Of a stretch of 64,000 bases of DNA, positions 1 through 64,000 are shown one piece after another. Source of the stretch: an uncultured Treponema sp. (GTDB taxonomy: Bacteria > Spirochaetota > Spirochaetia > Treponematales > Treponemataceae); NCBI RefSeq assembly GCF_946187725.1, contig NZ_CAMHSK010000004.1, forward strand, positions 62,001 through 126,000, read 5' to 3'. The notes beneath the pieces are model-generated. The model did not search any database and had not been told where the DNA came from. It saw only the letters and a program-made list of their open reading frames with translations. Numbering within the stretch: the first letter of the stretch is position 1; every line of letters begins with the position of its first letter. The position numbers and the translations under genes were made by a program.

Positions 1-1377
1 CCCACGGGCAGCAGCACCGAAATCCAGCCATACGCACAGGGCAACGGTGGTCAAGGCTCTACCTACACCGCCCTCGTAGTGCCTGGCTATGGTGACAGCG
101 GCGCCCGCTTCATCCAGCTGACCGACGGCGAAGGCAGCACCCTCCTCGTGAAGGGCATCCCCGAACTGGAGGCAGGCAACAGCTACACCTTCAACCTCGT
201 AGTGGGTAAGAACAGGATTGAGGTGGCAAGCGTCACCGTCACCGACTGGACCACCGGCGAGACACTCGCAGGAGGACAGGCTGAGGAGCAGGGCGGTGCC
301 TCGCTTAGCCTCACCAGCCCCGCTGTGGGTCAGGTAATCGGCAGCGACGGCAAGAACTACGCCTACGGCAGCCTGCCCACGGGCGTGACCAAGGTAGCAA
401 TGATAGCCTACGTGTCTGGCTCCAACGGTCTCGCCATCGCCCTCGCCGACGAAGGCTCGTCGAATTGGGCGACGGCAAAATCCACATGCGAAGCAAAAAC
501 ACCCGCCTTCACCAACGGCACATGGCACCTGCCCAGCCAGGCCGAGTGGAATCAGATGTTCAGTGCCAACGGCGGCAGCGAAGAAAGCTACTCCGGCCTG
601 AATACGGCTATCACCACCGCCGGAGGAACAACCTTGCAGTCGGGCTTCTATTGGTCGTCGTCGGAGTACAGTCCAGGCGTCGGCGCCCACTTCGTGCACC
701 TCGACGATGGCGATGTCGACTGGAGCAAAGCCAATGAGAGCCTCGGCCGCAATGTCCGTGCCTGCCTCGTATTCGAAGTGTCAGGCAGCGCGGCAACTCT
801 CGTCACCGCCATCACGCTCAACAAGACCGCTACCACCATCTCGGCCGGCCAGACCGAGACGCTCAGCGTCAGCAGCGTGACACCCGATGACGCTACCGAC
901 CAGACCGTCACCTGGAGCAGCGACAACGAGGCCGTCGCCACCGTCGATGCTGACGGCAAGGTGACCGCCGTAGCCTTAGGCACAGCCAACATCACTGCCA
1001 CGGCCAACGACGGCAGCGGCGTGACGGCCACCTGCGCCGTTACGGTAAGCAAAGTCGTCACCATCAACCAGAGCGATTGGGGAGATGGATATAGTCCTAG
1101 TTTCACAAAAGACGGTGTCACCGTCTCAGCAGGCATGATTGACTCTCGGCGCGGCAACCTCATGGACGACGGATCATTCTCTACCACCCTAGGCAACTTC
1201 ACAAAGATTGTTGTGACGACCACCCGTTGCTATGCTTCCGGCACGGGCTGGAGTGGTGGCGGCTCATCAATGACCTGGGAGGGCACTCCTGCCTCCACAG
1301 TCTCTTTCAGCGGCGAATTTTTGGGCAATGGCACGACCCAAACCACCATCGTCTGCACCATCGTGCCGAAGAATTGA
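1..1377 (+). CDS. Fimbrillin-like / FISUMP / BIG2 surface protein, 5' truncated
   Basis: The frame is open from base 1, so the gene starts outside the window. Visible order: a fimbrillin-type C-terminal stretch (about residues 1-105, with the TDW turn seen in Bacteroidota fimbrillins); a FISUMP/DUF1566-type C-type-lectin-like domain (about 110-260, with DGTWHLPSQAEWN-like and FYWSSSEYS motifs ending in RNVRACLV); one BIG2 immunoglobulin-like domain (about 265-350, TVTWSSDNEAVATVDADGKV); and a final module with GTPASTVSFSG. A surface adhesin or fimbrial tip role is likely by family. Codon third positions are strongly GC-rich, unlike everything after 2.77 kb, and fimbrillins are a Bacteroidota family. 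Transfer into Treponema or a contig chimera are both possible. Domain calls are by eye. Confidence 0.7.
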   Translation, partial: PTGSSTEIQPYAQGNGGQGSTYTALVVPGYGDSGARFIQLTDGEGSTLLVKGIPELEAGNSYTFNLVVGKNRIEVASVTVTDWTTGETLAGGQAEEQGGASLSLTSPAVGQVIGSDGKNYAYGSLPTGVTKVAMIAYVSGSNGLAIALADEGSSNWATAKSTCEAKTPAFTNGTWHLPSQAEWNQMFSANGGSEESYSGLNTAITTAGGTTLQSGFYWSSSEYSPGVGAHFVHLDDGDVDWSKANESLGRNVRACLVFEVSGSAATLVTAITLNKTATTISAGQTETLSVSSVTPDDATDQTVTWSSDNEAVATVDADGKVTAVALGTANITATANDGSGVTATCAVTVSKVVTINQSDWGDGYSPSFTKDGVTVSAGMIDSRRGNLMDDGSFSTTLGNFTKIVVTTTRCYASGTGWSGGGSSMTWEGTPASTVSFSGEFLGNGTTQTTIVCTIVPKN

Positions 1378-1510
1378 GAATAGACCTTGCTCACACAGAC
1401 ACATAAGGGATGGTTCTTATTGTGCACTTTAACGCATAGGACCAGTAACGATGTGTTCTAAATAGCACAAGGAGGACGGCACCGAAAGCCACGGCAGCCT
1501 GCCCACGGGC

Positions 1511-2605
1511 GTGACCGCCGTGGCCATGATAGCCTATCTGAATGGCTCCAACGGCCTGGCACTGGCGCTGACCGATGAGGGCTCGATGAACTGGAGCACG
1601 GCCCAGACAACCTGCGCCGCCCACACGCCGGCCTTCACCGACGGCACGTGGAAGCTGGCCACCAAGGACGAGTGGGACAACATGATTTCCGCTGCCGGCA
1701 GCTACACCGCCCTGTGCGATGGCTTCAGCAGCGTCGGCGGAACGAATATGCAGTCGAACTACTACTGGTCGTCTACGGGGGACGATTCCGACCGCGCGTG
1801 GTGGTACTTCTTCCGCAGAGGCACCTGGACGGGCACTCCTGCCTCCAGCGTATCGTACAGCGGCGATATTGTGGGTATGGAAGCGGGCAATACCAAGTTT
1901 GTGTTCACCATTGCCGTGGAGTCCAACACCGTCCCCGAAGGTGCCAACACCGTACCCGAGGGAGCCATCAACGGCGTTTTCAGCGTAAGCTCAACGAAGA
2001 AGGTGTATTTCTCCAAGGGTAACCTGCGCTACGCATCGGACACATGGAGCTTCTTCGACAACCAGTATGACTATTACACAAGCTACAGCGCAGACGCATG
2101 TGATAAGTTCTGCTGGAGCACATCTGCAACCACATACGGTATGAATACTTCTGTAAGCACCAGCACTTATTCCGGCGACTTCGTGGATTGGGGCGCAACG
2201 ATGGGCACAGGCTGGTTCACGCTGAGCAAGGACGAGTGGACATATCTGTTCGACGACCGCACAGTAAATGGCGGCTCAGGCAGCGGCAAGAGTTACACAC
2301 TGGGCCAGAGTGTGAACGGTAAGCTTGGCGTTGTCATCTATCCTGATAATTATACCGGTGCAGAGTATTCCGGAAGCGATTGGGCTACATTTGAGTCTGC
2401 CGGCTGTGTGTTCCTGCCTGCTACCGGCCACTGGTCTGGTTCGGCGGTGGAGAATGCGGGCACGAACGGCGGCTACTGGTCTGCTACGCCTTATAGCACG
2501 AGCATCGCGTACTACGTGTTCTTCCTTTCGGACGGTCTGACTCCCGAGAACTACGACAATCGGAGCTACGGGTACAGTGTCCGCCTGGCTTGCGAGGTCG
2601 AGTAG
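1511..2605 (+). CDS. Second FISUMP-type protein, probably a 5'-truncated recombinant copy
   Basis: The product has two FISUMP-like parts. The first (about residues 1-90) matches the preceding gene closely (GSLPTGVT, VAMIAY, DGTWKLA, YYWSS) but is cut short and joined directly to the GTPASSVSYSG module that ends the preceding protein. The second part is the Bacteroidota type (VYFSKGNLRY, WTYLFDDRT, VFLPATGHW) ending in GGYWSATPYSTSIAYYVFF and YGYSVRLACEVE. Homology to the upstream gene extends back to about 1466, before the GTG at 1511, and the frame is closed by a stop at 1463. No signal peptide is encoded and no SD is well placed: an AAGGAGG at 1469-1475 is too far from 1511. It may be a pseudogene. 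The C-terminal fold is one used by diversity-generating retroelement targets, but no reverse transcriptase is in the window. Confidence 0.55.
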   Translation: MTAVAMIAYLNGSNGLALALTDEGSMNWSTAQTTCAAHTPAFTDGTWKLATKDEWDNMISAAGSYTALCDGFSSVGGTNMQSNYYWSSTGDDSDRAWWYFFRRGTWTGTPASSVSYSGDIVGMEAGNTKFVFTIAVESNTVPEGANTVPEGAINGVFSVSSTKKVYFSKGNLRYASDTWSFFDNQYDYYTSYSADACDKFCWSTSATTYGMNTSVSTSTYSGDFVDWGATMGTGWFTLSKDEWTYLFDDRTVNGGSGSGKSYTLGQSVNGKLGVVIYPDNYTGAEYSGSDWATFESAGCVFLPATGHWSGSAVENAGTNGGYWSATPYSTSIAYYVFFLSDGLTPENYDNRSYGYSVRLACEVE

Positions 2606-2770
2606 AATTTTTTACCCTTGCCCCCCACAGGCATGCTCACAGGGGGACAGCCCCCTGTGAGAACAATACCGTCTGACAGCACAGGCTGGTCAGACGGTAA
2701 GGGCAAAGTCACAGCGTGATGTGGGAGTAACCCTCACATCCCATGACCATAGCAAGACGCAACGACGCCC
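2606..2770. other. Gene-free junction with three hairpins
   Basis: No gene is visible. Three perfect or near-perfect inverted repeats follow one another: CACAGGGGG / CCCCCTGTG around 2637-2661, ACCGTCTGAC / GTCAGACGGT around 2669-2699, and an imperfect GATGTG / CACATC pair around 2719-2742. None is followed by a long T run. This stretch is where base composition changes from the GC-rich Bacteroidota-like block to the AT-rich Treponema-like block. Confidence 0.5.
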
Positions 2771-2936
2771 GGTCTGCTTGCTAGTTGAAAACTTGACGAA
2801 CCTGTAAAGGCAGGATATAGTAAAAGAAAGCGGGGACGCAAAGCAGAAAAGCGACCGCCTCCGTTGAGTTATTGTTATAACCGCCCGAAGTCTGGATCAC
2901 TTCATATAGGGCGGTTTTTTTATGCTCTCAGTCCTA
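2771..2936 (+). repeat. Direct repeat A, copy 1 (promoter + small RNA + terminator)
   Basis: This 166-bp segment recurs at 4047-4214 with few differences: TATAGT versus TACAAT in the -10 box, one substitution (gaccg/gacct), and two extra T in copy 2. It is a complete transcription unit: -35 TTGACG at 2793-2798, 17-base spacer, -10 TATAGT at 2816-2821, and a strong terminator at 2879-2921. Confidence 0.85.
2828..2921 (+). ncRNA. Predicted ~94-nt RNA, candidate type I antitoxin
   Basis: The predicted start is about seven bases after the -10 box. The end is the T run of a terminator with arms AACCGCCC / GGGCGGTT and an inner GAAGT / ACTTC stem. It converges on the small hydrophobic-peptide gene on the other strand, whose stop is at 2934. 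On that strand a GC-rich hairpin followed by TTTCTTTT near 2822-2855 could end the peptide mRNA, so the RNA would be complementary to the whole mRNA 3' UTR. This is the arrangement of convergent type I systems such as txpA/ratA and pAD1 par. The antitoxin role is inferred. Confidence 0.55.
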
Positions 2937-3014
2937 TTTAAACAGGAAGGTGAGCAGGTCTATAACAAGTGCGATAATTGCGATGACCAACATCGCTTTT
3001 TCGTAATCTGTCAC
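2934..3014 (-). CDS. Small hydrophobic peptide, candidate type I (holin-like) toxin
   Basis: A 26-residue product: GTG start at 3014, then TDYEKAMLVIAIIALVIDL, then LTFLFK. A GGAGG lies seven bases before the GTG, which decides this start; an in-frame ATG at 3035 has a poorer site. The peptide is a short polar N-terminus, one membrane-spanning helix and a terminal lysine, like the Firmicutes holin-like toxin peptides that begin with YE and a membrane helix. A possible promoter is TTGATT (3111-3116) with TACTAT (3088-3093). The gene converges on the small RNA of repeat A. The stretch 2937-3130 that holds it is exactly what is missing between repeats A and B in the second copy. Toxicity is inferred from size, shape and layout. 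Confidence 0.55.
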   Translation of the reverse strand: MTDYEKAMLVIAIIALVIDLLTFLFK

Positions 3015-3130
3015 AGACAGGCCTCCTTCATTCATGCGAAATCGGAGGCAAGCCGCCGCAATCTGCAAAGCGTCCCCTATAAATTGTATAGTACACTGAA
3101 CCCCTATAATAATCAATAGATGTCTTTTGT

Positions 3131-3164
3131 ACCAGGGATAGTAGCAGCAGCCCGCAAGGGCTGT
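3131..3164 (+). repeat. Direct repeat B, copy 1
   Basis: A 34-bp segment identical to 4218-4251. It contains the hairpin CAGCCC-GCAA-GGGCTG with a GNRA-type loop. In copy 1 it is about 194 bp from repeat A; in copy 2 only 3 bp (CGC) separate them. Confidence 0.85.
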
Positions 3165-3330
3165 TCGAACCTGGCGGAAATTGAGCGAAAGCGAAATGAA
3201 CGCCAGGTTCGAATGGAGCGCGGTTAGCGCGGAACCGCGGATAGCCTGGCCCGCCGAAAGCCGTCAGGCTTCGGCGGGGGTGCCCAGAAAAGGACACAGA
3301 CAATCCTTCGCTGAAGTGCACCCCAAGTAG
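3159..3330. repeat. GC-rich palindromic repeat cluster (family copy 1)
   Basis: Three inverted repeats are stacked: 13-bp perfect arms at 3164-3176 and 3201-3213 (TTCGAACCTGGCG and its complement), CGCGGTT / AACCGCG at 3219-3239, and CCCGCCGAA / TTCGGCGGG at 3250-3278, followed by GGGTGC / GCACCC. It shares the words GAGCGAAAGCG and GGAGCG with elements at 42956, 55755 and 57040. No coding sense is seen. Confidence 0.65.
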
Positions 3331-3344
3331 CCTTTGTTATGTAA

Positions 3345-3683
3345 TTATTCTATTAACAGTTTTATATTGTCCACAACAGAATTAATTTCCTCTTCTGTCG
3401 CTTTTTCTATAAAATCACAGTTTCTTTGTCTATAATCAAGATTTTTTACCTGATCACTTAAAATACAGCCGTTGATTGAATGATTTTCCAATACAATTTC
3501 AAAAGGATAACCTTTTATATGGCTTGTGATAGGACAGAACAAAGCAAGACCGATTTTCTGATTGTATTTTTTCTGAGAGATGCAAATTGCAGGACGACGA
3601 CCTTTTTGTTCATGACCTGCTTGCGGATTAAAATCGAGCCAAACTAAATCACCTTTTTCTGGAGTATAATTTGAAGCTACCAT
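3345..3683 (-). CDS. mazF: MazF/PemK-family endoribonuclease toxin
   Basis: A 112-residue protein, the usual MazF length. The N-terminus has the family signature: GDLVWLDFNP followed by GHEQKGRRPAICIS. Further on are FCPITS and the C-terminal IEKATEEEINSVVD helix. By family it cleaves mRNA at short sequence motifs unless bound by MazE. The ATG at 3683 overlaps the stop of the antitoxin gene (AATGGTAG), so the two are translationally coupled. A tandem mazE-mazF operon on the minus strand is clear. Cleavage specificity cannot be read from the sequence. Confidence 0.93.
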   Translation of the reverse strand: MVASNYTPEKGDLVWLDFNPQAGHEQKGRRPAICISQKKYNQKIGLALFCPITSHIKGYPFEIVLENHSINGCILSDQVKNLDYRQRNCDFIEKATEEEINSVVDNIKLLIE

Positions 3684-3910
3684 TCTTCATTACCTACCGA
3701 ATTGCCAGTTGATATTTCTGAATGGATGTTTTCTGAAGTGACCATAGCCAGCATGTCATCAAGAGTCTTTTTTTGAGGAAGAATTACCATTTTCCCTTTT
3801 TCTGCGATTACTTCAATTTTACTGCCATTCTTTACATTGTTGTCTTTTGCCCAAAGAGAAGGAATCCTAAAACCGAGGCTGTTGCCCCATTTCTGAACTA
3901 CTGCCTGCAT
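3677..3910 (-). CDS. mazE: MazE-family antitoxin
   Basis: A 77-residue protein starting MQAVVQKWGNSLGFRIP, the classic AbrB/MazE swapped-hairpin DNA-binding fold, with an acidic, flexible C-terminus that would wrap the toxin. The start at 3910 is chosen because GGAGG lies just upstream and the family always begins here; the open frame continues further upstream without family homology. It binds MazF and should repress its own promoter. The C-terminal tail after about residue 50 (SENIHSEIS) is poorly conserved, as usual for specificity regions. Confidence 0.92.
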   Translation of the reverse strand: MQAVVQKWGNSLGFRIPSLWAKDNNVKNGSKIEVIAEKGKMVILPQKKTLDDMLAMVTSENIHSEISTGNSVGNEEW

Positions 3911-3932
3911 AATGCAACCTCCATACGTTAAG

Positions 3933-3960
3933 TGTATACATTGTATATCTTTATTGTCAA
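3933..3960 (-). promoter_or_regulatory. mazEF promoter with palindromic operator
   Basis: On the minus strand: -35 TTGACA (3960-3955), 16-base spacer, -10 TATACA (3938-3933). A palindrome TATACA-T-TGTATA at 3935-3947 overlaps the -10 box and lies between the boxes, a natural site for autorepression by MazE or MazEF. Confidence 0.75.
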
Positions 3961-4046
3961 GCAAAAATATATAAAAAAGGCGAACTTGACTCGCCATGCT
4001 TAAAATCAGGACTGTCCTGATTTTTTTATTCTTGAAAATGGCGTGA

Positions 4047-4214
4047 GGTCTGCTTGCTAGTTGAAAACTTGACGAACCTGTAAAGGCAGGATACAATAAA
4101 AGAAAGCGGGGACGCAAAGCAGAAAAGCGACCTCCTCCGTTGAGTTATTGTTTTATAACCGCCCGAAGTCTGGATCACTTCATATAGGGCGGTTTTTTTA
4201 TGCTCTCAGTCCTA
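4047..4214 (+). repeat. Direct repeat A, copy 2 with intact promoter and terminator
   Basis: A 168-bp copy of the element at 2771-2936. -35 TTGACG at 4069-4074, 17-base spacer, -10 TACAAT at 4092-4097, predicted RNA about 4104-4199, terminator arms at 4157-4164 and 4187-4194. Repeat B follows after 3 bp at 4218-4251, so the peptide-encoding segment of copy 1 is absent here. Confidence 0.85.
4104..4199 (+). ncRNA. Orphan copy of the candidate antitoxin RNA
   Basis: Nearly the same RNA as at 2828-2921, with an intact promoter and terminator but no partner peptide gene. Two extra T lie before the terminator stem. If copy 1 is a type I antitoxin, this one could act on the copy 1 toxin mRNA in trans. 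It points toward the 3' end of the HipA-like gene and ends about 55 bases before it. Confidence 0.5.
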
Positions 4215-4217
4215 CGC

Positions 4218-4251
4218 ACCAGGGATAGTAGCAGCAGCCCGCAAGGGCTGT
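4218..4251 (+). repeat. Direct repeat B, copy 2
   Basis: Identical to 3131-3164 over 34 bp. It ends three bases before the stop codon of the HipA-like gene on the other strand. Confidence 0.85.
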
Positions 4252-4253
4252 CG

Positions 4254-5690
4254 CTATTCCAGCACTTCCCAAAAGCCGGTCTTGTTGGAGCCAAGTCGCC
4301 TTATTTTGCCTTCTGCCACGAGCTTTTGAAGGCTGCGCGTGATTGTGGCACGGGAAAGAGATAGAATTTCGGCGAATTCTTCTTTGGTGCGGCGGGGATT
4401 TTCTTTAAGCTGCTTTAGGAGCAGGATTTCTGGCTTTTCGCTGGCCTTTTCTTTGCTTTTGCTCGTCGCAAGGGGACTTTTTCTGTATTTTTCTTCCAGC
4501 AGATTCTGAGCTTCGGCAATGCGCTCGCCAAGTTTTCTTGCCAGGGCCTCTTTTTTGTCCTGGGAAAGGCGACGGAGGGGCTTTAGAAAATCTTTGTACC
4601 AGTCCTGAATGCCGTCCAGGGCCGAAAAATCCACCAGGCTGTAAAGTTTTTCCATTGGAAGAGAATTGAATTGCGCAAGCTGCTTTTCCTCAAAGGGCTT
4701 TGAATCAATCCAGGGGGAAGCCATTTCGTTAATTTCAAAATCAACCTTATTGAGGAACATTGACTTTCCTGAGTCGTAGACCGGGGCGACACCCAGCCAC
4801 TGGAGCGTTTCGGCATGTCGCAGAAAGCCAAGGTTGTTTGAGTGCCGGTCCTCATTCGCAATTATGAAGTCGAGCAGGATGATTTTTAGAATGTTGATTT
4901 CTGCATCGGGAATTTTAAGGAATTCGCATCGTTCAATCAGCTTTTCGAAATCGTATTTCCCGTCGTTGAGCTTGATTCCCTGATAAACTGATTCCATTGG
5001 CACAAGCTCCGTGTTTTCGTCTACCATGTCGGGACAAATGCAAAAATACTGCTCGTCACGGATTTCAAGCTCATAGGGGACATAATTGATTTTGAGGCGG
5101 CGGCAGATTTCGCTTGCAAGCACTTCGTTGAGAGCTTCCTGCTGTTCGGTGCCTGTTCCTGCTTTTTCGAGAAAATTCTTTCCGTTTTTGCGAACCCAGC
5201 GTTTGGGAAGTTCTCCGTTCGTGGTGTTGTCGGGCGAGAGGGAATTTGAATGTTTGTTGAGGGCTTTTGACGCACTCATCAGGCGCAGACCGATTGCCTC
5301 ATCGTATTCGTTCGTGAAGAAATTGATGTCTTCCCACCAGATTCTGCCCATGTCACTCATATTGCAAATCCAGTACTGATCGGAAAGGCTCAGATAATAG
5401 CTTTTTTTGGCAAGTTCTTCGTTTGTTTCAAGCTCCAGCTCGGAAAGCATGGTGCGGAAATCCCGGCGGCTGTACGGAATCATGCGGTTGTTGAAGAATT
5501 CCTCTAGTTTCTGGCAAAGACCGTATTCGTTTTCTTCGGATGCGATTCCATTTGTAAAAAGATGGGGCGGAAGATGGAGCAGATTGAAAATCTTTTTTAT
5601 GGCAACGATGTATTCATCCTTGTCCTGTTCAAAGAGAAGGATGGGAATGTTTTTCTTGTATAAAATGAAGAGTTTGTTCTCCAGAGCCAT
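4254..5690 (-). CDS. HipA-like Ser/Thr kinase fused to a C-terminal winged helix
   Basis: 478 residues. The kinase core is recognised by IIANEDRHSNNLGFL (catalytic Asp and metal-binding Asn of the HipA family) and VAPVYDSGKSMF (second metal Asp), at about residues 275-315. The N-terminal 170 residues are of the type seen in stand-alone HipA-domain proteins. After a Lys/Glu-rich linker (about 410-430) comes a winged helix: RRTKEEFAEILSLSRATITR, then SLQKLVAEGKIRRLG. HipA kinases are toxins that phosphorylate proteins such as GltX; their DNA-binding partner HipB is normally a separate protein, and none is present. Here DNA binding may be built in. The start at 5690 sits six bases from a strong -10 box, so the mRNA is probably leaderless. 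The gene also begins 131 bp after the preceding cyclase gene, inside a repeat array. Confidence 0.8.
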   Translation of the reverse strand: MALENKLFILYKKNIPILLFEQDKDEYIVAIKKIFNLLHLPPHLFTNGIASEENEYGLCQKLEEFFNNRMIPYSRRDFRTMLSELELETNEELAKKSYYLSLSDQYWICNMSDMGRIWWEDINFFTNEYDEAIGLRLMSASKALNKHSNSLSPDNTTNGELPKRWVRKNGKNFLEKAGTGTEQQEALNEVLASEICRRLKINYVPYELEIRDEQYFCICPDMVDENTELVPMESVYQGIKLNDGKYDFEKLIERCEFLKIPDAEINILKIILLDFIIANEDRHSNNLGFLRHAETLQWLGVAPVYDSGKSMFLNKVDFEINEMASPWIDSKPFEEKQLAQFNSLPMEKLYSLVDFSALDGIQDWYKDFLKPLRRLSQDKKEALARKLGERIAEAQNLLEEKYRKSPLATSKSKEKASEKPEILLLKQLKENPRRTKEEFAEILSLSRATITRSLQKLVAEGKIRRLGSNKTGFWEVLE

Positions 5691-5695
5691 GACTA

Positions 5696-5823
5696 ATTTT
5701 ATCGGCTCATTTTTGCGAATGTCAAGGGAAAAATGTAAGTTATCGGCTCAAATTTTGAAAATATCGGCTCATTCTGTAAAAAGTCTACGAAAAATCGGCC
5801 TTATTTGCTCTTTTATCGGCTCA
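5696..5823 (-). promoter_or_regulatory. hipA-like promoter with five phased operator repeats
   Basis: On the plus strand the word ATCGGCTCA occurs at 5701, 5742, 5763 and 5815, and a partial ATCGGC at 5794. Steps are 41, 21, 31 and 21 bp, close to whole helical turns, so all copies face one side of the DNA. On the minus strand -35 is TTGACA (5725-5720) and -10 is TAAAAT (5701-5696), with an 18-base spacer holding one repeat. The farthest repeat begins with the TGA stop of the upstream cyclase gene. Autoregulation by the kinase's own winged helix is inferred. Confidence 0.75.
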
Positions 5824-7500
5824 TTTTCTCCGCAAATCTTCGTGCTGCTTGTAGAATTCTTCCTTGTCTGCATACATGGCTTTGTCGGCCCGTTCCGCGA
5901 CGGATTTGAAATCTTTGTCGATTCCGTTTTTGAAAGTGGCAGCCCCGATTGAAACTGCGAGCGTGAAATCAAATTCGTTTTCTTCGTTGAAGTCTGCGAC
6001 TGCTTTATTGAAGGCGGCAATTTTCGCCTCAACATCTTCTTTCTCATCTTCAATCACAACCACAAATTCATCTCCGCCAGTTCGGAAAACCGTTTTTTCA
6101 TCGAAAGCGATTTTAAGAGCACTTGCCGCCCCTTTGATAAGCGCATCGCCCATTTCATGACCAAGAGTGTCGTTGAGGTGTTTGAGTCCGTTCACATCGC
6201 AAACATATACCGTGAAATTTGCCATTCCTTCATCAATCTTCATTTCGATTGCGGATTGGTGCTTTAGGTATGCGGCCTTGTTGCGGCATCCTGTCATAAA
6301 GTCCTTGTAAGCCATGTCCCTTATGTGACCAATATATTCGCTCAGTTCCACTTCGATTTTTCGGATTGAAGACGCGAGCATTCCAAACTCATCCTTTGAG
6401 TAGACAGGAATCTTCGTGTTCAGCTCACCGTGAGCGATGTAATGTGCCGACTGATTGATTATTTCAATCGGTTTTACAATTTTGTTCGTCACAATGCCAA
6501 TCACGCTAATCGCTATTGTCAATGACACGATGAACAAAATCGCCAGCTGCAAGAACATCTGGTGCTGCAATGAAATAAGCTGCTCTTTTGGAACAGAAAG
6601 CGCGAGCAACATTCCGTTTTTAAGCATTCCCAAAATAAGAACCTGCATGCCATCTTTCCATTCGTATTCGTAAGTTGTTTTTGAGTCGGCATATTTAGCG
6701 GAAAGAAATTTCGTCAAATGAGAAAGGTCTTTGTCAGTGCAAAATTCTTCAGATGAAAGACCTGACGGAAAATCCTTGTGATAAATAAAATCGCCTTTAG
6801 GGTTCACAAGAATGCCGGATGAATTTCCGTAGTCAAGACTGTCGATTTCGGAGCGTAATGAAAGGAGCGTGATTTCAACCCCGACTACGCCGCAGAATTT
6901 GCCGTCAGAAAAAACAGGCGACAAATATGAAATCATCGGAGCAAAATCTTCTGCATTAATGCCAGGATATGTGCCAATCCACATTGGAATTTTATTTTCT
7001 TCTGCCGCATAAAACCACGGAATATGCTCTCTTGAATCTTTGCCGCGCTTTGCAATATCGAAGGTCAAATTGATGTAATCGCCGTCTTTGTCGGTTGTGA
7101 AGCGAAAATGATTCGCCGAGCCGTTCACCGTATTCAGAAGATACAGGCACTTCGATGAGTCTGTTTCGTTTGGATTCGGGCAGAAGTAAATCGTTTTGAC
7201 GAATTTCTGGTCATCGAAAGCCAGAACTGATTTTTCGAAAAGCTCTTCATAGAATTTCTCGTCATAATGCTTGTTGCGGCTTGCGATAAAATTGTTCAAT
7301 CTGCTGACATTTTGCTCTATCCCAGAAAATGCCGTGTTGAGCACGGTGATTTTCTCTTCCAGAAGAAAGTGCATTGAATCCGCCGAGTACTGAAAAATTG
7401 CGGTACGGACATAAGAAATCGAGACTGTGCCGACAATCACCCACAGACAGAGAATCATTATTATGTAGGAAAGAGCGATACGAGTGCGTATTGATTTCAT
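5821..7500 (-). CDS. Membrane diguanylate cyclase: Cache, HAMP, GGDEF
   Basis: 559 residues. Transmembrane helix at about 8-30, an extracytoplasmic Cache sensor (about 35-310), a second helix (about 320-345), HAMP (about 345-395) and a C-terminal GGDEF domain with FRTGGDEFVVV near residue 485. The active site is intact. There is no RxxD inhibitory site five residues upstream, so product feedback may be absent. The ATG overlaps the stop of the upstream cyclase gene (ATGA), so these genes form one operon with the FliG-like gene. The product would be c-di-GMP made in response to a periplasmic small molecule. The ligand is unknown. Confidence 0.88.
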   Translation of the reverse strand: MKSIRTRIALSYIIMILCLWVIVGTVSISYVRTAIFQYSADSMHFLLEEKITVLNTAFSGIEQNVSRLNNFIASRNKHYDEKFYEELFEKSVLAFDDQKFVKTIYFCPNPNETDSSKCLYLLNTVNGSANHFRFTTDKDGDYINLTFDIAKRGKDSREHIPWFYAAEENKIPMWIGTYPGINAEDFAPMISYLSPVFSDGKFCGVVGVEITLLSLRSEIDSLDYGNSSGILVNPKGDFIYHKDFPSGLSSEEFCTDKDLSHLTKFLSAKYADSKTTYEYEWKDGMQVLILGMLKNGMLLALSVPKEQLISLQHQMFLQLAILFIVSLTIAISVIGIVTNKIVKPIEIINQSAHYIAHGELNTKIPVYSKDEFGMLASSIRKIEVELSEYIGHIRDMAYKDFMTGCRNKAAYLKHQSAIEMKIDEGMANFTVYVCDVNGLKHLNDTLGHEMGDALIKGAASALKIAFDEKTVFRTGGDEFVVVIEDEKEDVEAKIAAFNKAVADFNEENEFDFTLAVSIGAATFKNGIDKDFKSVAERADKAMYADKEEFYKQHEDLRRK

Positions 7501-8861
7501 CAGTCTTTTTTCACTCCGTTTCCGCCCAGCTCTTTTACCATGTAACAGTAACGAGCGGCACGATGATAGTTGGTTTTGATTGAATCTGAGAGATTAACGG
7601 CTGTGAGTCCGATTGATACTGTTATCAGACCGTTTTCTTCTATTGATTTGCAGAAATCACGGCAGATTTTGTATGCGTTTTCCAATGGAAGCTCGAAAAG
7701 CACAACGAATTCATCTCCGCCCCAGCGCAGCATAACTCCATGGTTTTCGAGAAGGGCACTCATCTTTTTTACGACAGAAAGCAATGCCTGGTCTCCGTTC
7801 ATGTTATCGTTTGCTTCCTTAAAATAGTCGATGTCGAACACTGCGATGCACTTATAGATGGTCGTGTTGAAAAGCCCGCGCTCGCCGAACTGGTCTTTAA
7901 AATAATTGCGGTTCGGAAGACCTGTGAGCTTATCAAGCTGCTCCTTTGAGAAAATCGAGACATTGTTTTGGCTTCGGAGAATTTTTGTCGTCATGAACAA
8001 GACAAACAAATCTATGCTCAAAATCGAGACCGCAATCAGATAGAAAAGCAAAAATCTTGTGTTGTTCTCGGTTTTGTCCGTGCTTCTGATGATAAAATAC
8101 CAGTCAAAATCAGGAAGATAGTAACTCGCAAAGAAACTTGTGAGACCTGTTTTTTTGAACTGATTTTCTTTTTTGTTCCCGGTCAAATGCGAGAGGTTCG
8201 CAACCATGATTTCGGAAAAAGTAGAGTCAATATTGACGATTCCCGAACTGTCCGTTGTGTTGATTTTTACATGATATTTTTCTTCAAGTTCGGAAAAAGC
8301 GGCCATCACATCTTTTATATAAATTGAAGGGCTTGCGACCCCGAGAAATTTCCCGTCAGCGTTCTGAATGCGGTAATTCACATACATTTTTGAATAATCA
8401 ATTCCCCTTATGTGGCGGAAGACATTAACCGAAAAGTCTTTGTAGCCGGCCTCGAATAAATTGAACCAGAGATCGTGAGAATAGCCTGTAGGATTTATTA
8501 TTTTGTACATCTTGTCATCGCGGTAATATCGATAGGTTTTGGCGGAAATAAGAGTCGCCTGTGCAAATCCGAAATTATTTTGTATCCGTGAAAGATAAGA
8601 TTTCATCGTTTCGGTATCGGAATCCAAATCCCCTTCATTCTGGAGAAAATTCAGCAGAAAACCATCGCTTGCCATCATTTTGGAAACGATAATTGGTTCG
8701 TTGAGTTTTTTGAGTGCCGCGTCACGAATATGCTCGCAAAGTATCTGGTCAGCCTTGCGAACCGTTTTTTCGCTGATATTAGTAATAAAGAAAAAAACTG
8801 CGCACAAAATCAGGATTGAGGCAGAAATAGTGCCGATTGCAATATAAGCTAATTTTCTCAT
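7500..8861 (-). CDS. Membrane diguanylate cyclase: Cache, GGDEF
   Basis: 453 residues. N-terminal helix (about 5-28), Cache-type sensor (about 30-265), helix (about 270-290), then GGDEF with WGGDEFVVLFE. It is a clear paralogue of the protein at 21926-23296: both have RYY after a sensor strand, LTGLPNRNY at the start of the GGDEF domain, and the ending KTNYHRA...GGNGVK. There is no HAMP. It lies between a FliG-like gene (three bases upstream) and another cyclase (4-base overlap). Catalytic activity is likely from the intact motif. Confidence 0.86.
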   Translation of the reverse strand: MRKLAYIAIGTISASILILCAVFFFITNISEKTVRKADQILCEHIRDAALKKLNEPIIVSKMMASDGFLLNFLQNEGDLDSDTETMKSYLSRIQNNFGFAQATLISAKTYRYYRDDKMYKIINPTGYSHDLWFNLFEAGYKDFSVNVFRHIRGIDYSKMYVNYRIQNADGKFLGVASPSIYIKDVMAAFSELEEKYHVKINTTDSSGIVNIDSTFSEIMVANLSHLTGNKKENQFKKTGLTSFFASYYLPDFDWYFIIRSTDKTENNTRFLLFYLIAVSILSIDLFVLFMTTKILRSQNNVSIFSKEQLDKLTGLPNRNYFKDQFGERGLFNTTIYKCIAVFDIDYFKEANDNMNGDQALLSVVKKMSALLENHGVMLRWGGDEFVVLFELPLENAYKICRDFCKSIEENGLITVSIGLTAVNLSDSIKTNYHRAARYCYMVKELGGNGVKKD

Positions 8862-8864
8862 AAT

Positions 8865-9212
8865 TTAACTGTCGAGCCAGCCTCTCAAAACATTTGCAAC
8901 ATCTTCTGGGCTTTGAGGAATTTCTTTTTTAAGGGCTTCGAGATTCTTGTCAACCATGATGAAGCCGCCGTTTTCTGGTGCGATATTGCGATAAATCCCA
9001 CGAAGCTCACCGAATTTTTTTACTTCTTCAAGAACGGCTGTTTCGCGCTGAACATGAAAAAGATTACGGGGATTGTAAGCTCCAAGCGACATGATGTTTT
9101 TGCTGATTTTATTCATTTGAACTGGCGAAAGATTGAGTCTTGAAAGGATTGTTTCACTTGTTTCCGAGCCGAGTTCCGTTAAAAGAATCGCAATTTTTTC
9201 GTAACCAGTCAT
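8865..9212 (-). CDS. Small FliG N-terminal-like protein
   Basis: 115 residues. The first 50 (YEKIAILLTELGSETSETIL and SRLNLSPVQMNKISKNI) resemble the FliG N-terminal domain, which in the full-length rotor protein contacts the MS ring. The middle and C-terminal FliG domains are missing; a full FliG is about 340 residues. The start has a good SD (GGGAG). It heads an operon with two diguanylate cyclases. One idea is a rotor adaptor that links c-di-GMP to flagellar output; this is inference. It could also be a general helical-repeat protein. Confidence 0.55.
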   Translation of the reverse strand: MTGYEKIAILLTELGSETSETILSRLNLSPVQMNKISKNIMSLGAYNPRNLFHVQRETAVLEEVKKFGELRGIYRNIAPENGGFIMVDKNLEALKKEIPQSPEDVANVLRGWLDS

Positions 9213-9296
9213 TTTTTCTCCCGTTTTTCAAAATCCATGATATAATAGTTTTGGAGAAAATTCTACGGGCGTTTGCCGGGTATCAGGAGGTTCAAC

Positions 9297-9932
9297 ATGA
9301 AAAAATACATTACTATCAGCCGTGAATACGGTTCTGGCGGGCGTTTGATTGGCAAGATGGTTGCTGAGCAGCTTGGCTATGCTTTTTATGATCGAGAAAT
9401 CATCGATATGGCGGCCCAGGAAAGCGGTCTTTCAGCGGACTTTATCAAAAAAACTGAGCAGAATCTTTCTTCAGGATGGATTTATAATCTTCTTTTGGGA
9501 ACCAGTTATGCGGGAACGGCAGCGGGCATGAATCAACCCATTACTCAGGCGAATTTGCCTCTTGTTGATCAGATTTTCAATGCCGAGCGCAAAATCATTA
9601 TCGGTCTCACAAAAGAGCCTTGCGTAATCGTTGGCCGTTGTGCAGATTACATTCTCTCCACTTATGATGGAATCGACAATAAAGACCTTCTGAATGTGTT
9701 CATTTACGCGGACATCGAAGCAAAAGTCAAGCGAATCGAGGAAATCTATAAAGAAACGGAATCTTGCGCCAAAAAGACAATCATTCAAATCGATAAGCGG
9801 CGTGCAAATCACTACAACACTTTCACCGAAAACACCTGGGGGGACCGCAAAAATTACGATATGATGATTAACAGCACGAGTGCGGGTATCGAAGCCACGG
9901 CAAAGTGGATTGTTGAAATGGCGAAGATGTAA
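9297..9932 (+). CDS. Cytidylate kinase-like protein
   Basis: 211 residues starting MKKYITISREYGSGG. The P-loop variant GSGGRLIGKMVA, the YDREII segment and IVGRCADYIL are typical of the cytidylate-kinase-like family (Cmk-related P-loop kinases of unknown substrate common in Firmicutes and spirochaetes). The start at 9297 follows AGGAGG closely. A TATAAT lies near 9241. The stop is two bases before the pectinesterase start, so the two are probably co-transcribed and coupled. The real substrate is not known; housekeeping CMP kinase activity is not assured. Confidence 0.75.
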   Translation: MKKYITISREYGSGGRLIGKMVAEQLGYAFYDREIIDMAAQESGLSADFIKKTEQNLSSGWIYNLLLGTSYAGTAAGMNQPITQANLPLVDQIFNAERKIIIGLTKEPCVIVGRCADYILSTYDGIDNKDLLNVFIYADIEAKVKRIEEIYKETESCAKKTIIQIDKRRANHYNTFTENTWGDRKNYDMMINSTSAGIEATAKWIVEMAKM

Positions 9933-9934
9933 TC

Positions 9935-10888
9935 ATGAAACTGACACTTACAACAAACGACTCGCTTTCAGAAGTTTTTTCTAAAATTTCACCATCTGAT
10001 GAGTTGATTCACATTTTGCTTTCGGACGGTGAGCATAAAGGCCTTCTTCACGAGCGTATTTTTTACAATTTGCCGAATCCGCTCGTGATTGAAAGTGAAT
10101 CTGGAAATGCCGAAAAATGTGCCTTGCGCTCCGAAAATTGCGAGGCTTATCACAAAGACACTGAAAATCGAGCCGTGCTCACTTTCGGTGAAAAATGCAC
10201 TTCGGTTACGCTTAAAAATTTCACGCTCGAAAACACTCATGTCAAAACCTGTGATGATGCCGCACTTGGAAATCAGGCGGAGGCAATCTGCTTTCACTGT
10301 CCGAGCGGAAAATTGAGCTGCGAGGGAATGAGCTTTGTGAGCCGTCAGGACACGATTCATGTCAAAGGCTTTTCACGGTTCAAAAATTGCTTTGTTTGCG
10401 GCGATGTTGATTTTATCTGGGGATATTGCGACACTTCTGTTTTTGAAGACTGCACCATTCACACCAGGGCAGACAATCGCGGAAGTGACAGGCCAGCCTA
10501 TGTGCTTCAAAGCCGTGCACTCAATTCAAAACCCGGTTTTGTCTTCATAAACTGCAATTTCACGGCCGAAGACCGCGGAAAGGATGCAGAGATTTACATC
10601 GGGCGTTCACAGGGAACCGGCAAAAAAGACAGCGTTGACAGATGGGATTCAATCGCGCTCATAAACTGCACGATTTCTGAACTTTACGACCTTGCGCTTT
10701 GGACTGACGAAAACGGGACGCGTGCCGTCTACCCCGAAAAAGGAAGCGCAAAATGCGGCTGGCGGCAGTACGGCACAAAGATTCGCGGCGTTGACGGAAG
10801 TCTTTCTGATTATGACAGCCGCCTGCAAGAAAAGCACGGCTACACAATGACAGAAGATGAAGCAAAAGAACTTGCAGCATTGATTTAA
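9935..10888 (+). CDS. Pectinesterase (CE8), apparently cytoplasmic
   Basis: 317 residues. Right-handed beta-helix protein with CE8 signatures: SRQDTIHVKG (QDT with catalytic Asp), GDVDFIWG (second catalytic Asp) and IYIGRSQG in place of the usual LGRPW, so the conserved active-site Arg is kept but the Trp is not. It would remove methyl groups from galacturonate chains. No signal peptide is present, suggesting it acts on imported oligogalacturonides, as does the neighbouring GH28 enzyme, which also lacks a signal. It directly follows the cytidylate-kinase-like gene. A terminator follows. Confidence 0.85.
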   Translation: MKLTLTTNDSLSEVFSKISPSDELIHILLSDGEHKGLLHERIFYNLPNPLVIESESGNAEKCALRSENCEAYHKDTENRAVLTFGEKCTSVTLKNFTLENTHVKTCDDAALGNQAEAICFHCPSGKLSCEGMSFVSRQDTIHVKGFSRFKNCFVCGDVDFIWGYCDTSVFEDCTIHTRADNRGSDRPAYVLQSRALNSKPGFVFINCNFTAEDRGKDAEIYIGRSQGTGKKDSVDRWDSIALINCTISELYDLALWTDENGTRAVYPEKGSAKCGWRQYGTKIRGVDGSLSDYDSRLQEKHGYTMTEDEAKELAALI

Positions 10889-10892
10889 AGCA

Positions 10893-10931
10893 AAAAAAGG
10901 ACTGCCTTGATTCGGGACAGTCCTTTTTGTT
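10893..10931 (+). terminator. Intrinsic terminator after pectinesterase
   Basis: Arms AAAGGACTG and CAGTCCTTTTT flank a short loop and end in a T run. It ends the cmk-like / pectinesterase operon. Confidence 0.8.
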
Positions 10932-10973
10932 TAATATGAACTAAAATCCGTGAATTTAGTTATTCAAGGAAGA

Positions 10974-12521
10974 TTAGTTATATGTTACCGTGATTTTTTG
11001 AATTCTTATGGCTCGTGAGTCACCTGCTGTTATGACAACAGGTCCTGCTTCAGTTGCTGTAAAAGTGACTTCAGTAAGAGCTGCGCCTGCAATTGTCTTG
11101 CTTTCGTTCAGACCACCACCTACAACAGTATAAGCAGATTCATTGTTGGCTCCTGTTGATGCAACAGTAATTGAAATTTTTGCGTTAGCATCGACATTAA
11201 AACTTGCAGTACCTGTTTTTTTGGTAAGTTCAATCTGCTTGGTTCCAGAATTTGCATATTTGATATTTGCGACTGTTACGCCATCATATGTTCCGTCAGC
11301 ACAAGCACCACCTTTTTCCCAAGTTGGCATTGTTGTGGAAGTTGAAACATCAAAAGCGATTGGAGTGACATCACCATCATCAACAACAGCAAACCAGCTC
11401 TCATATTCTTTTGAGAAGACAAGGTTAACATAAACTGTCTTTGATGCTTCGATTGTGCTGAGTTTTTTTGCGAGGGCTGCTGCTTCTGCGGTGTCATCGT
11501 CTGCATCGTCTGCATCGTTGAATGCTTTCCAGTCAGCTTCGCTTCCAAAGAAGATGAAATCAAATGAATCTGCTGTAGCAGTTTTGTCTGTGATTTTTGC
11601 AGCTGCGAGTATTCCGTTAAGCTCTTTTACAATCTCTGTAACGATAGGTTTTGCAGCATCTGCATTCTTAATCTTTGTGTTCAAATCGCTTGCTGAGATT
11701 GATTCAGCACCGATATCGAAGTCTTCGAATCCTGCCCATGAAGAGTTGTCTTCGTCATAATATTTGATAGAGATTTTTGTTACGACATCTGATGCATTTG
11801 CTGTAAGCTCATTCAAAGCTGTTACTTTGTGCAATCGTGAAGCCTGCATATAGATTGTGTAAGTTCCAGCTGAAACCAAAGAACTTGTTGTCAGAGTCTC
11901 AATCTGATTTTTTACGAGGTTTTCTTTTGCAAGAAGAACCTTTCCGTCTTTGTCAGTTACGATAACCCATGAGTTGTATCCTTCTGTGTTGCTAGAAATG
12001 TCAAATGAGAGTTTAGATGAATCGGTTGTTGTGAGTTCAAGCACGCCATACGCATAGTTAGCTGTGTCTGTGAAATCAAGGGTTGTGTATGAAGTAGACT
12101 CAGCAACTTTTTTTGAGGCACAGTAAAGTCCGTATGCATTTGGATTGTCAGAAGTCTCATCCTTCCATTTGAATTTGTTTCCAGATTTGATGACAAGGCT
12201 TGCACCTTTTTCTGTGCTGTTGTCGATTGAATTCTTTCCTTTGGTTGCCAAAGAGATAGGATATGTTGAGAACACGTTGTTGTTTCCGTTTCCTGCAAGG
12301 TCAGCCTTGAAATCCCATGTTGCGTTTACAACGAGTTTTGGTTCAGCAACTTTATTGCTTTCCTCATCGTCCTTCTTTTCTTCTTCTTTCTGGACTTCTT
12401 TGTCTGATTTTGTTGCTGAGTTGCCATCATCATCGTCATCGCTTGAGCAAGACAAGAACAAACCGCTGAAAAGAAGTGTGCTAGCGGCAAGAAGTGCTGC
12501 CAATTTTGTAATCTTTTTCAT
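10974..12521 (-). CDS. Large lipoprotein, probable pectin-binding or surface protein
   Basis: 515 residues. Lipoprotein signal with lipobox LFLSCSS (Cys near 25), then an Asp-rich patch and a charged Lys/Glu linker. The rest is beta-rich. A first region (about 65-240) begins with ATWDFKADLAG and looks like a carbohydrate-binding jelly roll. The last 100 residues (SFNVDANAKISITVASTG ... IRIQKITVTY) resemble the C-terminal domain often found on secreted pectinases of rumen Treponema. No catalytic motif is seen. It is transcribed away from the polygalacturonase gene, and its pectin role is inferred from context. Confidence 0.6.
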   Translation of the reverse strand: MKKITKLAALLAASTLLFSGLFLSCSSDDDDDGNSATKSDKEVQKEEEKKDDEESNKVAEPKLVVNATWDFKADLAGNGNNNVFSTYPISLATKGKNSIDNSTEKGASLVIKSGNKFKWKDETSDNPNAYGLYCASKKVAESTSYTTLDFTDTANYAYGVLELTTTDSSKLSFDISSNTEGYNSWVIVTDKDGKVLLAKENLVKNQIETLTTSSLVSAGTYTIYMQASRLHKVTALNELTANASDVVTKISIKYYDEDNSSWAGFEDFDIGAESISASDLNTKIKNADAAKPIVTEIVKELNGILAAAKITDKTATADSFDFIFFGSEADWKAFNDADDADDDTAEAAALAKKLSTIEASKTVYVNLVFSKEYESWFAVVDDGDVTPIAFDVSTSTTMPTWEKGGACADGTYDGVTVANIKYANSGTKQIELTKKTGTASFNVDANAKISITVASTGANNESAYTVVGGGLNESKTIAGAALTEVTFTATEAGPVVITAGDSRAIRIQKITVTYN

Positions 12522-12746
12522 ATTTCCTCCAAAAGATATTTTTTATACGAAAATAGTTTATAAGACAGTAGAAAGATTTTTGTGTTAAGAATTTGCATTT
12601 TGCCGATAAAAGCGCGGCTTGCACATTCCCGATATTTATAAATCTTAATTTTTATCGCAAAAATACAAAATCATATCATAATGCTATATTGTGAATCAGA
12701 AATTCCTCTGTACAATTACAACAACAAAAGTTTAATGAGGAAAAGT
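12522..12746. promoter_or_regulatory. Divergent intergenic region of lipoprotein and polygalacturonase genes
   Basis: AT-rich, 225 bp. A CATAAT near 12677 and a TATATT near 12685 are possible -10 boxes for the polygalacturonase gene. GCCGATAA at 12602-12609 matches a sigma-28 -10 box but has no convincing TAAA at the right distance. No clear palindrome is seen. Confidence 0.35.
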
Positions 12747-14102
12747 ATGTTGGAGATTAATATCAGAGATTTCGGCGGAAAAAGTGACGGCATTTTTGAC
12801 AACACGGCTGCTTTTAAGGCTGCGTTTGACGAACTTGCTAAAAACGGCGGCGGAAAGCTTGTCATTGGCTCTGGAAATTGGCTTACAGGCCCGATTGATT
12901 TAGTTGACAATTCAACTCTCGAAATTAAGGAAGGTGCGGAACTTACTTTTATCACTGATCCTAATGCTTATCCTCCTGCATTTACCCGCTGGGAAGGCGT
13001 TGAATGTTATGCAATGCATTCTCTTGTCCGTGCGGCAAATTGCGAGAATGTTAAAATCACTGGAAACGGTACAATAAATGGTAACGGAAGCGACTGGTGG
13101 GGAATCGTAAAGGCAAAGAAGGTTGCCGGTCAGTCAAAGCCAATTGCTTCTTATGAACTTGCGCTCGCTAAACTGAATCCGGGATATGAAAATCAGCCTG
13201 GTGGCGGCGGCGGCCGTGGAATTCAGTTCTTGCGTCCTTGCCTGGTTGAATTTGTTCATTGTAAGCATGCAGTGCTTGAGGGCGTTCAGCTTAAAAATTC
13301 GCCTTTCTGGACCGTTCATCCGCTTTATACCGATGATTTGACGATTCAGAACATTACTATTGAAAATCCTTATACTGCACCTAACACTGACGGAATCGAT
13401 GTTGATTCATGTACTAATGTAAACATCCTTAACTGTCATGTCGCTGTCGGTGATGACGGAATCTGTCTCAAATCAGGTTCTGGTGCTGACGGAATCCGCG
13501 TAAACAAGCCGACCGCAAATGTTACAATCAAAGATTGCACTGTCCGTTTTGCGCATGGCGGAATCGTCTTCGGTTCAGAGACTGCGGCTGGAATTCAGCA
13601 TGTCAAAGCCGAAAACTGTGATTTGAGCGGCACTGACCGTGGAATCAGAATCAAGAGCCGTCGCGGTCGTGGCGGTGATTTGTATGATATCGAACTTAAA
13701 AATCTCGTGATGAACGACACTCTCTGCCCGATTGCGATGAATATGTACTATAAATGTGGCGTGAACGACATTAATTCACCTCTCTTTTCTTTGGATAAGC
13801 AGCCTGTTACAAGCGAAACACCGCGAATCCACGATGTCAAAATCCTCGGCTGTTCGGGCAAAAACTGCAAGGCTAGTGCGGGCTTCATCGTAGGCTTGCC
13901 GGAAATGCCAATCGAGAATCTTGAAATCCGTGACTGTAATTTCACCACTGATGAAACTTCTGAACGGTCTCCGATGGAAAGCGATATGTTCTACGGCCTT
14001 CCTGAAGTGAGCGTCAAAAGTTTCCGTGTACGAAATGCACCCGGCGCAAAATTCGAGAATGTAGTGATTGAAGGTCCAAAAGAAACATTCATCTACGAGT
14101 AA
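12747..14102 (+). CDS. GH28 polygalacturonase-type enzyme, cytoplasmic
   Basis: 451 residues from the ATG at 12747, chosen for the GAGG nine bases upstream. Right-handed beta-helix with all GH28 motifs: NTDGIDVDSC (catalytic Asp), GDDGICLKSG (two catalytic Asp), HGGIVFGSE and RGIRIKSRRGRGG. No signal peptide. Family members without a signal usually trim imported oligogalacturonides from their ends (exo-type). It complements the CE8 esterase at 9.9 kb and the secreted PL1 lyase at 41.4 kb. The linkage and end products are inferred. Confidence 0.9.
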   Translation: MLEINIRDFGGKSDGIFDNTAAFKAAFDELAKNGGGKLVIGSGNWLTGPIDLVDNSTLEIKEGAELTFITDPNAYPPAFTRWEGVECYAMHSLVRAANCENVKITGNGTINGNGSDWWGIVKAKKVAGQSKPIASYELALAKLNPGYENQPGGGGGRGIQFLRPCLVEFVHCKHAVLEGVQLKNSPFWTVHPLYTDDLTIQNITIENPYTAPNTDGIDVDSCTNVNILNCHVAVGDDGICLKSGSGADGIRVNKPTANVTIKDCTVRFAHGGIVFGSETAAGIQHVKAENCDLSGTDRGIRIKSRRGRGGDLYDIELKNLVMNDTLCPIAMNMYYKCGVNDINSPLFSLDKQPVTSETPRIHDVKILGCSGKNCKASAGFIVGLPEMPIENLEIRDCNFTTDETSERSPMESDMFYGLPEVSVKSFRVRNAPGAKFENVVIEGPKETFIYE

Positions 14103-14190
14103 AAATCTGCCGATAATGTCTACAGGCTCTAACTGTCGGTTTTTTCTAGTGCGACTTCCGCGCGTGACAGTTAGAGTTATGGGGGCATTA

Positions 14191-16074
14191 ATGAAAAAAA
14201 ATCTAAAATCTTTATTCATAATCTTTGCTTTGAATCTTCTTGTTCTTGGCTCAGTTTTTGCAGAAGGTTATCATGTTTGTGTAGCTTCTTACAAAAGTCT
14301 GAAAAATGCACAGACCATGGTTCATAAACTTGAGACTCAGAGCGTTTCTTCGTTCATCAATGAGAGCAAAGTTAAAAATGAAAGCTACTATCGTGTTCTT
14401 CTTGCGAAAGAATTCAAAAAAATCGAAGATGCACGCCGTTATCGGGATGAAGTAAAAAATTATTCGTTCGTCCGTGAGCTTGGAATGAAAGGATTTTGGG
14501 TATGTAAGGGTGATAAAAATCTTGCACCTAAAACTGAACCTAAGCCTGAGCCGAAAAAGGTCGAAAAACCGAAGCCAGCTCCAAAAAAAGTCGAAGCCCC
14601 AAAGCCGGAACCACTTCCTGAGCCTTTGCCTGAACCGGAGCCAGAGCCGTTGCCAATCACAGAACCGTCTGTAAAAAATGAAATTCCTGTTCCTGAGCCG
14701 GAACCAGAGCCGGAGCCTCCTCTAATCATTGAAGAACCACAGGCTCTTGATAAAAACGAAACTTCTGTTCTTTCTGAAGCAACTCCTTATTCAATTCTCG
14801 TCCGCTCATACAAATATTCTCAGTTCGCAGAAAATGACTGTGACCGTCTCAAAGAACTCGGATTCAATGCTTATATGCTCAACACTTTTGACGACAATTC
14901 ATTCTTTGCGTTCAACATTCATGCTGGAGCGTTTGCCACTAAAGAAGAGGCTGAAGAACTGAAAGCTAAATTCGATGAAGCCGGAATCCTTGATACGAGT
15001 GTTTCTAATTTCCTTGAGATTGAAGAAAAAGTCAAAAAATACGATGAGATTATCGCAAACGAGACAGTTCTTTTTGACAACGGACGCATTGATTTCCCAA
15101 AATCAGCCTCTGAATCAATTGAAAAACTCGTAAATCATTTCCCTGCCAACAGCAATTTCCCGATTCAGGAAATCACGATTCTCGATTATGACAATTATCG
15201 TGCCAGTGCTACTAAGCCGGAACTGCCTCACAAGGTTCTTGCGCTGGTTGAAGATGAAGAGAGCGTTCATTCTGCCATCTTCGGTACATTCCGTGATGAG
15301 CTGTTCAGAAAGGAAGTTTCTCTGTTGCTCGTGAATGCAGAAAATTTCCCTGCTGACGATGCTGTCGGTGATGTTGAGACAATGCAGTTTGATGCAAAAA
15401 ATGGCGTTTTCGACTGCACGCTTTATGAAAATGCTGGTGAGCTGGTGCTTTTCGGTGAAAATCAGGCAGAAAAGGTCTTCATCCGGATTAAATCAAAGGA
15501 TTTTACAAAAGAAGAATTCATCAGCTTCCTTATTGATTCGTTCAATGACACTTCTCTGGTGCTTTATCCTCAGCTCAGACGAACTTTCTTCGTTCTTCCT
15601 GACCAGAATTCTGACAATTCGCGCAATTTCATCTGCTTCAATCTTAAAAAAGTAGATTCTTCGTATGCTTCTGAACGAGGAAATGTTGCATGGGCACTGC
15701 CGATTGTTGGTCATTCGCTCGCAAAAACTTACTTCAATGAAAAAAATTTGCTTCTCTGTCTCGGATTCTATGATTTGGACTATGATTTCAATGCGAAGAA
15801 CATTCATAAGCATTTCGTAGAGGCAAAGATTAGTGCCGAAGTTTCTGGTTCAAATCACTCTATTCCTGTGAAAAGTGCGGAAGGATGGTATCTTTTGAAC
15901 TCAAAGCAGCGTGAAATCTCTTTCTCGACAAAATCTTATGTAATCGCTATTGATACGGCTCCGAACAATGCCTTTACAGAAAGTGATCTGGCAAATTTCG
16001 GTTCAGATTTGAAAGTCTGGTATGAAGGAACAAAAATGCCTTCAAATTCAACTGAAGTGATTGATGCAAAATAA
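14191..16074 (+). CDS. Secreted SPOR-domain protein with proline-rich linker
   Basis: 627 residues from ATG 14191. Signal peptide (LFIIFALNLLVLGSVFAEG), a first SPOR-like domain (about 25-105, YHVCVASYKSLKNAQ), a Pro/Glu/Lys linker with PEPEPE repeats (about 110-190), a second SPOR-like domain (about 205-285, YSILVRSYKYSQFAENDC), then a 330-residue beta-rich region of unknown type. SPOR domains bind denuded peptidoglycan at division sites, so an envelope or cell-division role is likely. GGGGGC before the start serves as SD. The PAP2 gene follows after three bases, suggesting one operon. Confidence 0.75.
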   Translation: MKKNLKSLFIIFALNLLVLGSVFAEGYHVCVASYKSLKNAQTMVHKLETQSVSSFINESKVKNESYYRVLLAKEFKKIEDARRYRDEVKNYSFVRELGMKGFWVCKGDKNLAPKTEPKPEPKKVEKPKPAPKKVEAPKPEPLPEPLPEPEPEPLPITEPSVKNEIPVPEPEPEPEPPLIIEEPQALDKNETSVLSEATPYSILVRSYKYSQFAENDCDRLKELGFNAYMLNTFDDNSFFAFNIHAGAFATKEEAEELKAKFDEAGILDTSVSNFLEIEEKVKKYDEIIANETVLFDNGRIDFPKSASESIEKLVNHFPANSNFPIQEITILDYDNYRASATKPELPHKVLALVEDEESVHSAIFGTFRDELFRKEVSLLLVNAENFPADDAVGDVETMQFDAKNGVFDCTLYENAGELVLFGENQAEKVFIRIKSKDFTKEEFISFLIDSFNDTSLVLYPQLRRTFFVLPDQNSDNSRNFICFNLKKVDSSYASERGNVAWALPIVGHSLAKTYFNEKNLLLCLGFYDLDYDFNAKNIHKHFVEAKISAEVSGSNHSIPVKSAEGWYLLNSKQREISFSTKSYVIAIDTAPNNAFTESDLANFGSDLKVWYEGTKMPSNSTEVIDAK

Positions 16075-16077
16075 GCC

Positions 16078-16929
16078 ATGAAACTGCGTTTTTCTGTTGC
16101 CGCAAGGTTCTTTTCGCTTTTCCTTATGATTCTGCTGATTTTTCCTCTTAGTGCTGAGGAAAAGTCTTCGGAACAGGCCTTCAATTTTTGGGGAAGCGGA
16201 AAGGTTTTCGCACTGAATCCTGTTAAAGACGGGCTTTTGCTTGGTGCGGGAGTTGCGCTTTCAGGTTCGGATTTGATTCTGGATAATGTTCTTGAAGTTA
16301 ACCGTCAAAAATACGATGGAAGGCTTTATGATAAAGACGATGTAAATTCTCTGGACAGGATTTTCATGCACTCGTATTCAAAATCGCGTGACCGTGCCGC
16401 TGATTTGCTTCTTGTTGCCGGCATGGCTAGTCCGTGCGTGCTTGCGGCGACTGAAAAAGAAGAGTGGCTCACTTGCTTCGTGATGTACTCTGAGACGCTT
16501 TTAATTGCAAACGGAATCAAGGAATTGACTAAGCTTGCAGTGAACCGCACAAGGCCGTACATGTATTACGACGCAGATACTTTCCCTGAAGACGATGTTG
16601 ATGACGGTGACTGGGCGAATTCCTTTCCTTCAGGACATTCGACAATGGCGTTTGCGGGAGCGACTTTTGCAAGCTATACTTTCTGTAAATATTTCCCTGA
16701 TTCTGCATGGAAAATCCCTCTGGTGGCGGGAACTTATTCAATGGCGGGCGGTGTTGCAGCCCTTCGTCTTTCGAGCGGAAATCATTTTTTGACCGATGTT
16801 CTCACTGGTGCTGTTATTGGAACTTCTGTAGGTTTTCTGGTCCCGTGGCTTCATACCTTCAATGCCGCACATGATGATTTGAATGTGAGCATCCTTCCAA
16901 ACGGCGTGAGCATCGCCGTCAACTTTTAA
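16078..16929 (+). CDS. PAP2-family membrane phosphatase
   Basis: 283 residues with a signal peptide or first membrane helix at 8-28. The three PAP2 motifs are present: KLAVNRTRP, FPSGHST and RLSSGNHFLTDV (conserved His and Asp). Members dephosphorylate undecaprenyl pyrophosphate or phosphatidic acid. The start is three bases after the SPOR gene. An insertion rich in Asp (EDDVDDGDW) sits between motifs one and two. It converges with the ANTAR gene with only five bases between stops. Confidence 0.85.
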   Translation: MKLRFSVAARFFSLFLMILLIFPLSAEEKSSEQAFNFWGSGKVFALNPVKDGLLLGAGVALSGSDLILDNVLEVNRQKYDGRLYDKDDVNSLDRIFMHSYSKSRDRAADLLLVAGMASPCVLAATEKEEWLTCFVMYSETLLIANGIKELTKLAVNRTRPYMYYDADTFPEDDVDDGDWANSFPSGHSTMAFAGATFASYTFCKYFPDSAWKIPLVAGTYSMAGGVAALRLSSGNHFLTDVLTGAVIGTSVGFLVPWLHTFNAAHDDLNVSILPNGVSIAVNF

Positions 16930-16934
16930 ACCTT

Positions 16935-17501
16935 TTAGCTTAATGTCTTGATTATAATTTCTGCGACGGCGGTCTTTTTTGAGCCTGTGTCCATCGCTTC
17001 TTTTTCGATGTAGCGGTGGGCTTCCTGCTCTGTCATTGATTTATTCTGCATCAAGAGCATTTTTGCCCTGTTTACAAGCCTGATTTCTTCCATCTTTTGT
17101 TTGAGCTGAGTGGCCTTGCTCGAAAGAACCTGCACTTTATATTGTACGGCGATTGCGACTTTAATCATGTTGTAAAAATAGAACTGATCGAACGGACTTG
17201 TGAGCGTAAGGATTCCGTAAGGCTCGACTTTGTAGCTGATTTGATCAAAATGCTGCGCGGGTGCGAGAAGCAGGATTGTTGAAAGACTGTCCGAAATATC
17301 AATCGCGAAATCCGTGCCTTCACCGTCGGCAAAATCTACCAGAATAATATTGAAATTCATCTCGCCGCATTTTCGCCTAGCTTCATTGAAGTCGGAGCAC
17401 TGTGAAAGCTCAAACACCGGCGGAATCAGCATTGCACTTACTAGAGAAGAAATCTTTGTGTCTTTTGTCACAACAAGGACAGAATATGTGTCAGATGTCA
17501 T
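16935..17501 (-). CDS. ANTAR-domain RNA-binding antiterminator with degenerate receiver
   Basis: 188 residues. Residues 1-120 look like a receiver fold that has lost parts of its phosphorylation site: the N-terminal acidic pair reads VVTKDTK and the switch Lys is not evident, though ILVDF keeps one Asp. After a coiled coil (SSKATQLKQKMEEI) comes the C-terminal three-helix ANTAR domain: RLVNRAKMLLMQNKSMTEQE, then AHRYIEKEAM and KKTAVAEIIIKTL. ANTAR proteins (AmiR, NasR, EutV) bind hexaloop hairpins in leader RNAs and prevent termination. The gene is 42 bp downstream of glnA on the same strand, like clostridial glnA-nitR. The glnA and gdhA leaders here are the obvious targets. Confidence 0.85.
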   Translation of the reverse strand: MTSDTYSVLVVTKDTKISSLVSAMLIPPVFELSQCSDFNEARRKCGEMNFNIILVDFADGEGTDFAIDISDSLSTILLLAPAQHFDQISYKVEPYGILTLTSPFDQFYFYNMIKVAIAVQYKVQVLSSKATQLKQKMEEIRLVNRAKMLLMQNKSMTEQEAHRYIEKEAMDTGSKKTAVAEIIIKTLS

Positions 17502-17543
17502 AGTTCTATCGTCGGCGCCGTTGCCTGTGGAAGCAATGACGGT

Positions 17544-18716
17544 TTAGCCCAAAATCTCCCCGATGAATTCGCTTTTCTCCGCAATGTATTTTGCCTCATC
17601 CAGTGTGTCTGGAATAGGCTTGTAACCGCTATTTTTTGCAACCTGCGGGTCAAACAGATTCAAATCGCTTGGTTCGCATGGTTTCAGGTTGTTTTTGATT
17701 CCGTCGATTGCTGCGTGAATCAAAAGTGTGAATGCGATGTACGGGTTGCAGCCTGAATCTGACGAACGGATTTCAATTCGGGCCTTTTCTTTGCTTACAG
17801 GAACTCTCAAAAGGGCAGAGCGGTTTGCCTTGCCCCAGCAGATGTATTTTGGAGCCTTTGCCTCGCCCAGTCGGTTGTATGAATTTTCTGTGGGATTGAG
17901 GTAATAGGTTATTTCTTCGATGTGTTTGAGGATTCCTGCAAGGATATTTTCATTTTTGCTGCTATCAGAGCATGAAATGTTGATGTGCATTCCGCTGCCA
18001 GGTTTTTCCTGAATCGGTTTTGGAGAAAAATCTGCGTAAAGACCGCTTTCTGCCGCCTTTGTGCGTACAATCCACTTGAAAGTTGAGGCATTGTCTGCTG
18101 CGGTGAGCGGGTCTGAATAGCGGAAATCAACTTCGTTCTGGCCTGGGCCTTCTTCGTGATGGCTTGCTTCCGGCGTGATTCCCATTTGTTCGAGCGTGAA
18201 GCAAATGTTTCGACGGATATTTTCACCTTTGTCTTCCGGGGCAATGTCCATGTAGCCTGCGTTGTCGAATGGTATTTTTGTTGCTTCGCCGTTTTCGTTC
18301 AGTTTGAAGAGATAGAATTCAAATTCTGTACCGAATTGCAGGTCAACTCCGCACTCTGCTTTGATTTTTGCAGTTGCTGTTTTGAGAAGATGACGGCAAT
18401 CTTTTTTGTAAGGCGTGCCGTCCGGGTTTTTGATGTCGCAGAACAGACGGATTACCTTGCCTGCACTCGGTCGCCACGGCAGCACGGAGAGAGTTGAAGC
18501 ATCCGGGTAGAGGAATAAATCAGCCTTATTCGGTTCTTCAAAATCAGGTATTGCAGAAGCGTCAAATGCGATTCCATTTTCAAAGGCGCGTGGAAGTTCG
18601 CTTGCCATAATCGTAGCGTTTTTCTGTTTGCCTGAAAGATCAAAGTAAGCAAGACGGACGAATTTAACATCTTCCTCTTTTACATAATCCAAAACTTCTT
18701 CTTCTGTATACAACAT
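17544..18716 (-). CDS. glnA: Glutamine synthetase (short type I-like)
   Basis: 390 residues; most type I enzymes are 440-470. Signatures present: FGTEFEFYLF (metal Glu), EEGPGQNEVDFRY (HHEEGPGQNE motif), KPGSGMHINIS (ATP-binding loop) and IEIRSSDSGCNPYIAFT near the end. It makes glutamine from glutamate and ammonia with ATP. The C-terminal part is shorter than usual. It heads an operon with the ANTAR gene and is preceded by a leader containing a promoter-proximal terminator, so expression should depend on antitermination. Confidence 0.93.
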   Translation of the reverse strand: MLYTEEEVLDYVKEEDVKFVRLAYFDLSGKQKNATIMASELPRAFENGIAFDASAIPDFEEPNKADLFLYPDASTLSVLPWRPSAGKVIRLFCDIKNPDGTPYKKDCRHLLKTATAKIKAECGVDLQFGTEFEFYLFKLNENGEATKIPFDNAGYMDIAPEDKGENIRRNICFTLEQMGITPEASHHEEGPGQNEVDFRYSDPLTAADNASTFKWIVRTKAAESGLYADFSPKPIQEKPGSGMHINISCSDSSKNENILAGILKHIEEITYYLNPTENSYNRLGEAKAPKYICWGKANRSALLRVPVSKEKARIEIRSSDSGCNPYIAFTLLIHAAIDGIKNNLKPCEPSDLNLFDPQVAKNSGYKPIPDTLDEAKYIAEKSEFIGEILG

Positions 18717-18728
18717 AATTTCTCCATG

Positions 18729-18829
18729 AAAAAAGGTCGTAGATTTTTTGCCGAAAGACAGATTCAGCTGAAAACCTACGACCTCTTTGCCGTTGGAGTT
18801 ATATTAGCTGATTTGAAGAGTTTTTGCAA
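18729..18829 (-). promoter_or_regulatory. glnA promoter and attenuator leader with AAAGAG hexaloop
   Basis: On the minus strand: -35 TTGCAA (18829-18824), 17-base spacer, -10 TAATAT (18806-18801), start near 18794. The RNA begins with hairpin ACGGC-AAAGAG-GTCGT (18793-18778). The GGTCGT on its 3' side is also in the 5' arm of a 14-bp terminator stem (18784-18771 with 18747-18734) followed by six U. The two structures exclude each other. A second inner stem GCTGA / TCGGC lies in the terminator loop. The loop has A at position 1 and G at position 4, as in ANTAR targets. Confidence 0.72.
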
Positions 18830-18934
18830 CATGATGAATGTGATGTGACGCACACTAATACCGATAGCTCTTCAATGTCAGTTTATTCTAAAATCCGTGT
18901 TGATTAATTTTGTGCGGCATCTGCTATAATTTCA

Positions 18935-18943
18935 TGAAAATCA
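18935..18943 (+). promoter_or_regulatory. Extended -10 promoter of the RpiB-family gene
   Basis: TGC-TATAAT, an extended -10 box, lies about 45 bases before the ATG at 18981. AAGGAG at 18969-18974 is the SD. Confidence 0.6.
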
Positions 18944-18980
18944 ATACCGTTAACGCGGAATCTATTCAAGGAGAATCTTT

Positions 18981-19613
18981 ATGAAAATCGCTCTTATTAA
19001 TGAAAATTCGCAGGCTGCAAAAAATGCTGTTATTTACAATGCTCTTAAAAAAGTCGCTGATGCACATGGATTTGAAGTCGTAAACTACGGAATGTACTCA
19101 GCTGACTCGCCATCGCTCACTTATGTTCAGAACGGAATTCTTGCCGCAACACTTTTGAATTCAAAGGCAGTTGATTATGTAATTACAGGCTGCGGAACTG
19201 GTGAAGGTGCCATGCTTGCGCTCAACAGTTTCCCTGGCGTTATCTGCGGTCATGTCGCAACACCGCTCGATGCTTACACTTTCGCTCAAATTAACGACGG
19301 AAACGCAATTTCTATTCCATTCGCTCTCGGTTTCGGCTGGGGCGGAGATTTGAATCTCGAATACATCTTTGAAAAGCTTTTCTGTGAGCCAAGCGGTCAG
19401 GGCTATCCTCGCGAACGAGCTGAACCAGAGCAGCGCAACAAAAAGATTCTTGACGGCGTTCGTGAAATCGCGTTCAAACCGTTCGTTGATATTCTTGAAG
19501 GATTGGACAAAGATTTGGTAAAAGGCGCATTCGCAGGAGAAAAATTCAGCGAGTTGTTCTTCAAAGACTGCAAAGACGAAAAAATCGCCGCCGCAGTCAA
19601 GAAGTTAATGTAA
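18981..19613 (+). CDS. RpiB/LacA/LacB-family sugar-phosphate isomerase
   Basis: 210 residues. Recognised by the N-terminal IALINENSQAAKN, VDYVITGCGTGEGAMLALN (the family CGTGxG active-site loop with Cys) and GFGWGGDLNLEYIF. True RpiB proteins are about 150 residues; the 60-residue C-terminal extension marks a subfamily common in pectin- and sugar-degrading anaerobes. It would interconvert phosphorylated aldose and ketose. With several pectin genes nearby a role in hexuronate-derived sugars is possible, but the substrate is not readable. It converges with the permease gene with three bases between them. Confidence 0.75.
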   Translation: MKIALINENSQAAKNAVIYNALKKVADAHGFEVVNYGMYSADSPSLTYVQNGILAATLLNSKAVDYVITGCGTGEGAMLALNSFPGVICGHVATPLDAYTFAQINDGNAISIPFALGFGWGGDLNLEYIFEKLFCEPSGQGYPRERAEPEQRNKKILDGVREIAFKPFVDILEGLDKDLVKGAFAGEKFSELFFKDCKDEKIAAAVKKLM

Positions 19614-19616
19614 TAA

Positions 19617-20762
19617 TTACAGATAGTAATTTATCAAAAGCAGCTGTGGAATCACGACCACGGCAAAAAATGCGAGGCTTATCCAGGTGAAGGTTTTGAT
19701 GAAAGAGAGAGACTTTCCTGGATATTCCCTTGCGTACAGTCGTAAATTTATGACGCTGGCAAGGCTTCCGATTAGAGAGCAAAGACCTGCGCTGTCGAGA
19801 CCATAAAGCAGTGCGCGAAGATTCGTTGAAAACGGATACAATACAATGCTTGCCGGAACATTTGAAATCACCTGACTGAGCAGAATGCTCCATATATATT
19901 CATGCCCGGCGACAGATTTTGCAAGGAACTGTGAAATCGCGGGGTGACGGCAAATCGAAGACGAAAAAGTGAAAAAGCACAAAAAAGTGAGCAAAAGAAC
20001 ATAATCCGTTTTGATGAGGATTTTTCGGTCACCAATCAGAACGGTGAGTGCCACAATTGCAAGCACAACCGGATAATATGCCGTGCGGGTGACGATTGAG
20101 GCGACGACAAGCACGAACAGAAGTTCATACATGATTTTGCGACCCGGATGACCGCTGACAGTTTCGTTGCGGACAAGATTCGTGATTTTCTGTTTAGACT
20201 TTCCCCAGAACAAAATAAAAATGAATATACATAGAAGAAAAGCGCTAAAAATCCACAATGGAAGCATCATCTTGATAAAATCAGGGGTGGAGATTCCGCT
20301 TTTTGCGTATAAGAAAAGATTTTGCGGACTTCCAAACGGCATCAAAAGCGAGCCGCGGATTGCCGCAATGTTTTCAAAAGTAAGAACCGGCAGAATGTAT
20401 TTTTCCTGATTACAAGCCCTGAACAGAATGATTGTGAGCGGAACAAAAATAATCAGCGAGACATCATTTGTGACGAACATTGATGAAAAAAACACGCAGA
20501 AAACAAAAAAGACGCTAAGATTTTTAAGCGAAGAAAGTTTTTCTGTCTTTTTAAGAAGCGGTTCAAAAATATTCTCGCTCTTGAATCCTTCCAGAACCGT
20601 AAGAAGCATGAACAGTGTGGCAAGCGTGCGCCAGTTTATGTCATGAAGCAAGGCTGCTGACGGCGGAGTGATGAAAAGTGAAATTACAGCTGCCAGCAGT
20701 GAAACTGAAAGCATGACTTCCTTTTTGAAGATTTCTTTGATTTTAATTGCGAAGTTCTGCAT
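19617..20762 (-). CDS. ArsB/NhaD/CitMHS-type anion permease
   Basis: 381 residues with about ten hydrophobic helices. SSMFVTNDVSLIIFVPLTI matches the TND signature of the ion-transporter superfamily, and MPFGSPQNLFLY the glycine-proline hairpin loop of the first half. It probably moves an inorganic or dicarboxylate anion, or exchanges Na+/H+. The half-length second repeat (ISNVPASIVLYPFST) is present, so the protein looks complete. TATCAT lies seven bases before the ATG. Substrate unknown. Confidence 0.72.
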   Translation of the reverse strand: MQNFAIKIKEIFKKEVMLSVSLLAAVISLFITPPSAALLHDINWRTLATLFMLLTVLEGFKSENIFEPLLKKTEKLSSLKNLSVFFVFCVFFSSMFVTNDVSLIIFVPLTIILFRACNQEKYILPVLTFENIAAIRGSLLMPFGSPQNLFLYAKSGISTPDFIKMMLPLWIFSAFLLCIFIFILFWGKSKQKITNLVRNETVSGHPGRKIMYELLFVLVVASIVTRTAYYPVVLAIVALTVLIGDRKILIKTDYVLLLTFLCFFTFSSSICRHPAISQFLAKSVAGHEYIWSILLSQVISNVPASIVLYPFSTNLRALLYGLDSAGLCSLIGSLASVINLRLYAREYPGKSLSFIKTFTWISLAFFAVVVIPQLLLINYYL

Positions 20763-20832
20763 ATTCTGAATGATAGCAAAAAATCACCGTTTTGTACTAT
20801 AATTAGACTTGAAGGTGGAGAAAACCGTTTTT

Positions 20833-21834
20833 ATGAAAGAAAAAGCCCCACGCAATCGAACGCTCACAGTTGAAGAATCCGAAATTCCTGAGCTTAAAAA
20901 AAATCTTCTTACTTATGAAGGCTTATCTTCGCTTCGTGCTGATTCAGAATCGGGCGTTCCCATCGGGCAAATCCTTGACAAGACAATTAATGCCGACATC
21001 TTACAGGCACTTCCGCTTTTGCCGGACGGGTTTGCGGATTTAATCATAATCGATCCGCCGTACAATCTTACCAAGAATTTTCATGGAAATGTGTTTAATG
21101 CGCGTTCAGAAGAATCTTATGATGAGTATCTTGCCACATGGTTTCCGCTCGTGTGCAAAAAATTGAGCAAATCGGGGTCGCTTTACATCTGCGGTGACTG
21201 GAAATGCACTTCTTCATTGCAGCGTGCTGTCGAAAAGGAACTTTGCGTGCTCAACCGAATTACATGGCAACGAGAGAAGGGCAGGGGCGCAAAATCAAAC
21301 TGGAAGAATTCAATGGAAGATATCTGGTTTGCTGTCAAAAATCCTGATGATTATTATTTTGATGTTGAGGCTGTCAAAATGAAGCGAAAGGTCATCGCAC
21401 CGTACAAACTTGACGGCGTTCCTAAAGACTGGGAAGAAAGTGAAGAGGGCAATTTCCGTCTGACATATCCGGGGAACTTCTGGGATGACATTTCAATTCC
21501 CTTCTGGTCAATGCCAGAAAACACCGACCATCCGACTCAAAAATCTGAAAAACTGTATGCAAAACTGATTCTGGCCAGTTCCAAACCAGGCGATGTCGTT
21601 TTTGACCCTTTTTTGGGGAGTGGTACTGCAAGCGTTGTTGCAAAAAAACTCGGCCGGCATTTTGTGGGTGTGGAACAAAACGAAGAATATTGTCTTTGGG
21701 CCGAAAAACGCCTTGCAAGAGCCGAATCTGACAAATCAATACAAGGCTACAGCGACGGTGTTTTTTGGGAGAGAAATTCACTTTCTGAGCAGAAAAAGTC
21801 AAATCCTAAAAATTCTCCTGCCGATGCATGCTGA
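20833..21834 (+). CDS. Orphan beta-class DNA adenine methyltransferase
   Basis: 333 residues from ATG 20833. Motif IV IIIDPPYNLTKNFHG precedes motif I VVFDPFLGSGTASVVA, the order of beta-class N6-adenine (or N4-cytosine) methyltransferases such as HinfI and MboII enzymes. No restriction gene is next to it, so it may be a solitary regulatory methylase. TATAAT at 20798-20803 puts the transcript start near 20810; a TTG at 20809 in frame would be leaderless, but the ATG with upstream GGTGGAG is preferred. Target site unknown. Confidence 0.82.
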   Translation: MKEKAPRNRTLTVEESEIPELKKNLLTYEGLSSLRADSESGVPIGQILDKTINADILQALPLLPDGFADLIIIDPPYNLTKNFHGNVFNARSEESYDEYLATWFPLVCKKLSKSGSLYICGDWKCTSSLQRAVEKELCVLNRITWQREKGRGAKSNWKNSMEDIWFAVKNPDDYYFDVEAVKMKRKVIAPYKLDGVPKDWEESEEGNFRLTYPGNFWDDISIPFWSMPENTDHPTQKSEKLYAKLILASSKPGDVVFDPFLGSGTASVVAKKLGRHFVGVEQNEEYCLWAEKRLARAESDKSIQGYSDGVFWERNSLSEQKKSNPKNSPADAC

Positions 21835-21925
21835 GTCTTTTTTCTTAATATTTCCTTTGATTTCCGGCTTTTCCGTGGTACAATTGATTATTATTTAAAA
21901 ATAATTTGCCACAGGGGAACTTTTA

Positions 21926-23296
21926 ATGAAGCATAAAATTTTTACGGCGGTGTTACTCATTGCTATAGGCACGACTTTTTCTATTCTTAGGCCGTCTATT
22001 TTCTACAATGCACAGAACGATGCTTCAAAAAATCAGCTGATTGCCAGTCACATTTATGATTCTATAAGCAAATGCGTTGGGGTGCCTTTTACGATTACCC
22101 GAACGATGGCGACAGACCGTTTTCTTTATAAAGCACTCAAAGATGAAGAAAAATACGATGAAGGCGAAATTGCCGAACTGATGACAGAATATCTTTCTTC
22201 TATTAGAAATAAGTTTGGTTACATTGCCACATTTGTAATTTCAGACAAAACGAAGCGCTATTACACGCCGAGAGGAATATCAAAAATCGTTGATCCAAAA
22301 GAAGCTCCTTATGACATCTGGTACAAGCTTTTTGTTGATTCTGGAAAAGATTTGGCCTTGGATACTGACCGCGATCAGGTTAATGATTACAGGTGGACGG
22401 TTTTCATCAATGCGCGTATTACTGATTCTGACGGAAAGCTTCTTGGTGTCTGCGGAATCGGGGTGTTTATGGATGAGCTTCAGGATTTGATTTTCCGCTA
22501 TGAAACTGAATATGGCCTAAAAATCAATCTTGTTGACCATGAAGGTCTTGTTCAGGTTGATACTGATTCTACTAATATTGAAAATGCTTTCATTTCTGAG
22601 GCAATCGGGGATAAGGCTGGTCCTGATTCTTTTGTTTATTCCGAAAAACGCATCGGTGGTTTCAGATTTACGCGTTACATGCCGGATTTGGAATGGTATC
22701 TTGTCATTCAGGGATATCCGCTGCAGTCAGAAAGCATAAAAAAAGAAATTCTCGTTGCTTTAATCTATTTTTTCCTCTTCGCCTTGCTTTTGATTACAAT
22801 TTGCAAACGCAAAAAGAAAGCACCGCATAATTTCATAAAAAATTCCCTTCCGGAAGATTTTCTTACTGGTCTTCCAAATCGAAATTATCTGCGTGATTCT
22901 TACGGTGAATTGGGAATTTTCAATACGACACGCTACAAATCACTCATCATGTTTGACATTGACAGGTTTAAGGTAATCAATGATACTCGTGGCGAGGGCG
23001 ATGCCATTATTCTTGCGGTTGTTGAACGGGCCAAAAAAACAATCGGTGATGAAGGAATTTTGTTCCGTTGGAGCGGTGACGAATTTGTGGCTTTCTTTGA
23101 GGCGGATGTTCAGGAGGCTGAAAAGCGTTTCAATGAATTTTGTAAATCTGTAAGTGAGAGTTTGGATGTGACGGTTTCTGTTGGAATTGTCACGGTTGAT
23201 TTATCGGAGAGCATAAAAACAAATTATCATCGGGCCGTCCAAATGTGTTATGTGGTCAAAGAAAACGGCGGAAACGGTGTAAAGGTACGAGTATGA
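21926..23296 (+). CDS. Membrane diguanylate cyclase with SGDEF active site
   Basis: 456 residues. N-terminal helix, Cache sensor (about 30-265), helix (about 270-292), GGDEF domain. The signature reads RWSGDEFVAFFE, with Ser in place of the first Gly; such variants are often still active. It shares domain order and C-terminus (KTNYHRAV, GGNGVKV) with the protein at 7500-8861. No RxxD inhibitory site is seen. Its TGA overlaps the ATG of the hybrid kinase, so cyclase, kinase and response regulator form one operon. Confidence 0.86.
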   Translation: MKHKIFTAVLLIAIGTTFSILRPSIFYNAQNDASKNQLIASHIYDSISKCVGVPFTITRTMATDRFLYKALKDEEKYDEGEIAELMTEYLSSIRNKFGYIATFVISDKTKRYYTPRGISKIVDPKEAPYDIWYKLFVDSGKDLALDTDRDQVNDYRWTVFINARITDSDGKLLGVCGIGVFMDELQDLIFRYETEYGLKINLVDHEGLVQVDTDSTNIENAFISEAIGDKAGPDSFVYSEKRIGGFRFTRYMPDLEWYLVIQGYPLQSESIKKEILVALIYFFLFALLLITICKRKKKAPHNFIKNSLPEDFLTGLPNRNYLRDSYGELGIFNTTRYKSLIMFDIDRFKVINDTRGEGDAIILAVVERAKKTIGDEGILFRWSGDEFVAFFEADVQEAEKRFNEFCKSVSESLDVTVSVGIVTVDLSESIKTNYHRAVQMCYVVKENGGNGVKVRV

Positions 23297-26200
23297 AAGT
23301 AAAGAGATTGCTTTCCCTGAAGTTTCAGGCTGTTGTTTCTATTGTTCTCGCTGCACTGTTTGCTTTTGTGCTTACGGCAAGCATTCTCCTAAAGAATCAG
23401 TCACATCTTATAAAACTCAATTTCACCAAGGCTTTGGGGCTTACCGCTGATAAAAAGGCCCTTGAGCTTGATTCCTGCTTCACATCAATCGAAAATTCCG
23501 TAATCAATGCTCAGAATTACATCTTGCGCACAATCGATGAAGAGCGGATTCTGACAGACCCAAAATATGAAGAAAAGTACATGCAGGCTTTGACCGAAGA
23601 GCTTGATTCTCTTGCACGGCTCACGAAAGGTGCGGTTTGTGCTTACTTTAGAATGAATTTTGAACGCTTCGGCGGAACAAGAGGCGTAATTATAGAAGGA
23701 AATACAAAAACTGGCTTCATGAGCGTCGGAAACACTGACTTGCAAAAATATTCTCCTTCGGATATGGAGCATGTTGGCTGGTATTATATTCCTCTTTGGA
23801 AGGGTGAGCCTGTCTGGACGGCTCCCTATGAAAATAAAAACATCAACATGCACATGATTTCGTACATCATTCCTATGTACCGAGGAGACGAATTTCTTGG
23901 TGTTGTAGGTATGGACATAAATCTTGCCACTTTGAAAGATATCGTTAACAATCTTCCTTTTGAAAATACACTGGCTGTTCTTATCGGACAGGAAAAGAAT
24001 CTTGTTCATTACAATGATGTTCATGCTTCAAATAAGTCAGTTGAGCATTCATCTGATACCCGCGTAATCTTCGAGAAGTTCCAAAAAGACGGGGCAATTC
24101 TCGGCGGAGTGCAGGAATTTCAATGGGGGCCTTCACCTTATTTTGGCCTGATGAAAAAGCTTGAAAACGGCATGTCGCTTGTGATTGCGCTCCCGGAGCG
24201 ATTTCTCACAGCTTTGCGCAATGCTCTGATCTTAAAACTTTCGATAGCTTTTTTGCTGATTTCCCTTTTGACTTTTATTCTTCTGTATCTTGCTTACCGT
24301 TATCTGCTCACTCCAATCAATATCATCGCTGAAACTACAAACCGCCTTTCTCGCGGTGAGTTGAACATTCATATTCCTTACAAATCAGAAAATGAACTTG
24401 GTCTTCTTGTTGATAATATTCGAAAGATGACGGCTCAAATGAAGGAATATATTGACTATATTCGGGAACAGACGAAAAAAGAGCGTGAAGCGAAGGAAGT
24501 TGCCCTTACTGAAAGCAAAAGCAAAAGTGAATTCCTTGCGAGCATGTATCTTTCCTTGCATGAAATTGACCTTGAACATGATTCGTTTGCGGAAATCCAC
24601 AGCCGTGGTGATATAGGTGAGACAATCGGAAGGGTGGTCGGCAATGTAACCGAAAAACTTCCTGCGGTAATGAAGCAGTTGTCCAACGAAAGTTCTTGGG
24701 ATTCACTGATTCCGTTTGTTGATTTGAATACCATTAACGAGCGCATGAAGCAAAAAATCACTATCGCGCAGGAATTTCTTGGTGTTGGCGGTAAGTGGTG
24801 CCGTGGTCGTTTTATTGCGATGGACAAAGACAGCTACGGAAATTTACGGCATGTTCTCTGGGCTGTTGAATACATCGATGAAGAAAAGAAAGCGCGTGAA
24901 CAGCTTCAAAAAGAGCGTGATAAACTTCAGATTGAAGCCGAAAAGAATTTTGCCGCATCACAGGCTAAAAGTACCTTCCTTGCGAACATGAGTCATGAAA
25001 TCCGTACTCCGATTAACGCAGTTCTCGGTATGGATGAAATGATTCTTCGCGAGTGTAAAGACACTGGTATTCTTGAATACGCTTCAAACATCAAGACTGC
25101 TGGAACAAATCTTCTTTCTATTGTAAATGACATTCTTGACTTTTCGAAAATTGAAGCGGGCAAAATGGAAATCCTGCCCGAATCGTACGAGACTTCTACT
25201 GTCGTCGGCGATTTGCTCAATATGATTAGCGAGCGTGCAGAAAAGAAAGGCCTTAAACTCATACTCAAAGCTGATTCAAATCTGCCGAAAACCCTCTTTG
25301 GTGACAGCATTCGCATAAAGCAGTGTATTCTTAATCTTCTGACGAATGCGGTCAAATATACAAAAGAAGGAAGCGTCACATTCACCATTGATTATGAAAA
25401 ACTCGATGAAAAGAGAATCTTGCTGAAAGTGAGCGTTGAAGACACTGGTTCCGGTATCAAGCCCGAAGACATGGAAAAACTGTTTACTCCGTTCGAGCGT
25501 ATTGAAGAAGGCCGGAACAGGACTATCGAAGGAACTGGCCTCGGCATGAGCATTGTAATGAGAACGCTCAGCATGATGGACAGCAAACTCGAAGTGCAGA
25601 GCGAATACGGAAAAGGCTCGGTTTTCTCGTTCAAACTCGAACAGATTGTTGTTGACTGGGAAAAGGTTGGTGACATCAGAGAATCATACAAAAACAGTAC
25701 TTCGCGTTTTGTTGCCTATAGCGAAAAATTCCATGCGCCAAAAGCAAAACTGCTCTTTGTTGATGACACGGAGATGAATCTTGAAGTTATAAAAGGTCTC
25801 TTAAAAAATACAAAAATTACGATTCATACGGCATTGAGTGGTAAAGAAGCACTCGAAATGGTTCAGAAGGAGAGTTACGACATTCTTTTCATTGACCATC
25901 GAATGCCCGAAATGGACGGAATTGAAACCTTCCACGCAATGCAGAAAATGGAATCAAATTTGAGCGCAGGAAAGCCGTGTATCGTGCTTACGGCAAATGC
26001 GCTTAGTGGTGTCAAAAAGATGTACCTCGACGAAGGATTTACGGACTATCTTTCAAAGCCGGTAAATCCAGAAAAACTCGAAGACATGATACGGCTTTAT
26101 CTTCCTCCTGAATATATTGAGATTGTTTCCGAAGATGATTCTTCAAATGCTGAAGTTGGAAGCGGCTCAAATGATGCAGAAAATCAATTCGTGCAAAAAT

Positions 26201-26772
26201 ATCGCACTATCGAAGAAATTGATGTTGAAACGGCACTGGCAAATTGTGGTTCAGCAGAAGTGCTTGAGTCAACTGTTCAACGCTATCATGCGTGCATTGA
26301 TGAAAAGGCAAATGAACTGCAAAAATTCTATGAAGAAGGCGACTGGAAAAATTACTGTATAAAAGTTCATGCACTTAAAAGTACATCCCGTCTGATTGGT
26401 GCGATGGAACTTTCAAAAATGGCTGCTGAACTCGAAAGTCTTTCTGATAAAAAGCAGGTTGAACAGATTCATGAAAAGCATCAGCCTTTGATTGATTTGT
26501 ATCTGAGTTACAGGCAGAAATTGCTCGAAGTCGTTCCGATTGAAGATTTGCCTGAAGCTGAAAAAGCAGAAATTACCGAAGAAGAATGTTCGGAAAAACT
26601 AAAACAAATAGCAGATTTTGCCGCTTCGTTTGATATTGACGGTCTTGACGATTTGATGGCTCAGCTTTCAAAAGTCTCAATTCCACAGACATTTGCTGAA
26701 AAATTTGATAAAATCCGTACAGCCGTGGAAAATGTTGATTTTATCGAAGTTTCAAGACTTGCGGCAGAGTAA
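23293..26772 (+). CDS. Hybrid sensor histidine kinase: Cache, HAMP, HisKA, HATPase, REC, Hpt
   Basis: 1159 residues from ATG 23293. Membrane helix (about 10-30), Cache sensor (35-310), second helix (about 320-340), HAMP (345-400), coiled coil, HisKA with NMSHEIRTPINAVLGMDE (His near 567), HATPase with DTGSGIKPEDME and GTGLGMSIV, receiver with LLFVDDTEMN and phospho-Asp in FIDHRMPEMDG (near 865), and Hpt with KVHALKSTSRLIG (His near 1026). A full phosphorelay in one chain, passing phosphate on to the next gene's product or another regulator. The start overlaps the upstream cyclase stop by four bases. Confidence 0.92.
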   Translation: MKVKRLLSLKFQAVVSIVLAALFAFVLTASILLKNQSHLIKLNFTKALGLTADKKALELDSCFTSIENSVINAQNYILRTIDEERILTDPKYEEKYMQALTEELDSLARLTKGAVCAYFRMNFERFGGTRGVIIEGNTKTGFMSVGNTDLQKYSPSDMEHVGWYYIPLWKGEPVWTAPYENKNINMHMISYIIPMYRGDEFLGVVGMDINLATLKDIVNNLPFENTLAVLIGQEKNLVHYNDVHASNKSVEHSSDTRVIFEKFQKDGAILGGVQEFQWGPSPYFGLMKKLENGMSLVIALPERFLTALRNALILKLSIAFLLISLLTFILLYLAYRYLLTPINIIAETTNRLSRGELNIHIPYKSENELGLLVDNIRKMTAQMKEYIDYIREQTKKEREAKEVALTESKSKSEFLASMYLSLHEIDLEHDSFAEIHSRGDIGETIGRVVGNVTEKLPAVMKQLSNESSWDSLIPFVDLNTINERMKQKITIAQEFLGVGGKWCRGRFIAMDKDSYGNLRHVLWAVEYIDEEKKAREQLQKERDKLQIEAEKNFAASQAKSTFLANMSHEIRTPINAVLGMDEMILRECKDTGILEYASNIKTAGTNLLSIVNDILDFSKIEAGKMEILPESYETSTVVGDLLNMISERAEKKGLKLILKADSNLPKTLFGDSIRIKQCILNLLTNAVKYTKEGSVTFTIDYEKLDEKRILLKVSVEDTGSGIKPEDMEKLFTPFERIEEGRNRTIEGTGLGMSIVMRTLSMMDSKLEVQSEYGKGSVFSFKLEQIVVDWEKVGDIRESYKNSTSRFVAYSEKFHAPKAKLLFVDDTEMNLEVIKGLLKNTKITIHTALSGKEALEMVQKESYDILFIDHRMPEMDGIETFHAMQKMESNLSAGKPCIVLTANALSGVKKMYLDEGFTDYLSKPVNPEKLEDMIRLYLPPEYIEIVSEDDSSNAEVGSGSNDAENQFVQKYRTIEEIDVETALANCGSAEVLESTVQRYHACIDEKANELQKFYEEGDWKNYCIKVHALKSTSRLIGAMELSKMAAELESLSDKKQVEQIHEKHQPLIDLYLSYRQKLLEVVPIEDLPEAEKAEITEEECSEKLKQIADFAASFDIDGLDDLMAQLSKVSIPQTFAEKFDKIRTAVENVDFIEVSRLAAE

Positions 26773-26784
26773 AGAGGGAGAACT

Positions 26785-27528
26785 ATGATAAAAGAAATGT
26801 ATGTTGTTGGCGATGATTCCCGCTTGGTTGTAAAAAGCCTGATGAATGAACTCAAGGCAACAGAATGTGAAGTTCATGTGATTTACCCGGAACCTGAATA
26901 TCTGAATTTTATATGTAATGTTCCTGTGCATCTTGTTCTGTGTCTTTCTGAAGGTATGGATTTTGATGTTATTCGAAAACTAAGCAAAATTCAGAAAGAT
27001 GGAAATCTGAACATATATACGGTCGGCTCAATGCAAATGTCAATCGACGAGCAGGAACTTTATGATAAACTGCCTTCAATCCGTTTTCCGACCTATTCAC
27101 TTGATATTTCCCTTCTTTTAGATTTAATGGAAAAAAATGATGTTGAAAGAAAGCGGATTCTCGTTGTTGATGACGAACCGATAATGCTCCGAAATATTAA
27201 AACCTGGCTCGGTAAAGATTTTGATGTTTCGCTTGTAAATTCGGGTCAGACCGCTCTTCAGTTCCTCGATATGCACCCGACAGACCTTGTTCTTCTTGAT
27301 TATAAAATGCCTGTGATGGACGGTCCTCTTGTTTTAAAAAAGATTCGTGATACCGAAAATTTGGCTTATCTTCCTGTAATGTTTTTGACTGCACAAAACG
27401 ACAGGGAAAGCATCATGAATGTCATGCATTTGAAGCCGGAAGGTTATATTTTGAAAAGCCGCACTCCCGAAGAAATCCGTCAGGCAGTAATTGATTTCTT
27501 CAAGAATAGAATTGTTTTTATGCAATAA
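26785..27528 (+). CDS. Response regulator with two receiver-like domains
   Basis: 247 residues. The C-terminal receiver (about 125-247) is complete: ILVVDDEPIM, phospho-Asp in LVLLDYKMPVMDG, Thr in MFLTAQND, Lys in YILKSRTPEE. The N-terminal half (about 1-115) looks like a second receiver that has lost the phosphorylation Asp. There is no output domain, so it acts by protein contacts. It is 12 bp after the hybrid kinase and is its likely partner. Confidence 0.82.
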   Translation: MIKEMYVVGDDSRLVVKSLMNELKATECEVHVIYPEPEYLNFICNVPVHLVLCLSEGMDFDVIRKLSKIQKDGNLNIYTVGSMQMSIDEQELYDKLPSIRFPTYSLDISLLLDLMEKNDVERKRILVVDDEPIMLRNIKTWLGKDFDVSLVNSGQTALQFLDMHPTDLVLLDYKMPVMDGPLVLKKIRDTENLAYLPVMFLTAQNDRESIMNVMHLKPEGYILKSRTPEEIRQAVIDFFKNRIVFMQ

Positions 27529-27549
27529 AAGGTAATTTTCAAAAATCTA

Positions 27550-27674
27550 TAGACACAATTTTTGTTTTTGTATATAGTAACCGTAAGACAAAGGCGTCGT
27601 AAATAAACCGCTATAGGTGCGTCCAAATGGATTCGCTGTGGCAGTTTGTTTATGACGCCTTTTTTTGTTTCTTT
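27550..27674 (+). promoter_or_regulatory. gdhA promoter and attenuator leader with AAAGGC hexaloop
   Basis: -35 TAGACA (27550-27555), 17-base spacer, -10 TATAGT (27573-27578), start near 27585. The RNA opens with hairpin TAAGAC-AAAGGC-GTCGTA (27584-27601, one A-G mismatch). GGCGTCGT is also the start of a 17-bp terminator stem (27592-27608 with 27644-27660, two G-U pairs) followed by TTTTTTGTTTCTTT. The terminator loop itself folds further. The hexaloop has A1 and G4, and its position relative to the -10 box matches that in the glnA leader. Confidence 0.72.
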
Positions 27675-27711
27675 AAGAAGCAAAAAATAACGCCACGAAT
27701 AGGAGAAAAAA

Positions 27712-29082
27712 ATGGCAATCAAAGAATTTAACGTTAAGAACGCTTATTGTAAGCGCGTTTGGGACGAGCTCAAAACTCGTTATGCTGATCAGGAGCACTT
27801 CTTGCAGGCAGCAGGTCTCGTACTTGAGACTCTTTCACCAGTTGTTGACACAATGCCTGAGCTTGAGAACACAGCTGTTCTTGAGCGCTTCGTTGAGCCA
27901 GAGCGCATCATTATGTTCCGTGTACCTTGGACAGACGACCAGGGCAAACCTCACGTAAATCGTGGTTTCCGCGTTCAGTTCAACTCTGCAATCGGACCTT
28001 ACAAAGGAGGTCTCCGCTTCTCTCCAGAGGTTGGTCTTGACGTTCTTAAATTCTTGGGATTCGAGCAGGTTCTCAAAAACTCTTTGACAACTCTCCCGAT
28101 GGGTGGCGGCAAAGGTGGTTCTGACTTCGACGGTCACGGAAAATCAGACGGCGAAATCATGCGCTTCTGCCAGAGCTTCATCACTGAGCTTTACCGACAC
28201 ATTGGTGCTGATACAGATGTTCCAGCTGGCGACAAAGGTGTAGGCGGAAAAGAAGTTGCTTACATGTTCGGTCAGTACAAAAGAATCACAAACCAGTTCA
28301 CTGGCGTTTTGACTGGTAAAGGCTTGGACTTCGGCGGTTCTTTGATTCGTCCGGAGGCTACAGGTTACGGTCTTATCTACTTCGCAGAGTGCATGCTCAA
28401 AGCTGCCGGAACAGACTTCAAGGGCAAGACAGCAATCATCTCTGGTGACGGAAACGTTGCTCAGTACGCTTGTCAGAAAGTTACTCAGTTGGGCGGAAAG
28501 GTCATCACATTGTCTGACTCAACAGGTTACATCCTCGATGAAGACGGAATCGACGCTGAGAAGCTTGCTTACGTTATGGAATTCCGCGCTCGCCGCGAAA
28601 AGATTGACGCTTACGTTAAAAAATATCCAAAAGCAAAATTCTTCAAGGGCGAAAAACCATGGGGAGTTAAAGCTGACTGTGCATTCCCATGTGCAACTCA
28701 GGACGAAATCTACATGGAAGATGCAGAAAAACTCGTTGCTAACGGCGTAAAACTCGTTGCAGAGGGTGCAAACATGCCAACTCGTGCAGACGCAATCGCA
28801 TTCTTGCAGTCAAAGGGCGTTCTCTTTGCTCCAGGAAAAGCTTCAAACGCTGGTGGTGTAGCAGTTTCTGGCCTTGAAATGTCTCAGAACTCAGAGCGCC
28901 TCTCATGGACTCGCGAAGAGGTTGATGCAAAACTCAAGCAGATTATGACAAACATCCACGACAACGCATATGAAACAGCTAAAAAATACGCTCCAAGCGC
29001 AACAATCGACTACGTTTCAGGCGCAAACATCTACGGCTTCCTCAAAGTTGCCCGCGCGATGATGGCACAGGGATTGGTATAA
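27712..29082 (+). CDS. gdhA: Glutamate dehydrogenase, hexameric NADP type
   Basis: 456 residues. Signatures: GPYKGGLRFSPEV, LPMGGGKGGSDFD (catalytic Lys), VPAGDKGVGGKEV (catalytic Asp), ISGDGNVAQYA (dinucleotide-binding loop) and LVAEGANMPT. It assimilates ammonia onto 2-oxoglutarate. Codon use is tuned (many GCA, CTC, AAC), as for a highly expressed gene. SD AGGAG at 27701. The stop lies inside a 26-bp segment that is repeated 146 bp downstream. Regulation by the leader terminator is likely. Confidence 0.96.
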   Translation: MAIKEFNVKNAYCKRVWDELKTRYADQEHFLQAAGLVLETLSPVVDTMPELENTAVLERFVEPERIIMFRVPWTDDQGKPHVNRGFRVQFNSAIGPYKGGLRFSPEVGLDVLKFLGFEQVLKNSLTTLPMGGGKGGSDFDGHGKSDGEIMRFCQSFITELYRHIGADTDVPAGDKGVGGKEVAYMFGQYKRITNQFTGVLTGKGLDFGGSLIRPEATGYGLIYFAECMLKAAGTDFKGKTAIISGDGNVAQYACQKVTQLGGKVITLSDSTGYILDEDGIDAEKLAYVMEFRARREKIDAYVKKYPKAKFFKGEKPWGVKADCAFPCATQDEIYMEDAEKLVANGVKLVAEGANMPTRADAIAFLQSKGVLFAPGKASNAGGVAVSGLEMSQNSERLSWTREEVDAKLKQIMTNIHDNAYETAKKYAPSATIDYVSGANIYGFLKVARAMMAQGLV

Positions 29083-29239
29083 TCCGAGCAAGAAAATGCC
29101 GACTCTGAAAGTAGCAAGTGCTATGTAGGGAGCCGGTCGCCGTCAGGCGAATAAACTCACGAGGTGAGTTTATAGGCGAGTCTCCGAGCAGCTATGCTGC
29201 GAAGGCGTTGGCTCAGGGATTGGTATAATCCGAGCAAGA
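29068..29239. repeat. 26-bp direct repeats of the gdhA 3' end flanking a palindromic element (family copy 2)
   Basis: Bases 29068-29093 (last gdhA codons and stop) recur exactly at 29214-29239. The intervening 120 bp hold the perfect inverted repeat ATAAACTCAC / GTGAGTTTAT and GC-rich words (GGTCGCCGTCAGGCG, GCGAAGGCG) shared with the other palindromic repeats. The pattern fits insertion with duplication of the target, or a tandem slippage around the element. Confidence 0.8.
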
Positions 29240-29267
29240 CAAAGCCCAATGCTTTAAGCTAATTTTA

Positions 29268-29310
29268 TGAACGCTCGCTTCTGATTGGAGGCGGGCGTTT
29301 TCTTTTTATA
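29268..29310 (+). terminator. gdhA terminator
   Basis: AACGCTCGC pairs with GCGGGCGTT (one mismatch) and is followed by TTCTTTTTA. Confidence 0.7.
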
Positions 29311-29397
29311 TGGAAGAAAATTTGCGAATTTGTAAAAGGGTGGCATAATTAAAGGATAATATCATAGTCATTTTGACTTTTTATAGGAGCCCCCTTT

Positions 29398-31485
29398 ATG
29401 CGAAGCATTAAATTCAAATTGATTCTTTCTACATCGGCCATGCTTATTGCATCGCTTGCTTTTGTTTCGATCACAATCCTTACAAAACAAATCAAAACCC
29501 AGGAGCGTAATCTTGCTGAATCAGCAGGTTACATGATGCGAATCGTAAATGCTGAAGTCGAGCAGTTTCTTGCGGCGCCCAAAACACTTCTCAATGCTGT
29601 TGAAGGCTATGTAAAATCAACTGACGATATCGACAAAGTTGCCCTTGAAGATTGGATGGAGCAAACCGTAAAAGGCAGCGAATCAGCTGTTTCTCTTCTA
29701 TATTTTACGAGTGATGTTCCGTACAAAAATGGCGGCTTGGTTGCTTTTGACATTCACTATATTCCGCCGGCAGAGTGGGATCAGACAACGCGAGGTTGGT
29801 TCATCAACGCAAAAGCTGATTCTTCTCATTCAATCGTCATGACGGATCCGTATATTGATACTGTGACAGGTGATTTGGTTGCAACTCTTTCAAAGGCTGT
29901 CTATAAAGACGGAAGATTTATCGGTTGTGTCGGTGCTGACATCACGATGAACGAGCTTATGGGGCTTGTCGAAGATTTCTCTCTTTCTGATTCAGGTGCT
30001 TCTTATCTTCTCGACAAAAATGGCCTTTATATCACTCACAGCGACAAAAAAAGAGTCTTGACCAATAACTTCTTTACAGAGCACGGTTTTGAAAATCTTT
30101 CAACTGCTGTCAATACCAAGGAAGGTTATGTCAATCTTGAATCAGGCAACGGCAATTATCTGATTGGTTGCGCGCTTCCAAAAGAAACTGGCTGGCTTTT
30201 TGTAAGTACGGGCCTCGACAGTGAGCTTATTCAGGAAATCATGGCAAATTTGTTCTTTACGATTCTCATTGCGGTTGCCTGTCTTGCGGGCGCATTTATA
30301 ATCATGATTTTTATTGCCAGAACTTTGGCTAAGCCTATTCATCAGGTTGATGTTGCGGTCAACGGAATTGCTGAAGGAAACGCTAATCTCACGCAGCGGC
30401 TTTCTGTTTCGAGCAAGGATGAAGTTGGTCATCTGGTCGGTGGATTCAATAAATTCATGGCAAAATTGCAGGACATCGTAACTGATGTTAAGAATTCAAA
30501 AGACAATCTCGGTGTAATCAAAATTGACTTGCAGGAAAGCATTGACAGTGCGGCAAGCTCAATCACGCAGATTCTTTCAAATATCGACAGTGTAGGCGGT
30601 CAGGTAGGGCAGCAGGCAGAATCAGTCACTCAGACTTCTGCTGCAGTCGCCGAAATCGCAGAGAACATCAACAGTCTGGAGCGAATGATTGATTCTCAGT
30701 CAAACGGTGTTTCTCAGGCTAGTGCTGCCGTTGAGGAGATGCTTGGTAACATCGCTTCGGTCAACAGCAGCGTCGATAAAATGGCAAATTCGTTCAGTTC
30801 ACTTGAAGCTAATGCCAACGAAGGAATTCAGCATCAGAAGGTTTTGAGTGAACAGGTCACACAGATTGCAGAACAGGCAACTACTCTGCAGGATGCGAAC
30901 AAGGCAATATCTGCAGTCGCAAGCCAGACAAATCTTCTTGCAATGAATGCCGCAATCGAGGCGGCTCATGCGGGTGAAGCGGGCAAAGGTTTCTCGGTTG
31001 TCGCAGATGAAATCCGAAAGCTTTCAGAGACTTCGGCTGCCGAATCAAAGAAAATCGGTGAAGAATTGCGTAAAATCAATGAGGCAATCAACTCAGTCGT
31101 TATTACGAGCCGTGACAGTTCAGAAAGTTTTGCGGGCGTAAGTGAAAAGATTCAGCAGACGGACATGCTTGTTCAGCAGATTAAGGCAGCAATGGAAGAA
31201 CAGCAGGAAGGTTCAAGGCAGATTGTTGATGCTCTCAAAGTCATGAACGACAGTACGAGCGAAGTCAAAACGGCATCGCGTGAAATGGCAGAAGGAAACA
31301 AGACGATTCTTAATGAAATCCATAACCTTCAGGATGCAACTCAGGTCATCAAAGACGGCATGACCGAAATGTCAGTCGGAGCCAAAGAGATGAACCAAAC
31401 AAGCGCAATCCTGTCAGAGATTTCAAGCAAAGTAGGTGATTCAATCAACCAGATTGGCGCACAAATTGATCAGTTCCAGGTATAA
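29398..31485 (+). CDS. Methyl-accepting chemotaxis protein with Cache sensor
   Basis: 695 residues. Helix (about 7-28), double Cache sensor (about 35-280), helix (about 283-305), HAMP (305-360), then a long coiled coil. The signalling tip reads MNAAIEAAHAGEAGKGFSVV (near residue 520), the universal hairpin that contacts CheA and CheW. Repeated Gln/Glu-rich stretches in the flanking helices are likely methylation sites. Sensor similarity to the cyclases nearby suggests ligands of the same kind (amino or organic acids). It is preceded by GGAGCC as SD. Confidence 0.93.
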   Translation: MRSIKFKLILSTSAMLIASLAFVSITILTKQIKTQERNLAESAGYMMRIVNAEVEQFLAAPKTLLNAVEGYVKSTDDIDKVALEDWMEQTVKGSESAVSLLYFTSDVPYKNGGLVAFDIHYIPPAEWDQTTRGWFINAKADSSHSIVMTDPYIDTVTGDLVATLSKAVYKDGRFIGCVGADITMNELMGLVEDFSLSDSGASYLLDKNGLYITHSDKKRVLTNNFFTEHGFENLSTAVNTKEGYVNLESGNGNYLIGCALPKETGWLFVSTGLDSELIQEIMANLFFTILIAVACLAGAFIIMIFIARTLAKPIHQVDVAVNGIAEGNANLTQRLSVSSKDEVGHLVGGFNKFMAKLQDIVTDVKNSKDNLGVIKIDLQESIDSAASSITQILSNIDSVGGQVGQQAESVTQTSAAVAEIAENINSLERMIDSQSNGVSQASAAVEEMLGNIASVNSSVDKMANSFSSLEANANEGIQHQKVLSEQVTQIAEQATTLQDANKAISAVASQTNLLAMNAAIEAAHAGEAGKGFSVVADEIRKLSETSAAESKKIGEELRKINEAINSVVITSRDSSESFAGVSEKIQQTDMLVQQIKAAMEEQQEGSRQIVDALKVMNDSTSEVKTASREMAEGNKTILNEIHNLQDATQVIKDGMTEMSVGAKEMNQTSAILSEISSKVGDSINQIGAQIDQFQV

Positions 31486-31600
31486 ATAAGTTAGCAATTA
31501 GCAGTGAGGAGTTAGCAATTATGAAAGCGTAACAAAGCAAGAGACGCAAATCATAAAGAAAACTTCTTGCGGCAATTTGACAGGAAGTGCTGAGTAATCG

Positions 31601-31642
31601 CGATAAGTGTTAATCAGCACTTCCCTAGCTTTTCAGTCTTTT
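31601..31642. terminator. Bidirectional terminator-like inverted repeat
   Basis: GGAAGTGCTGA and TCAGCACTTCC form a perfect 11-bp stem between the convergent chemoreceptor and binding-protein genes. Just before it, TTAGCAATTA-like words occur twice (31489-31520); the same word is near 51680 and 62192, always just after a stop codon. Confidence 0.65.
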
Positions 31643-32914
31643 TTATTTCTTTTGGGCTTTTGATTCTGCCATCATTTTTTCGAGTTCAATTTGGGCACAA
31701 TTGAGGCCTGATTGTACGGATTTTTCCCCATTGATTATCAATTTCATTTCGCGGCCTAAAATCGTGTAGAACTGACTCCATTCTTCCATTACCGGTCTGT
31801 AAACTCCGCCTTCGAGAGCCTTTCGGACGGCTTCATATTGTGGGAATTTTGAGAGAATTTCCGGGTCATTCAGGCTTGAGTAGCGGCATGGAACTCCACC
31901 ATAAGCAACGGTTGATTTTTGAACATCTCTGTCCATGAGGAATTTTAACAGTTTGACAGCATATTCTTTATTATTGCTGTTTTCTGGAATGCCGATTGTC
32001 CAAATGCCGTAAATATTTGAGTTGTATGCACCTCGGTCACTTCGGTATTTTCCAGAAAGCGCGATGTAATCCATTGATGAATTGCGTGTCGGCGTGTACC
32101 AGCCTGGCCATCCGATTCCAACAGCGGCTGACTTGTTTGCGATTGCCGCAATTAAATCATCCTTTTTGGCTGCCCGTCCGGTTTTCAGAAGACTCAGGTA
32201 AAAATACATTGCCTCACAGAATTCCAGTGTATTCACCGTTGGATTATTGTTTTCATCAACAACATAAGTTCCTCTGGAAAGCAAAATTGGCAGGAAATCA
32301 ACTACGATATTGTTTGCTGTGTCACCGCGGAACATAAAACCGAGATTGTGACGCTTTTTCTGAAATCTGCATATTTGCAAAATATCTTCAAGGGAATCAA
32401 TATTTTCTGGAGAAAAACCTGCTTCCTTGACCATGAGCCTGTTATATAGAAGAACTGTAACATTGCCGTAATATGGTGCGAGATAAACGCTTCCGTCGTG
32501 GTAACAAATTGTTTTTGTGGCCGGGATAATGTCTGAATCAAGGTCGTAGCCCAATTCACTTAAATTTGCGAGGATGCCTTTTGCAGTGTATTCTGCCATC
32601 CACGAACCGTCAACCATACACAAGTCGTATGAACCTTCGGTATCTTTTGCGATACTGTCATGCAGACCGCTTTCACTAAAATCAATGACATCGCACCGCA
32701 CATTAAATTCTTTTTCGAAGTTAGGCAGGCAGTTTTTTATGACATCTGAATATGTTCCAGCCCTGAGAGCGAGCGTGAGGCTTGCGTTCGGATTTGAAGT
32801 GCAATAATGTTTTCCGTCAGCATTCGAAAAGCATGAAGCGAAAAGCATGGCGGAAAATGAAAAGGTGAGAGTTAATGCAATCTTTTTGACGCAGTTTATT
32901 TTGTTTGTGTTCAT
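31643..32914 (-). CDS. Extracellular solute-binding lipoprotein (ABC sugar type)
   Basis: 423 residues from ATG 32914, chosen for GGAAG upstream and the signal peptide that follows. Lipobox FASCFSN. The body is a type 1 solute-binding protein: YDLCMVDGSWMAEY, YYGNVTVLLYNRLM, GIGWPGWYTPTRN, YAVKLLKFLMDRD. By family it delivers a sugar or oligosaccharide to an ABC importer. No permease or ATPase genes are adjacent; instead it is the last gene of an operon with an HD-GYP protein and a cyclase, so it may act as a sensor subunit. Confidence 0.82.
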   Translation of the reverse strand: MNTNKINCVKKIALTLTFSFSAMLFASCFSNADGKHYCTSNPNASLTLALRAGTYSDVIKNCLPNFEKEFNVRCDVIDFSESGLHDSIAKDTEGSYDLCMVDGSWMAEYTAKGILANLSELGYDLDSDIIPATKTICYHDGSVYLAPYYGNVTVLLYNRLMVKEAGFSPENIDSLEDILQICRFQKKRHNLGFMFRGDTANNIVVDFLPILLSRGTYVVDENNNPTVNTLEFCEAMYFYLSLLKTGRAAKKDDLIAAIANKSAAVGIGWPGWYTPTRNSSMDYIALSGKYRSDRGAYNSNIYGIWTIGIPENSNNKEYAVKLLKFLMDRDVQKSTVAYGGVPCRYSSLNDPEILSKFPQYEAVRKALEGGVYRPVMEEWSQFYTILGREMKLIINGEKSVQSGLNCAQIELEKMMAESKAQKK

Positions 32915-32949
32915 GGAAACTTCCTTATACACAATAGCCTTTGACAATC

Positions 32950-33897
32950 TTACCAGCGGAATTCACCGGCCTGATATTTCTTCATGCGGTTCCTGACATC
33001 GTTCATACAGTCAAGAACTTTGCCCTTTGGAATGTTGCAGAAAATGTCTACAAGTTCTTTGTCAAGCTGTGTTCCCGCAACAAGCCTTAGCTCTGAAATC
33101 GCATTCTCGTATGGAAGAGAAGCGCGGTAAGAGCGTGACATTGTGATTGCGGAATAAGTGTCTGCAATAGCGAGAATCCGTGATGCGAGAGGAATTTCGT
33201 TTCCTTTCTTTTTATAATAGCCGTTTCCGTCCACGCGTTCATGGTGATATTTAATCCAATATGTGACTGTTGTGAATGAAGGAATCTTTGAGAAAATTGC
33301 CTCACAGATTTCAGGATGTCTTTGAATCAGTTCGCGTTCTTTTGGAAGAAGTTTGCCCTTTTTGGCGATTATGCTTCTTGGTACACCGAGTTTGCCGATA
33401 TCAAGAAAAAGGGCCGCATACTGAAGGTTGACCGGATTGATTTTAATTCGCTCAAATGGTGAAAGATGCTCGTATATGAGCATGCTGAGATTCTGAACAT
33501 GAAGAGAGTGACCGTCAAGATTTTCGTCTCCAGCTTCGATTACTCCGACCAGAGTTTCAAGGACTTCCATAGACCTGTCGCTCAGACCGTTCATTTGAAT
33601 GAATCCCCAGGTGAGCATGACCGTAAAAAGTGCGGCAAAAGTGATTTGCGGTATGCAAAATTGTTGGGCCAGATTTTCATTTGTGAGAATTACTGACGAT
33701 GCGAAAATAAAAGCGACTTCCGTAGTCAAAATGATGATGTTTGCCAGAAATTTTGTGCCGCTGTTATTGTAGAGTGCGTCATGCCGTATGTAGAGATAGA
33801 AAATACTGAGCAAAAAGTTGATAAGCATTAGCAGGATGCTTATGAGAATAAGATATTCGGAAACAACAATTGAATCGATAAAATTTAAGTGAACCAT
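32950..33897 (-). CDS. HD-GYP protein with a changed metal site
   Basis: 315 residues. Three membrane helices (about 15-120), then an HD-GYP domain (about 130-310). The usual HDIGK reads FLDIGKLGVP, so the metal-binding His is Leu; GYP reads GNGYYKKKGNEIPLASR. Other ligands remain: GHSLHV, RHPEICE, YHHERVDG, IADTYSAI. HD-GYP enzymes break c-di-GMP; loss of one ligand may lower or abolish activity. It starts three bases after the upstream diguanylate cyclase ends and precedes the solute-binding lipoprotein by 35 bp. Confidence 0.8.
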   Translation of the reverse strand: MVHLNFIDSIVVSEYLILISILLMLINFLLSIFYLYIRHDALYNNSGTKFLANIIILTTEVAFIFASSVILTNENLAQQFCIPQITFAALFTVMLTWGFIQMNGLSDRSMEVLETLVGVIEAGDENLDGHSLHVQNLSMLIYEHLSPFERIKINPVNLQYAALFLDIGKLGVPRSIIAKKGKLLPKERELIQRHPEICEAIFSKIPSFTTVTYWIKYHHERVDGNGYYKKKGNEIPLASRILAIADTYSAITMSRSYRASLPYENAISELRLVAGTQLDKELVDIFCNIPKGKVLDCMNDVRNRMKKYQAGEFRW

Positions 33898-33899
33898 AA

Positions 33900-35072
33900 T
33901 TATGCGTCTCCTGGAACTGACTCCGAGCTGAAGTGAATCTGGTTTTTTCCAGAGCGCTTTGACTCGTAAAGAGCTTCATCGGCACGCTTATAGGCATTGT
34001 CTATGTCCCTGTCATTTGCTGCTAGTTCAGTGACACCGAATGAAGCGTGAATTCCTTCGAGTCCGTCAAATCTTACTGCATTGAGCGAGTCCAACACACT
34101 TTGCAAGAGTTCCCGTACTTCAGTCTGTGATTTTTTGCCGCGAAGGAAGAGAATGAATTCATCGCCACCGAGACGGCCTGCAAGACTTCGGAAATTGTTT
34201 AACTCCCATTTTGAGATTTCCATGCGCTCTTTGTCATCGATACCAAGGCCAAGGGCTTGAATGAGCGTTTTTCCGACAGTCTGGATTACTTTGTCGCCCA
34301 TCTGATGACCGAGATTGTCGTTAATCTGCTTGAATTCGTCCAAATCGAGAATGCAGAGAGCCATGTATTCATCTGTTTTCTGACGAAGAATTTCTGCTGT
34401 GATTGAGAAAAAGCGGCCTCGGTTCAAGAGTGAAGTGAGCGCATCAAAACTAGATTTAATTTCAAGTTCTTTTTGAATTTGAAGGTCTTTCTGATAAAGG
34501 ATGAACTGTGCGACCCGCGTTCGCTGGAAAGTGTAGTGCAGCGTGACTGCGAGCGTAAAAACGACCATTACATTGTAAGTGTCGTGGTATGCGATGGAAA
34601 AAGTCTTAAAAAGGTAAGAAGTAGTAAGAAAAAACGAGATACCAACAATCGCAATTAAAATCATTATGTACATCCTTCCGATATATGAAAGGGAAGTGAG
34701 CGTAAGAACGATGAGCATCATGGTCGCTGGCATGTACGGCTGTGCTACGGAACTTAAAATGCCGTAGATAAAAAACATTGAAATACTTGCAAAAACAGCA
34801 AGATAATTGTGCTTTTCAACGGATTTTGGAAATACAATAAGCCAGATGTCAAAAGCAAGGCTCAGCATGGCAAATGAAAAGTAGAACGGCACTCTTTCCT
34901 GACTGACTCCGAAGAGATTGAGAAAAGAAAACACGATATAGAGCAAATTGATGAAGAAAAACCATGTTGTCAAAATCGTGATGTGCTTTCTGTTTGTACT
35001 ACGGATTAAACCAGAACATTCTTTGTACGATTCTTTTGTGTAACCGTAATAGTTGAAGCTTCGTTTCGTCAT
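33900..35072 (-). CDS. Diguanylate cyclase with multi-helix membrane sensor
   Basis: 390 residues from ATG 35072; an in-frame TTG lies 18 bases upstream. Six to seven hydrophobic helices fill residues 25-190, then a GGDEF domain with DALTSLLNRGRFF and GRLGGDEFILFLRGK. The domain carries a longer loop before the signature (DDKERMEISKWELNN). No RxxD inhibitory site. It opens an operon: cyclase, HD-GYP protein, solute-binding lipoprotein, a make-and-break pair for c-di-GMP tied to a binding protein. Confidence 0.86.
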   Translation of the reverse strand: MTKRSFNYYGYTKESYKECSGLIRSTNRKHITILTTWFFFINLLYIVFSFLNLFGVSQERVPFYFSFAMLSLAFDIWLIVFPKSVEKHNYLAVFASISMFFIYGILSSVAQPYMPATMMLIVLTLTSLSYIGRMYIMILIAIVGISFFLTTSYLFKTFSIAYHDTYNVMVVFTLAVTLHYTFQRTRVAQFILYQKDLQIQKELEIKSSFDALTSLLNRGRFFSITAEILRQKTDEYMALCILDLDEFKQINDNLGHQMGDKVIQTVGKTLIQALGLGIDDKERMEISKWELNNFRSLAGRLGGDEFILFLRGKKSQTEVRELLQSVLDSLNAVRFDGLEGIHASFGVTELAANDRDIDNAYKRADEALYESKRSGKNQIHFSSESVPGDA

Positions 35073-35207
35073 ATTACCGTTTCCTCTCAAAGTATTTTAT
35101 ATATTGTAAATGCAAAAATCTAAAACCGCAAATTTATTCGTTTTTGATTTCAAAAAAATTGAGATTTTGGAGATTTATGTTATAATGCTCGAAATGGAGA
35201 TTAAGAT

Positions 35208-35744
35208 ATGGAAAACAATCAAAAAACTGCATTTGCAGAACAGCAGCGCAAAATCGGCAAAATCATGTGCATTCTGATGGGCGTGAGTTTGAGCTTTTTT
35301 CTTTCATTAATAGGGCTGCTTTCTTCGGGGCATTTTGAGATTAAAGCGTGGATTTTGAGCTTTGTACTCAGCACGGCTCTTAGCTTTTTGATTGGATTGT
35401 GTCTGCCTGTCCGTAAGACTTCGCTCGCTGTTTGTGCTTCTTTGGGATTAAAAGAACGCACTCTGCCTTTTCATTGCATGGATTCTTTGATTTCTGATAT
35501 TTTTTACACACCGCTGATTACGCTTTTGATGGTCGCGCTTGCATTTATGGGAGCAAAGCGTGGAATTGCTGAGGCCGTCTCTCATGGTGCATCAGCCGAT
35601 TCTCTTCCACAGATTCAGTTTTTGCCGATGTTCCTGCATGGCCTTTTGATTTCGATGATTGCCGGATTTGTGCTGATTTTCGTTCTTCAGCCGCTTTTCC
35701 TAAAAATCCTTCTGAGAAAGAATTTGAAAAAATCAGCTGATTAA
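35208..35744 (+). CDS. Small four-helix membrane protein, unknown
   Basis: 178 residues with four hydrophobic helices (about 18-40, 47-70, 98-115, 138-165) and a basic C-terminus (LLRKNLKKSAD). No family is recognised with confidence; the overall form resembles DUF2798-like proteins. GGAG lies upstream. Its stop overlaps the stop of the convergent GGDEF gene by four bases, leaving no room for a separate terminator. Confidence 0.6.
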   Translation: MENNQKTAFAEQQRKIGKIMCILMGVSLSFFLSLIGLLSSGHFEIKAWILSFVLSTALSFLIGLCLPVRKTSLAVCASLGLKERTLPFHCMDSLISDIFYTPLITLLMVALAFMGAKRGIAEAVSHGASADSLPQIQFLPMFLHGLLISMIAGFVLIFVLQPLFLKILLRKNLKKSAD

Positions 35745-37129
35745 AGTTCCCGGATATTTCTGCGCATTTCAGCGTGCTGCCTGTAGAATTCTTCTTTTTC
35801 TTTGTACATTTGCTCGTCGGCAAGGTGCATTGCAAGCCGGAGATTTTCTCCGTACATGTCCCAATGAGAGCCGACAGCAAGACAAACCGGTGAACCATAG
35901 ACAGTTTTTGCCTTTAATTCAAGAACCTTTCTGACGAATTCTGATTCATCGCAGGCCGGACAGATTACAACGAATTCGTCACCACCTGCACGATAAATTT
36001 CATAGTTCTTAAAGACCTGCTTAATGATTTGTGCCGCCGATTTGATGAGGTTGTCACCCGCTTCGTGACCTTTATTGTCGTTAATCTGCTTGAGACCGTT
36101 TAAATCGGCGAAGACTACACCAAATGGTGGTACAACAAGCTGTTCTTTTGTGACGAATAAATCAACCCGCGTATTCATTGCGTTGCGGTTTCGGACACCA
36201 GTAAGAATGTCAGTGTTGCTTAAAAGTTCGAGCTTTTTCATGAGATAATGACTTGCAATTTCTGACGAGATAAAAAATGCCGTCAAATCAATCACTTCCT
36301 GTATTTCAAGAAGTTTACTTGTGTCAAAATTGGTGATGAAAATGTAACCGATGATTTTTTTAGACTGTTTGAGCGGATAAAGAATCAAATTTTTGACATC
36401 GGATGCTTTGAGCGATTCTACCCAGATGGGATTTCTTTCGTTGAGAAGCTGCATGTCGTGCTCATCCTTGACGACTACGCCAAAAGTGTTGCCGATAGTT
36501 TCTTCCCATGAATTTACGACTTCGTAAGTCAGGTGTTTTTCGTAATTTCGAACTTTTCCTTCGCGGTCACGGAATTTTTCTGCAAGAACCTCATATTTTT
36601 CGTTGATTCTGTCCAATGTAAGGAGAACACAGCAGAATGATTCTGCTTTTTGCTGAATTTCCGCGATGACATCATTTATGCTTGTTTGAAAATCATCTTC
36701 TCCGCGAAGGGCAACGCAGCTTTTGATGACCGAAGCGGCCGTTTGTGCTGAAACCTGAGAGAAAATTTCGGGGTTTACATTTCGGGTTTGTTCAAGGAAA
36801 AATGCACAGTAACCGATTTCTTCATTTCCGCCCTCAATTGGAATGAGCGTGAGCACGGACCAGCAGTGAAGCCCCGGTGTTTCTAGATAAGTGTTCAGTT
36901 TTTGCTTTTTGAACGCGCAACGATAACAATAATCTTCGAACAGAAGTTCTTTTGGCACGAGTTCAGAGTAAATCATGTTGTCCCTGTAGCGTGCGACACC
37001 CATTGCTGATTTGTAGATGTCATTTGATTTTACGATGCGGATTTCGCCGGGATGTCCAGTAGATGATTTTTTAACAGATAGAACTGCACAGGAGACGGAA
37101 AATGTATTGACGAAGCTCTGAAAGTCCAT
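35741..37129 (-). CDS. Soluble GAF-GGDEF diguanylate cyclase
   Basis: 462 residues, no membrane helix. Residues 1-290 hold a sensory part with a GAF-like region (about 150-290, ASDVKNLILYPLKQSKKIIG), followed by GGDEF with DILTGVRNRNAM and YRAGGDEFVVICPA. Several cysteines in the N-terminal part (YCYRCAFKKQK) could bind a metal or cofactor. Active-site motif intact, inhibitory site absent. It stands alone between the membrane protein and lrgB. Confidence 0.85.
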   Translation of the reverse strand: MDFQSFVNTFSVSCAVLSVKKSSTGHPGEIRIVKSNDIYKSAMGVARYRDNMIYSELVPKELLFEDYCYRCAFKKQKLNTYLETPGLHCWSVLTLIPIEGGNEEIGYCAFFLEQTRNVNPEIFSQVSAQTAASVIKSCVALRGEDDFQTSINDVIAEIQQKAESFCCVLLTLDRINEKYEVLAEKFRDREGKVRNYEKHLTYEVVNSWEETIGNTFGVVVKDEHDMQLLNERNPIWVESLKASDVKNLILYPLKQSKKIIGYIFITNFDTSKLLEIQEVIDLTAFFISSEIASHYLMKKLELLSNTDILTGVRNRNAMNTRVDLFVTKEQLVVPPFGVVFADLNGLKQINDNKGHEAGDNLIKSAAQIIKQVFKNYEIYRAGGDEFVVICPACDESEFVRKVLELKAKTVYGSPVCLAVGSHWDMYGENLRLAMHLADEQMYKEKEEFYRQHAEMRRNIREL

Positions 37130-37167
37130 TTCTTAATGATAAAACGGAATTTCATTTTTTGCAAACC

Positions 37168-37869
37168 TTAAATCAGATTTACGAAGAAAGGCATAATTAC
37201 TACTGTGAGGACTCCGCATACTGCGATTGAAAGGCCGCTCATTGCTCCCTGGACTTCGCCCATTTCAAAGGCTTTTGCTGTTCCCATTGCGTGACCGCTG
37301 GTTCCGCAGGCAAGACCGCAGGCTACAGGCTCTTTGATTCTGAACAGCTTACAGAAAATGATTCCGAAGATGTTCGCAAGATTACCGGCGATTGAAATCA
37401 AAAGGATTGTAACAGATTCGATTCCGCCGTTCTGATTTGACAGTGCAATGCCAATTGGTGTGGTGATTGATTTTGGGAGCAGTGAAACATATTCCGTGTG
37501 ACCGATTTTGAAAAACCAGCACATTCCGAAGATGAAAAATCCGTTCGCAAGAATCCCGCTCAAAATTCCAAGGATGATTGCAAGGGCATTTTCTTTGAGC
37601 TTTGAAAACTGGCGGTAAAGAGGAATCGCGAGCGCAACAGTGCACGGAGTCATTAAATAGTAGAGAAATTTTGCTCCCTCAAGATATTTTTCGTATGGAA
37701 TCTTAAAAATGACCAGAAAAATGATTATGAAGGTGCATGAAACAAGCAAAGGTGCGAAAAGGACAAATTTCGTCTTTTTATAGATTAAATCTGCAATCCA
37801 GAAGCAGACAAGCGAAATGAAGAGTCCGAAAGAAGTTGAATTGGTCAAAAAATCAGAAACCGAGTCCAT
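37168..37869 (-). CDS. lrgB: LrgB/CidB-family membrane protein
   Basis: 233 residues, about seven helices. Signatures: PKSITTPIGIALSNQNGG and ACGLACGTSGHAMGTAKAFE. LrgA/LrgB proteins form a murein-hydrolase-related holin-like pair; in some organisms (PlsAB-type) they export glycolate or take up pyruvate. It lies 31 bp downstream of lrgA in an operon with the PurF paralogue. Confidence 0.9.
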   Translation of the reverse strand: MDSVSDFLTNSTSFGLFISLVCFWIADLIYKKTKFVLFAPLLVSCTFIIIFLVIFKIPYEKYLEGAKFLYYLMTPCTVALAIPLYRQFSKLKENALAIILGILSGILANGFFIFGMCWFFKIGHTEYVSLLPKSITTPIGIALSNQNGGIESVTILLISIAGNLANIFGIIFCKLFRIKEPVACGLACGTSGHAMGTAKAFEMGEVQGAMSGLSIAVCGVLTVVIMPFFVNLI

Positions 37870-37900
37870 ATAATTACCTTATTTAACCACAGATGAATTT

Positions 37901-38275
37901 CTAATCCGTGTTTTTCTTGTCCTTTGATTTTTTCAAAAGCCGAATCACAAGCTGAGTGACATGCCCGGTCACAAAGAACACGACCATCGTTCCCAAAATC
38001 CCGATAATCAGGAACTGAAGCCACCAGACTTTTAGAATATCCCATGCAAGAATCAGGCCGACCGTAGACGGAATAAACAAAAGCGGCATGATTGAAAGAA
38101 TGCTGTCAGAAACCTGTTCCACTTCAGACAGCGGCATAATCTTGAACTGCAAGGCACAGAACATGAGCACAAGTCCGTAAATGCTTGCAGGCACCGGAAG
38201 CGGTATGACCGCATGGAGAATCTCACCGATAAAACAAGTGATGACCAAAATACAAAATTGTTTGACGAGTCTCAT
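37901..38275 (-). CDS. lrgA: LrgA/CidA-family holin-like protein
   Basis: 124 residues, four helices. ILHAVIPLPVPASIYGLVLMF and LLFIPSTVGLI are family hallmarks. The ATG overlaps the stop of the upstream PurF-like gene by four bases (ATGA), so it is translationally coupled to it. It works with LrgB in envelope or small-acid transport. Confidence 0.9.
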   Translation of the reverse strand: MRLVKQFCILVITCFIGEILHAVIPLPVPASIYGLVLMFCALQFKIMPLSEVEQVSDSILSIMPLLFIPSTVGLILAWDILKVWWLQFLIIGILGTMVVFFVTGHVTQLVIRLLKKSKDKKNTD

Positions 38276-39705
38276 TCTCTACCATTCCAGCAATAAGTGC
38301 ACAGCTTTTCGTGGGGAAGGCCGGTGCTGTTTAGCATGTCGTCCAGACGGTGGAAGCGAAGTGTGGTAAAGTGAAGCTGCTTTCGGATTTCTTCCTGCAT
38401 TTTTGCGTATTCAGGGGTGTCCGGGTCGCAGTATTTTGCCAGAGTTTCAGCGCTTACATTGTCGCCCTCAAACTGTTTTACGACGCGGCGTGCAATCAAA
38501 TCCATTTCGCTTTTTGAACGTGAGAAATTGAGGTATTTGCAGCCGAACATGATTGGCGGACAAGCCGGTCGCACATGAACTTCCTTTGCACCAGACTGAT
38601 ACAAAAAGTCCGTGGTTTCGCGAAGCTGAGTTCCGCGCACGATTGAGTCATCAATCAGCAAAATGCTCTTGTTTTTAATCAGCTGCTGAACCGGAATCAA
38701 CTTCATGTGTGCAATTAAATTTCGCTGTTCCTGGTTTGTCGGCATGAACGAGCGTGGCCATGTCGGAGTGTATTTGATGAATGGTCTTGTAAACGGAATT
38801 CCTGCCTCGTTTGCATAACCGACTGCATGTGCCGTGCCCGAATCCGGAACACCTGCCGCACAGTCCGGGTGAATATTGTCATCCTTGTCGCGCATGGCAA
38901 GATATTTTCCGCAGTTATAGCGCATTGCCTCAACATTTACGCCCTCATAACAGGCCGTCGGATAGCCGTAATAAATCCACAGGAAGGTGCAGATTTTCAT
39001 TTCTTTTTGTGGTTCCTGCAAAACTTCGTAGCGGTCAGAAGTGACATAAACGATTTCGGCCGGACCAAGTTCATGCAAATCCTTGTAGCCAAGATTGATG
39101 TAGGCAAAACTTTCAAAACTAAGGCAGTGTGCAAGAATCGAGCCTTTTACATCCTTTTTGATTCCGACTTGAAGAGGTGTGCGCCCCATTTTATCTCTTG
39201 CACCGTAAATGCCATCAGGAGTGGCAACGAGCATCGTGATTGAGCCTTGGATTTTTGACTGAACATATCGGATTCCATCAAGGATTGTTTTTTGTGTGTT
39301 CATCAGGGCGAGAATAAGCTCTGTCTGGTTGATTTCGCCGCCGCTCATTTCAAGGAAAGAGCCGCCATTATCCAAAAGTTCTTTTACAAGTTCATCCTTA
39401 TTAGAGACAACTCCGACAGTTGTAACGGCAAAACTTCCGAGATGTGAGCGTGCCAAAAGCGGCTGCGGTTCATAGTCGGAAATACAGCCGATTCCGATGT
39501 GACCGTCCATTACTTCAACATCGTTTTCAAATTTTGTTCGGAAAGGTGAATTCTGGATGTTGTGGATTGATCTGTGGAATTTATTGTCGCTGCCCCATAC
39601 AGCAAGACCGCCGCGACGGGTGCCAAGATGTGAATGATAGTCAACGCCGAAAAACAAGTCCAAAGTACAGTTGCCTTTTGAAGCAACCCCGAAGATGCCG
39701 CCCAT
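38272..39705 (-). CDS. Amidophosphoribosyltransferase paralogue lacking the catalytic Cys
   Basis: 477 residues. The sequence begins MGGIFGVASKGN: in PurF the mature N-terminus is Cys-Gly-Ile-Phe, and that nucleophile is Gly here, with no propeptide. The rest of the glutaminase fold is kept (SHLGTRRGG), as is the phosphoribosyltransferase loop (ILLIDDSIVRGTQLRETTDF) and a Cys-rich tail (LCTYCWNG). A normal PurF is encoded at 47043. The protein may use free ammonia or serve another role. GGAG precedes the start. It heads an operon with lrgA and lrgB. Confidence 0.82.
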   Translation of the reverse strand: MGGIFGVASKGNCTLDLFFGVDYHSHLGTRRGGLAVWGSDNKFHRSIHNIQNSPFRTKFENDVEVMDGHIGIGCISDYEPQPLLARSHLGSFAVTTVGVVSNKDELVKELLDNGGSFLEMSGGEINQTELILALMNTQKTILDGIRYVQSKIQGSITMLVATPDGIYGARDKMGRTPLQVGIKKDVKGSILAHCLSFESFAYINLGYKDLHELGPAEIVYVTSDRYEVLQEPQKEMKICTFLWIYYGYPTACYEGVNVEAMRYNCGKYLAMRDKDDNIHPDCAAGVPDSGTAHAVGYANEAGIPFTRPFIKYTPTWPRSFMPTNQEQRNLIAHMKLIPVQQLIKNKSILLIDDSIVRGTQLRETTDFLYQSGAKEVHVRPACPPIMFGCKYLNFSRSKSEMDLIARRVVKQFEGDNVSAETLAKYCDPDTPEYAKMQEEIRKQLHFTTLRFHRLDDMLNSTGLPHEKLCTYCWNGRE

Positions 39706-39773
39706 TTTGAATCTCCTGATTTTTAAATATACATTAAATGTAACTTAATGCAAAATATAGCATAAAAATCAAT

Positions 39774-39802
39774 TTGAGTGAATCGGAATTATGATTTAGA
39801 AT
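39774..39802 (+). promoter_or_regulatory. Promoter giving a leaderless mRNA
   Basis: -35 TTGAGT (39774-39779), 17-base spacer, -10 TAGAAT (39797-39802). The ATG at 39809 begins seven bases after the -10 box, so the transcript should start at the start codon. Confidence 0.7.
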
Positions 39803-39808
39803 TAAGGT

Positions 39809-40951
39809 ATGAATAAGGAAAGCAAAAAATTTGATATTTGTGATTATATTGACTGGCGCGATGATTTGACCTTTGAAGTTTCGCCTTTTAATGAAGTTGA
39901 CGCGCTTATCTTCTGTCAGCTTTCATATTTGAATTTCTCGAATCTTGTACCAGCTTCGTTTGATTCTTCTATTAAACTGTCAGAATTGGCGAAGATTTTC
40001 TTTGCTTCCACTGATTTTGAATCCCGCTCTGATTTGGGTGTATTGATTGATAAAAAATCAATTGAACTTCTTAAAAAGGCCGGTGAATCGCTTCGTTTTG
40101 GCGATGTTGATGTCACTGCTTTTGTGAGCGAATACAATGCCGAAAAAGAAGAGCAGTTTTCCGCCGTCACCTTCGTTACAGGTGATTCAACAGTCCTTAA
40201 CAAGGGGCAGATTTTTGTCGCTTTCCGGGGCACGGATGATACGATTGTCGGCTGGAAAGAGGATTTCAATCTCGCTTTTCTTGATGAAGTTCCTGCACAG
40301 GCCGATGCCGCAGCTTATCTCGAAAACGCCTCTTCTGCATTCAAAAAATCTGAAATTTTTGTCGGCGGACATTCAAAGGGCGGAAATCTTGCAGTTTATG
40401 CTTCTGCGAGCCTGAACGAAAAGGCAAAAAAGAATCTCGTAAATGTATACAATTTTGACGGACCAGGCTTTTCTCAGAACGACCTTGATTCAGATAAATT
40501 CTTCTCAGTCAAATCAAAAATTCGCTCTGTTTTCCCGCAGTTTTCAATCATCGGTATGCTCTTCCATCATTATGATTCGTTCAAAATCGTTCTCAGTGAT
40601 GAAAAATTCTTGATGCAGCATAATCCGTTCTCATGGTTCGTAAAAGGCGTTCAGTTTGCAGAAAAAGACGAACTTGATTCAGGCAGTGAGCTTTTCTTCA
40701 AATCATTCAATAAGTGGTTCGAAGAAATTCAGCCCGAGCAGCGCGAGCAGTTTGTTGAGACGATTTTCGGTCTTCTTGATTCAACAAATGCTGTCTCTAA
40801 CACTGATTTGAGCAAGGACGCACTCAAAAACACTGGCAAAATCATAAAGGCATTTGCCCGGCTGGACAGTGAAATTCGCGACAGTGCGGTAAAACTTGCT
40901 GGTGATTTCGTAAAAACCGTGCTGGCGGTCAAGCGAGATGAACTTGAATAG
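39809..40951 (+). CDS. DUF2974 (Mbeg1-like) alpha/beta hydrolase
   Basis: 380 residues. The lipase-like nucleophile elbow is VGGHSKGGNLAVYAS; IFVAFRGTDDTIVGWKEDF and VNVYNFDGPGFSQ are typical of the DUF2974 / lipase class 3 family. No signal peptide, so cytoplasmic. Substrate unknown. The mRNA is probably leaderless. Confidence 0.82.
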   Translation: MNKESKKFDICDYIDWRDDLTFEVSPFNEVDALIFCQLSYLNFSNLVPASFDSSIKLSELAKIFFASTDFESRSDLGVLIDKKSIELLKKAGESLRFGDVDVTAFVSEYNAEKEEQFSAVTFVTGDSTVLNKGQIFVAFRGTDDTIVGWKEDFNLAFLDEVPAQADAAAYLENASSAFKKSEIFVGGHSKGGNLAVYASASLNEKAKKNLVNVYNFDGPGFSQNDLDSDKFFSVKSKIRSVFPQFSIIGMLFHHYDSFKIVLSDEKFLMQHNPFSWFVKGVQFAEKDELDSGSELFFKSFNKWFEEIQPEQREQFVETIFGLLDSTNAVSNTDLSKDALKNTGKIIKAFARLDSEIRDSAVKLAGDFVKTVLAVKRDELE

Positions 40952-40968
40952 CAGTCAATAAGCGGCTT

Positions 40969-40997
40969 TTGACTAAGAATGTGATTTCAGATAGAAT
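40969..40997 (+). promoter_or_regulatory. Strong promoter giving a (nearly) leaderless mRNA
   Basis: -35 TTGACT (40969-40974), 17-base spacer, -10 TAGAAT (40992-40997). The ATG at 41006 is nine bases from the -10 end, leaving zero to two untranslated bases. Confidence 0.75.
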
Positions 40998-41005
40998 TAT
41001 GAATT

Positions 41006-41275
41006 ATGAACGCGATTATTACTGTCGTTGGAAGCGACAAAGTTGGAATCATTGCGAAAGTGAGCGCACTTCTCGCAGAGCATAAAGTTAACATTGCTGA
41101 CATCACACAGACGATTCTTTCAGGCAATTTCGTTATGATGATGATGGTCTCTCTCGAAGAGTCTGACATTTCTATCGATGAACTTCGTTCCGTGCTTACA
41201 TCGGCAAGTGAAGAAATGGGTGTTGAAATCAATGTAATGGCAGAAAAGGTCTTCTCATCAATGCACAGAATTTAA
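41006..41275 (+). CDS. Single ACT-domain protein
   Basis: 89 residues, a whole ACT domain of the PF13740 type: MNAIITVVGSDKVGIIAKVS, then ALLAEHKVNIADITQTI. Such proteins bind amino acids or act as small regulators; they are often paired with a PFL-like DUF711 gene, which is not seen here. There is no SD; the promoter position implies leaderless translation. Confidence 0.88.
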   Translation: MNAIITVVGSDKVGIIAKVSALLAEHKVNIADITQTILSGNFVMMMMVSLEESDISIDELRSVLTSASEEMGVEINVMAEKVFSSMHRI

Positions 41276-41385
41276 TCAGATTTATATAAAAATAAGTCTG
41301 TTTTCTTTCTGTAAAACGCGGATTTCTTGCATTAAACTCTCCTTACAATTCCGTGTTTTGTCCAGGCGGATTTGTAAGGAACTAA

Positions 41386-42639
41386 ATGAAAAAACATCTC
41401 TTTTCGGTCTTAGCATTTCTTTCAATCTCTTCGATTTTTGCCGTTCCGTCCATTAATCCAGGCGATTTGCCCGTTGGATTTGCTTCAGTTGCGCCTAAAA
41501 ACGAAACTGGCATTACCGTAAGCACAAAACAGGAGCTTGTTTCTGCATTGGCAAAAGGCGGTCTGATTTATCTAAACGGAACGATTGATGTTTCTGAAGG
41601 CTGTCTTCCGAATGAAGCTGGCGGAAGTACGCCCGCACTTGATTCCTTTGTCAAAGAAAACACGAACGGCGCGTATAAGACATATTCTGAATTTCAAGCG
41701 GCTTATGCTGCCGGGTGCAAATCTTCCACAAAAGATAACTCTTCAAGTTCACCGGAATCCAAACTGGGCTCAACTTTATGGAAATTAAACAAAGCGTACG
41801 GTGTAAAAATCAAGCTGAACTTAAAATCGGACACAACTCTTATCGGTCTAAACGATGCTGTCATAAAAGGCGGTACAATTCAGATTTCTTCTGTCTCCAA
41901 TGTCATAGTCCGTAACATCACGATTCAGGATGGCTATGACCCTTTCCCGCACCACGAAAAGAACGACGGATTCAATGCACAATGGGATAATATTGCAATA
42001 ATCGGCTCAAAAAATGTCTGGATAGACCATTGTACGCTCGAGGATACGATGCTTTATAAGAATGTGACCATTTCGGGCGGTGGCAAGGAAAAATGGCAGA
42101 CTTACGACGGTCTTTGCGACATCACCAAAGGCTCTTCAAATGTAGTCGTATCGTACTGTTTTTTCAAAAATCACGACAAAACGATGCTCATAGGAAACAG
42201 CACATCTGACACGGGAAGCAGCATAACTGTTCATCACAACAGATTTCTTAACTGCGGCCAGCGGCTTCCAATGGCGGCTCTTGCAAATATGCACATATTC
42301 AACAACAGCTACGAGCGCGACAAAAACGCTTATTATAAGCAGAATGCCAGCATAGCCCTTCGCGGAGCAAACTACACGGTCATCGCTGAGAACAATTATT
42401 TTGGCGGAGGCGTGGGGTACTGCATTACATCTTCTGACGGAAGCAAAGGCAAATGCTATATAAGCGGAAATGTTTTCAAATCGCGAAGTGAAGGAAGCAA
42501 ATCCGTAAGCACACAGTCAGCAAAACCGTTCACACCAGATTACGACTACAGGCTTGATGAAGCGAAGGATATTCCTGCGATTCTTGAAAGTGAAGCTGGA
42601 AGCGGTGCTACCGTGATTTTTGACGGAAAAGATATGTAA
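41386..42639 (+). CDS. Secreted pectate lyase (PL1)
   Basis: 417 residues with a signal peptide (MKKHLFSVLAFLSISSIFA). PL1 motifs: NVWIDHCTLED (WIDHC), DGLCDITKGSSNVVVSYC, HHNRFLNCGQRLPMA and ALRGANYTVIAENNYF. It cleaves polygalacturonate by beta-elimination outside the cytoplasm, supplying fragments for the cytoplasmic CE8 and GH28 enzymes. An 11-residue Ser-rich segment (SSTKDNSSSSPES) interrupts the N-terminal part. Confidence 0.92.
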   Translation: MKKHLFSVLAFLSISSIFAVPSINPGDLPVGFASVAPKNETGITVSTKQELVSALAKGGLIYLNGTIDVSEGCLPNEAGGSTPALDSFVKENTNGAYKTYSEFQAAYAAGCKSSTKDNSSSSPESKLGSTLWKLNKAYGVKIKLNLKSDTTLIGLNDAVIKGGTIQISSVSNVIVRNITIQDGYDPFPHHEKNDGFNAQWDNIAIIGSKNVWIDHCTLEDTMLYKNVTISGGGKEKWQTYDGLCDITKGSSNVVVSYCFFKNHDKTMLIGNSTSDTGSSITVHHNRFLNCGQRLPMAALANMHIFNNSYERDKNAYYKQNASIALRGANYTVIAENNYFGGGVGYCITSSDGSKGKCYISGNVFKSRSEGSKSVSTQSAKPFTPDYDYRLDEAKDIPAILESEAGSGATVIFDGKDM

Positions 42640-42704
42640 ATTTTGTCGGAAAAGTAAAAAAAACATAAAATTTGAAAAAAAATGCAAATTTTTTGAAAAA
42701 AAGA

Positions 42705-42942
42705 CTTGCATTTCTACAGAAGTGTGCTATCCTAAAGATGTAGTGAGGAGCGAGATGAGGACGCACACCTGCTGCACGAAAGGAGGCGTAATGCAATTTC
42801 CGACAAAAAGGCCTGACTCCTTGGGGGTCTCGTGATTACATTCAACTCCACCTGCGGTTATGCAGGAACTAATAAAATGCCCGTCAATTCATTGATTCGA
42901 GGCAAACTATAAACCTCCATAAGCTGGAGGTTTTCTTTTTTT
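42705..42942 (+). ncRNA. Promoter, ~200-nt small RNA with embedded 26-codon ORF, and terminator
   Basis: -35 TTGCAT (42705-42710) and -10 TATCCT about 17 bases later give a start near 42740. The transcript ends at the hairpin CCTCC / GGAGG followed by TTTTCTTTTTTT near 42942. Inside are hairpins CCTGC / GCAGG, TCAAT / ATTGA, and AAGGAG pairing CTCCTT. It does not match tmRNA, 6S, RNase P or SRP RNA signatures known to me. It stands between the pectate lyase gene and a palindromic repeat. Confidence 0.55.
42755..42835 (+). CDS. Candidate 26-residue peptide with Cys-Cys motif
   Basis: ATG 42755 follows GAGGAGC by four bases; the peptide starts MRTHTCCTKGGVMQFP and ends SLGVS. A second in-frame ATG inside it (42791) has its own perfect SD, AAAGGAGG. 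Two such sites on one short ORF are unlikely by chance. Function unknown; it may instead be part of an RNA regulator. Confidence 0.45.
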   Translation: MRTHTCCTKGGVMQFPTKRPDSLGVS

Positions 42943-42955
42943 AAACGGTGTCAAC

Positions 42956-43072
42956 GGTGAGCGCTGGGAGCCTCGCCGTAAGGCGTTCTGGAGTGAGCGT
43001 AGCGAGCGGAAGAATGGAGCGAAAGCGGAAAGGCGTACATAGCGACGGCGAAGCCGGCACCGCCTGTTTCTT
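42956..43072. repeat. GC-rich palindromic repeat (family copy 3)
   Basis: Contains CCTCGCCGTAAGGCGTTC, GTGAGCGTAGCGAGC and AATGGAGCGAAAGCGGAA, words shared with the copies near 3159, 55755 and 57040. No coding sense. Confidence 0.65.
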
Positions 43073-43089
43073 ATTTTCTGAGTTTTCGC

Positions 43090-43220
43090 TATAATCATTT
43101 CTATGGAACAGTACAAAAAAGAATTTGTACTTTGATGAAAAATCCTCCTGATTTTTCACAAAGTACCGAGAAACTTTGTTTCTCTTTGTCTGTGGTGCAC
43201 ATCCGTGTGCACAATGTTTT
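43090..43220 (+). promoter_or_regulatory. pyrE leader: promoter, 10-codon ORF and four consecutive hairpins
   Basis: -10 TATAAT at 43090-43095 lies seven bases before ATG 43103, which opens MEQYKKEFVL followed by a stop at 43133. This resembles the PyrE start MEAYKEEFIR. Four perfect hairpins follow or overlap: GTACAAA / TTTGTAC, GAAAAATC / GATTTTTC, ACAAAGT / ACTTTGT and GTGCAC / GTGCAC. PyrE itself begins at 43240. Confidence 0.6.
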
Positions 43221-43239
43221 CAAAATGGGGATATTTAAA

Positions 43240-43926
43240 ATGGAAGCTTACAAAGAAGAGTTTATTAGATTCATGGTTGAGTGCTCGGTTCTAAAATTTG
43301 GTTCATTCACGCTCAAAAGCGGCCGTCAGTCTCCGTTTTTTATGAACGCGGGGGCATATGTTACAGGAAGTCAGCTCAAGCGTTTGGGTGAATATTATGC
43401 CAAGGCAATTCACGACAATTTCGGTGATGAAATCGATGTGTTTTTCGGACCAGCATACAAGGGTATTCCTCTTGCAGTCGTGACGGCTGTGGCTTATTCA
43501 GAACTTTACGGCAAGGAAATCAAGTATTGCTCAGACCGAAAAGAAGAAAAAGATCATGGTGCCGACAAAGGTGCGCTTCTCGGTTACAAAATTCAGGATG
43601 GAGACCGGGTTGTGATTATTGAGGATGTCACGACTTCTGGCAAATCTATAGAAGAAACTTATCCAAAAATCAAAACCCAAGAAACGAAAGAGGGCGGAAT
43701 CAAAATCGTGGGTGAGATTGTGAGTTTGAACCGCATGGAAAAGGCTCCTGATTCAGAAAAAGCCGCACTCGATGTGATTTCTGAAAAATACGGTTTCCCG
43801 GCACGCGCAATCGTGAGCATGGCCGATGTCGTTGAGGCACTTTACACGAACGGCGACAAAAAAATTATCACTGATGAGATAAAGGCCGAAATCGATAAAT
43901 ATTACGAGATTTATGGTGCAAAATAA
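43240..43926 (+). CDS. pyrE: Orotate phosphoribosyltransferase
   Basis: 228 residues from ATG 43240. Signatures: FTLKSGRQSPFFMNAG, FGPAYKGIPLAV, and the phosphoribosyl-pyrophosphate loop VVIIEDVTTSGKSI. It joins orotate and PRPP to give OMP in pyrimidine synthesis. The open frame continues to 43136 but lacks homology there. The SD is GGGGA. No other pyr genes are in the window. The leader shows a duplicated start region. Confidence 0.93.
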   Translation: MEAYKEEFIRFMVECSVLKFGSFTLKSGRQSPFFMNAGAYVTGSQLKRLGEYYAKAIHDNFGDEIDVFFGPAYKGIPLAVVTAVAYSELYGKEIKYCSDRKEEKDHGADKGALLGYKIQDGDRVVIIEDVTTSGKSIEETYPKIKTQETKEGGIKIVGEIVSLNRMEKAPDSEKAALDVISEKYGFPARAIVSMADVVEALYTNGDKKIITDEIKAEIDKYYEIYGAK

Positions 43927-43950
43927 CGAGGCTTCGAACGCCTCTAATGA

Positions 43951-43990
43951 AAAAGGGCTGCTGCATGATACAGTAGCCCTTTGTTTTTAT
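43951..43990. terminator. Bidirectional terminator after pyrE
   Basis: AAAGGGCT and AGCCCTTT form the stem, with GTTTTTA after it. It serves pyrE and overlaps the end of the convergent gene. Confidence 0.7.
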
Positions 43991-44412
43991 ACACCTTCAA
44001 GTACTTCAAAAGTGTCGTCTTCTTTTTCGGGTTCTGGAGTGACAGGTGGCTGGTCAAAAAGATATGCGTACGGCTCTTTGATTTTATCGACAAAACCGCT
44101 TGTGATTTTGATTTTGCCTTCGCCTAAATCGCGCACGAAAAACACGATGTTAAGGCTTTTGATGCGGGTGATTTTTTTGTTTTCTTCGGTGTAGGTTTCT
44201 TCAACCTGAACATTATCGTCCTCTTTGTAAAATCGGCGCCATGTTCCAAGCTGCAATTTAAAGAAATCAATGGCTGTTGAATAAGACATTTGTGAGGTGT
44301 CGATTTTGTTTATTCGTTCAAGAATTTCGTTCGAATCTTCACTTGGCTTGACTTTTTTGATATCGCCGCGAGTCCACGATTCTTCGGTTTTATTAGTCGT
44401 AATGTGAAACAT
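43987..44412 (-). CDS. Conserved hypothetical protein, 141 aa
   Basis: No family recognised. Soluble, mixed alpha/beta, with LQLGTWRRFYKEDDNVQVEE and an acidic, Pro-rich C-terminus (PEPEKEDDTFEVLEGV). A good SD (GGAGG) precedes ATG 44412. It is three bases downstream of the GDT1-family gene and probably last in a long operon with rlmB and the YchJ-like gene. Confidence 0.65.
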   Translation of the reverse strand: MFHITTNKTEESWTRGDIKKVKPSEDSNEILERINKIDTSQMSYSTAIDFFKLQLGTWRRFYKEDDNVQVEETYTEENKKITRIKSLNIVFFVRDLGEGKIKITSGFVDKIKEPYAYLFDQPPVTPEPEKEDDTFEVLEGV

Positions 44413-44415
44413 AAA

Positions 44416-45099
44416 TCATCCTCCTCTTTTTTTGTTCTTAATCAAGATTATAGCACAAATCAGGATAAAAACAAACGCGACGCTGCAAATTACAGGCACG
44501 GTATATTGGACTAAGTTCATGCTGTTTATTGTGTCAAACAGATTTACGAAACCGAAGACCGCGAACACTGCAAAAGCGAGAAGATTGAAAAAACGGTCGG
44601 GCGTTTTCCCATGTAGAAAATGACCAACACACAGACCGATTATGTCAGCAAACAAAAGCGCAAGAGATGATGAAAGCCAGATTACAATGGCATTTGCGTT
44701 GAGACCGTTCGTTGCGCCAAAGGTGATTGCCGTAAGTTGTGTTTTATCACCGAATTCTGCAATGAAGAAAATACAGAAAACCGCGAGAGGTGCGAATTTA
44801 ATTTTGCTGCCCGAAGATTCTTCTTCATCTTCTTCTTTTAAGAGGGAAGTGATTGAAAAGTAAAAGAATGCCAGACATGCAATGAGTTTTACAATCCAGA
44901 TGTGAGTGCTCAAAAATTCGTTTAGGAGACCGCCTGCGAGAACTGCAAGTGCGTTGAGCAAAAGGATTGATAAAGTTGTGCCAATAAGAATGTCGCGGAC
45001 TTTATACTTTGATGCAAGTGCAATCAAAAGAAGCTGGGTTTTGTCACCCATTTCCGCGACAAACACGGCAAGAAAAACCGTAAAAAAAAGGGAAAGCAT
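44416..45099 (-). CDS. GDT1/TMEM165-family cation exporter (MneA-like)
   Basis: 227 residues with six helices in two repeats, each with the family signature: VAEMGDKTQLLLIAL and IAEFGDKTQLTAITF. Bacterial members (MneA) export Mn2+. An acidic loop (KEEDEEESSG) separates the halves. The gene starts three bases after the end of rlmB. Confidence 0.88.
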   Translation of the reverse strand: MLSLFFTVFLAVFVAEMGDKTQLLLIALASKYKVRDILIGTTLSILLLNALAVLAGGLLNEFLSTHIWIVKLIACLAFFYFSITSLLKEEDEEESSGSKIKFAPLAVFCIFFIAEFGDKTQLTAITFGATNGLNANAIVIWLSSSLALLFADIIGLCVGHFLHGKTPDRFFNLLAFAVFAVFGFVNLFDTINSMNLVQYTVPVICSVAFVFILICAIILIKNKKRGG

Positions 45100-45102
45100 T
45101 TA

Positions 45103-45879
45103 TTAGAGACCTTGCCTGTATCTTTCGTAAAGTAGTACGCCTGTGGCGACCGAAACATTCAGACTGTCGATTTTACCGCAGGTCGGAATTGAGACGATTG
45201 AATCGCACTGTTCTTCCAAAAGACGGCTGATCCCTGTGCCCTCGCTGCCCATGACAATACAGGTTTTTGCAGGGAAGGTGAGGTTCTGAACGGATTCTCC
45301 GCCTGCATCAGCTCCGTAAATCCAGAAATTTGCTTCCTTGATTTTTTGAACTGCACGATTTAAGTTTTTGACTACGGCGAAAGGCACATAGGCACTCGCA
45401 CCTGCAGAACTTCGCGCGATAATTTCGTTCTCGCTTACATTGCCAACACTGTTTCTTTGCGGCATGACCACGAGATTTACGCCGAACTGGTCGCATGAGC
45501 GTAAAATTGCGCCGATGTTGTGCGGGTCGGTGATTGAATCAAGCACGAGGATTGTTGAGCGTTTTTCTGAAAGATTGCTCTGTGCAATCCATGTGTCGAA
45601 GTTGACTTCGTTAAGACGGCTTTCTGCTACATTTTCATCAACAAGTACGATTCCCCGGTGATCACGGGCGACTTCGTTTAATCCCTGAACAAGTGAATCG
45701 AGGAATTTGCCGTCAACCTGAGTGCATGGAAGACCTGCAGTGTGAGCAACATCGAGAATCTTTTTTACGCGTGGGCCGATTTTTGAATAATAAAGAGAAA
45801 GACCGCTGATTTCACCTGATTCACAGGCAGAGCGGGCTTTTTCTTCGATTGCATGAAATCCTGTAATAACTTGTTTCAT
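45103..45879 (-). CDS. rlmB: RlmB-type 23S rRNA 2'-O-methyltransferase
   Basis: 258 residues of the SPOUT/TrmH family: LDSITDPHNIGAILRSCDQF (motif 1), CIVMGSEGTGISRLL (motif 2), IPTCGKIDSLNVSVATGVLL (motif 3), forming the knotted SAM site. An N-terminal substrate-binding domain (about 1-75) marks RlmB (G2251). It follows the YchJ-like gene directly (stop 45880, start 45879). Confidence 0.88.
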   Translation of the reverse strand: MKQVITGFHAIEEKARSACESGEISGLSLYYSKIGPRVKKILDVAHTAGLPCTQVDGKFLDSLVQGLNEVARDHRGIVLVDENVAESRLNEVNFDTWIAQSNLSEKRSTILVLDSITDPHNIGAILRSCDQFGVNLVVMPQRNSVGNVSENEIIARSSAGASAYVPFAVVKNLNRAVQKIKEANFWIYGADAGGESVQNLTFPAKTCIVMGSEGTGISRLLEEQCDSIVSIPTCGKIDSLNVSVATGVLLYERYRQGL

Positions 45880-46380
45880 TTATCTTCCGCAGCATTTTTT
45901 GTATTTTTTGCCGCTTCCGCATGGACACGGATCATTTCGACCGACTTTTGCACCTTCACGGACAACTGTCATCGGTTTAACTGAACCTACTGAGTAAAGC
46001 CAGTCACCGTTTACTTTTTTGAAGTAACCGACTTCGTGATGGATGTCACGCAATCCGCCTTTATCGGTGTATGTAGCTTCAAATTCTACAATGCCTTCTT
46101 CATCGCTTTCGGTACCCTTTTCGGTGCGCAGGATTTTGAGGCCGTGCCAGGTTGAATTTTTTGCCCAGTCTTCAGTTGCCTTTCGGTCAATTTCAGCAAT
46201 TTTTTCGCCCTCTTCGCAAGAGTTGATGATGAAATCGATTTCCTGTTTTACATAAGATGTGTAGCGTGCACGCATCAATGCTTCTGCTGTTGCCGCTTTT
46301 GAAGTTCCTTTGATGATTGGCTCACAACATTCGCCATAAGTTTTTCCAGAGCCACAAGGACATAAATCTTTTTCTGCCAT
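45880..46380 (-). CDS. YchJ-family SEC-C protein
   Basis: 166 residues with a SEC-C zinc motif at each end: [13 protein letters not shown] and [13 protein letters not shown]. The middle has the YchJ/DUF fold ([15 protein letters not shown]). Function unknown; SEC-C motifs bind zinc and contact SecB in SecA. TATAAT near 46417 on the minus strand is a likely -10 box. First gene of an operon with rlmB. Confidence 0.9.
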
Positions 46381-46428
46381 TTTTGTTTTCCTATATAAAG
46401 TTGAAAGTCCGACTATTATAATGAATTT

Positions 46429-46833
46429 CTATTTTTTCATCAAATCCCGTATGGTCACGGAATCGAGATAGCCTTCAATCAGTTCATCGAGTTTTGTCCA
46501 CATTCCGATTGTGCGACATTCTGCCTTTTTGGGGCAAAGTTCAGCACCTGTTTCGAGACAAGCAACTGGCGCGAGAGTGCCTTCGGTGAGACGCAGAATT
46601 TCACCGACATGGTAATCTTCTGGTGCTCTGTTCAGCTTGTATCCGCCGCCCTTACCGTGAACACCGTCAACAAAACCGTTTTTTGAGAGCAAAGTCATAA
46701 TCGACTCGATGTATTTTTGTGAAATATCCTGTCGTTCTGCAACATCTTTGAGCGGAATTCGTGCTTCATCTGAATGTTCCGCCAAATCAATCAAAACCCG
46801 GAGGGCATAACGCCCGCGTGTAGAAACAATCAT
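46429..46833 (-). CDS. Rrf2-family transcription regulator with three cysteines
   Basis: 134 residues. Winged helix MIVSTRGRYALRVLIDLAEH, recognition region DISQKYIESIMTLL, and a Cys cluster CLETGAELCPKKAEC, the spacing that holds an Fe-S cluster in IscR-like members. It would sense iron-sulfur status, redox state or NO. It is divergent from purF with 209 bp between. SD GAGG. No isc or suf genes are in the window, so its regulon is elsewhere or includes purF. Confidence 0.88.
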   Translation of the reverse strand: MIVSTRGRYALRVLIDLAEHSDEARIPLKDVAERQDISQKYIESIMTLLSKNGFVDGVHGKGGGYKLNRAPEDYHVGEILRLTEGTLAPVACLETGAELCPKKAECRTIGMWTKLDELIEGYLDSVTIRDLMKK

Positions 46834-47042
46834 AAAAACCTCGTTAAAGTGCAGGTGCCCAAAAAATGCGCTCGCTTTGAGACTAACGCTTTAAGAACAC
46901 CATCCGTAAAAATCTTTCAACCTAGTATAACACAAGGTTTGATTAAATGACAATGGAAAAGACAGCCTGCCAGACTGATTCGCGTCGTATTTTCTTTTCC
47001 GCCGTAATTGCTTATAAGACGATTTTATGATATTTTCTTTAT
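46834..47042. promoter_or_regulatory. Divergent region between the Rrf2 gene and purF
   Basis: TATGAT at 47026-47031 is 11 bases before the purF ATG, leaving about five untranslated bases and no SD. A TAGTATAAC near 46924 is a possible box for either strand. No strong palindrome is seen. Confidence 0.4.
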
Positions 47043-48515
47043 ATGTGCGACAATGATTTATTTAGCCCGGAAGAAGATAAACTCCGTGATGAATGTGGTG
47101 TGGTAGGTATTTTCCAGAACGCAAAGACTTCCACTGACGAAAATGGCAAGGAAGTTCAGGAGCCTTATTCTGCAAAGCACTTTAACGCGGTTCAGCAGGT
47201 TTATTACGCTTTGTATGCCTTGCAGCATCGCGGTCAGGACAGTGCGGGAATCGCCGTCAGCGATGGAACTGCTGAAGGCAAAATGCGTGTCCACAAGGGC
47301 ATGGGTGATGTCGCCAGTGTTTTTAAGACAGAACATCTAGAAAGCCTTACAGGGCGCATGGCTGTTGGTCATGTGCGCTATGCTACCGCCGGAAGCTGCA
47401 CAATCGAAAACGCACAGCCGATGGTTCAGACTTCAAAACTCGGCACAATCGCCGTGGCACATAACGGCCAGTTAATCAATTACGAACAGCTTCGTGAAAT
47501 GCTTGAAGACGCTGGCTGCACTTTCCAATCAACCAGCGACACAGAAGTAATCGTAAAGCTGATTGCTCGTTCATATAAAAAGGGATTGGAACGGGCGCTT
47601 ACTGATACAATCCAGATGATTAAAGGCAGTTTCGCACTTGCCGTCATGACGGACAAATGCCTGATTGGTGCAAGAGACCCCAACGGAATCCGCCCATTGT
47701 GTCTTGGTCAGACCGAAAAAGGCTGGATTCTTGCAAGTGAGTCATGTGCAATCGATGCAGTGAACGGCACTTTTGTTCGCGACATCAATCCTGGTGAAAT
47801 CGTAATCATCAATGACGACGGCGTTCTTTCTTTTGAATTCGGTGAACGCACAAGCAAACGCACTTGTATCTTTGAATATGTTTATTTTGCACGCCCTGAC
47901 AGCGTGATTGATGGAATCCCTGTTCAGCAGGCACGATATGCTCTGGGTGCTCAGCTCGCAAAAGAAAGCGGAGTTCCTGCCGATGTCGTTGTCGGCGTTC
48001 CTGATTCAGGTTTGGGAGCCGCAATGGGCTATGCAAAAGAAAGCGGAATTCCTTACGCTACAGGAATCATCAAAAATAAGTATATAGGAAGAACTTTTAT
48101 CGCTCCGACTCAGCGGGAACGCGAGAACATGGTCTTCGTAAAATTGAACGCAGTTCCCTGTGATGTCAAAGGCAAACGAGTCATAATCATTGACGACTCA
48201 ATCGTCCGGGGCACCACATCAAAGCGTCTCGTACAGATTTTGCGCCGCGCTGGTGCGACCGAAGTTCATTTCAGAATCTCATCTCCACCAGTCAAATTCC
48301 CGTGCTATTTCGGAATCAACACGCCTACGCGCGATGAACTCATTTCCGCACAGCATGACACCGAAGAAATCCGTAAGATGATTGGTGCAGATTCGCTCGC
48401 ATTCCTTTCACCTGATGGATTGATGGAAGCCTGCAAGAGCGTTAATCCCGAAAGCTACGGATTCTGCAAGGGCTGTTTTATGGGCGAATACCCAATGGCA
48501 TGCCCAGAAAATTAA
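47043..48515 (+). CDS. purF: Amidophosphoribosyltransferase
   Basis: 490 residues. A 17-residue propeptide precedes CGVVGIFQN, whose Cys becomes the N-terminal nucleophile after self-cleavage. ALQHRGQDSAGIAV, VAHNGQL, the PRPP loop VIIIDDSIVRGTTSKRLV and C-terminal CKGCFMGEYP are all present. First step of purine synthesis. A second PurF-like protein at 38272 lacks the Cys. There is no SD; the mRNA has a very short leader. Confidence 0.95.
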   Translation: MCDNDLFSPEEDKLRDECGVVGIFQNAKTSTDENGKEVQEPYSAKHFNAVQQVYYALYALQHRGQDSAGIAVSDGTAEGKMRVHKGMGDVASVFKTEHLESLTGRMAVGHVRYATAGSCTIENAQPMVQTSKLGTIAVAHNGQLINYEQLREMLEDAGCTFQSTSDTEVIVKLIARSYKKGLERALTDTIQMIKGSFALAVMTDKCLIGARDPNGIRPLCLGQTEKGWILASESCAIDAVNGTFVRDINPGEIVIINDDGVLSFEFGERTSKRTCIFEYVYFARPDSVIDGIPVQQARYALGAQLAKESGVPADVVVGVPDSGLGAAMGYAKESGIPYATGIIKNKYIGRTFIAPTQRERENMVFVKLNAVPCDVKGKRVIIIDDSIVRGTTSKRLVQILRRAGATEVHFRISSPPVKFPCYFGINTPTRDELISAQHDTEEIRKMIGADSLAFLSPDGLMEACKSVNPESYGFCKGCFMGEYPMACPEN

Positions 48516-48536
48516 ATTCTGCATCTTTGCGGAACC

Positions 48537-48566
48537 TCGACATCATCAGTCTTTTTAAGATATACT
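48537..48566 (+). promoter_or_regulatory. rnhA promoter giving a leaderless mRNA
   Basis: -35 TCGACA (48537-48542), 18-base spacer, -10 TATACT (48561-48566), seven bases, then ATG 48574. Confidence 0.7.
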
Positions 48567-48573
48567 TCTCTCC

Positions 48574-49068
48574 ATGCAAGGCACATTTTCTTTTGACGAA
48601 ATGACTCCAACTGGAGAAAAAATAATCGTATATACTGACGGCGGATGCTGGGGCAATCCCGGAGTCGGCGGCTGGGCCTGTGTCGTAATTGCGGACGGCG
48701 ATGCACGGGAAATGAGCGGCGGCGAAAAACTCACCACGAACAACCGCATGGAACTCACGGCGGCCATTTCTGCCCTCACTGCAATCTACAACACAGAGCG
48801 TTTTCGAAACAGACCGATTCTAGTGAACATCGACAGTCAGTATGTCAAAAACGGAATCACGAGCTGGATTCACAACTGGAAGAAAAACGGCTGGCGCACC
48901 GCGGCAAAAAAGCCCGTCTTAAATCAGGAACTCTGGCAAAAACTCGACGCACTCAATTCTTCGCTCAATGTGGAATGGAACTGGGTCAAAGGTCACGCAG
49001 GTGTAGAGTATAATGAGCGATGTGACCAGCTGTGTCAGAATGAAATGAGCATGCTGAAAAATTCGTGA
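48574..49068 (+). CDS. rnhA: Ribonuclease HI
   Basis: 164 residues. Catalytic carboxylates in order: VYTDGGCWGNPG (Asp), NNRMELTAAI (Glu), VNIDSQYV (Asp), YNERCDQL (Asp), with KGHAGVEYN before the last. It removes RNA from RNA-DNA hybrids. The first ATG is preferred because the -10 box lies seven bases away; the next Met (residue 10) also lacks an SD. Confidence 0.95.
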   Translation: MQGTFSFDEMTPTGEKIIVYTDGGCWGNPGVGGWACVVIADGDAREMSGGEKLTTNNRMELTAAISALTAIYNTERFRNRPILVNIDSQYVKNGITSWIHNWKKNGWRTAAKKPVLNQELWQKLDALNSSLNVEWNWVKGHAGVEYNERCDQLCQNEMSMLKNS

Positions 49069-49119
49069 TTTGCGACATTAGAGGTGTTCGGAAACTTCAG
49101 TTTTCCGAACACCTCTATT

Positions 49120-49437
49120 CTATTCATGTAAAATTTCAACCATCTCTTTTATGACTGCCTGTTTTTTTGAATTCAGCGTGAGATAGCCGTTTATAAAATC
49201 AACAAGTTCTTTTGTAAGAGGAAGTTTTCCTTGTATTTCTCTTCCTGTCATCAAATATTCAACTGAAACATTTAAAGCCTGTGCTATTTTAAAAGCATTC
49301 GTAACGCTCGGTTCCTGGGGATTATTCATCAGATAATGGTCAATAGTTCGTTTTTGGACCCCAGCTTTATCGGCAAGGTCTTTCGTGCGAATGTCTTGAT
49401 ATTCTAACTCTGCTTTTAGATTTTCCCTAAATCCCAT
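49120..49437 (-). CDS. XRE-family HTH regulator
   Basis: 105 residues. N-terminal HTH: RTKDLADKAGVQKRTIDHYL, then EPSVTNAFKIAQALNVSVEY, like phage-type repressors. The C-terminal 35 residues (LTKELVDFINGYLTLNSKKQ) are a small helical tail. Hairpin AGGTGTTCGGAAA / TTTCCGAACACCT at 49081-49113 is a terminator shared with rnhA. It is divergent from the envelope gene set and may regulate it. Confidence 0.82.
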   Translation of the reverse strand: MGFRENLKAELEYQDIRTKDLADKAGVQKRTIDHYLMNNPQEPSVTNAFKIAQALNVSVEYLMTGREIQGKLPLTKELVDFINGYLTLNSKKQAVIKEMVEILHE

Positions 49438-49597
49438 GCCTATAAAATACCGCTTTAAGAGTAATTATTTAAAAGATTTACACTTATAACGGAATATGTT
49501 ATCATCGAATTTGCTTATGACGGCAATTTTATGAAATTGATACCGTTTCAAGAGCAGAAGACGCTGCTAAAAATTCTATTCTTAAAGAGGTCAGAAA

Positions 49598-50671
49598 ATG
49601 AATGAAAAAATCAAAAACTGTTTATCGTCGGTTTGCAATTTGGTGAACAAATTGCCTTTCAAAAAATTCTCGGAAAAATATTCAGACAAAGTTCCGTTTT
49701 TAAAGACGATTGCACCTTTTTCAAATTTTATAGTCTGCGGAATTGTTTTTGTGTTTGTTGGGGCGAAAATTGTTGTTCCACAAGTGCGGTTCAACAACTA
49801 TATGTCAAAAATCGAAAAAATTTGGCTGGAAGAGGCTCGACGTTATGATGCTATTGATTTTACTGATGAGTTCAAGGCTGCTTTTGATAAGAGTGTTGCT
49901 GATATAAATGGATGCTCAAATGACGAAAAAGGCTTGAAAAATATTGAGAAAGTCAAAGATGATTATGAAAAACGCCTGGAAGATATAAGACAAGATTTTG
50001 AAGCCAAATGTACAGATATTTCAAACGCTGGTACAGTAGCGACATCTGGCATAGAAAACTTGAACTTTGCAATGTCTACAAGTCAATTCAATAAGTATAA
50101 ATCACAGACGGAAGAATGGTCTAAACAAATTTTTGAATCCAGTGAAAACTGCTACATGCGAAATAACACTTTGTACTGTAACTGCATAAACGATTTGAAT
50201 AAGCTTTATTCTGAAAAAGTTGAGAAAATCCACGATAGCATTGTTGCGGCCATGAAAGAAGCGAAGCGGAAGGCTTATCTTGCAAAACTTGCCCACATTC
50301 GCGAAGCTGTTGTTGGTTGCTGGAAAGATTCAGGAGGGAAAACAAAATTACTTTTTAATCACGATGGAACTTTTTCATTTGATTATTATGCCGAGGCATG
50401 GAGTTTAGTAATAGGACCTGACAAAATATATGCTGATAAAGCTGGTATTGTAAAAGTAGCATCGGGAAGAATTTCTGAACCGGAAAAAGTACGAAGGTTT
50501 TCAGGCACATATTATTTTGAAGAAGATGTGATTGTTCTTAATGTTACATCAGCTGTTTATAAGAATACACCAGAAATTAAACCTGGAGATAAAATAAAAT
50601 CAAAGATTTATCTTTCGGATTCAGAAAATTCTCTTTGGTTTGATAAAGCAAATTATAAACGGGCATGGTAA
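49598..50671 (+). CDS. Membrane-anchored coiled-coil protein, unknown
   Basis: 357 residues. One membrane helix (about 43-62, FIVCGIVFVFVGAKIVVP), then a long helical, partly coiled-coil region (about 70-235), and a C-terminal lipocalin-like beta part (VVGCWKDSGGKTKLLFNHDG). No family is assigned. A good SD (AGAGG) precedes the start. It is one base upstream of the LPP20-like lipoprotein gene. Confidence 0.6.
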   Translation: MNEKIKNCLSSVCNLVNKLPFKKFSEKYSDKVPFLKTIAPFSNFIVCGIVFVFVGAKIVVPQVRFNNYMSKIEKIWLEEARRYDAIDFTDEFKAAFDKSVADINGCSNDEKGLKNIEKVKDDYEKRLEDIRQDFEAKCTDISNAGTVATSGIENLNFAMSTSQFNKYKSQTEEWSKQIFESSENCYMRNNTLYCNCINDLNKLYSEKVEKIHDSIVAAMKEAKRKAYLAKLAHIREAVVGCWKDSGGKTKLLFNHDGTFSFDYYAEAWSLVIGPDKIYADKAGIVKVASGRISEPEKVRRFSGTYYFEEDVIVLNVTSAVYKNTPEIKPGDKIKSKIYLSDSENSLWFDKANYKRAW

Positions 50672-50672
50672 T

Positions 50673-51683
50673 ATGAATAAAATTTTCAGATTAGTACCTG
50701 CCTTTTTTACTGTGATGATTTTGTGTTCAGGATGTGCAAGCACTTCTGGCGGGCAGGTTCCCGCTTGGATGAGCGACTGGCGCACTGTCTACCCCGACAC
50801 GGAATATATCGCACAACGCGGAAGGGCAGACGCGGAAGAAACGGCAAGAACTGAGGCTGTCGCTCAAATCGCACGGTATTTTCAGACTAGCGTTAACGCC
50901 TCATTGAAAACAAGCATCCAGAGCGTGACGAGCGGTGAGAATGTTAGCGAGACAACTTCGGTCGTGAACGATGTCGATGTCATGTCGCAAGTTGAGCTGT
51001 TCGCCGTGGAAACGACTGACCCATTTTATTTCAAAAAGGAAAACAAGTGGTACTGCCTGGCGTTTATTGAGCGTGAAAAGGCTTGGAACCAGTACCAGCC
51101 GACTGTTGAGAGTGCGAAAGCCGAGTTCTACTCGATGAAAAAGAATGCCGATGACGAAAGCGACCCGTTCACAAAATCTTCACTTTACGGAAAGACCTGG
51201 AAAAGCGGAAAAATCTTGCTTGAAAAACTCGAATACGCACGAATACTGAACGCTAAGAAAGAAGCTGCTTACTCCGATGACAGAAAGTGCGTGAGTGAAA
51301 TCCCGGCATTGATTGCAGCTGAAAAAGAAAAATGCACAGTCTATCTTTCAGTAAGTGGAGACTATGGAAACATAATCTCATCTTCACTTTCTCAGACTCT
51401 CTCCAAAAACGGATTTAAAATCGCAAAAAATCAGAAGGAATCACTTTATACGGCAGTCGCGACCGTTGAAACAAATTCAAGCGGAAACGACCCGATTTCT
51501 GTCATGCCGAGTCTGGACTTAAAAATCGAAAGCAGGGGCGGAAAAACTGTCTACGCAACACAAATCAAAAGCGGGAAAAAGACGCTTGCCTACACGCTCG
51601 AAAACGCACAGAAAAAGTCTTACCCGATTCTCGCGGAAGAAAGTTCAAAAATCATCAGCTCGGAGCTTTCAGAAAAAAATTAG
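50673..51683 (+). CDS. LPP20-like lipoprotein
   Basis: 336 residues from ATG 50673 with lipobox LCSGCAS. The region after the signal (PAWMSDWRTVYPDTEYIAQRG and ARTEAVAQIARYFQTSV) is the LPP20/FlgP type: Trp-rich start, then a helix whose residues repeat as AETEARAQIA. FlgP builds outer-membrane flagellar rings in Vibrio and Campylobacter. It is followed by two more genes of related type. Confidence 0.7.
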   Translation: MNKIFRLVPAFFTVMILCSGCASTSGGQVPAWMSDWRTVYPDTEYIAQRGRADAEETARTEAVAQIARYFQTSVNASLKTSIQSVTSGENVSETTSVVNDVDVMSQVELFAVETTDPFYFKKENKWYCLAFIEREKAWNQYQPTVESAKAEFYSMKKNADDESDPFTKSSLYGKTWKSGKILLEKLEYARILNAKKEAAYSDDRKCVSEIPALIAAEKEKCTVYLSVSGDYGNIISSSLSQTLSKNGFKIAKNQKESLYTAVATVETNSSGNDPISVMPSLDLKIESRGGKTVYATQIKSGKKTLAYTLENAQKKSYPILAEESSKIISSELSEKN

Positions 51684-51687
51684 CAAT

Positions 51688-51776
51688 TAATTAGACGCGG
51701 ATTTTCGCTGATAAACGCGGATATTACGGAAATCTTGTAATCTGCGGGCATCTGCGTTCATCCGCGTCAAAAATAT
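51688..51776. repeat. Palindromic CGCGGAT...ATCCGCG repeat
   Basis: An 89-bp inverted repeat: GACGCGGAT at one end and ATCCGCGTC at the other, with ACGCGGATATTAC and GTAATCTGCG inside. Related words (AATCCGTG, ACGCGGATTT) occur near 10950, 18892, 37910 and 41317. Confidence 0.6.
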
Positions 51777-51790
51777 TGGAGGAAAAAACT

Positions 51791-52678
51791 ATGAAAAAGA
51801 CAATCAAATCAACATTCGTGCTTGCGGCATTTGCAATCGCACTCACTTCATGCGGATCAACAAAGGTTGAGGATTCCAGAAACAAAGTCCCGGAAGCAAA
51901 GACTGACGAAATCGACAAGGTTGTGGTCGTTGACTGGACTGACCGTGCTTTAGGCGAAGTTTCTGCCCCGACTTGGCTCAAGAACATGAGGCGTGGAAAC
52001 AGCGACACATTCAAGGAGCAGTGGAAGGTCGATGCAAGCCGTGTCGTAAAAATCAGCATGGCGACAGGAAAGACCGAAGCCACAGCACAGGCACTTTCGC
52101 GAGCTGGCTTTGCATACACACAGGCGGCGGAATTGAATCAGAAAGTAATCGGTCGTGTTGGTCAGGGCTTGAACGATGTCGGACAGCTTGAAGCATTGTT
52201 TGTGGCAGCAAGTGAGACGAAAGCGGACATGACGGGCCTGCGTGAAGAGACAGGATTCTTCCAGAAAATCCGTACGACCAACGCCGAGACGAAGCAGACC
52301 AGCGAACAGTTTGTTTATTACACTGTGTACTCAATGAGCAAGGAAACTTGGGATGCCCTCTGTAAAAAGTATCTCATGGACATCATGGGCGGAGCGGATT
52401 TGACGACAGAGACACAGAAGAAAGTTGGTGCACTGTTCAGCGAGATGAAAGAAGACTCGGACAAAAAAGAAGCTGCAAAACAGGCTGAGGAAGAAGCATT
52501 GTACAAGGCACAGATGGCTCGTCTTGAAGCCGAGCGGGCAAAGGCTAATGCAGATGCGGCAAAAGCCAACGCGGAGACTGCAAAAGCAGGCTTGAAAGCA
52601 AAGGAAATGGACGCACAGGAAGCGGCGACAAAGAAAGCGGCAGAAGAAGCGGCGGTGCTGGCGAGCTATTTGATGTAA
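51791..52678 (+). CDS. Lipoprotein, LPP20/FlgP-related, with Ala/Lys/Glu helical tail
   Basis: 295 residues from ATG 51791, set by TTGGAGG. Lipobox LTSCGST. APTWLKNMRRG and RVVKISMATGKTEATAQALS resemble the preceding lipoprotein. The last 70 residues are a charged helix (KAQMARLEAERAKANADAAK). Likely an envelope structural protein. Confidence 0.65.
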   Translation: MKKTIKSTFVLAAFAIALTSCGSTKVEDSRNKVPEAKTDEIDKVVVVDWTDRALGEVSAPTWLKNMRRGNSDTFKEQWKVDASRVVKISMATGKTEATAQALSRAGFAYTQAAELNQKVIGRVGQGLNDVGQLEALFVAASETKADMTGLREETGFFQKIRTTNAETKQTSEQFVYYTVYSMSKETWDALCKKYLMDIMGGADLTTETQKKVGALFSEMKEDSDKKEAAKQAEEEALYKAQMARLEAERAKANADAAKANAETAKAGLKAKEMDAQEAATKKAAEEAAVLASYLM

Positions 52679-52744
52679 AAACTACGGGCTGATTGAGAGT
52701 GTTGAAATCAGCCCGAATAAAAATTATAGGGAGAAGAATTCAAA

Positions 52745-55099
52745 ATGAAAAAACTTATTACAACAATTCTAACAACAATACTGTTGTCATTTGCTACATT
52801 CGCACAGACAGCGAACTCTATTGCTGTGCCAGCTCCAAAGACTGTAAATCTTGGTGACGGCAATAACTGGATTCCGCTCTTCATACAAGGTGTGATTACA
52901 TCAAACTTTCAGCAGTATTCGGGTATGAAAGTCGTGGACAGGCAGAATGTAGATATGGTAAAAGCGGAGCAGAAACTATCAGAAAGTTCAGCTTACGATG
53001 AAAAAAATGCGATTGAACTAGGAAAATTGACAAGTGCAAAATTTATTGTTACTGGAAGCATTACCGTGAAATCAAGTTCTTATGCATTAATGTTCAGCAT
53101 CACGGATGCGGAAACTGGCGAGACAAAGGCGAGTGCGACTGTTCCGAACTGTCTTCCATCCGCTTTGGAAGATGGCTCTGCTGCAAATCAGATTTCCTAT
53201 GATTTGATGAAAGGTTTTGGAATTAGTCTTTCTTCAGAAGCTCAGAAAAAACTTACGCAGAAAGCAAGCGTTATGTCTTCGGATATTTCTGCACAGGCAA
53301 GCGTTGCAAAAGGTATCGTTGCGGAACAGAGCGGTTCCAACATTGAGGCTCTGACATATTACATTCAGGCACGAAAAAATGATAAAAAACTTAGCGAGGC
53401 AACAAGTCGAATGGCAAACATGACAACTGTTGTGGCAAGCGGAAATTTTGGTGCAAATGCAAAGAATCTGATAAAATTGCGTAATGACTGGGATAAATTA
53501 CTTCGTGAAGCCGCAGAGTTGATTGCCGCAAATCCGCCGGAATTTGAATTGAAATATTTCACTGACATTAAGGCTCTTGAATTGACTCCGCAGGATTATG
53601 AGAATGGAACAATGTCATTTTCTGTAACAACTCCAGTATTAAGTCAAGTTAACGGAAGTGAAAATGAAAAAATTGCAGGAGAACTTTTAACAACACTTCA
53701 TGGAATTGAACAAAGCAAGAACTGGGGAGATAAAATTAATGGCTTCCCGTGGAGTTACGGTTCCGATATTGGTGATGACAATTGGCTTGAAAAGGCTGTG
53801 AAAACAAGAAAAATAAAGGGTTCTTCCTTTTACACTTTGGAAGATAAAGGATATGAAGAAAATGTCTTCGTTTTAACATTGCTTGATAGCAAAAAAAAAG
53901 AAATCGCTACAAAGAAAATTTCCTTTTACATAATATATTGTACGGGAACCTATCGGTATGGTTATGCTCTTGATTTTAAAACTCCTGGTATTATGAGTGA
54001 CAATAGTTACGGAGGTGTAAATTCTCATAGCTATAGCGGAGAAAAAGCTACTCTCATATTTGACAGCGTTCCTGTGAACGATGCTGATACTGATAAACTT
54101 TATATAACGGTAACTCAAGAAGAGGGAAGACCTGTATCAATTCTATCGGATGAAGTAAGTCGAAAGACAAAAGTTGAAAAGGATGTTAAGTCGTCTGATT
54201 CAATGTTAGTTGACGAAGTCATTCCTATTTTAAAATCAGGTAAGCATAATGGAAAGATTAAGATAGCAGGAAGTCTTGATCAGCATATTATGGATAGAAT
54301 AATTTGGGCTTGTCATGATGGGCGTAAAAATATTGTACTTGATTTAAGTGAAATGAACTTAGATTCTTTTGTTTTTGATTTTAAGCTTCGAGAGCGTTAC
54401 GGAGTTATTAAAGAATTAATTCTTCCTTACTCAACAGAAAAATTAATTCTTAACTTTTCTGTTGAGTCTATAACAATTCCGGCAGGTTTAAAAAACATTC
54501 TTTACAGTGGCCGGGTTAAAACAATCAATTACATGGGAACGGAAAGCCAATGGAAAAATATTTTGGTAAAATCAAAAATTACCGAGCCTATTAAAGCTAA
54601 AATAATCTGCAATTATGACCCAGAAAGAACTAAAGCTGAGACTGTTGCGCGGCAGAAAGTCCTTGAAGAATACAAACGAAATGGCGGTATTGAGGCTTCA
54701 AAAGCGGCTGACTTTATTGCTTCTATCACAGCAGAGGACAATTTACACGAAATTACTGTATTAGGAACCATGACCTATCCAGAATTGTTAAAGATTGCTG
54801 ACGCTGCAGCGTTGAATAAGTCTATAGATTCTTGTCATTTGGGAGCGGTTACGAACTTTATTATCCCAGAAGGTATTGATAAACTTGGAGACGAGTTTTC
54901 CTTCATCTTTAAATCCTTAAAATCTGTGACAATACCAGCAAGCTTAACTTCAATTGGAAATGAAGTGTTTAAAGTTTGCGACTCTCTGGAAACTGTAAAC
55001 TACAGAGGTACGAAAAAACAGTGGAAATCGATAAAAATCGGAAAAGATAATAAGCCTCTTACAAAGGCAAAAATTAACTACGAGTATAAGGGCGAGTAA
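52745..55099 (+). CDS. CsgG-like secreted protein with leucine-rich C-terminus
   Basis: 784 residues. Signal peptide to about residue 20. Residues 25-150 follow the CsgG/FlgO pattern (QQYSGMKVVDRQNVDMVKAE, KLTSAKFIVTGSITVKSSSY, MFSITDAETGETKASA). The middle is beta-rich. The C-terminus has two short LRR_5/BspA-like stretches (ITIPAGLKNILYSG; VTIPASLTSIGNEVFKVCDS) each followed by NY-GT-QWK-I. GGGAG precedes the start. Together with the two lipoproteins it suggests an outer-membrane ring or secretion assembly. Confidence 0.65.
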   Translation: MKKLITTILTTILLSFATFAQTANSIAVPAPKTVNLGDGNNWIPLFIQGVITSNFQQYSGMKVVDRQNVDMVKAEQKLSESSAYDEKNAIELGKLTSAKFIVTGSITVKSSSYALMFSITDAETGETKASATVPNCLPSALEDGSAANQISYDLMKGFGISLSSEAQKKLTQKASVMSSDISAQASVAKGIVAEQSGSNIEALTYYIQARKNDKKLSEATSRMANMTTVVASGNFGANAKNLIKLRNDWDKLLREAAELIAANPPEFELKYFTDIKALELTPQDYENGTMSFSVTTPVLSQVNGSENEKIAGELLTTLHGIEQSKNWGDKINGFPWSYGSDIGDDNWLEKAVKTRKIKGSSFYTLEDKGYEENVFVLTLLDSKKKEIATKKISFYIIYCTGTYRYGYALDFKTPGIMSDNSYGGVNSHSYSGEKATLIFDSVPVNDADTDKLYITVTQEEGRPVSILSDEVSRKTKVEKDVKSSDSMLVDEVIPILKSGKHNGKIKIAGSLDQHIMDRIIWACHDGRKNIVLDLSEMNLDSFVFDFKLRERYGVIKELILPYSTEKLILNFSVESITIPAGLKNILYSGRVKTINYMGTESQWKNILVKSKITEPIKAKIICNYDPERTKAETVARQKVLEEYKRNGGIEASKAADFIASITAEDNLHEITVLGTMTYPELLKIADAAALNKSIDSCHLGAVTNFIIPEGIDKLGDEFSFIFKSLKSVTIPASLTSIGNEVFKVCDSLETVNYRGTKKQWKSIKIGKDNKPLTKAKINYEYKGE

Positions 55100-55104
55100 T
55101 ACTT

Positions 55105-55160
55105 TTTAAAATTAGATTTTCATCCACGCTATACGGCTTGTCGAGCCGTGGCGTGGAGAG
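55105..55160. other. Inverted repeat before the HEPN gene
   Basis: CCACGC...ACGGCT and AGCCGT...GCGTGG form a hairpin at about 55124-55156. An earlier in-frame start (55138) lies inside it, which is one reason to prefer the GTG at 55189. Confidence 0.6.
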
Positions 55161-55188
55161 AAAAAAAATTGAGAACAGAGGTGTTAAT

Positions 55189-55749
55189 GTGATTACAGAA
55201 AGATTGAAAAATAATTACGCAAAGGAATTTATTGTTAGAACACGAGAAATTATTCGCCAATATGATGAACATGTAATATCGTACTTGGAGGCTAATAAGA
55301 GAGACAGTGAATGTTATGATATGACATTGCTTATAAATTGCTTTTATGGTCTTTTGATGATGCCTTCAAAATTAAACAACTCGTCTTTGTTAAAATGTGG
55401 CAATGCAGACGAGTTCTTGAGGAAAGGAAATCTTGCCGATGAAATTTCATTTACAGTTGAGCCTGAAAGAGAGATTAATTTTGAAGAATTGGTTCGTTCT
55501 ATTCGTAATGGGCTTGGACATTGGACACAAAGCAATCTTGTATCAGGAAAAAACAAAAAGCAAAAAACAAATCAATCTGATGTGAAATTTTTTCCGACAG
55601 ACGAAGGTAAATCCATTGAAGAAATCATTGTTTCTGGTTCAATTGATGATTTTAAGACAACTGTTACTACTATTTTCAAGGTTTCAAAAGAGAAAAATCA
55701 ACACAAAATTTGGGATTTTCTTGAACTTGTAGGAGGAATGAACTGTTAA
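55189..55749 (+). CDS. HEPN-domain protein, possible RNase
   Basis: 186 residues from GTG 55189, chosen for AGAGG upstream; an alternative start at 55138 adds 17 residues. All-helical. RSIRNGLGHWTQ contains the HEPN RN-x3-H motif used for RNA cleavage. The N-terminal part (IRQYDEHVISYLEANKR, TLLINCFYGLLMMPSKL) is like HEPN proteins of the pEK499_p136 type. AT-rich coding sequence unlike the preceding envelope genes. HEPN RNases act in defence and toxin systems; no partner gene is left intact next to it. Confidence 0.62.
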   Translation: MITERLKNNYAKEFIVRTREIIRQYDEHVISYLEANKRDSECYDMTLLINCFYGLLMMPSKLNNSSLLKCGNADEFLRKGNLADEISFTVEPEREINFEELVRSIRNGLGHWTQSNLVSGKNKKQKTNQSDVKFFPTDEGKSIEEIIVSGSIDDFKTTVTTIFKVSKEKNQHKIWDFLELVGGMNC

Positions 55750-55754
55750 TCCAC

Positions 55755-55870
55755 TAGGGCTAGGCTATGTAGCCCCGCCGATGGCGTTCCAGAGCGACCG
55801 TATGGAAGCGGCGGAATGAAGCGAAAGCGGAAGGGCGGAACAGCCGACCGTGCGAGGCACGGTAGCCCCC
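55755..55870. repeat. GC-rich palindromic repeat (family copy 4)
   Basis: TAGCCCCGCCGATGGCGTTC, AATGAAGCGAAAGCGGAA and CCGTGCGAGGCACGG (hairpin). Same family as copies near 3159, 42956 and 57040. Confidence 0.65.
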
Positions 55871-55888
55871 AGACAATGAAGAAAACTG

Positions 55889-56016
55889 TTAAATTGCACT
55901 CGTAATTGGCATTGGAATCAGTTTGTAGCCGATGGCATTGAAAATTTTACAAAGTCCAGACGGATGTAAACGCAGGATTGCCTTCTGGATAAAGTGCTTT
56001 GTAAAGACTTTCTCTA
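55889..56016 (-). pseudogene. Remnant of an addiction-module antidote (COG3636-like)
   Basis: Reading the minus strand gives RESLYKALYPEGNPAFTSV, then a frameshift, then CKIFNAIGYKLIPMPI and a stop. This matches the C-terminal half of HigA-like antidote proteins. The N-terminal half and the partner toxin are gone. Confidence 0.6.
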
Positions 56017-56028
56017 GTATATTAAATT

Positions 56029-56904
56029 TCAAATAACTGGTTGTATTTTCAGATTTAAGTCTTGAGAGATTTCATCAAGCTTATATTTCCAATGAAATAC
56101 AACCGGTTGTAAATTTTCTTCCTCAAAGTATTTAAGAATTCTTTCTTTCACTTCTTCTTTTGATTTTACGCGAATACCTTTCAAGACCTGTTTTGACATT
56201 TTGCTGAAAAATCCCTCCACCATATTCAGCCATGAACCGTGTTTTGGTATAAACACAAACTCAAAACGTCCGGGCATTGTCTTCAAAAATTTCTTTGTCT
56301 TTTCTGATGTATGTACCTTCAGATTGTCCAAAAGTATTTAGAAAGCATATGTACAACTGTTCCGTCTTCTTTTGTCGCTCCAAGTTCAACATCCCTGTAA
56401 AAAAACAAGGACATTCTGCTTTTTCTCCTCAAAATCAGGATCTCTTTTTTCGCAATAATACTCAATTTTGTGCGGTTTTATTGAAAGTGACCTCAGAAGT
56501 TTCTGCACATAGGACACAGATACTGTGGAAAGCCTTGGAAATCCGTTTGCTTCTGCCGTTTTGTTTATATGCACTGTAAGTTTTGTCAGTGACCACACTT
56601 CTGCGGCATATCCAAATTCAATCGGTTTTCTGCAGACTGTATTCTTTATGAATGCAATTTCTTCGTCAAATATTTCATATTTACGACCACGTCCTTTCTC
56701 GTCTTTAAGACACTTCTGGATGTTTGCACCTGTTTTATATTTTTCAATCCAGAGGACGACTGTATTTCTTGATATCTTCAAGGCTCGGGTGATGTCCATA
56801 TAAGTCTTGCTTCTGTCGTCTCTCGTTTTATTTCTATTTGAGCCGATAAATCGTCTCTGCAGACTTACAAATACTTTAACCCATAGGCAGGAAAACGAAT
56901 TCAC
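56029..56904 (-). pseudogene. Decayed IS630-family transposase
   Basis: Two fragments in different frames. The upstream one (56386-56904) has the HTH part DITRALKISRNTVVLWIEKY and KGRGRKYEIFDE; the downstream one (56029-56331) has DNLKVHTSEKTKKFLKTM and FIPKHGSWLNMVEGFFSKMS with the last catalytic Glu region. The middle with the first catalytic Asp is deleted and the frame is broken near 56340-56386. Terminal inverted repeats could not be identified with confidence. Confidence 0.75.
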
Positions 56905-57007
56905 CGATGAAATGTATAATGTATTGGTTGATAAAGTTTACAATGATATTATTGCTCCACAACACACAAGTGATGATATTACAATAACAATTATAAATCT
57001 GGAATAA
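56882..57007 (+). pseudogene. 3' fragment of an unknown gene
   Basis: A plus-strand frame reading NEFTDEMYNVLVDKVYNDII and ending IINLE just after the transposase remnant. It reads like real protein and may be a gene cut by the IS. No family recognised. Confidence 0.35.
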
Positions 57008-57039
57008 AATTCCTCTAATTTCGGCTAGACACAACATAT

Positions 57040-57165
57040 AAAGGGTATGGAGCACCGCCGTAGGCGTTCCGAAGCGAAGCAGTCCAACGTAGCGGAGCGA
57101 AGGAATGAGCGTGCGCGAAGTGCGTAACTCCCTACCTGCCGTAAGGCAGGTAGCCACAGTCTTTA
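57040..57165. repeat. GC-rich palindromic repeat (family copy 5)
   Basis: CACCGCCGTAGGCGTTCCG, AGCGGAGCGAAGGAATGAGC and the hairpin CTACCTGCC / GGCAGGTAG. Same family as copies near 3159, 42956 and 55755. Confidence 0.65.
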
Positions 57166-57181
57166 ACACCGAATCCTTTAA

Positions 57182-57784
57182 TTAAAAAATTCTGTACATT
57201 TGAAAAAGTTCCTTGTTATTTTTTGAAAGGTGTGCGGGTGTATCAAGCAGCTTGAAATTGTGCGTTTGATAGAAGTCAATCAATTTCGTCTTGTTTTCAC
57301 ATTCAAGAAAAACGGTTCTTCCGCCAATCAAACTTTGTATGAATCTAACCTGTGTCAAAGTGATTTCCATCAAATCTTGGCCGGTAATGCTTTGAGAATT
57401 TGGGTTGAAATTTCTTCCGAACTGAGCAAGAAGAATTGCAGGACAGTTATAAGTGTCATTCGTTTCGTCAAAATGCGAATAAAGTTTTAAAGTCTTCTTT
57501 TCCGAATTGGAAAGCCCAGCCTGTGGAATTCTCAGAATTTTGGATGCAAGCGTAAAATACCCTGCAAAATCAATTTCTGAATCAGAAATATCCTTTGAGA
57601 TGATGTAAGTGACAGATGTTCTGAGTTTTGTTGATTGAACGGCTTTGTTTTTCAGAAAGAATTCAACATCAGCGTTTAACGAACTAAATGAATCCGCTAA
57701 GAGATTAAAAAACTGCTCGCCGTCTGAATAGCTCAGAATTTCGTCAAGACGCTGAATATTATAAGTGTTATTGATTGTTTCCAT
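57182..57784 (-). CDS. GNAT-family acetyltransferase, probable toxin
   Basis: 200 residues. The C-terminal half follows the GNAT fold: CPAILLAQFGRNFN, GQDLMEITLTQVRFIQSLIG, then GRTVFLECENKTKLIDFYQT. GNAT toxins acetylate aminoacyl-tRNA. The ATG at 57784 lies inside the end of the upstream small gene (17-base overlap), the usual antitoxin-toxin layout. Confidence 0.75.
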   Translation of the reverse strand: METINNTYNIQRLDEILSYSDGEQFFNLLADSFSSLNADVEFFLKNKAVQSTKLRTSVTYIISKDISDSEIDFAGYFTLASKILRIPQAGLSNSEKKTLKLYSHFDETNDTYNCPAILLAQFGRNFNPNSQSITGQDLMEITLTQVRFIQSLIGGRTVFLECENKTKLIDFYQTHNFKLLDTPAHLSKNNKELFQMYRIF

Positions 57785-57953
57785 TCAGTTTCTTGCTTAT
57801 GATGGCTGCCATGCGTTCTTTTGAAATCTGGTTAGCTCTTACAGTTGAATTATACGCTGCGTTAGAAGAAGAATTTGCAAGCATAGAAACGAAAGCCTTT
57901 GCTTCTTTTTTTGAGTCGATATAAAATGTTTTAGAAAGGCTTGAAGTTGCCAT
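57768..57953 (-). CDS. Small antitoxin of the GNAT pair
   Basis: 61 residues: MATSSLSKTFYIDSKKEAKA, then FVSMLANSSS and a basic C-terminus. The N-terminal pattern (SSLSKTF, KEAKAF) is like antitoxins paired with GNAT toxins in Firmicutes. AAGGAGG precedes the ATG. It overlaps the toxin start by 17 bases. Confidence 0.7.
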   Translation of the reverse strand: MATSSLSKTFYIDSKKEAKAFVSMLANSSSNAAYNSTVRANQISKERMAAIISKKLNGNNQ

Positions 57954-57974
57954 TTTCCACCTCCTTGCGGTTTT

Positions 57975-58003
57975 AATATAACAAAACGGTTTCCTGCCGT
58001 CAA
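57975..58003 (-). promoter_or_regulatory. Promoter of the GNAT toxin-antitoxin operon
   Basis: Minus strand: -35 TTGACG (58003-57998), 17-base spacer, -10 TATATT (57980-57975). GCGGTTTT and AAAACGG around it form an imperfect inverted repeat that could be the operator. Confidence 0.7.
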
Positions 58004-58026
58004 GTAAACAATCCTTTTTCCTTTTT

Positions 58027-58055
58027 TTAACTTTCTATTCTCACTTTCCGATAAT
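58027..58055 (+). promoter_or_regulatory. Promoter giving a leaderless mRNA
   Basis: -35 TTAACT (58027-58032), 17-base spacer, -10 GATAAT (58050-58055), six bases, then ATG 58062. No SD. Confidence 0.65.
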
Positions 58056-58061
58056 ATTTCT

Positions 58062-59210
58062 ATGAAATTGTCGAAACTTTGTCTTGTTGTTTTTGGAATG
58101 TGCGTGCTTCTTTCGGGCTGCGGTAAAAAAAATGTCTCCATGCACAAAAACCGTAAAATCGACCTTGAGATGGCACAAAAATCCAGCGACCACAAATGGT
58201 TCTATTTTTCAAATGACTCCTTCGCTGAAATTGACTTGCCTCAGCACTCGCAGATTCATTCTCTAAAACCATGGACTGAAAGCATCAGAATTTGCGACGG
58301 AAATGTTGCCGCTGACGGAAAGGCGATAATGCTTGTAAATCATCTTGGAGCACTTACTTTCGATTCAAGCGACAATCCGCTTTTAATACAGGATTACCAG
58401 CTTTTTTCAGATTCGACTGCGGGAAATCTTGTCTTTGAAAGCGATGTTCCGTATTTCACGCTCGTAAAAAACTCTTTCTTCAACAAGAATGGCGGAAATC
58501 CGAATCAGAGCCATATCATCCGTCTTTCACCTGAACAGAAAATGTTTTTCCCGGTTGTCACTTATGGCGAACTTAATATTGAACAGTCGGGCGAAGTTAC
58601 AAGCACATTTTTTGACGGTACGGACTGGTTCAGTTCTGTCAAATCGACAAAAAACAATAAAGTTACCTTCCATTATATTAAGTGGAAATCGCTCGTGGAT
58701 TTGGCTTCGGTTCAGCCATTTTCTTCGGCACAAAGCACGGGCAGCATCTCAGTTTCAGAAATTTCCGAATCCAGCTACAGAAATTTGGTCACGCCGGAAG
58801 ATTTTTCAAAGGCACCGTTGCGGCTTAAAAATCTTCTCAAATCGATTCCGAATAATTTCAGTTTCGTTCTCACTTGCCGTGATGCGGGCGGCTCTTCTCC
58901 GCGATATTTTTCAAACGGCCTGACCGATGACGGAACTGCGGCCAACGCAATCATCAAAGACAATTGGGTTTGTGCGGTTTTTGGTGACGGCACAACTTAT
59001 TTTGCAGGTGCAGTTGACGGCTTCCCGCTTATCAACAATGGAAAAACCGTTGCATTCCGCTTGCCCAAATTGCCTCGCCGTTATTCTTATCAGGCTTTTG
59101 CAATCAGCGGAAAATATTTAATCGTTGCCTGGGAAGAAAGTGACTTTTACAAGACCGGTCGTGCAGGATTTTTGACCGTCGATATGGAAAAATTGTTCTA
59201 TTCAAAGTAA
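58062..59210 (+). CDS. Lipoprotein, unknown, beta-rich
   Basis: 382 residues with lipobox LLSGCGK. The body looks like a beta-propeller or similar repeat (periodic short beta segments, FFDGTDWFSSVKS, AVFGDGTTYFAGAVDGFPL) but no named family. It is 23 bp upstream of the outer-membrane protein gene and probably shares its transcript. Envelope location likely. Confidence 0.65.
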   Translation: MKLSKLCLVVFGMCVLLSGCGKKNVSMHKNRKIDLEMAQKSSDHKWFYFSNDSFAEIDLPQHSQIHSLKPWTESIRICDGNVAADGKAIMLVNHLGALTFDSSDNPLLIQDYQLFSDSTAGNLVFESDVPYFTLVKNSFFNKNGGNPNQSHIIRLSPEQKMFFPVVTYGELNIEQSGEVTSTFFDGTDWFSSVKSTKNNKVTFHYIKWKSLVDLASVQPFSSAQSTGSISVSEISESSYRNLVTPEDFSKAPLRLKNLLKSIPNNFSFVLTCRDAGGSSPRYFSNGLTDDGTAANAIIKDNWVCAVFGDGTTYFAGAVDGFPLINNGKTVAFRLPKLPRRYSYQAFAISGKYLIVAWEESDFYKTGRAGFLTVDMEKLFYSK

Positions 59211-59233
59211 AATAGGGCATGAGAAAATAGCCT

Positions 59234-59953
59234 ATGCGAAAGATTGTCGTTTTGTCATCAATTTTTCTGTTTTCTCTTTCATTTCTTTCTGCTCAGGAAG
59301 AGCCTGTTCCATCAGAAGAACCTGCGGAATCAGTGTCATTTTTTTCACAAATCGATAAATCGCTTTTCTTTACGGCAGGTCCCAATCTTCTTCTCAACAC
59401 GGACTCTTCCACAAAATCCGCTCCAAGCCCAGTCATGTATTCTCTTGGAATTGGCGGTGATTTTTCTTTTGTAAATGGTCTGCTTTTACAAACACACGCT
59501 TCTTTTTTTACGAATTATTATCTCTGGGATGGGGAAAATGCCCGTCCAGCTGAAGTCGAAAATCGCACTGCAACGGCTCTATCGTTCATGCTTGATTTGA
59601 CCGGCGGATACACATTTAATCTTGATGAAGGCAAAAAGCATCTTCTTTCTGTTGCGGGCGGCTTAGGCTTTTTATTTCGCCATGCACTTCTTTCAAATGG
59701 AGTCGATGCGGATGAGCTGAACCGTGAAACAGGCAGTTCTGCGGGCGATGATGTTTCAGACATAAATGGCACTTTTTTCAGCGATTTGAATTTTCTGTAC
59801 CCGGAATTCGCATTTTCTTATTCATACATCCTTTCTGAAACCTGGAAAGCTGGCGCTGAATTCCGCACTTATCTTCCAATTGGCGCGCTTGCAAATGGAC
59901 ATGGCGTTGACGGCATGATTTTTTCTCTTGCCGCAAAACTCAATTATCGTTAA
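59234..59953 (+). CDS. Outer-membrane beta-barrel-like protein
   Basis: 239 residues. Signal peptide MRKIVVLSSIFLFSLSFLSA. Alternating hydrophobic strands, aromatic ends and a final FSLAAKLNYR strand are typical of small outer-membrane barrels of spirochaetes. Function unknown. Confidence 0.65.
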   Translation: MRKIVVLSSIFLFSLSFLSAQEEPVPSEEPAESVSFFSQIDKSLFFTAGPNLLLNTDSSTKSAPSPVMYSLGIGGDFSFVNGLLLQTHASFFTNYYLWDGENARPAEVENRTATALSFMLDLTGGYTFNLDEGKKHLLSVAGGLGFLFRHALLSNGVDADELNRETGSSAGDDVSDINGTFFSDLNFLYPEFAFSYSYILSETWKAGAEFRTYLPIGALANGHGVDGMIFSLAAKLNYR

Positions 59954-59977
59954 AAAAAACTCCCCATGAGCGGGGAG
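59953..59977 (-). terminator. Terminator of the CNBD regulator gene
   Basis: On the minus strand GCTCCCCGC / GGGGAG forms a stem followed by TTTTTTTT. It also separates the convergent outer-membrane gene. Confidence 0.75.
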
Positions 59978-59984
59978 CTTGAAA

Positions 59985-61229
59985 TTACTTGTTTTTTGAA
60001 TCTGAGCGGGTCTCAACGATTCGCTGCATATCGGCAATGTTGCTGACAAGAATGTAATTGTCAAACATTTCGATTTTGTGCGAAGCTACGAAACGCTTTA
60101 ACTCGTCTTTTACTACGCTTGGTGGCAATCCTGACCAGTGAATGATGTCTGATTCCGTAACATTGAACTTTCGCCTTCGGTCAGCACCAGGTGTGTTGCC
60201 GTTCATTTCGTTGAACATACAGAAGACATCTGCCAGACGAGCCTGTGGATCTGAGATTACGAGAATTCGGAGTCTGCGCTTTTGATCGTAGATTCGTTTG
60301 CAGAAAATCTTGAGCAAAATGAGTGCAAGCTGCGGATTGCCTGTGATGAGCATTTCAAAGTTTGCCTTGTTGAATTCGAGACACTCAACATGACCTTTTG
60401 CAACGCAGGTTGCCGAGCGCGGTGTGTTGTCAAGAATTGCCATTTCGCCGAAGAATTCACCGGGCTTTAGAATGTCGAGATTCTTGTTGGATTCATTGAT
60501 GCATTTTGTGAGCTGAACGGCACCGTCCTGAATGAGATAGAAGGTTTCGCCACGCTCGAATTCAGTGATGATGACCTGACCGTTTTCGTAAACTTTCTGG
60601 AATCGTTTGAATGCCGGAAGATCAAACATTTTGATTGAAGAGCCGAGAGCAGCCGTAGCGGACAAATCAGAAGTTTCGGAACTTGTGATGCCCTTTTTAA
60701 CATAGGCATTTGATTTAAGGAGCATTTCCTTGAGTTCTTTATTGGTGACTTCAGATGGATACAATTTGAGGTAGGTTTTGCAGACATCTTCGCAACTCTG
60801 CCATTCTTCGTCATTGTAGAACGCTTTTGCAACACTAAAGAGGCCGTCCATCTGGTTGAAACTTTCGTTATTGTTCAGTACGGATTCTGTTTTTTTGTGA
60901 ATCTGTCGCAACTGATTTGAGAATACTCGAAGCATCTTCATGATGAGCTGCTTGTTGTTGCTGAACATCATTTCAAATTCCTGAGATGTCATTGAAATAC
61001 AAACGGCATCATCGAGCGTCATGACGGTTTCTTCGCGTGGAAAATGGCCGATTGCTGATTTTACACCAAAAAACTCACCCTGTTTGATTTGTTCTGAAAT
61101 CTGCGCGCGGGTTTCGACATCTGTAGTAGTGATGTTTGCATGACCTTTCTGAAGAATAAAAACGCGGTCATCAGTATCGCCTTCAAAATAGATAATTGAA
61201 CCCTTTGTATATGAAATCGCTTTAGGCAT
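59985..61229 (-). CDS. Regulator with two cyclic-nucleotide-binding domains and a winged helix
   Basis: 414 residues. First CNBD about 1-115 (YTKGSIIYFEGDTDDRVFIL, GEFFGVKSAI), a helical linker, second CNBD about 205-320 (KPGEFFGEMAILDNTPRSAT, the PRSAT phosphate-binding cassette), and a C-terminal winged helix (VTESDIIHWSGLPPSVVKDE). The first domain lacks the phosphate-binding Arg pattern, so only the second should bind nucleotide. Likely a Crp-like regulator widely kept in treponemes. Confidence 0.83.
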   Translation of the reverse strand: MPKAISYTKGSIIYFEGDTDDRVFILQKGHANITTTDVETRAQISEQIKQGEFFGVKSAIGHFPREETVMTLDDAVCISMTSQEFEMMFSNNKQLIMKMLRVFSNQLRQIHKKTESVLNNNESFNQMDGLFSVAKAFYNDEEWQSCEDVCKTYLKLYPSEVTNKELKEMLLKSNAYVKKGITSSETSDLSATAALGSSIKMFDLPAFKRFQKVYENGQVIITEFERGETFYLIQDGAVQLTKCINESNKNLDILKPGEFFGEMAILDNTPRSATCVAKGHVECLEFNKANFEMLITGNPQLALILLKIFCKRIYDQKRRLRILVISDPQARLADVFCMFNEMNGNTPGADRRRKFNVTESDIIHWSGLPPSVVKDELKRFVASHKIEMFDNYILVSNIADMQRIVETRSDSKNK

Positions 61230-61317
61230 CTTGTTTTGCGCTCCTGATTCTTAAATCAAAGATAAAATATCAGCACTAGTATAACATAAGATTCATTTTT
61301 ATGCTATTATTTTTTGC

Positions 61318-62199
61318 ATGATAGACCTACATTCTCATTCATCTGCTTCGGACGGAATTTTTTCTCCAAAAGAATCCGCAGAGTACGCAATACAAAAAAA
61401 TCTGAAAGTCTGGGCTTTGACCGACCATGATACAGTTGATGGACTTTCTGAAGCGGCAAAAACCTGTGCCGCAAGCGGAACCGAAATGATTTTTGTGCCG
61501 GGAATCGAAGTGAATGTCCGCTGGCCGACAGGTGAATTCCATCTTCTTGGGCTTGGACTTCGTAAATATTCAGAGGAATTAAGGGATTTGACCGCTGATT
61601 TGACAGAGAGCCGCCGCCGCCGAAATCAGGAAATCGTTGAAAAAATGAACAAGGACGGCATTGAAGTCACTTTGGAAGAAATTGAGGCGATGTTTTCCGA
61701 AAGTCAGCTTGGACGGCCGCATTTTGCAGCATATCTTGTCAAAATCGGGAAGGTAAAGCGTGTGCAGGAAGCATTTGACCGCTTTTTAGGCAAGGGCAGA
61801 CCGTATCATGTTAATCATGAGGGAGCGGATTTGGATGTGGCCGTTGAAGCAATAAAAAGTTCTGGCGGAATCCCCGTTCTTGCGCACCCGCTTTCACTTT
61901 ATGTTTCCTGGGGCAAAATGGATGAAACCATCGAAAAAATCAGAAATCACGGTGTTGCAGGCCTTGAAGCATGGCATCCGGCCGCAAGAATCAACGAAGG
62001 CTATAAATTAGAAGAACTTGCCAAAAAACTCGGAATGTTTGTCACGGCTGGAAGCGATTTTCATGGCAAAGGCGTGCGTGCTGACCGTCATTTGGGAAAG
62101 ACCAGCGGCGACCGAAAAATAGACGACCGTTTCTGGTTTGAAGAACTCGCCCCGCATTTGGGTGATTTTGATTATCGGGAAACGGAATGGTGTAATTAG
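61318..62199 (+). CDS. PHP-domain phosphoesterase (RnaAM/YciV type)
   Basis: 293 residues. Metal-binding motifs: MIDLHSHSSASDG, ALTDHDTVDG, FVPGIEVNV, VLAHPLSLY, TAGSDFHGKG. The family acts as 5'-nucleotidase or 5'-3' exoribonuclease (RnaAM). TATTAT at 61305-61310 lies seven bases before the ATG, so the mRNA may be leaderless. Confidence 0.87.
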   Translation: MIDLHSHSSASDGIFSPKESAEYAIQKNLKVWALTDHDTVDGLSEAAKTCAASGTEMIFVPGIEVNVRWPTGEFHLLGLGLRKYSEELRDLTADLTESRRRRNQEIVEKMNKDGIEVTLEEIEAMFSESQLGRPHFAAYLVKIGKVKRVQEAFDRFLGKGRPYHVNHEGADLDVAVEAIKSSGGIPVLAHPLSLYVSWGKMDETIEKIRNHGVAGLEAWHPAARINEGYKLEELAKKLGMFVTAGSDFHGKGVRADRHLGKTSGDRKIDDRFWFEELAPHLGDFDYRETEWCN

Positions 62200-62261
62200 C
62201 AATTGGGCGGGGAAAGCCTTACCCTCGCTCCAACCGCTTCGCGTTTTTCGCTACCCCTTCT

Positions 62262-62284
62262 CCTGGGGCTGTGCCCCAAGCCCC
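62262..62284. terminator. Inverted repeat between PHP and rpoN genes
   Basis: TGGGGC / GCCCCA hairpin just after the rpoN stop region, without a long T run. Weak as a terminator. Confidence 0.4.
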
Positions 62285-63940
62285 CTATCTCTCATAGCTT
62301 GAATTTATGTTCAGCTCGGTGCGGTATTTGGCTACGGTGCGGCGGGCTACTTTTATTCCTTTGGCGGCGAGAATGTCTGAAATCTTCTGGTCGGAAAGGG
62401 CTTTTTTGTCGTTTTTGTGCTCTTCAAGAATTGCGGCGATTTCGTATTTTACGCTTTCTTTTGAAATTGGTGCATTTTGCGTGCTGGCAGATGAAGTTTC
62501 GCCCGAAACCGTGCCATTTTCTGCTGAGTCTTGCTTTTCTTCCTTTATAGAAGTTTTTGTGCTTGATACTGCGTTCGTAAAAAAGTAGCTGATTGGAAAA
62601 ATTCCCCATTCGCAGGAAAGATATTTTGAATTTGCCATGCGTGAGATTGTTGCTTCGTGTACACCGAGTTTTTCTGCGATGTCTTTTTGTCTGAGCGGAG
62701 CCAAAAATCTAGCTCCCTTGCGGAAAAATTCTGCTTGTGCGGCAACAATTTCCTGTGCGGCTTTTAAAATCGTGCTTTCACGGTATAAAACGCTTTCGAT
62801 AAAGACTTTTGCTTCATTCACGCTGTTCCGTGCGAATTTAAGTTCTGCTTTTTTGCGTTCAGCCTGCTCGCTTGTATCGCCGTCCATTAATTCAGTGGAA
62901 TTTATTAGAGAAGTGTATTCTTTTGAAATTTGAAGTTTTGGAAGAAATTCGCGTGCAAAGGTGACGGTAAATTCAGGGCTTTCATCATCGTTTGAATCCT
63001 GCTGAATATGACCTGATTCTTCCAAATCATTTTGCTGTGCTAATGCGGAATTTCTTGTGACGATAACATCTGGTGCTATAAAGTGCGACTGTGCTGTTCC
63101 AAAGTTACGCGCTGGATAAGGGTCAAGTCTTCGGATAAAATCCAGAGAAAGTTCAATTTCTTCTATCGTAATGTCATCTTTTGAGAGCTGAATTTCACCA
63201 TCAGGATTGAATTTTAGTTTTTTCTGTGCGGCAATGTAATCTGTAATCTTTTTTTGAATTTTCTGCGGCTGTGGCGGATTCAAAAAAGCGAAATGTTCTT
63301 GTGATTCTAGTAAAAAAAGTGCGAGATTCGGAGCAAGCCCGGAAATCTTGGCCTGAACCGAAAGACTTTCAAGAAAATTATTCGTGCAGCAGCCGGCCGG
63401 ATCAAGATTCTGTACAATTGAAAGGCATTTTTTAAGGAAAGCACCTGTTTGATTTGGTTCATCGGGTTTTAAAAATGAGATTGGTGCTAGAATATGGAAT
63501 CCTTTTTCGTCGAGGTTATAAATCAGTTTTTCACACAGGGATTTTTCATCTTCTGAAAGGTTCATGGAGTTGAGCTGATGCAGAAGATGGTCGGTCAGAG
63601 GCTCCCGCTCGTCGGCATTGCTTTCAAGTGCCGCCTGAAAATTATCGCTTGCCGCACTTCCGTTCGCCGAAGCTGTTCCGTAATGCGTGTTGTCTGAAAA
63701 ACGGGAATTATTTGCAATCTGTGTATGTGATGAAGCAACTCCCGATTCGAGAGAGTCAGATTTTATTTCTAAGGCGGGATGCTTTTCTGCAAAAGAATAG
63801 ATTTCGTTCCGCAAATCAGCAGATGACATTGAAAGCAGGTTGAGCGACATAATCTGCGCTTGACTCATTCTTTGTGATTGAACTTGAGCCATGCTTTGAG
63901 AAGTTCGCTGCTGCATCGACATCTGCGGGAAATCTGGCAT
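62285..63940 (-). CDS. rpoN: RNA polymerase sigma-54 factor
   Basis: 551 residues from ATG 63940. Region I is Gln/Met-rich (QRTSQSMAQVQSQRMSQAQI), then SADLRNEIYSFAEKHPALEI. The core-binding part includes NLDEKGFHI and NLDPAGCC. The DNA-binding HTH reads LGVHEATISRMANSKYLSCE, and the RpoN box is VARRTVAKYRTELNI. Acidic, Ser-rich insertions in the middle are spirochaete-like. A second Met five codons upstream (TTG) would lie in the -10 box TATAAT (63952-63947), six bases from the ATG, so the mRNA is probably leaderless. Confidence 0.94.
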   Translation of the reverse strand: MPDFPQMSMQQRTSQSMAQVQSQRMSQAQIMSLNLLSMSSADLRNEIYSFAEKHPALEIKSDSLESGVASSHTQIANNSRFSDNTHYGTASANGSAASDNFQAALESNADEREPLTDHLLHQLNSMNLSEDEKSLCEKLIYNLDEKGFHILAPISFLKPDEPNQTGAFLKKCLSIVQNLDPAGCCTNNFLESLSVQAKISGLAPNLALFLLESQEHFAFLNPPQPQKIQKKITDYIAAQKKLKFNPDGEIQLSKDDITIEEIELSLDFIRRLDPYPARNFGTAQSHFIAPDVIVTRNSALAQQNDLEESGHIQQDSNDDESPEFTVTFAREFLPKLQISKEYTSLINSTELMDGDTSEQAERKKAELKFARNSVNEAKVFIESVLYRESTILKAAQEIVAAQAEFFRKGARFLAPLRQKDIAEKLGVHEATISRMANSKYLSCEWGIFPISYFFTNAVSSTKTSIKEEKQDSAENGTVSGETSSASTQNAPISKESVKYEIAAILEEHKNDKKALSDQKISDILAAKGIKVARRTVAKYRTELNINSSYER

Positions 63941-64000
63941 GAAAGTATTATACAAATGAAAGCGGAAAATTGAAAGTTGTGTTTTAGGCGTCTGGGAAAC

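What the first reader, a model, noticed from the sequence alone, without database searches (positions are those of the whole stretch)
4254..5823. HipA-like kinase with its own winged helix and five helically phased operators
Seen: ATCGGC(TCA) at 5701, 5742, 5763, 5794 (partial) and 5815, with steps 41, 21, 31, 21 bp, all near whole turns; one copy lies between -35 TTGACA and -10 TAAAAT. The protein has HipA catalytic motifs and a C-terminal winged helix, with no separate HipB. Inferred: toxin kinase and repressor are in one chain that binds one face of its promoter and may be controlled by autophosphorylation.
Basis: partly seen in the sequence, partly recalled or inferred. Interest (0 to 1): 0.75.

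Follow-up and report, generated by a model that had tools for sequence, protein, structure and literature searches.

The report
Kinase reading its own promoter repeats
A bacterial toxin-like kinase carries its own DNA-reading domain, which very probably shuts off its own gene by docking on evenly spaced repeats in the promoter, and the same 'self-addressing' DNA unit turns up in unrelated defence-like enzymes across bacteria, often written into the coding sequence of the protein itself.

Summary
The repeats are real. TGAGCCGATAAA-type units stand in the promoter of a 478-aa HipA-like kinase with a C-terminal winged helix (wHTH). Such arrays precede 20 of 21 kinase genes of this genus that keep the wHTH and 0 of 22 homologues that lack it; spacings are whole helical turns (phase coherence 0.90 at 10.5 bp, 47 steps), and the promoter-proximal copy overlaps the -10 box.

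The same wHTH subtype on unrelated Fic and AlbA_2 proteins is preceded by a linker CODED by the same unit (AATGAGCC[GT][AG]TA, peptide NEPI). Across 119 dereplicated wHTHs the DNA unit co-varies with the recognition helix and wing and hardly with the rest of the domain. One wing residue (Asn or Asp) goes with one base (A or G): 28:3 versus 4:61, with at least 19 independent switches. Synonymous codons follow the wHTH type.

So I conclude, without a binding experiment, that the wHTH reads these units and that the kinase represses itself (confidence 0.83). Toxicity and autophosphorylation control are untested. The HipA form is a new variant of the enzyme-plus-HTH autorepressor (CccR, HipH/YjjJ). 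Operators written into the interdomain linker look new and are directly testable.

The parts
4254..5690 (-). hipA-like kinase with C-terminal winged helix, 478 aa
   Evidence: ORF; Pfam HipA_C 7e-10, HTH_24 2e-06; fold CtkA/HipA/HipT
4752..5189 (-). HipA_C kinase core (residues 168-313), with invariant K176, N279-x-D281-R-H-x-x-N286 and D306 in 12 homologues
4257..4433 (-). winged helix (residues 420-478)
4314..4352 (-). recognition helix (residues 447-459; S446-RATITR-452); its residues co-vary with repeat bases -8 to -3
   Evidence: model; covariation
4284..4286 (-). wing residue N469; Asn goes with A, Asp with G at base -1 of the repeat unit
5698..5709 (-). operator 1 (promoter-proximal), TGAGCCGATAAA, overlaps the -10 box
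5739..5750 (-). operator 2, TGAGCCGATAAC
5760..5771 (-). operator 3, TGAGCCGATATT, 21 bp from operator 2 (the most conserved step among homologues)
5791..5802 (-). degenerate operator, AAGGCCGATTTT
5812..5823 (-). operator 4 (distal), TGAGCCGATAAA; its TGA is the stop codon of the upstream ORF
5720..5725 (-). -35 TTGACA
5696..5701 (-). -10 TAAAAT, ending 5 nt before the ATG (leaderless or nearly leaderless mRNA likely)

Best explanation
The gene encodes a HipA-family kinase that is its own repressor. Its C-terminal winged helix recognises a directional 12-bp unit, TGAGCC[G/T]ATAAA. Several units in direct orientation, whole helical turns apart, let several molecules sit on one face of the promoter, and the proximal unit overlaps the -10 box, so occupancy excludes RNA polymerase. 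When the protein is scarce or displaced the gene is expressed and kinase accumulates. Shown by computation: arrays go with the wHTH, steps are helical, and recognition-helix and wing residues co-vary with the bases of the unit across unrelated enzymes. Inferred: physical binding, repression, and kinase toxicity or a defence role. The wider class (Fic, AlbA_2/RecG-C and HipA enzymes with this wHTH) keeps its units in the promoter, in the codons of the linker just before the wHTH, or in both.
For: Arrays upstream of 20 of 21 wHTH-bearing and 0 of 22 wHTH-less kinase homologues; 47 steps cluster at multiples of 10.5 bp, R=0.90, nominal Rayleigh p about 3e-17, related loci not fully independent. 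Genus-wide scan of 200 genomes: 20 genomes with paired units, reversed control zero in all but one; of the loci inspected, all but four adjoin a HipA-wHTH gene, and one of those four is a Fic gene with the same wHTH. Same unit in coding linkers of Fic and AlbA_2 proteins with the same SRAT[VI]TR helix. Covariation peaks in recognition helix and wing: mean Z 3.8 and 3.2, against 0.6-0.7 elsewhere, and is repeated in a held-out set. Wing Asn/Asp against base A/G: 28:3 vs 4:61, p=1e-16; at least 19 independent switches, 28 of 31 closest pairs obey. Six wHTH residues predict 66% of the variable bases, against 43% for six random other residues. Synonymous codons: GAG in all 20 EP dipeptides listed with SRAT[VI]TR, GAA in all 7 with SRST[VI]LR, mostly against the genes' own usage. 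Own-unit copies in promoters of other genes: 16 at one mismatch or fewer, against 0.16 expected. Several genes without linker repeats carry the expected unit in the promoter. Precedent: the Fic-HTH protein CccR represses its own promoter (PMC9755527).
Against: No binding or expression experiment. All HipA-wHTH genes found form one clade within one genus, so arrays and wHTH could share one origin; the independent evidence comes from the other enzymes. L172 has only one clear unit. Activation rather than repression is possible in principle. The structure model is modest (mean pLDDT 67.7), though helix and wing are well predicted.
Confidence: 0.83

Rival explanations
1. The repeats are operators of a separate regulator encoded elsewhere; the kinase's wHTH has another target.
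For: No binding was measured; many wHTH regulators bind upstream of genes they do not encode.
Against: Unit bases follow the recognition helix and wing of the protein encoded by the same gene, across several phyla; arrays vanish in homologues without the wHTH; no other clustered site in the genome.
Confidence: 0.06
2. Linker repeats exist for the peptide or by replication slippage, and the match between wHTH and linker DNA is inheritance of neighbouring DNA (domain shuffling with its linker).
For: Linker and wHTH are adjacent; tandem 12-mers can grow by slippage; most units sit in one reading frame.
Against: Covariation is concentrated at DNA-contact positions, while helix 1, nearest the linker, shows almost none. 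Synonymous codons follow the wHTH type. GTA and ATA codons are enriched to about 84% against 23-27% in the rest of the same genes. The same units sit in non-coding promoters of HipA and AlbA_2 genes. The encoded peptides are unrelated (EPIN, VTVK, SETS, KTRE, NPTV).
Confidence: 0.08
3. The protein activates rather than represses: phased upstream sites recruit polymerase, and the proximal site is incidental.
For: Upstream phased sites resemble activator arrays; steps are helical.
Against: The proximal unit is part of the -10 (TAAAAT in the window, TATAAT in L005, L006, L136, L137), and a bound wHTH there should exclude polymerase. The characterised Fic-HTH enzyme CccR is a repressor of its own promoter.
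Confidence: 0.1
4. The repeats are chance or a mobile or recombination element unrelated to regulation.
For: The 9-mer itself is not rare.
Against: Conserved spacing and position in divergent flanks; absent before wHTH-less homologues; reversed-pattern control near zero.
Confidence: 0.01

Closest known systems
CccR of Yersinia pseudotuberculosis (Fic enzyme with C-terminal HTH), PMC9755527
   Same: Toxic enzyme and C-terminal HTH in one chain; represses its own promoter by direct binding (shown there by mobility shift, footprint and reporter).
   Different: Fic, not HipA; binds an inverted repeat of 10-bp arms 26 bp apart as a dimer, not a phased series of direct repeats.
HipH / YjjJ (PMC8262856, PMC9948734)
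   Same: Monocistronic HipA-family kinase fused to an HTH, no HipB.
   Different: HTH is N-terminal there, C-terminal winged helix here; no match to the YjjJ family above its cut-off. No self-operator work was met in the passages of PMC8262856 that I read; PMC9948734 was not opened.
HipBA and HipBST
   Same: HipA-family kinase fold; promoter autoregulation.
   Different: The DNA-binding antitoxin is a separate protein (HipB) on palindromes; here it is part of the kinase chain and sites are direct repeats.
CtkA of Helicobacter pylori
   Same: Closest solved kinase (sequence, fold).
   Different: Only its kinase part matches; the C-terminal wHTH found here lies outside the match.
SoFic-type Fic-wHTH proteins
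   Same: The Fic protein L162 with the same wHTH subtype and the same DNA unit matches PADLOC's SoFic model, including its C-terminal part.
   Different: Catalytic domain; DNA units lie in the coding linker rather than in the promoter.

Membership tests
HipA-like kinase (PF07804) | HipA_C domain and kinase catalytic residues | tested here: met
   39.3 bits vs cut-off 30.5; D281-R-H-x-x-N286, D306 and K176 invariant; fold matches CtkA/HipA/HipT
Type II toxin-antitoxin hipBA | adjacent hipB antitoxin gene | tested here: not met
   neighbours are a GGDEF-type ORF and mazE/mazF
Type II toxin-antitoxin hipBA | kinase toxic to the cell and neutralised by a partner | not testable with these tools
   needs expression assay
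HipH / YjjJ | N-terminal HTH extension before the kinase | tested here: not met
   the wHTH is C-terminal (residues 420-467); NCBIfam YjjJ model 23.8 bits vs cut-off 401
HipL | C-terminal HIRAN domain | tested here: not met
   no HIRAN among Pfam matches
Enzyme-HTH autorepressors (CccR-like in working) | C-terminal HTH recognises sites in its own promoter | tested here: inconclusive
   strong comparative evidence, no binding experiment
Enzyme-HTH autorepressors (CccR-like in working) | Fic catalytic domain | tested here: not met
   HipA_C instead

The most novel reading that the evidence does not exclude
A widespread class of effector enzymes (Fic, AlbA_2/RecG-C, HipA) is 'self-addressed': a C-terminal wHTH reads a 12-bp unit that the gene itself carries, usually as tandem repeats inside the codons of the linker just upstream of the wHTH, sometimes in the promoter. 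The interdomain linker is then at once peptide and operator, and recognition follows a readable residue-to-base code from which binding specificity can be predicted.
Probability: 0.65. Interest if true: 0.9.

Novelty: new variant of a known kind. Interest (0 to 1): 0.82.

Why it matters
It turns a vague 'HipA-like protein with HTH' into a testable single-gene circuit, and it yields a residue-to-base recognition code for a winged-helix family (for example wing Asn to A, Asp to G) drawn from natural covariation. If the coding-linker operators are real, protein linkers in many Fic and AlbA_2 defence-like genes double as regulatory DNA, a layer that annotation does not see, and this gives a way to predict how these single-gene systems are kept silent.

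Tried and rejected
First pattern search had too narrow a gap and found one pair only; widened. Array hits L034, L039 and L043 are not beside a HipA homologue; not followed further and treated as chance. Viral contigs gave only three relatives of the wHTH. An alignment (A3) contained one sequence not taken from any record; it was discarded unused and rebuilt as A4. A first held-out pass anchored units on AAA alone and mis-phased units in other reading frames; units were re-phased by a rule that never looks at base -1 or at bases -8 to -4 before testing; the rule was made after seeing the mis-phasing, so the held-out test is not fully blind. The rule 'Ala at column 25 goes with C at -4', strong in the first set, was not confirmed in the held-out set (1 of 3). 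No HipA-wHTH gene was found outside the genus in 393 genomes of the phylum. Ten paper searches found no description of linker-coded operators in Fic or AlbA_2 proteins; the library is open-access only, so absence is weak evidence.

Full report
Observation. The window holds, on the minus strand, a 478-codon gene (4254-5690) with a HipA_C kinase domain and a C-terminal winged helix. Upstream, ATCGGCTCA is exact at 5701, 5742, 5763 and 5815, with a partial copy at 5794. On the gene's strand the unit is TGAGCCGATAAA. The best promoter-like match of the region is TTGACA-18-TAAAAT on the same strand, and its -10 overlaps the proximal unit. The two-copy pattern occurs nowhere else in the 3.27-Mb genome; isolated 11-mers elsewhere are at the level of the reversed control, so no regulon is visible and the array looks autoregulatory.

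Relatives. In 98 genomes of the genus, homologues fall in two sets. Those that keep the wHTH have several units upstream; those that end before it have none. With degenerate copies allowed: 20 of 21 against 0 of 22. The three wHTH-bearing genes missed by the strict pattern (L132, L136, L137) also carry units, some degenerate. Steps are 21, 31-33, 40-44 and 52-54 bp. Over 17 distinct step patterns (47 steps; one locus contributes none) the phase at 10.5 bp is coherent (R=0.90, mean phase 0.0 bp); related loci are not fully independent, so the nominal p is a guide only. The central 21-bp pair is the most constant element. In one subclade the proximal unit itself supplies a consensus -10 (GAGCC-TATAAT). 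Named relatives are uncultured Treponema, mostly from gut samples of ruminants and other herbivores.

An unexpected second location. Scanning 200 genomes for paired units also gave a gene that is not a kinase: a Fic protein (L044/L162) whose wHTH is about 61% identical and whose linker before the wHTH is coded by AAAGAGCCGATAAATGAGCCGATAAATGAGCCGATAAAT, peptide KEPINEPINEPIN. Of 120 entries with related wHTHs from Treponema genomes, the GTDB species collection and viral contigs, many on Fic or AlbA_2 proteins, 82 have such tandem 12-bp units in the linker. The peptides are unrelated to one another (EPIN, DTVN, VTVK, NPTV, SSET, EKTR), but the DNA mostly follows NNNNNCNN-TAAA.

Covariation. In 61 dereplicated wHTHs (under 70% identity), HipA promoters included, mutual information between wHTH positions and unit bases peaks at S446, A448, T449, T451 and R452 (recognition helix) and N469 (wing), with K436 at the start of helix 2; most other positions are near zero. 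A held-out set of 58 (under 70% identity to each other and to every training sequence) shows the same localisation. Examples, read off the aligned list: SRAT[VI]TR goes with GAGCC, S-AT[VI]KR with GACCC, SRST[VI]LR with GAACC, VRT[VI]QR with GTCAC. Glu at column 28 goes with GG at -4/-3 (13 of 19 against 2 of 100). Wing Asn goes with A, Asp with G (28:3 vs 4:61, p=1e-16). On a tree built only from non-contact columns this wing residue has switched at least 19 times; joint changes of residue and base number 24, against a mean of 39.8 under permutation (minimum 33 of 500), and 28 of 31 closest disjoint Asn/Asp pairs obey. Not every rule held: Ala-448 with C at -4 was not confirmed in the held-out set.

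DNA, not peptide. The dipeptide EP in SRAT[VI]TR proteins uses GAG in all 20 cases listed, although most of those genes prefer GAA; in SRST[VI]LR proteins it uses GAA in all 7, in genes that mostly do not prefer GAA. Val before Asn/Lys in linkers is GTA in 84% against 23% of Val codons in the rest of the same genes; Ile is ATA in 84% against 27%. Own-unit copies at one mismatch or fewer stand in the promoters of 6 of 69 testable genes (16 copies, 0.16 expected), including 12-bp tandem arrays in reverse orientation. Genes without tandem linker repeats carry the expected unit in the promoter: VRTVQR with wing Asn has TGTCACTATAAA (L205, L207, L211, L212, L236), whereas VRTVQR with wing Asp has TGTCACTGTAAA (L206, L213).

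Mechanism. I conclude that the wHTH reads the unit and that the window's kinase represses its own promoter by occupying the -10, with further molecules on the same face (inferred from geometry). What relieves repression is unknown. A direct precedent for the logic, not for the family, is CccR, a Fic enzyme with a C-terminal HTH that binds its own promoter and represses it (PMC9755527). A role in phage defence is a lead only: the kinase matches PADLOC's candidate PDC-M03A and the Fic relative matches SoFic. Kinase activity is probable (conserved catalytic residues; fold); toxicity is untested. Control by autophosphorylation is open: by eye, the position equivalent to HipA Ser150 is T156, which is Ala or Val in some relatives, while T157 is invariant.

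Kinship. It is a HipA-family kinase, but not hipBA (no hipB), not HipH/YjjJ (HTH at the other end) and not HipL (no HIRAN). wHTH-less relatives in the same genus are sometimes preceded by a RelB-type gene, which suggests that DNA binding is supplied by a partner there and by fusion here.

Limits. All functional statements are computational. HipA-wHTH was found only in one genus. The literature library is partial. Which location of the units, promoter or linker, acts in vivo in Fic and AlbA_2 genes is unknown.

Noticed in passing
window 3345-3910 (-): A MazE/MazF pair (PF04014, PF02452) lies directly downstream of the hipA-wHTH gene.
   Followed up: partly
window 5821-7500 (-): The distal repeat contains the stop codon of the upstream GGDEF-type ORF, so the array begins exactly where that gene ends.
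   Followed up: no
L014, L020, L021, L030, L148: HipA-like kinases without wHTH are preceded by a RelB/DinJ-like gene (PF04221 for the L020 gene), an arrangement I did not see in the HipA survey passages read.
   Followed up: partly
L007 and L009, between array and ATG: An insert of about 110 nt with inverted repeats separates the array from the start codon (compare L008); a small palindromic element or leader structure.
   Followed up: no
window 5688-5701: The -10 box ends 5 nt before the ATG, so the kinase mRNA is probably leaderless in this genome, whereas some relatives have a GAGG-like ribosome site.
   Followed up: no
L176 and L191, promoters and linkers: AlbA_2 genes of Bacteroidales carry TTAGGT[GA]ATAAA-like units about 21 bp apart in the promoter, and in L191 also 21 bp apart in the linker: helical phasing in another enzyme family.
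   Followed up: partly
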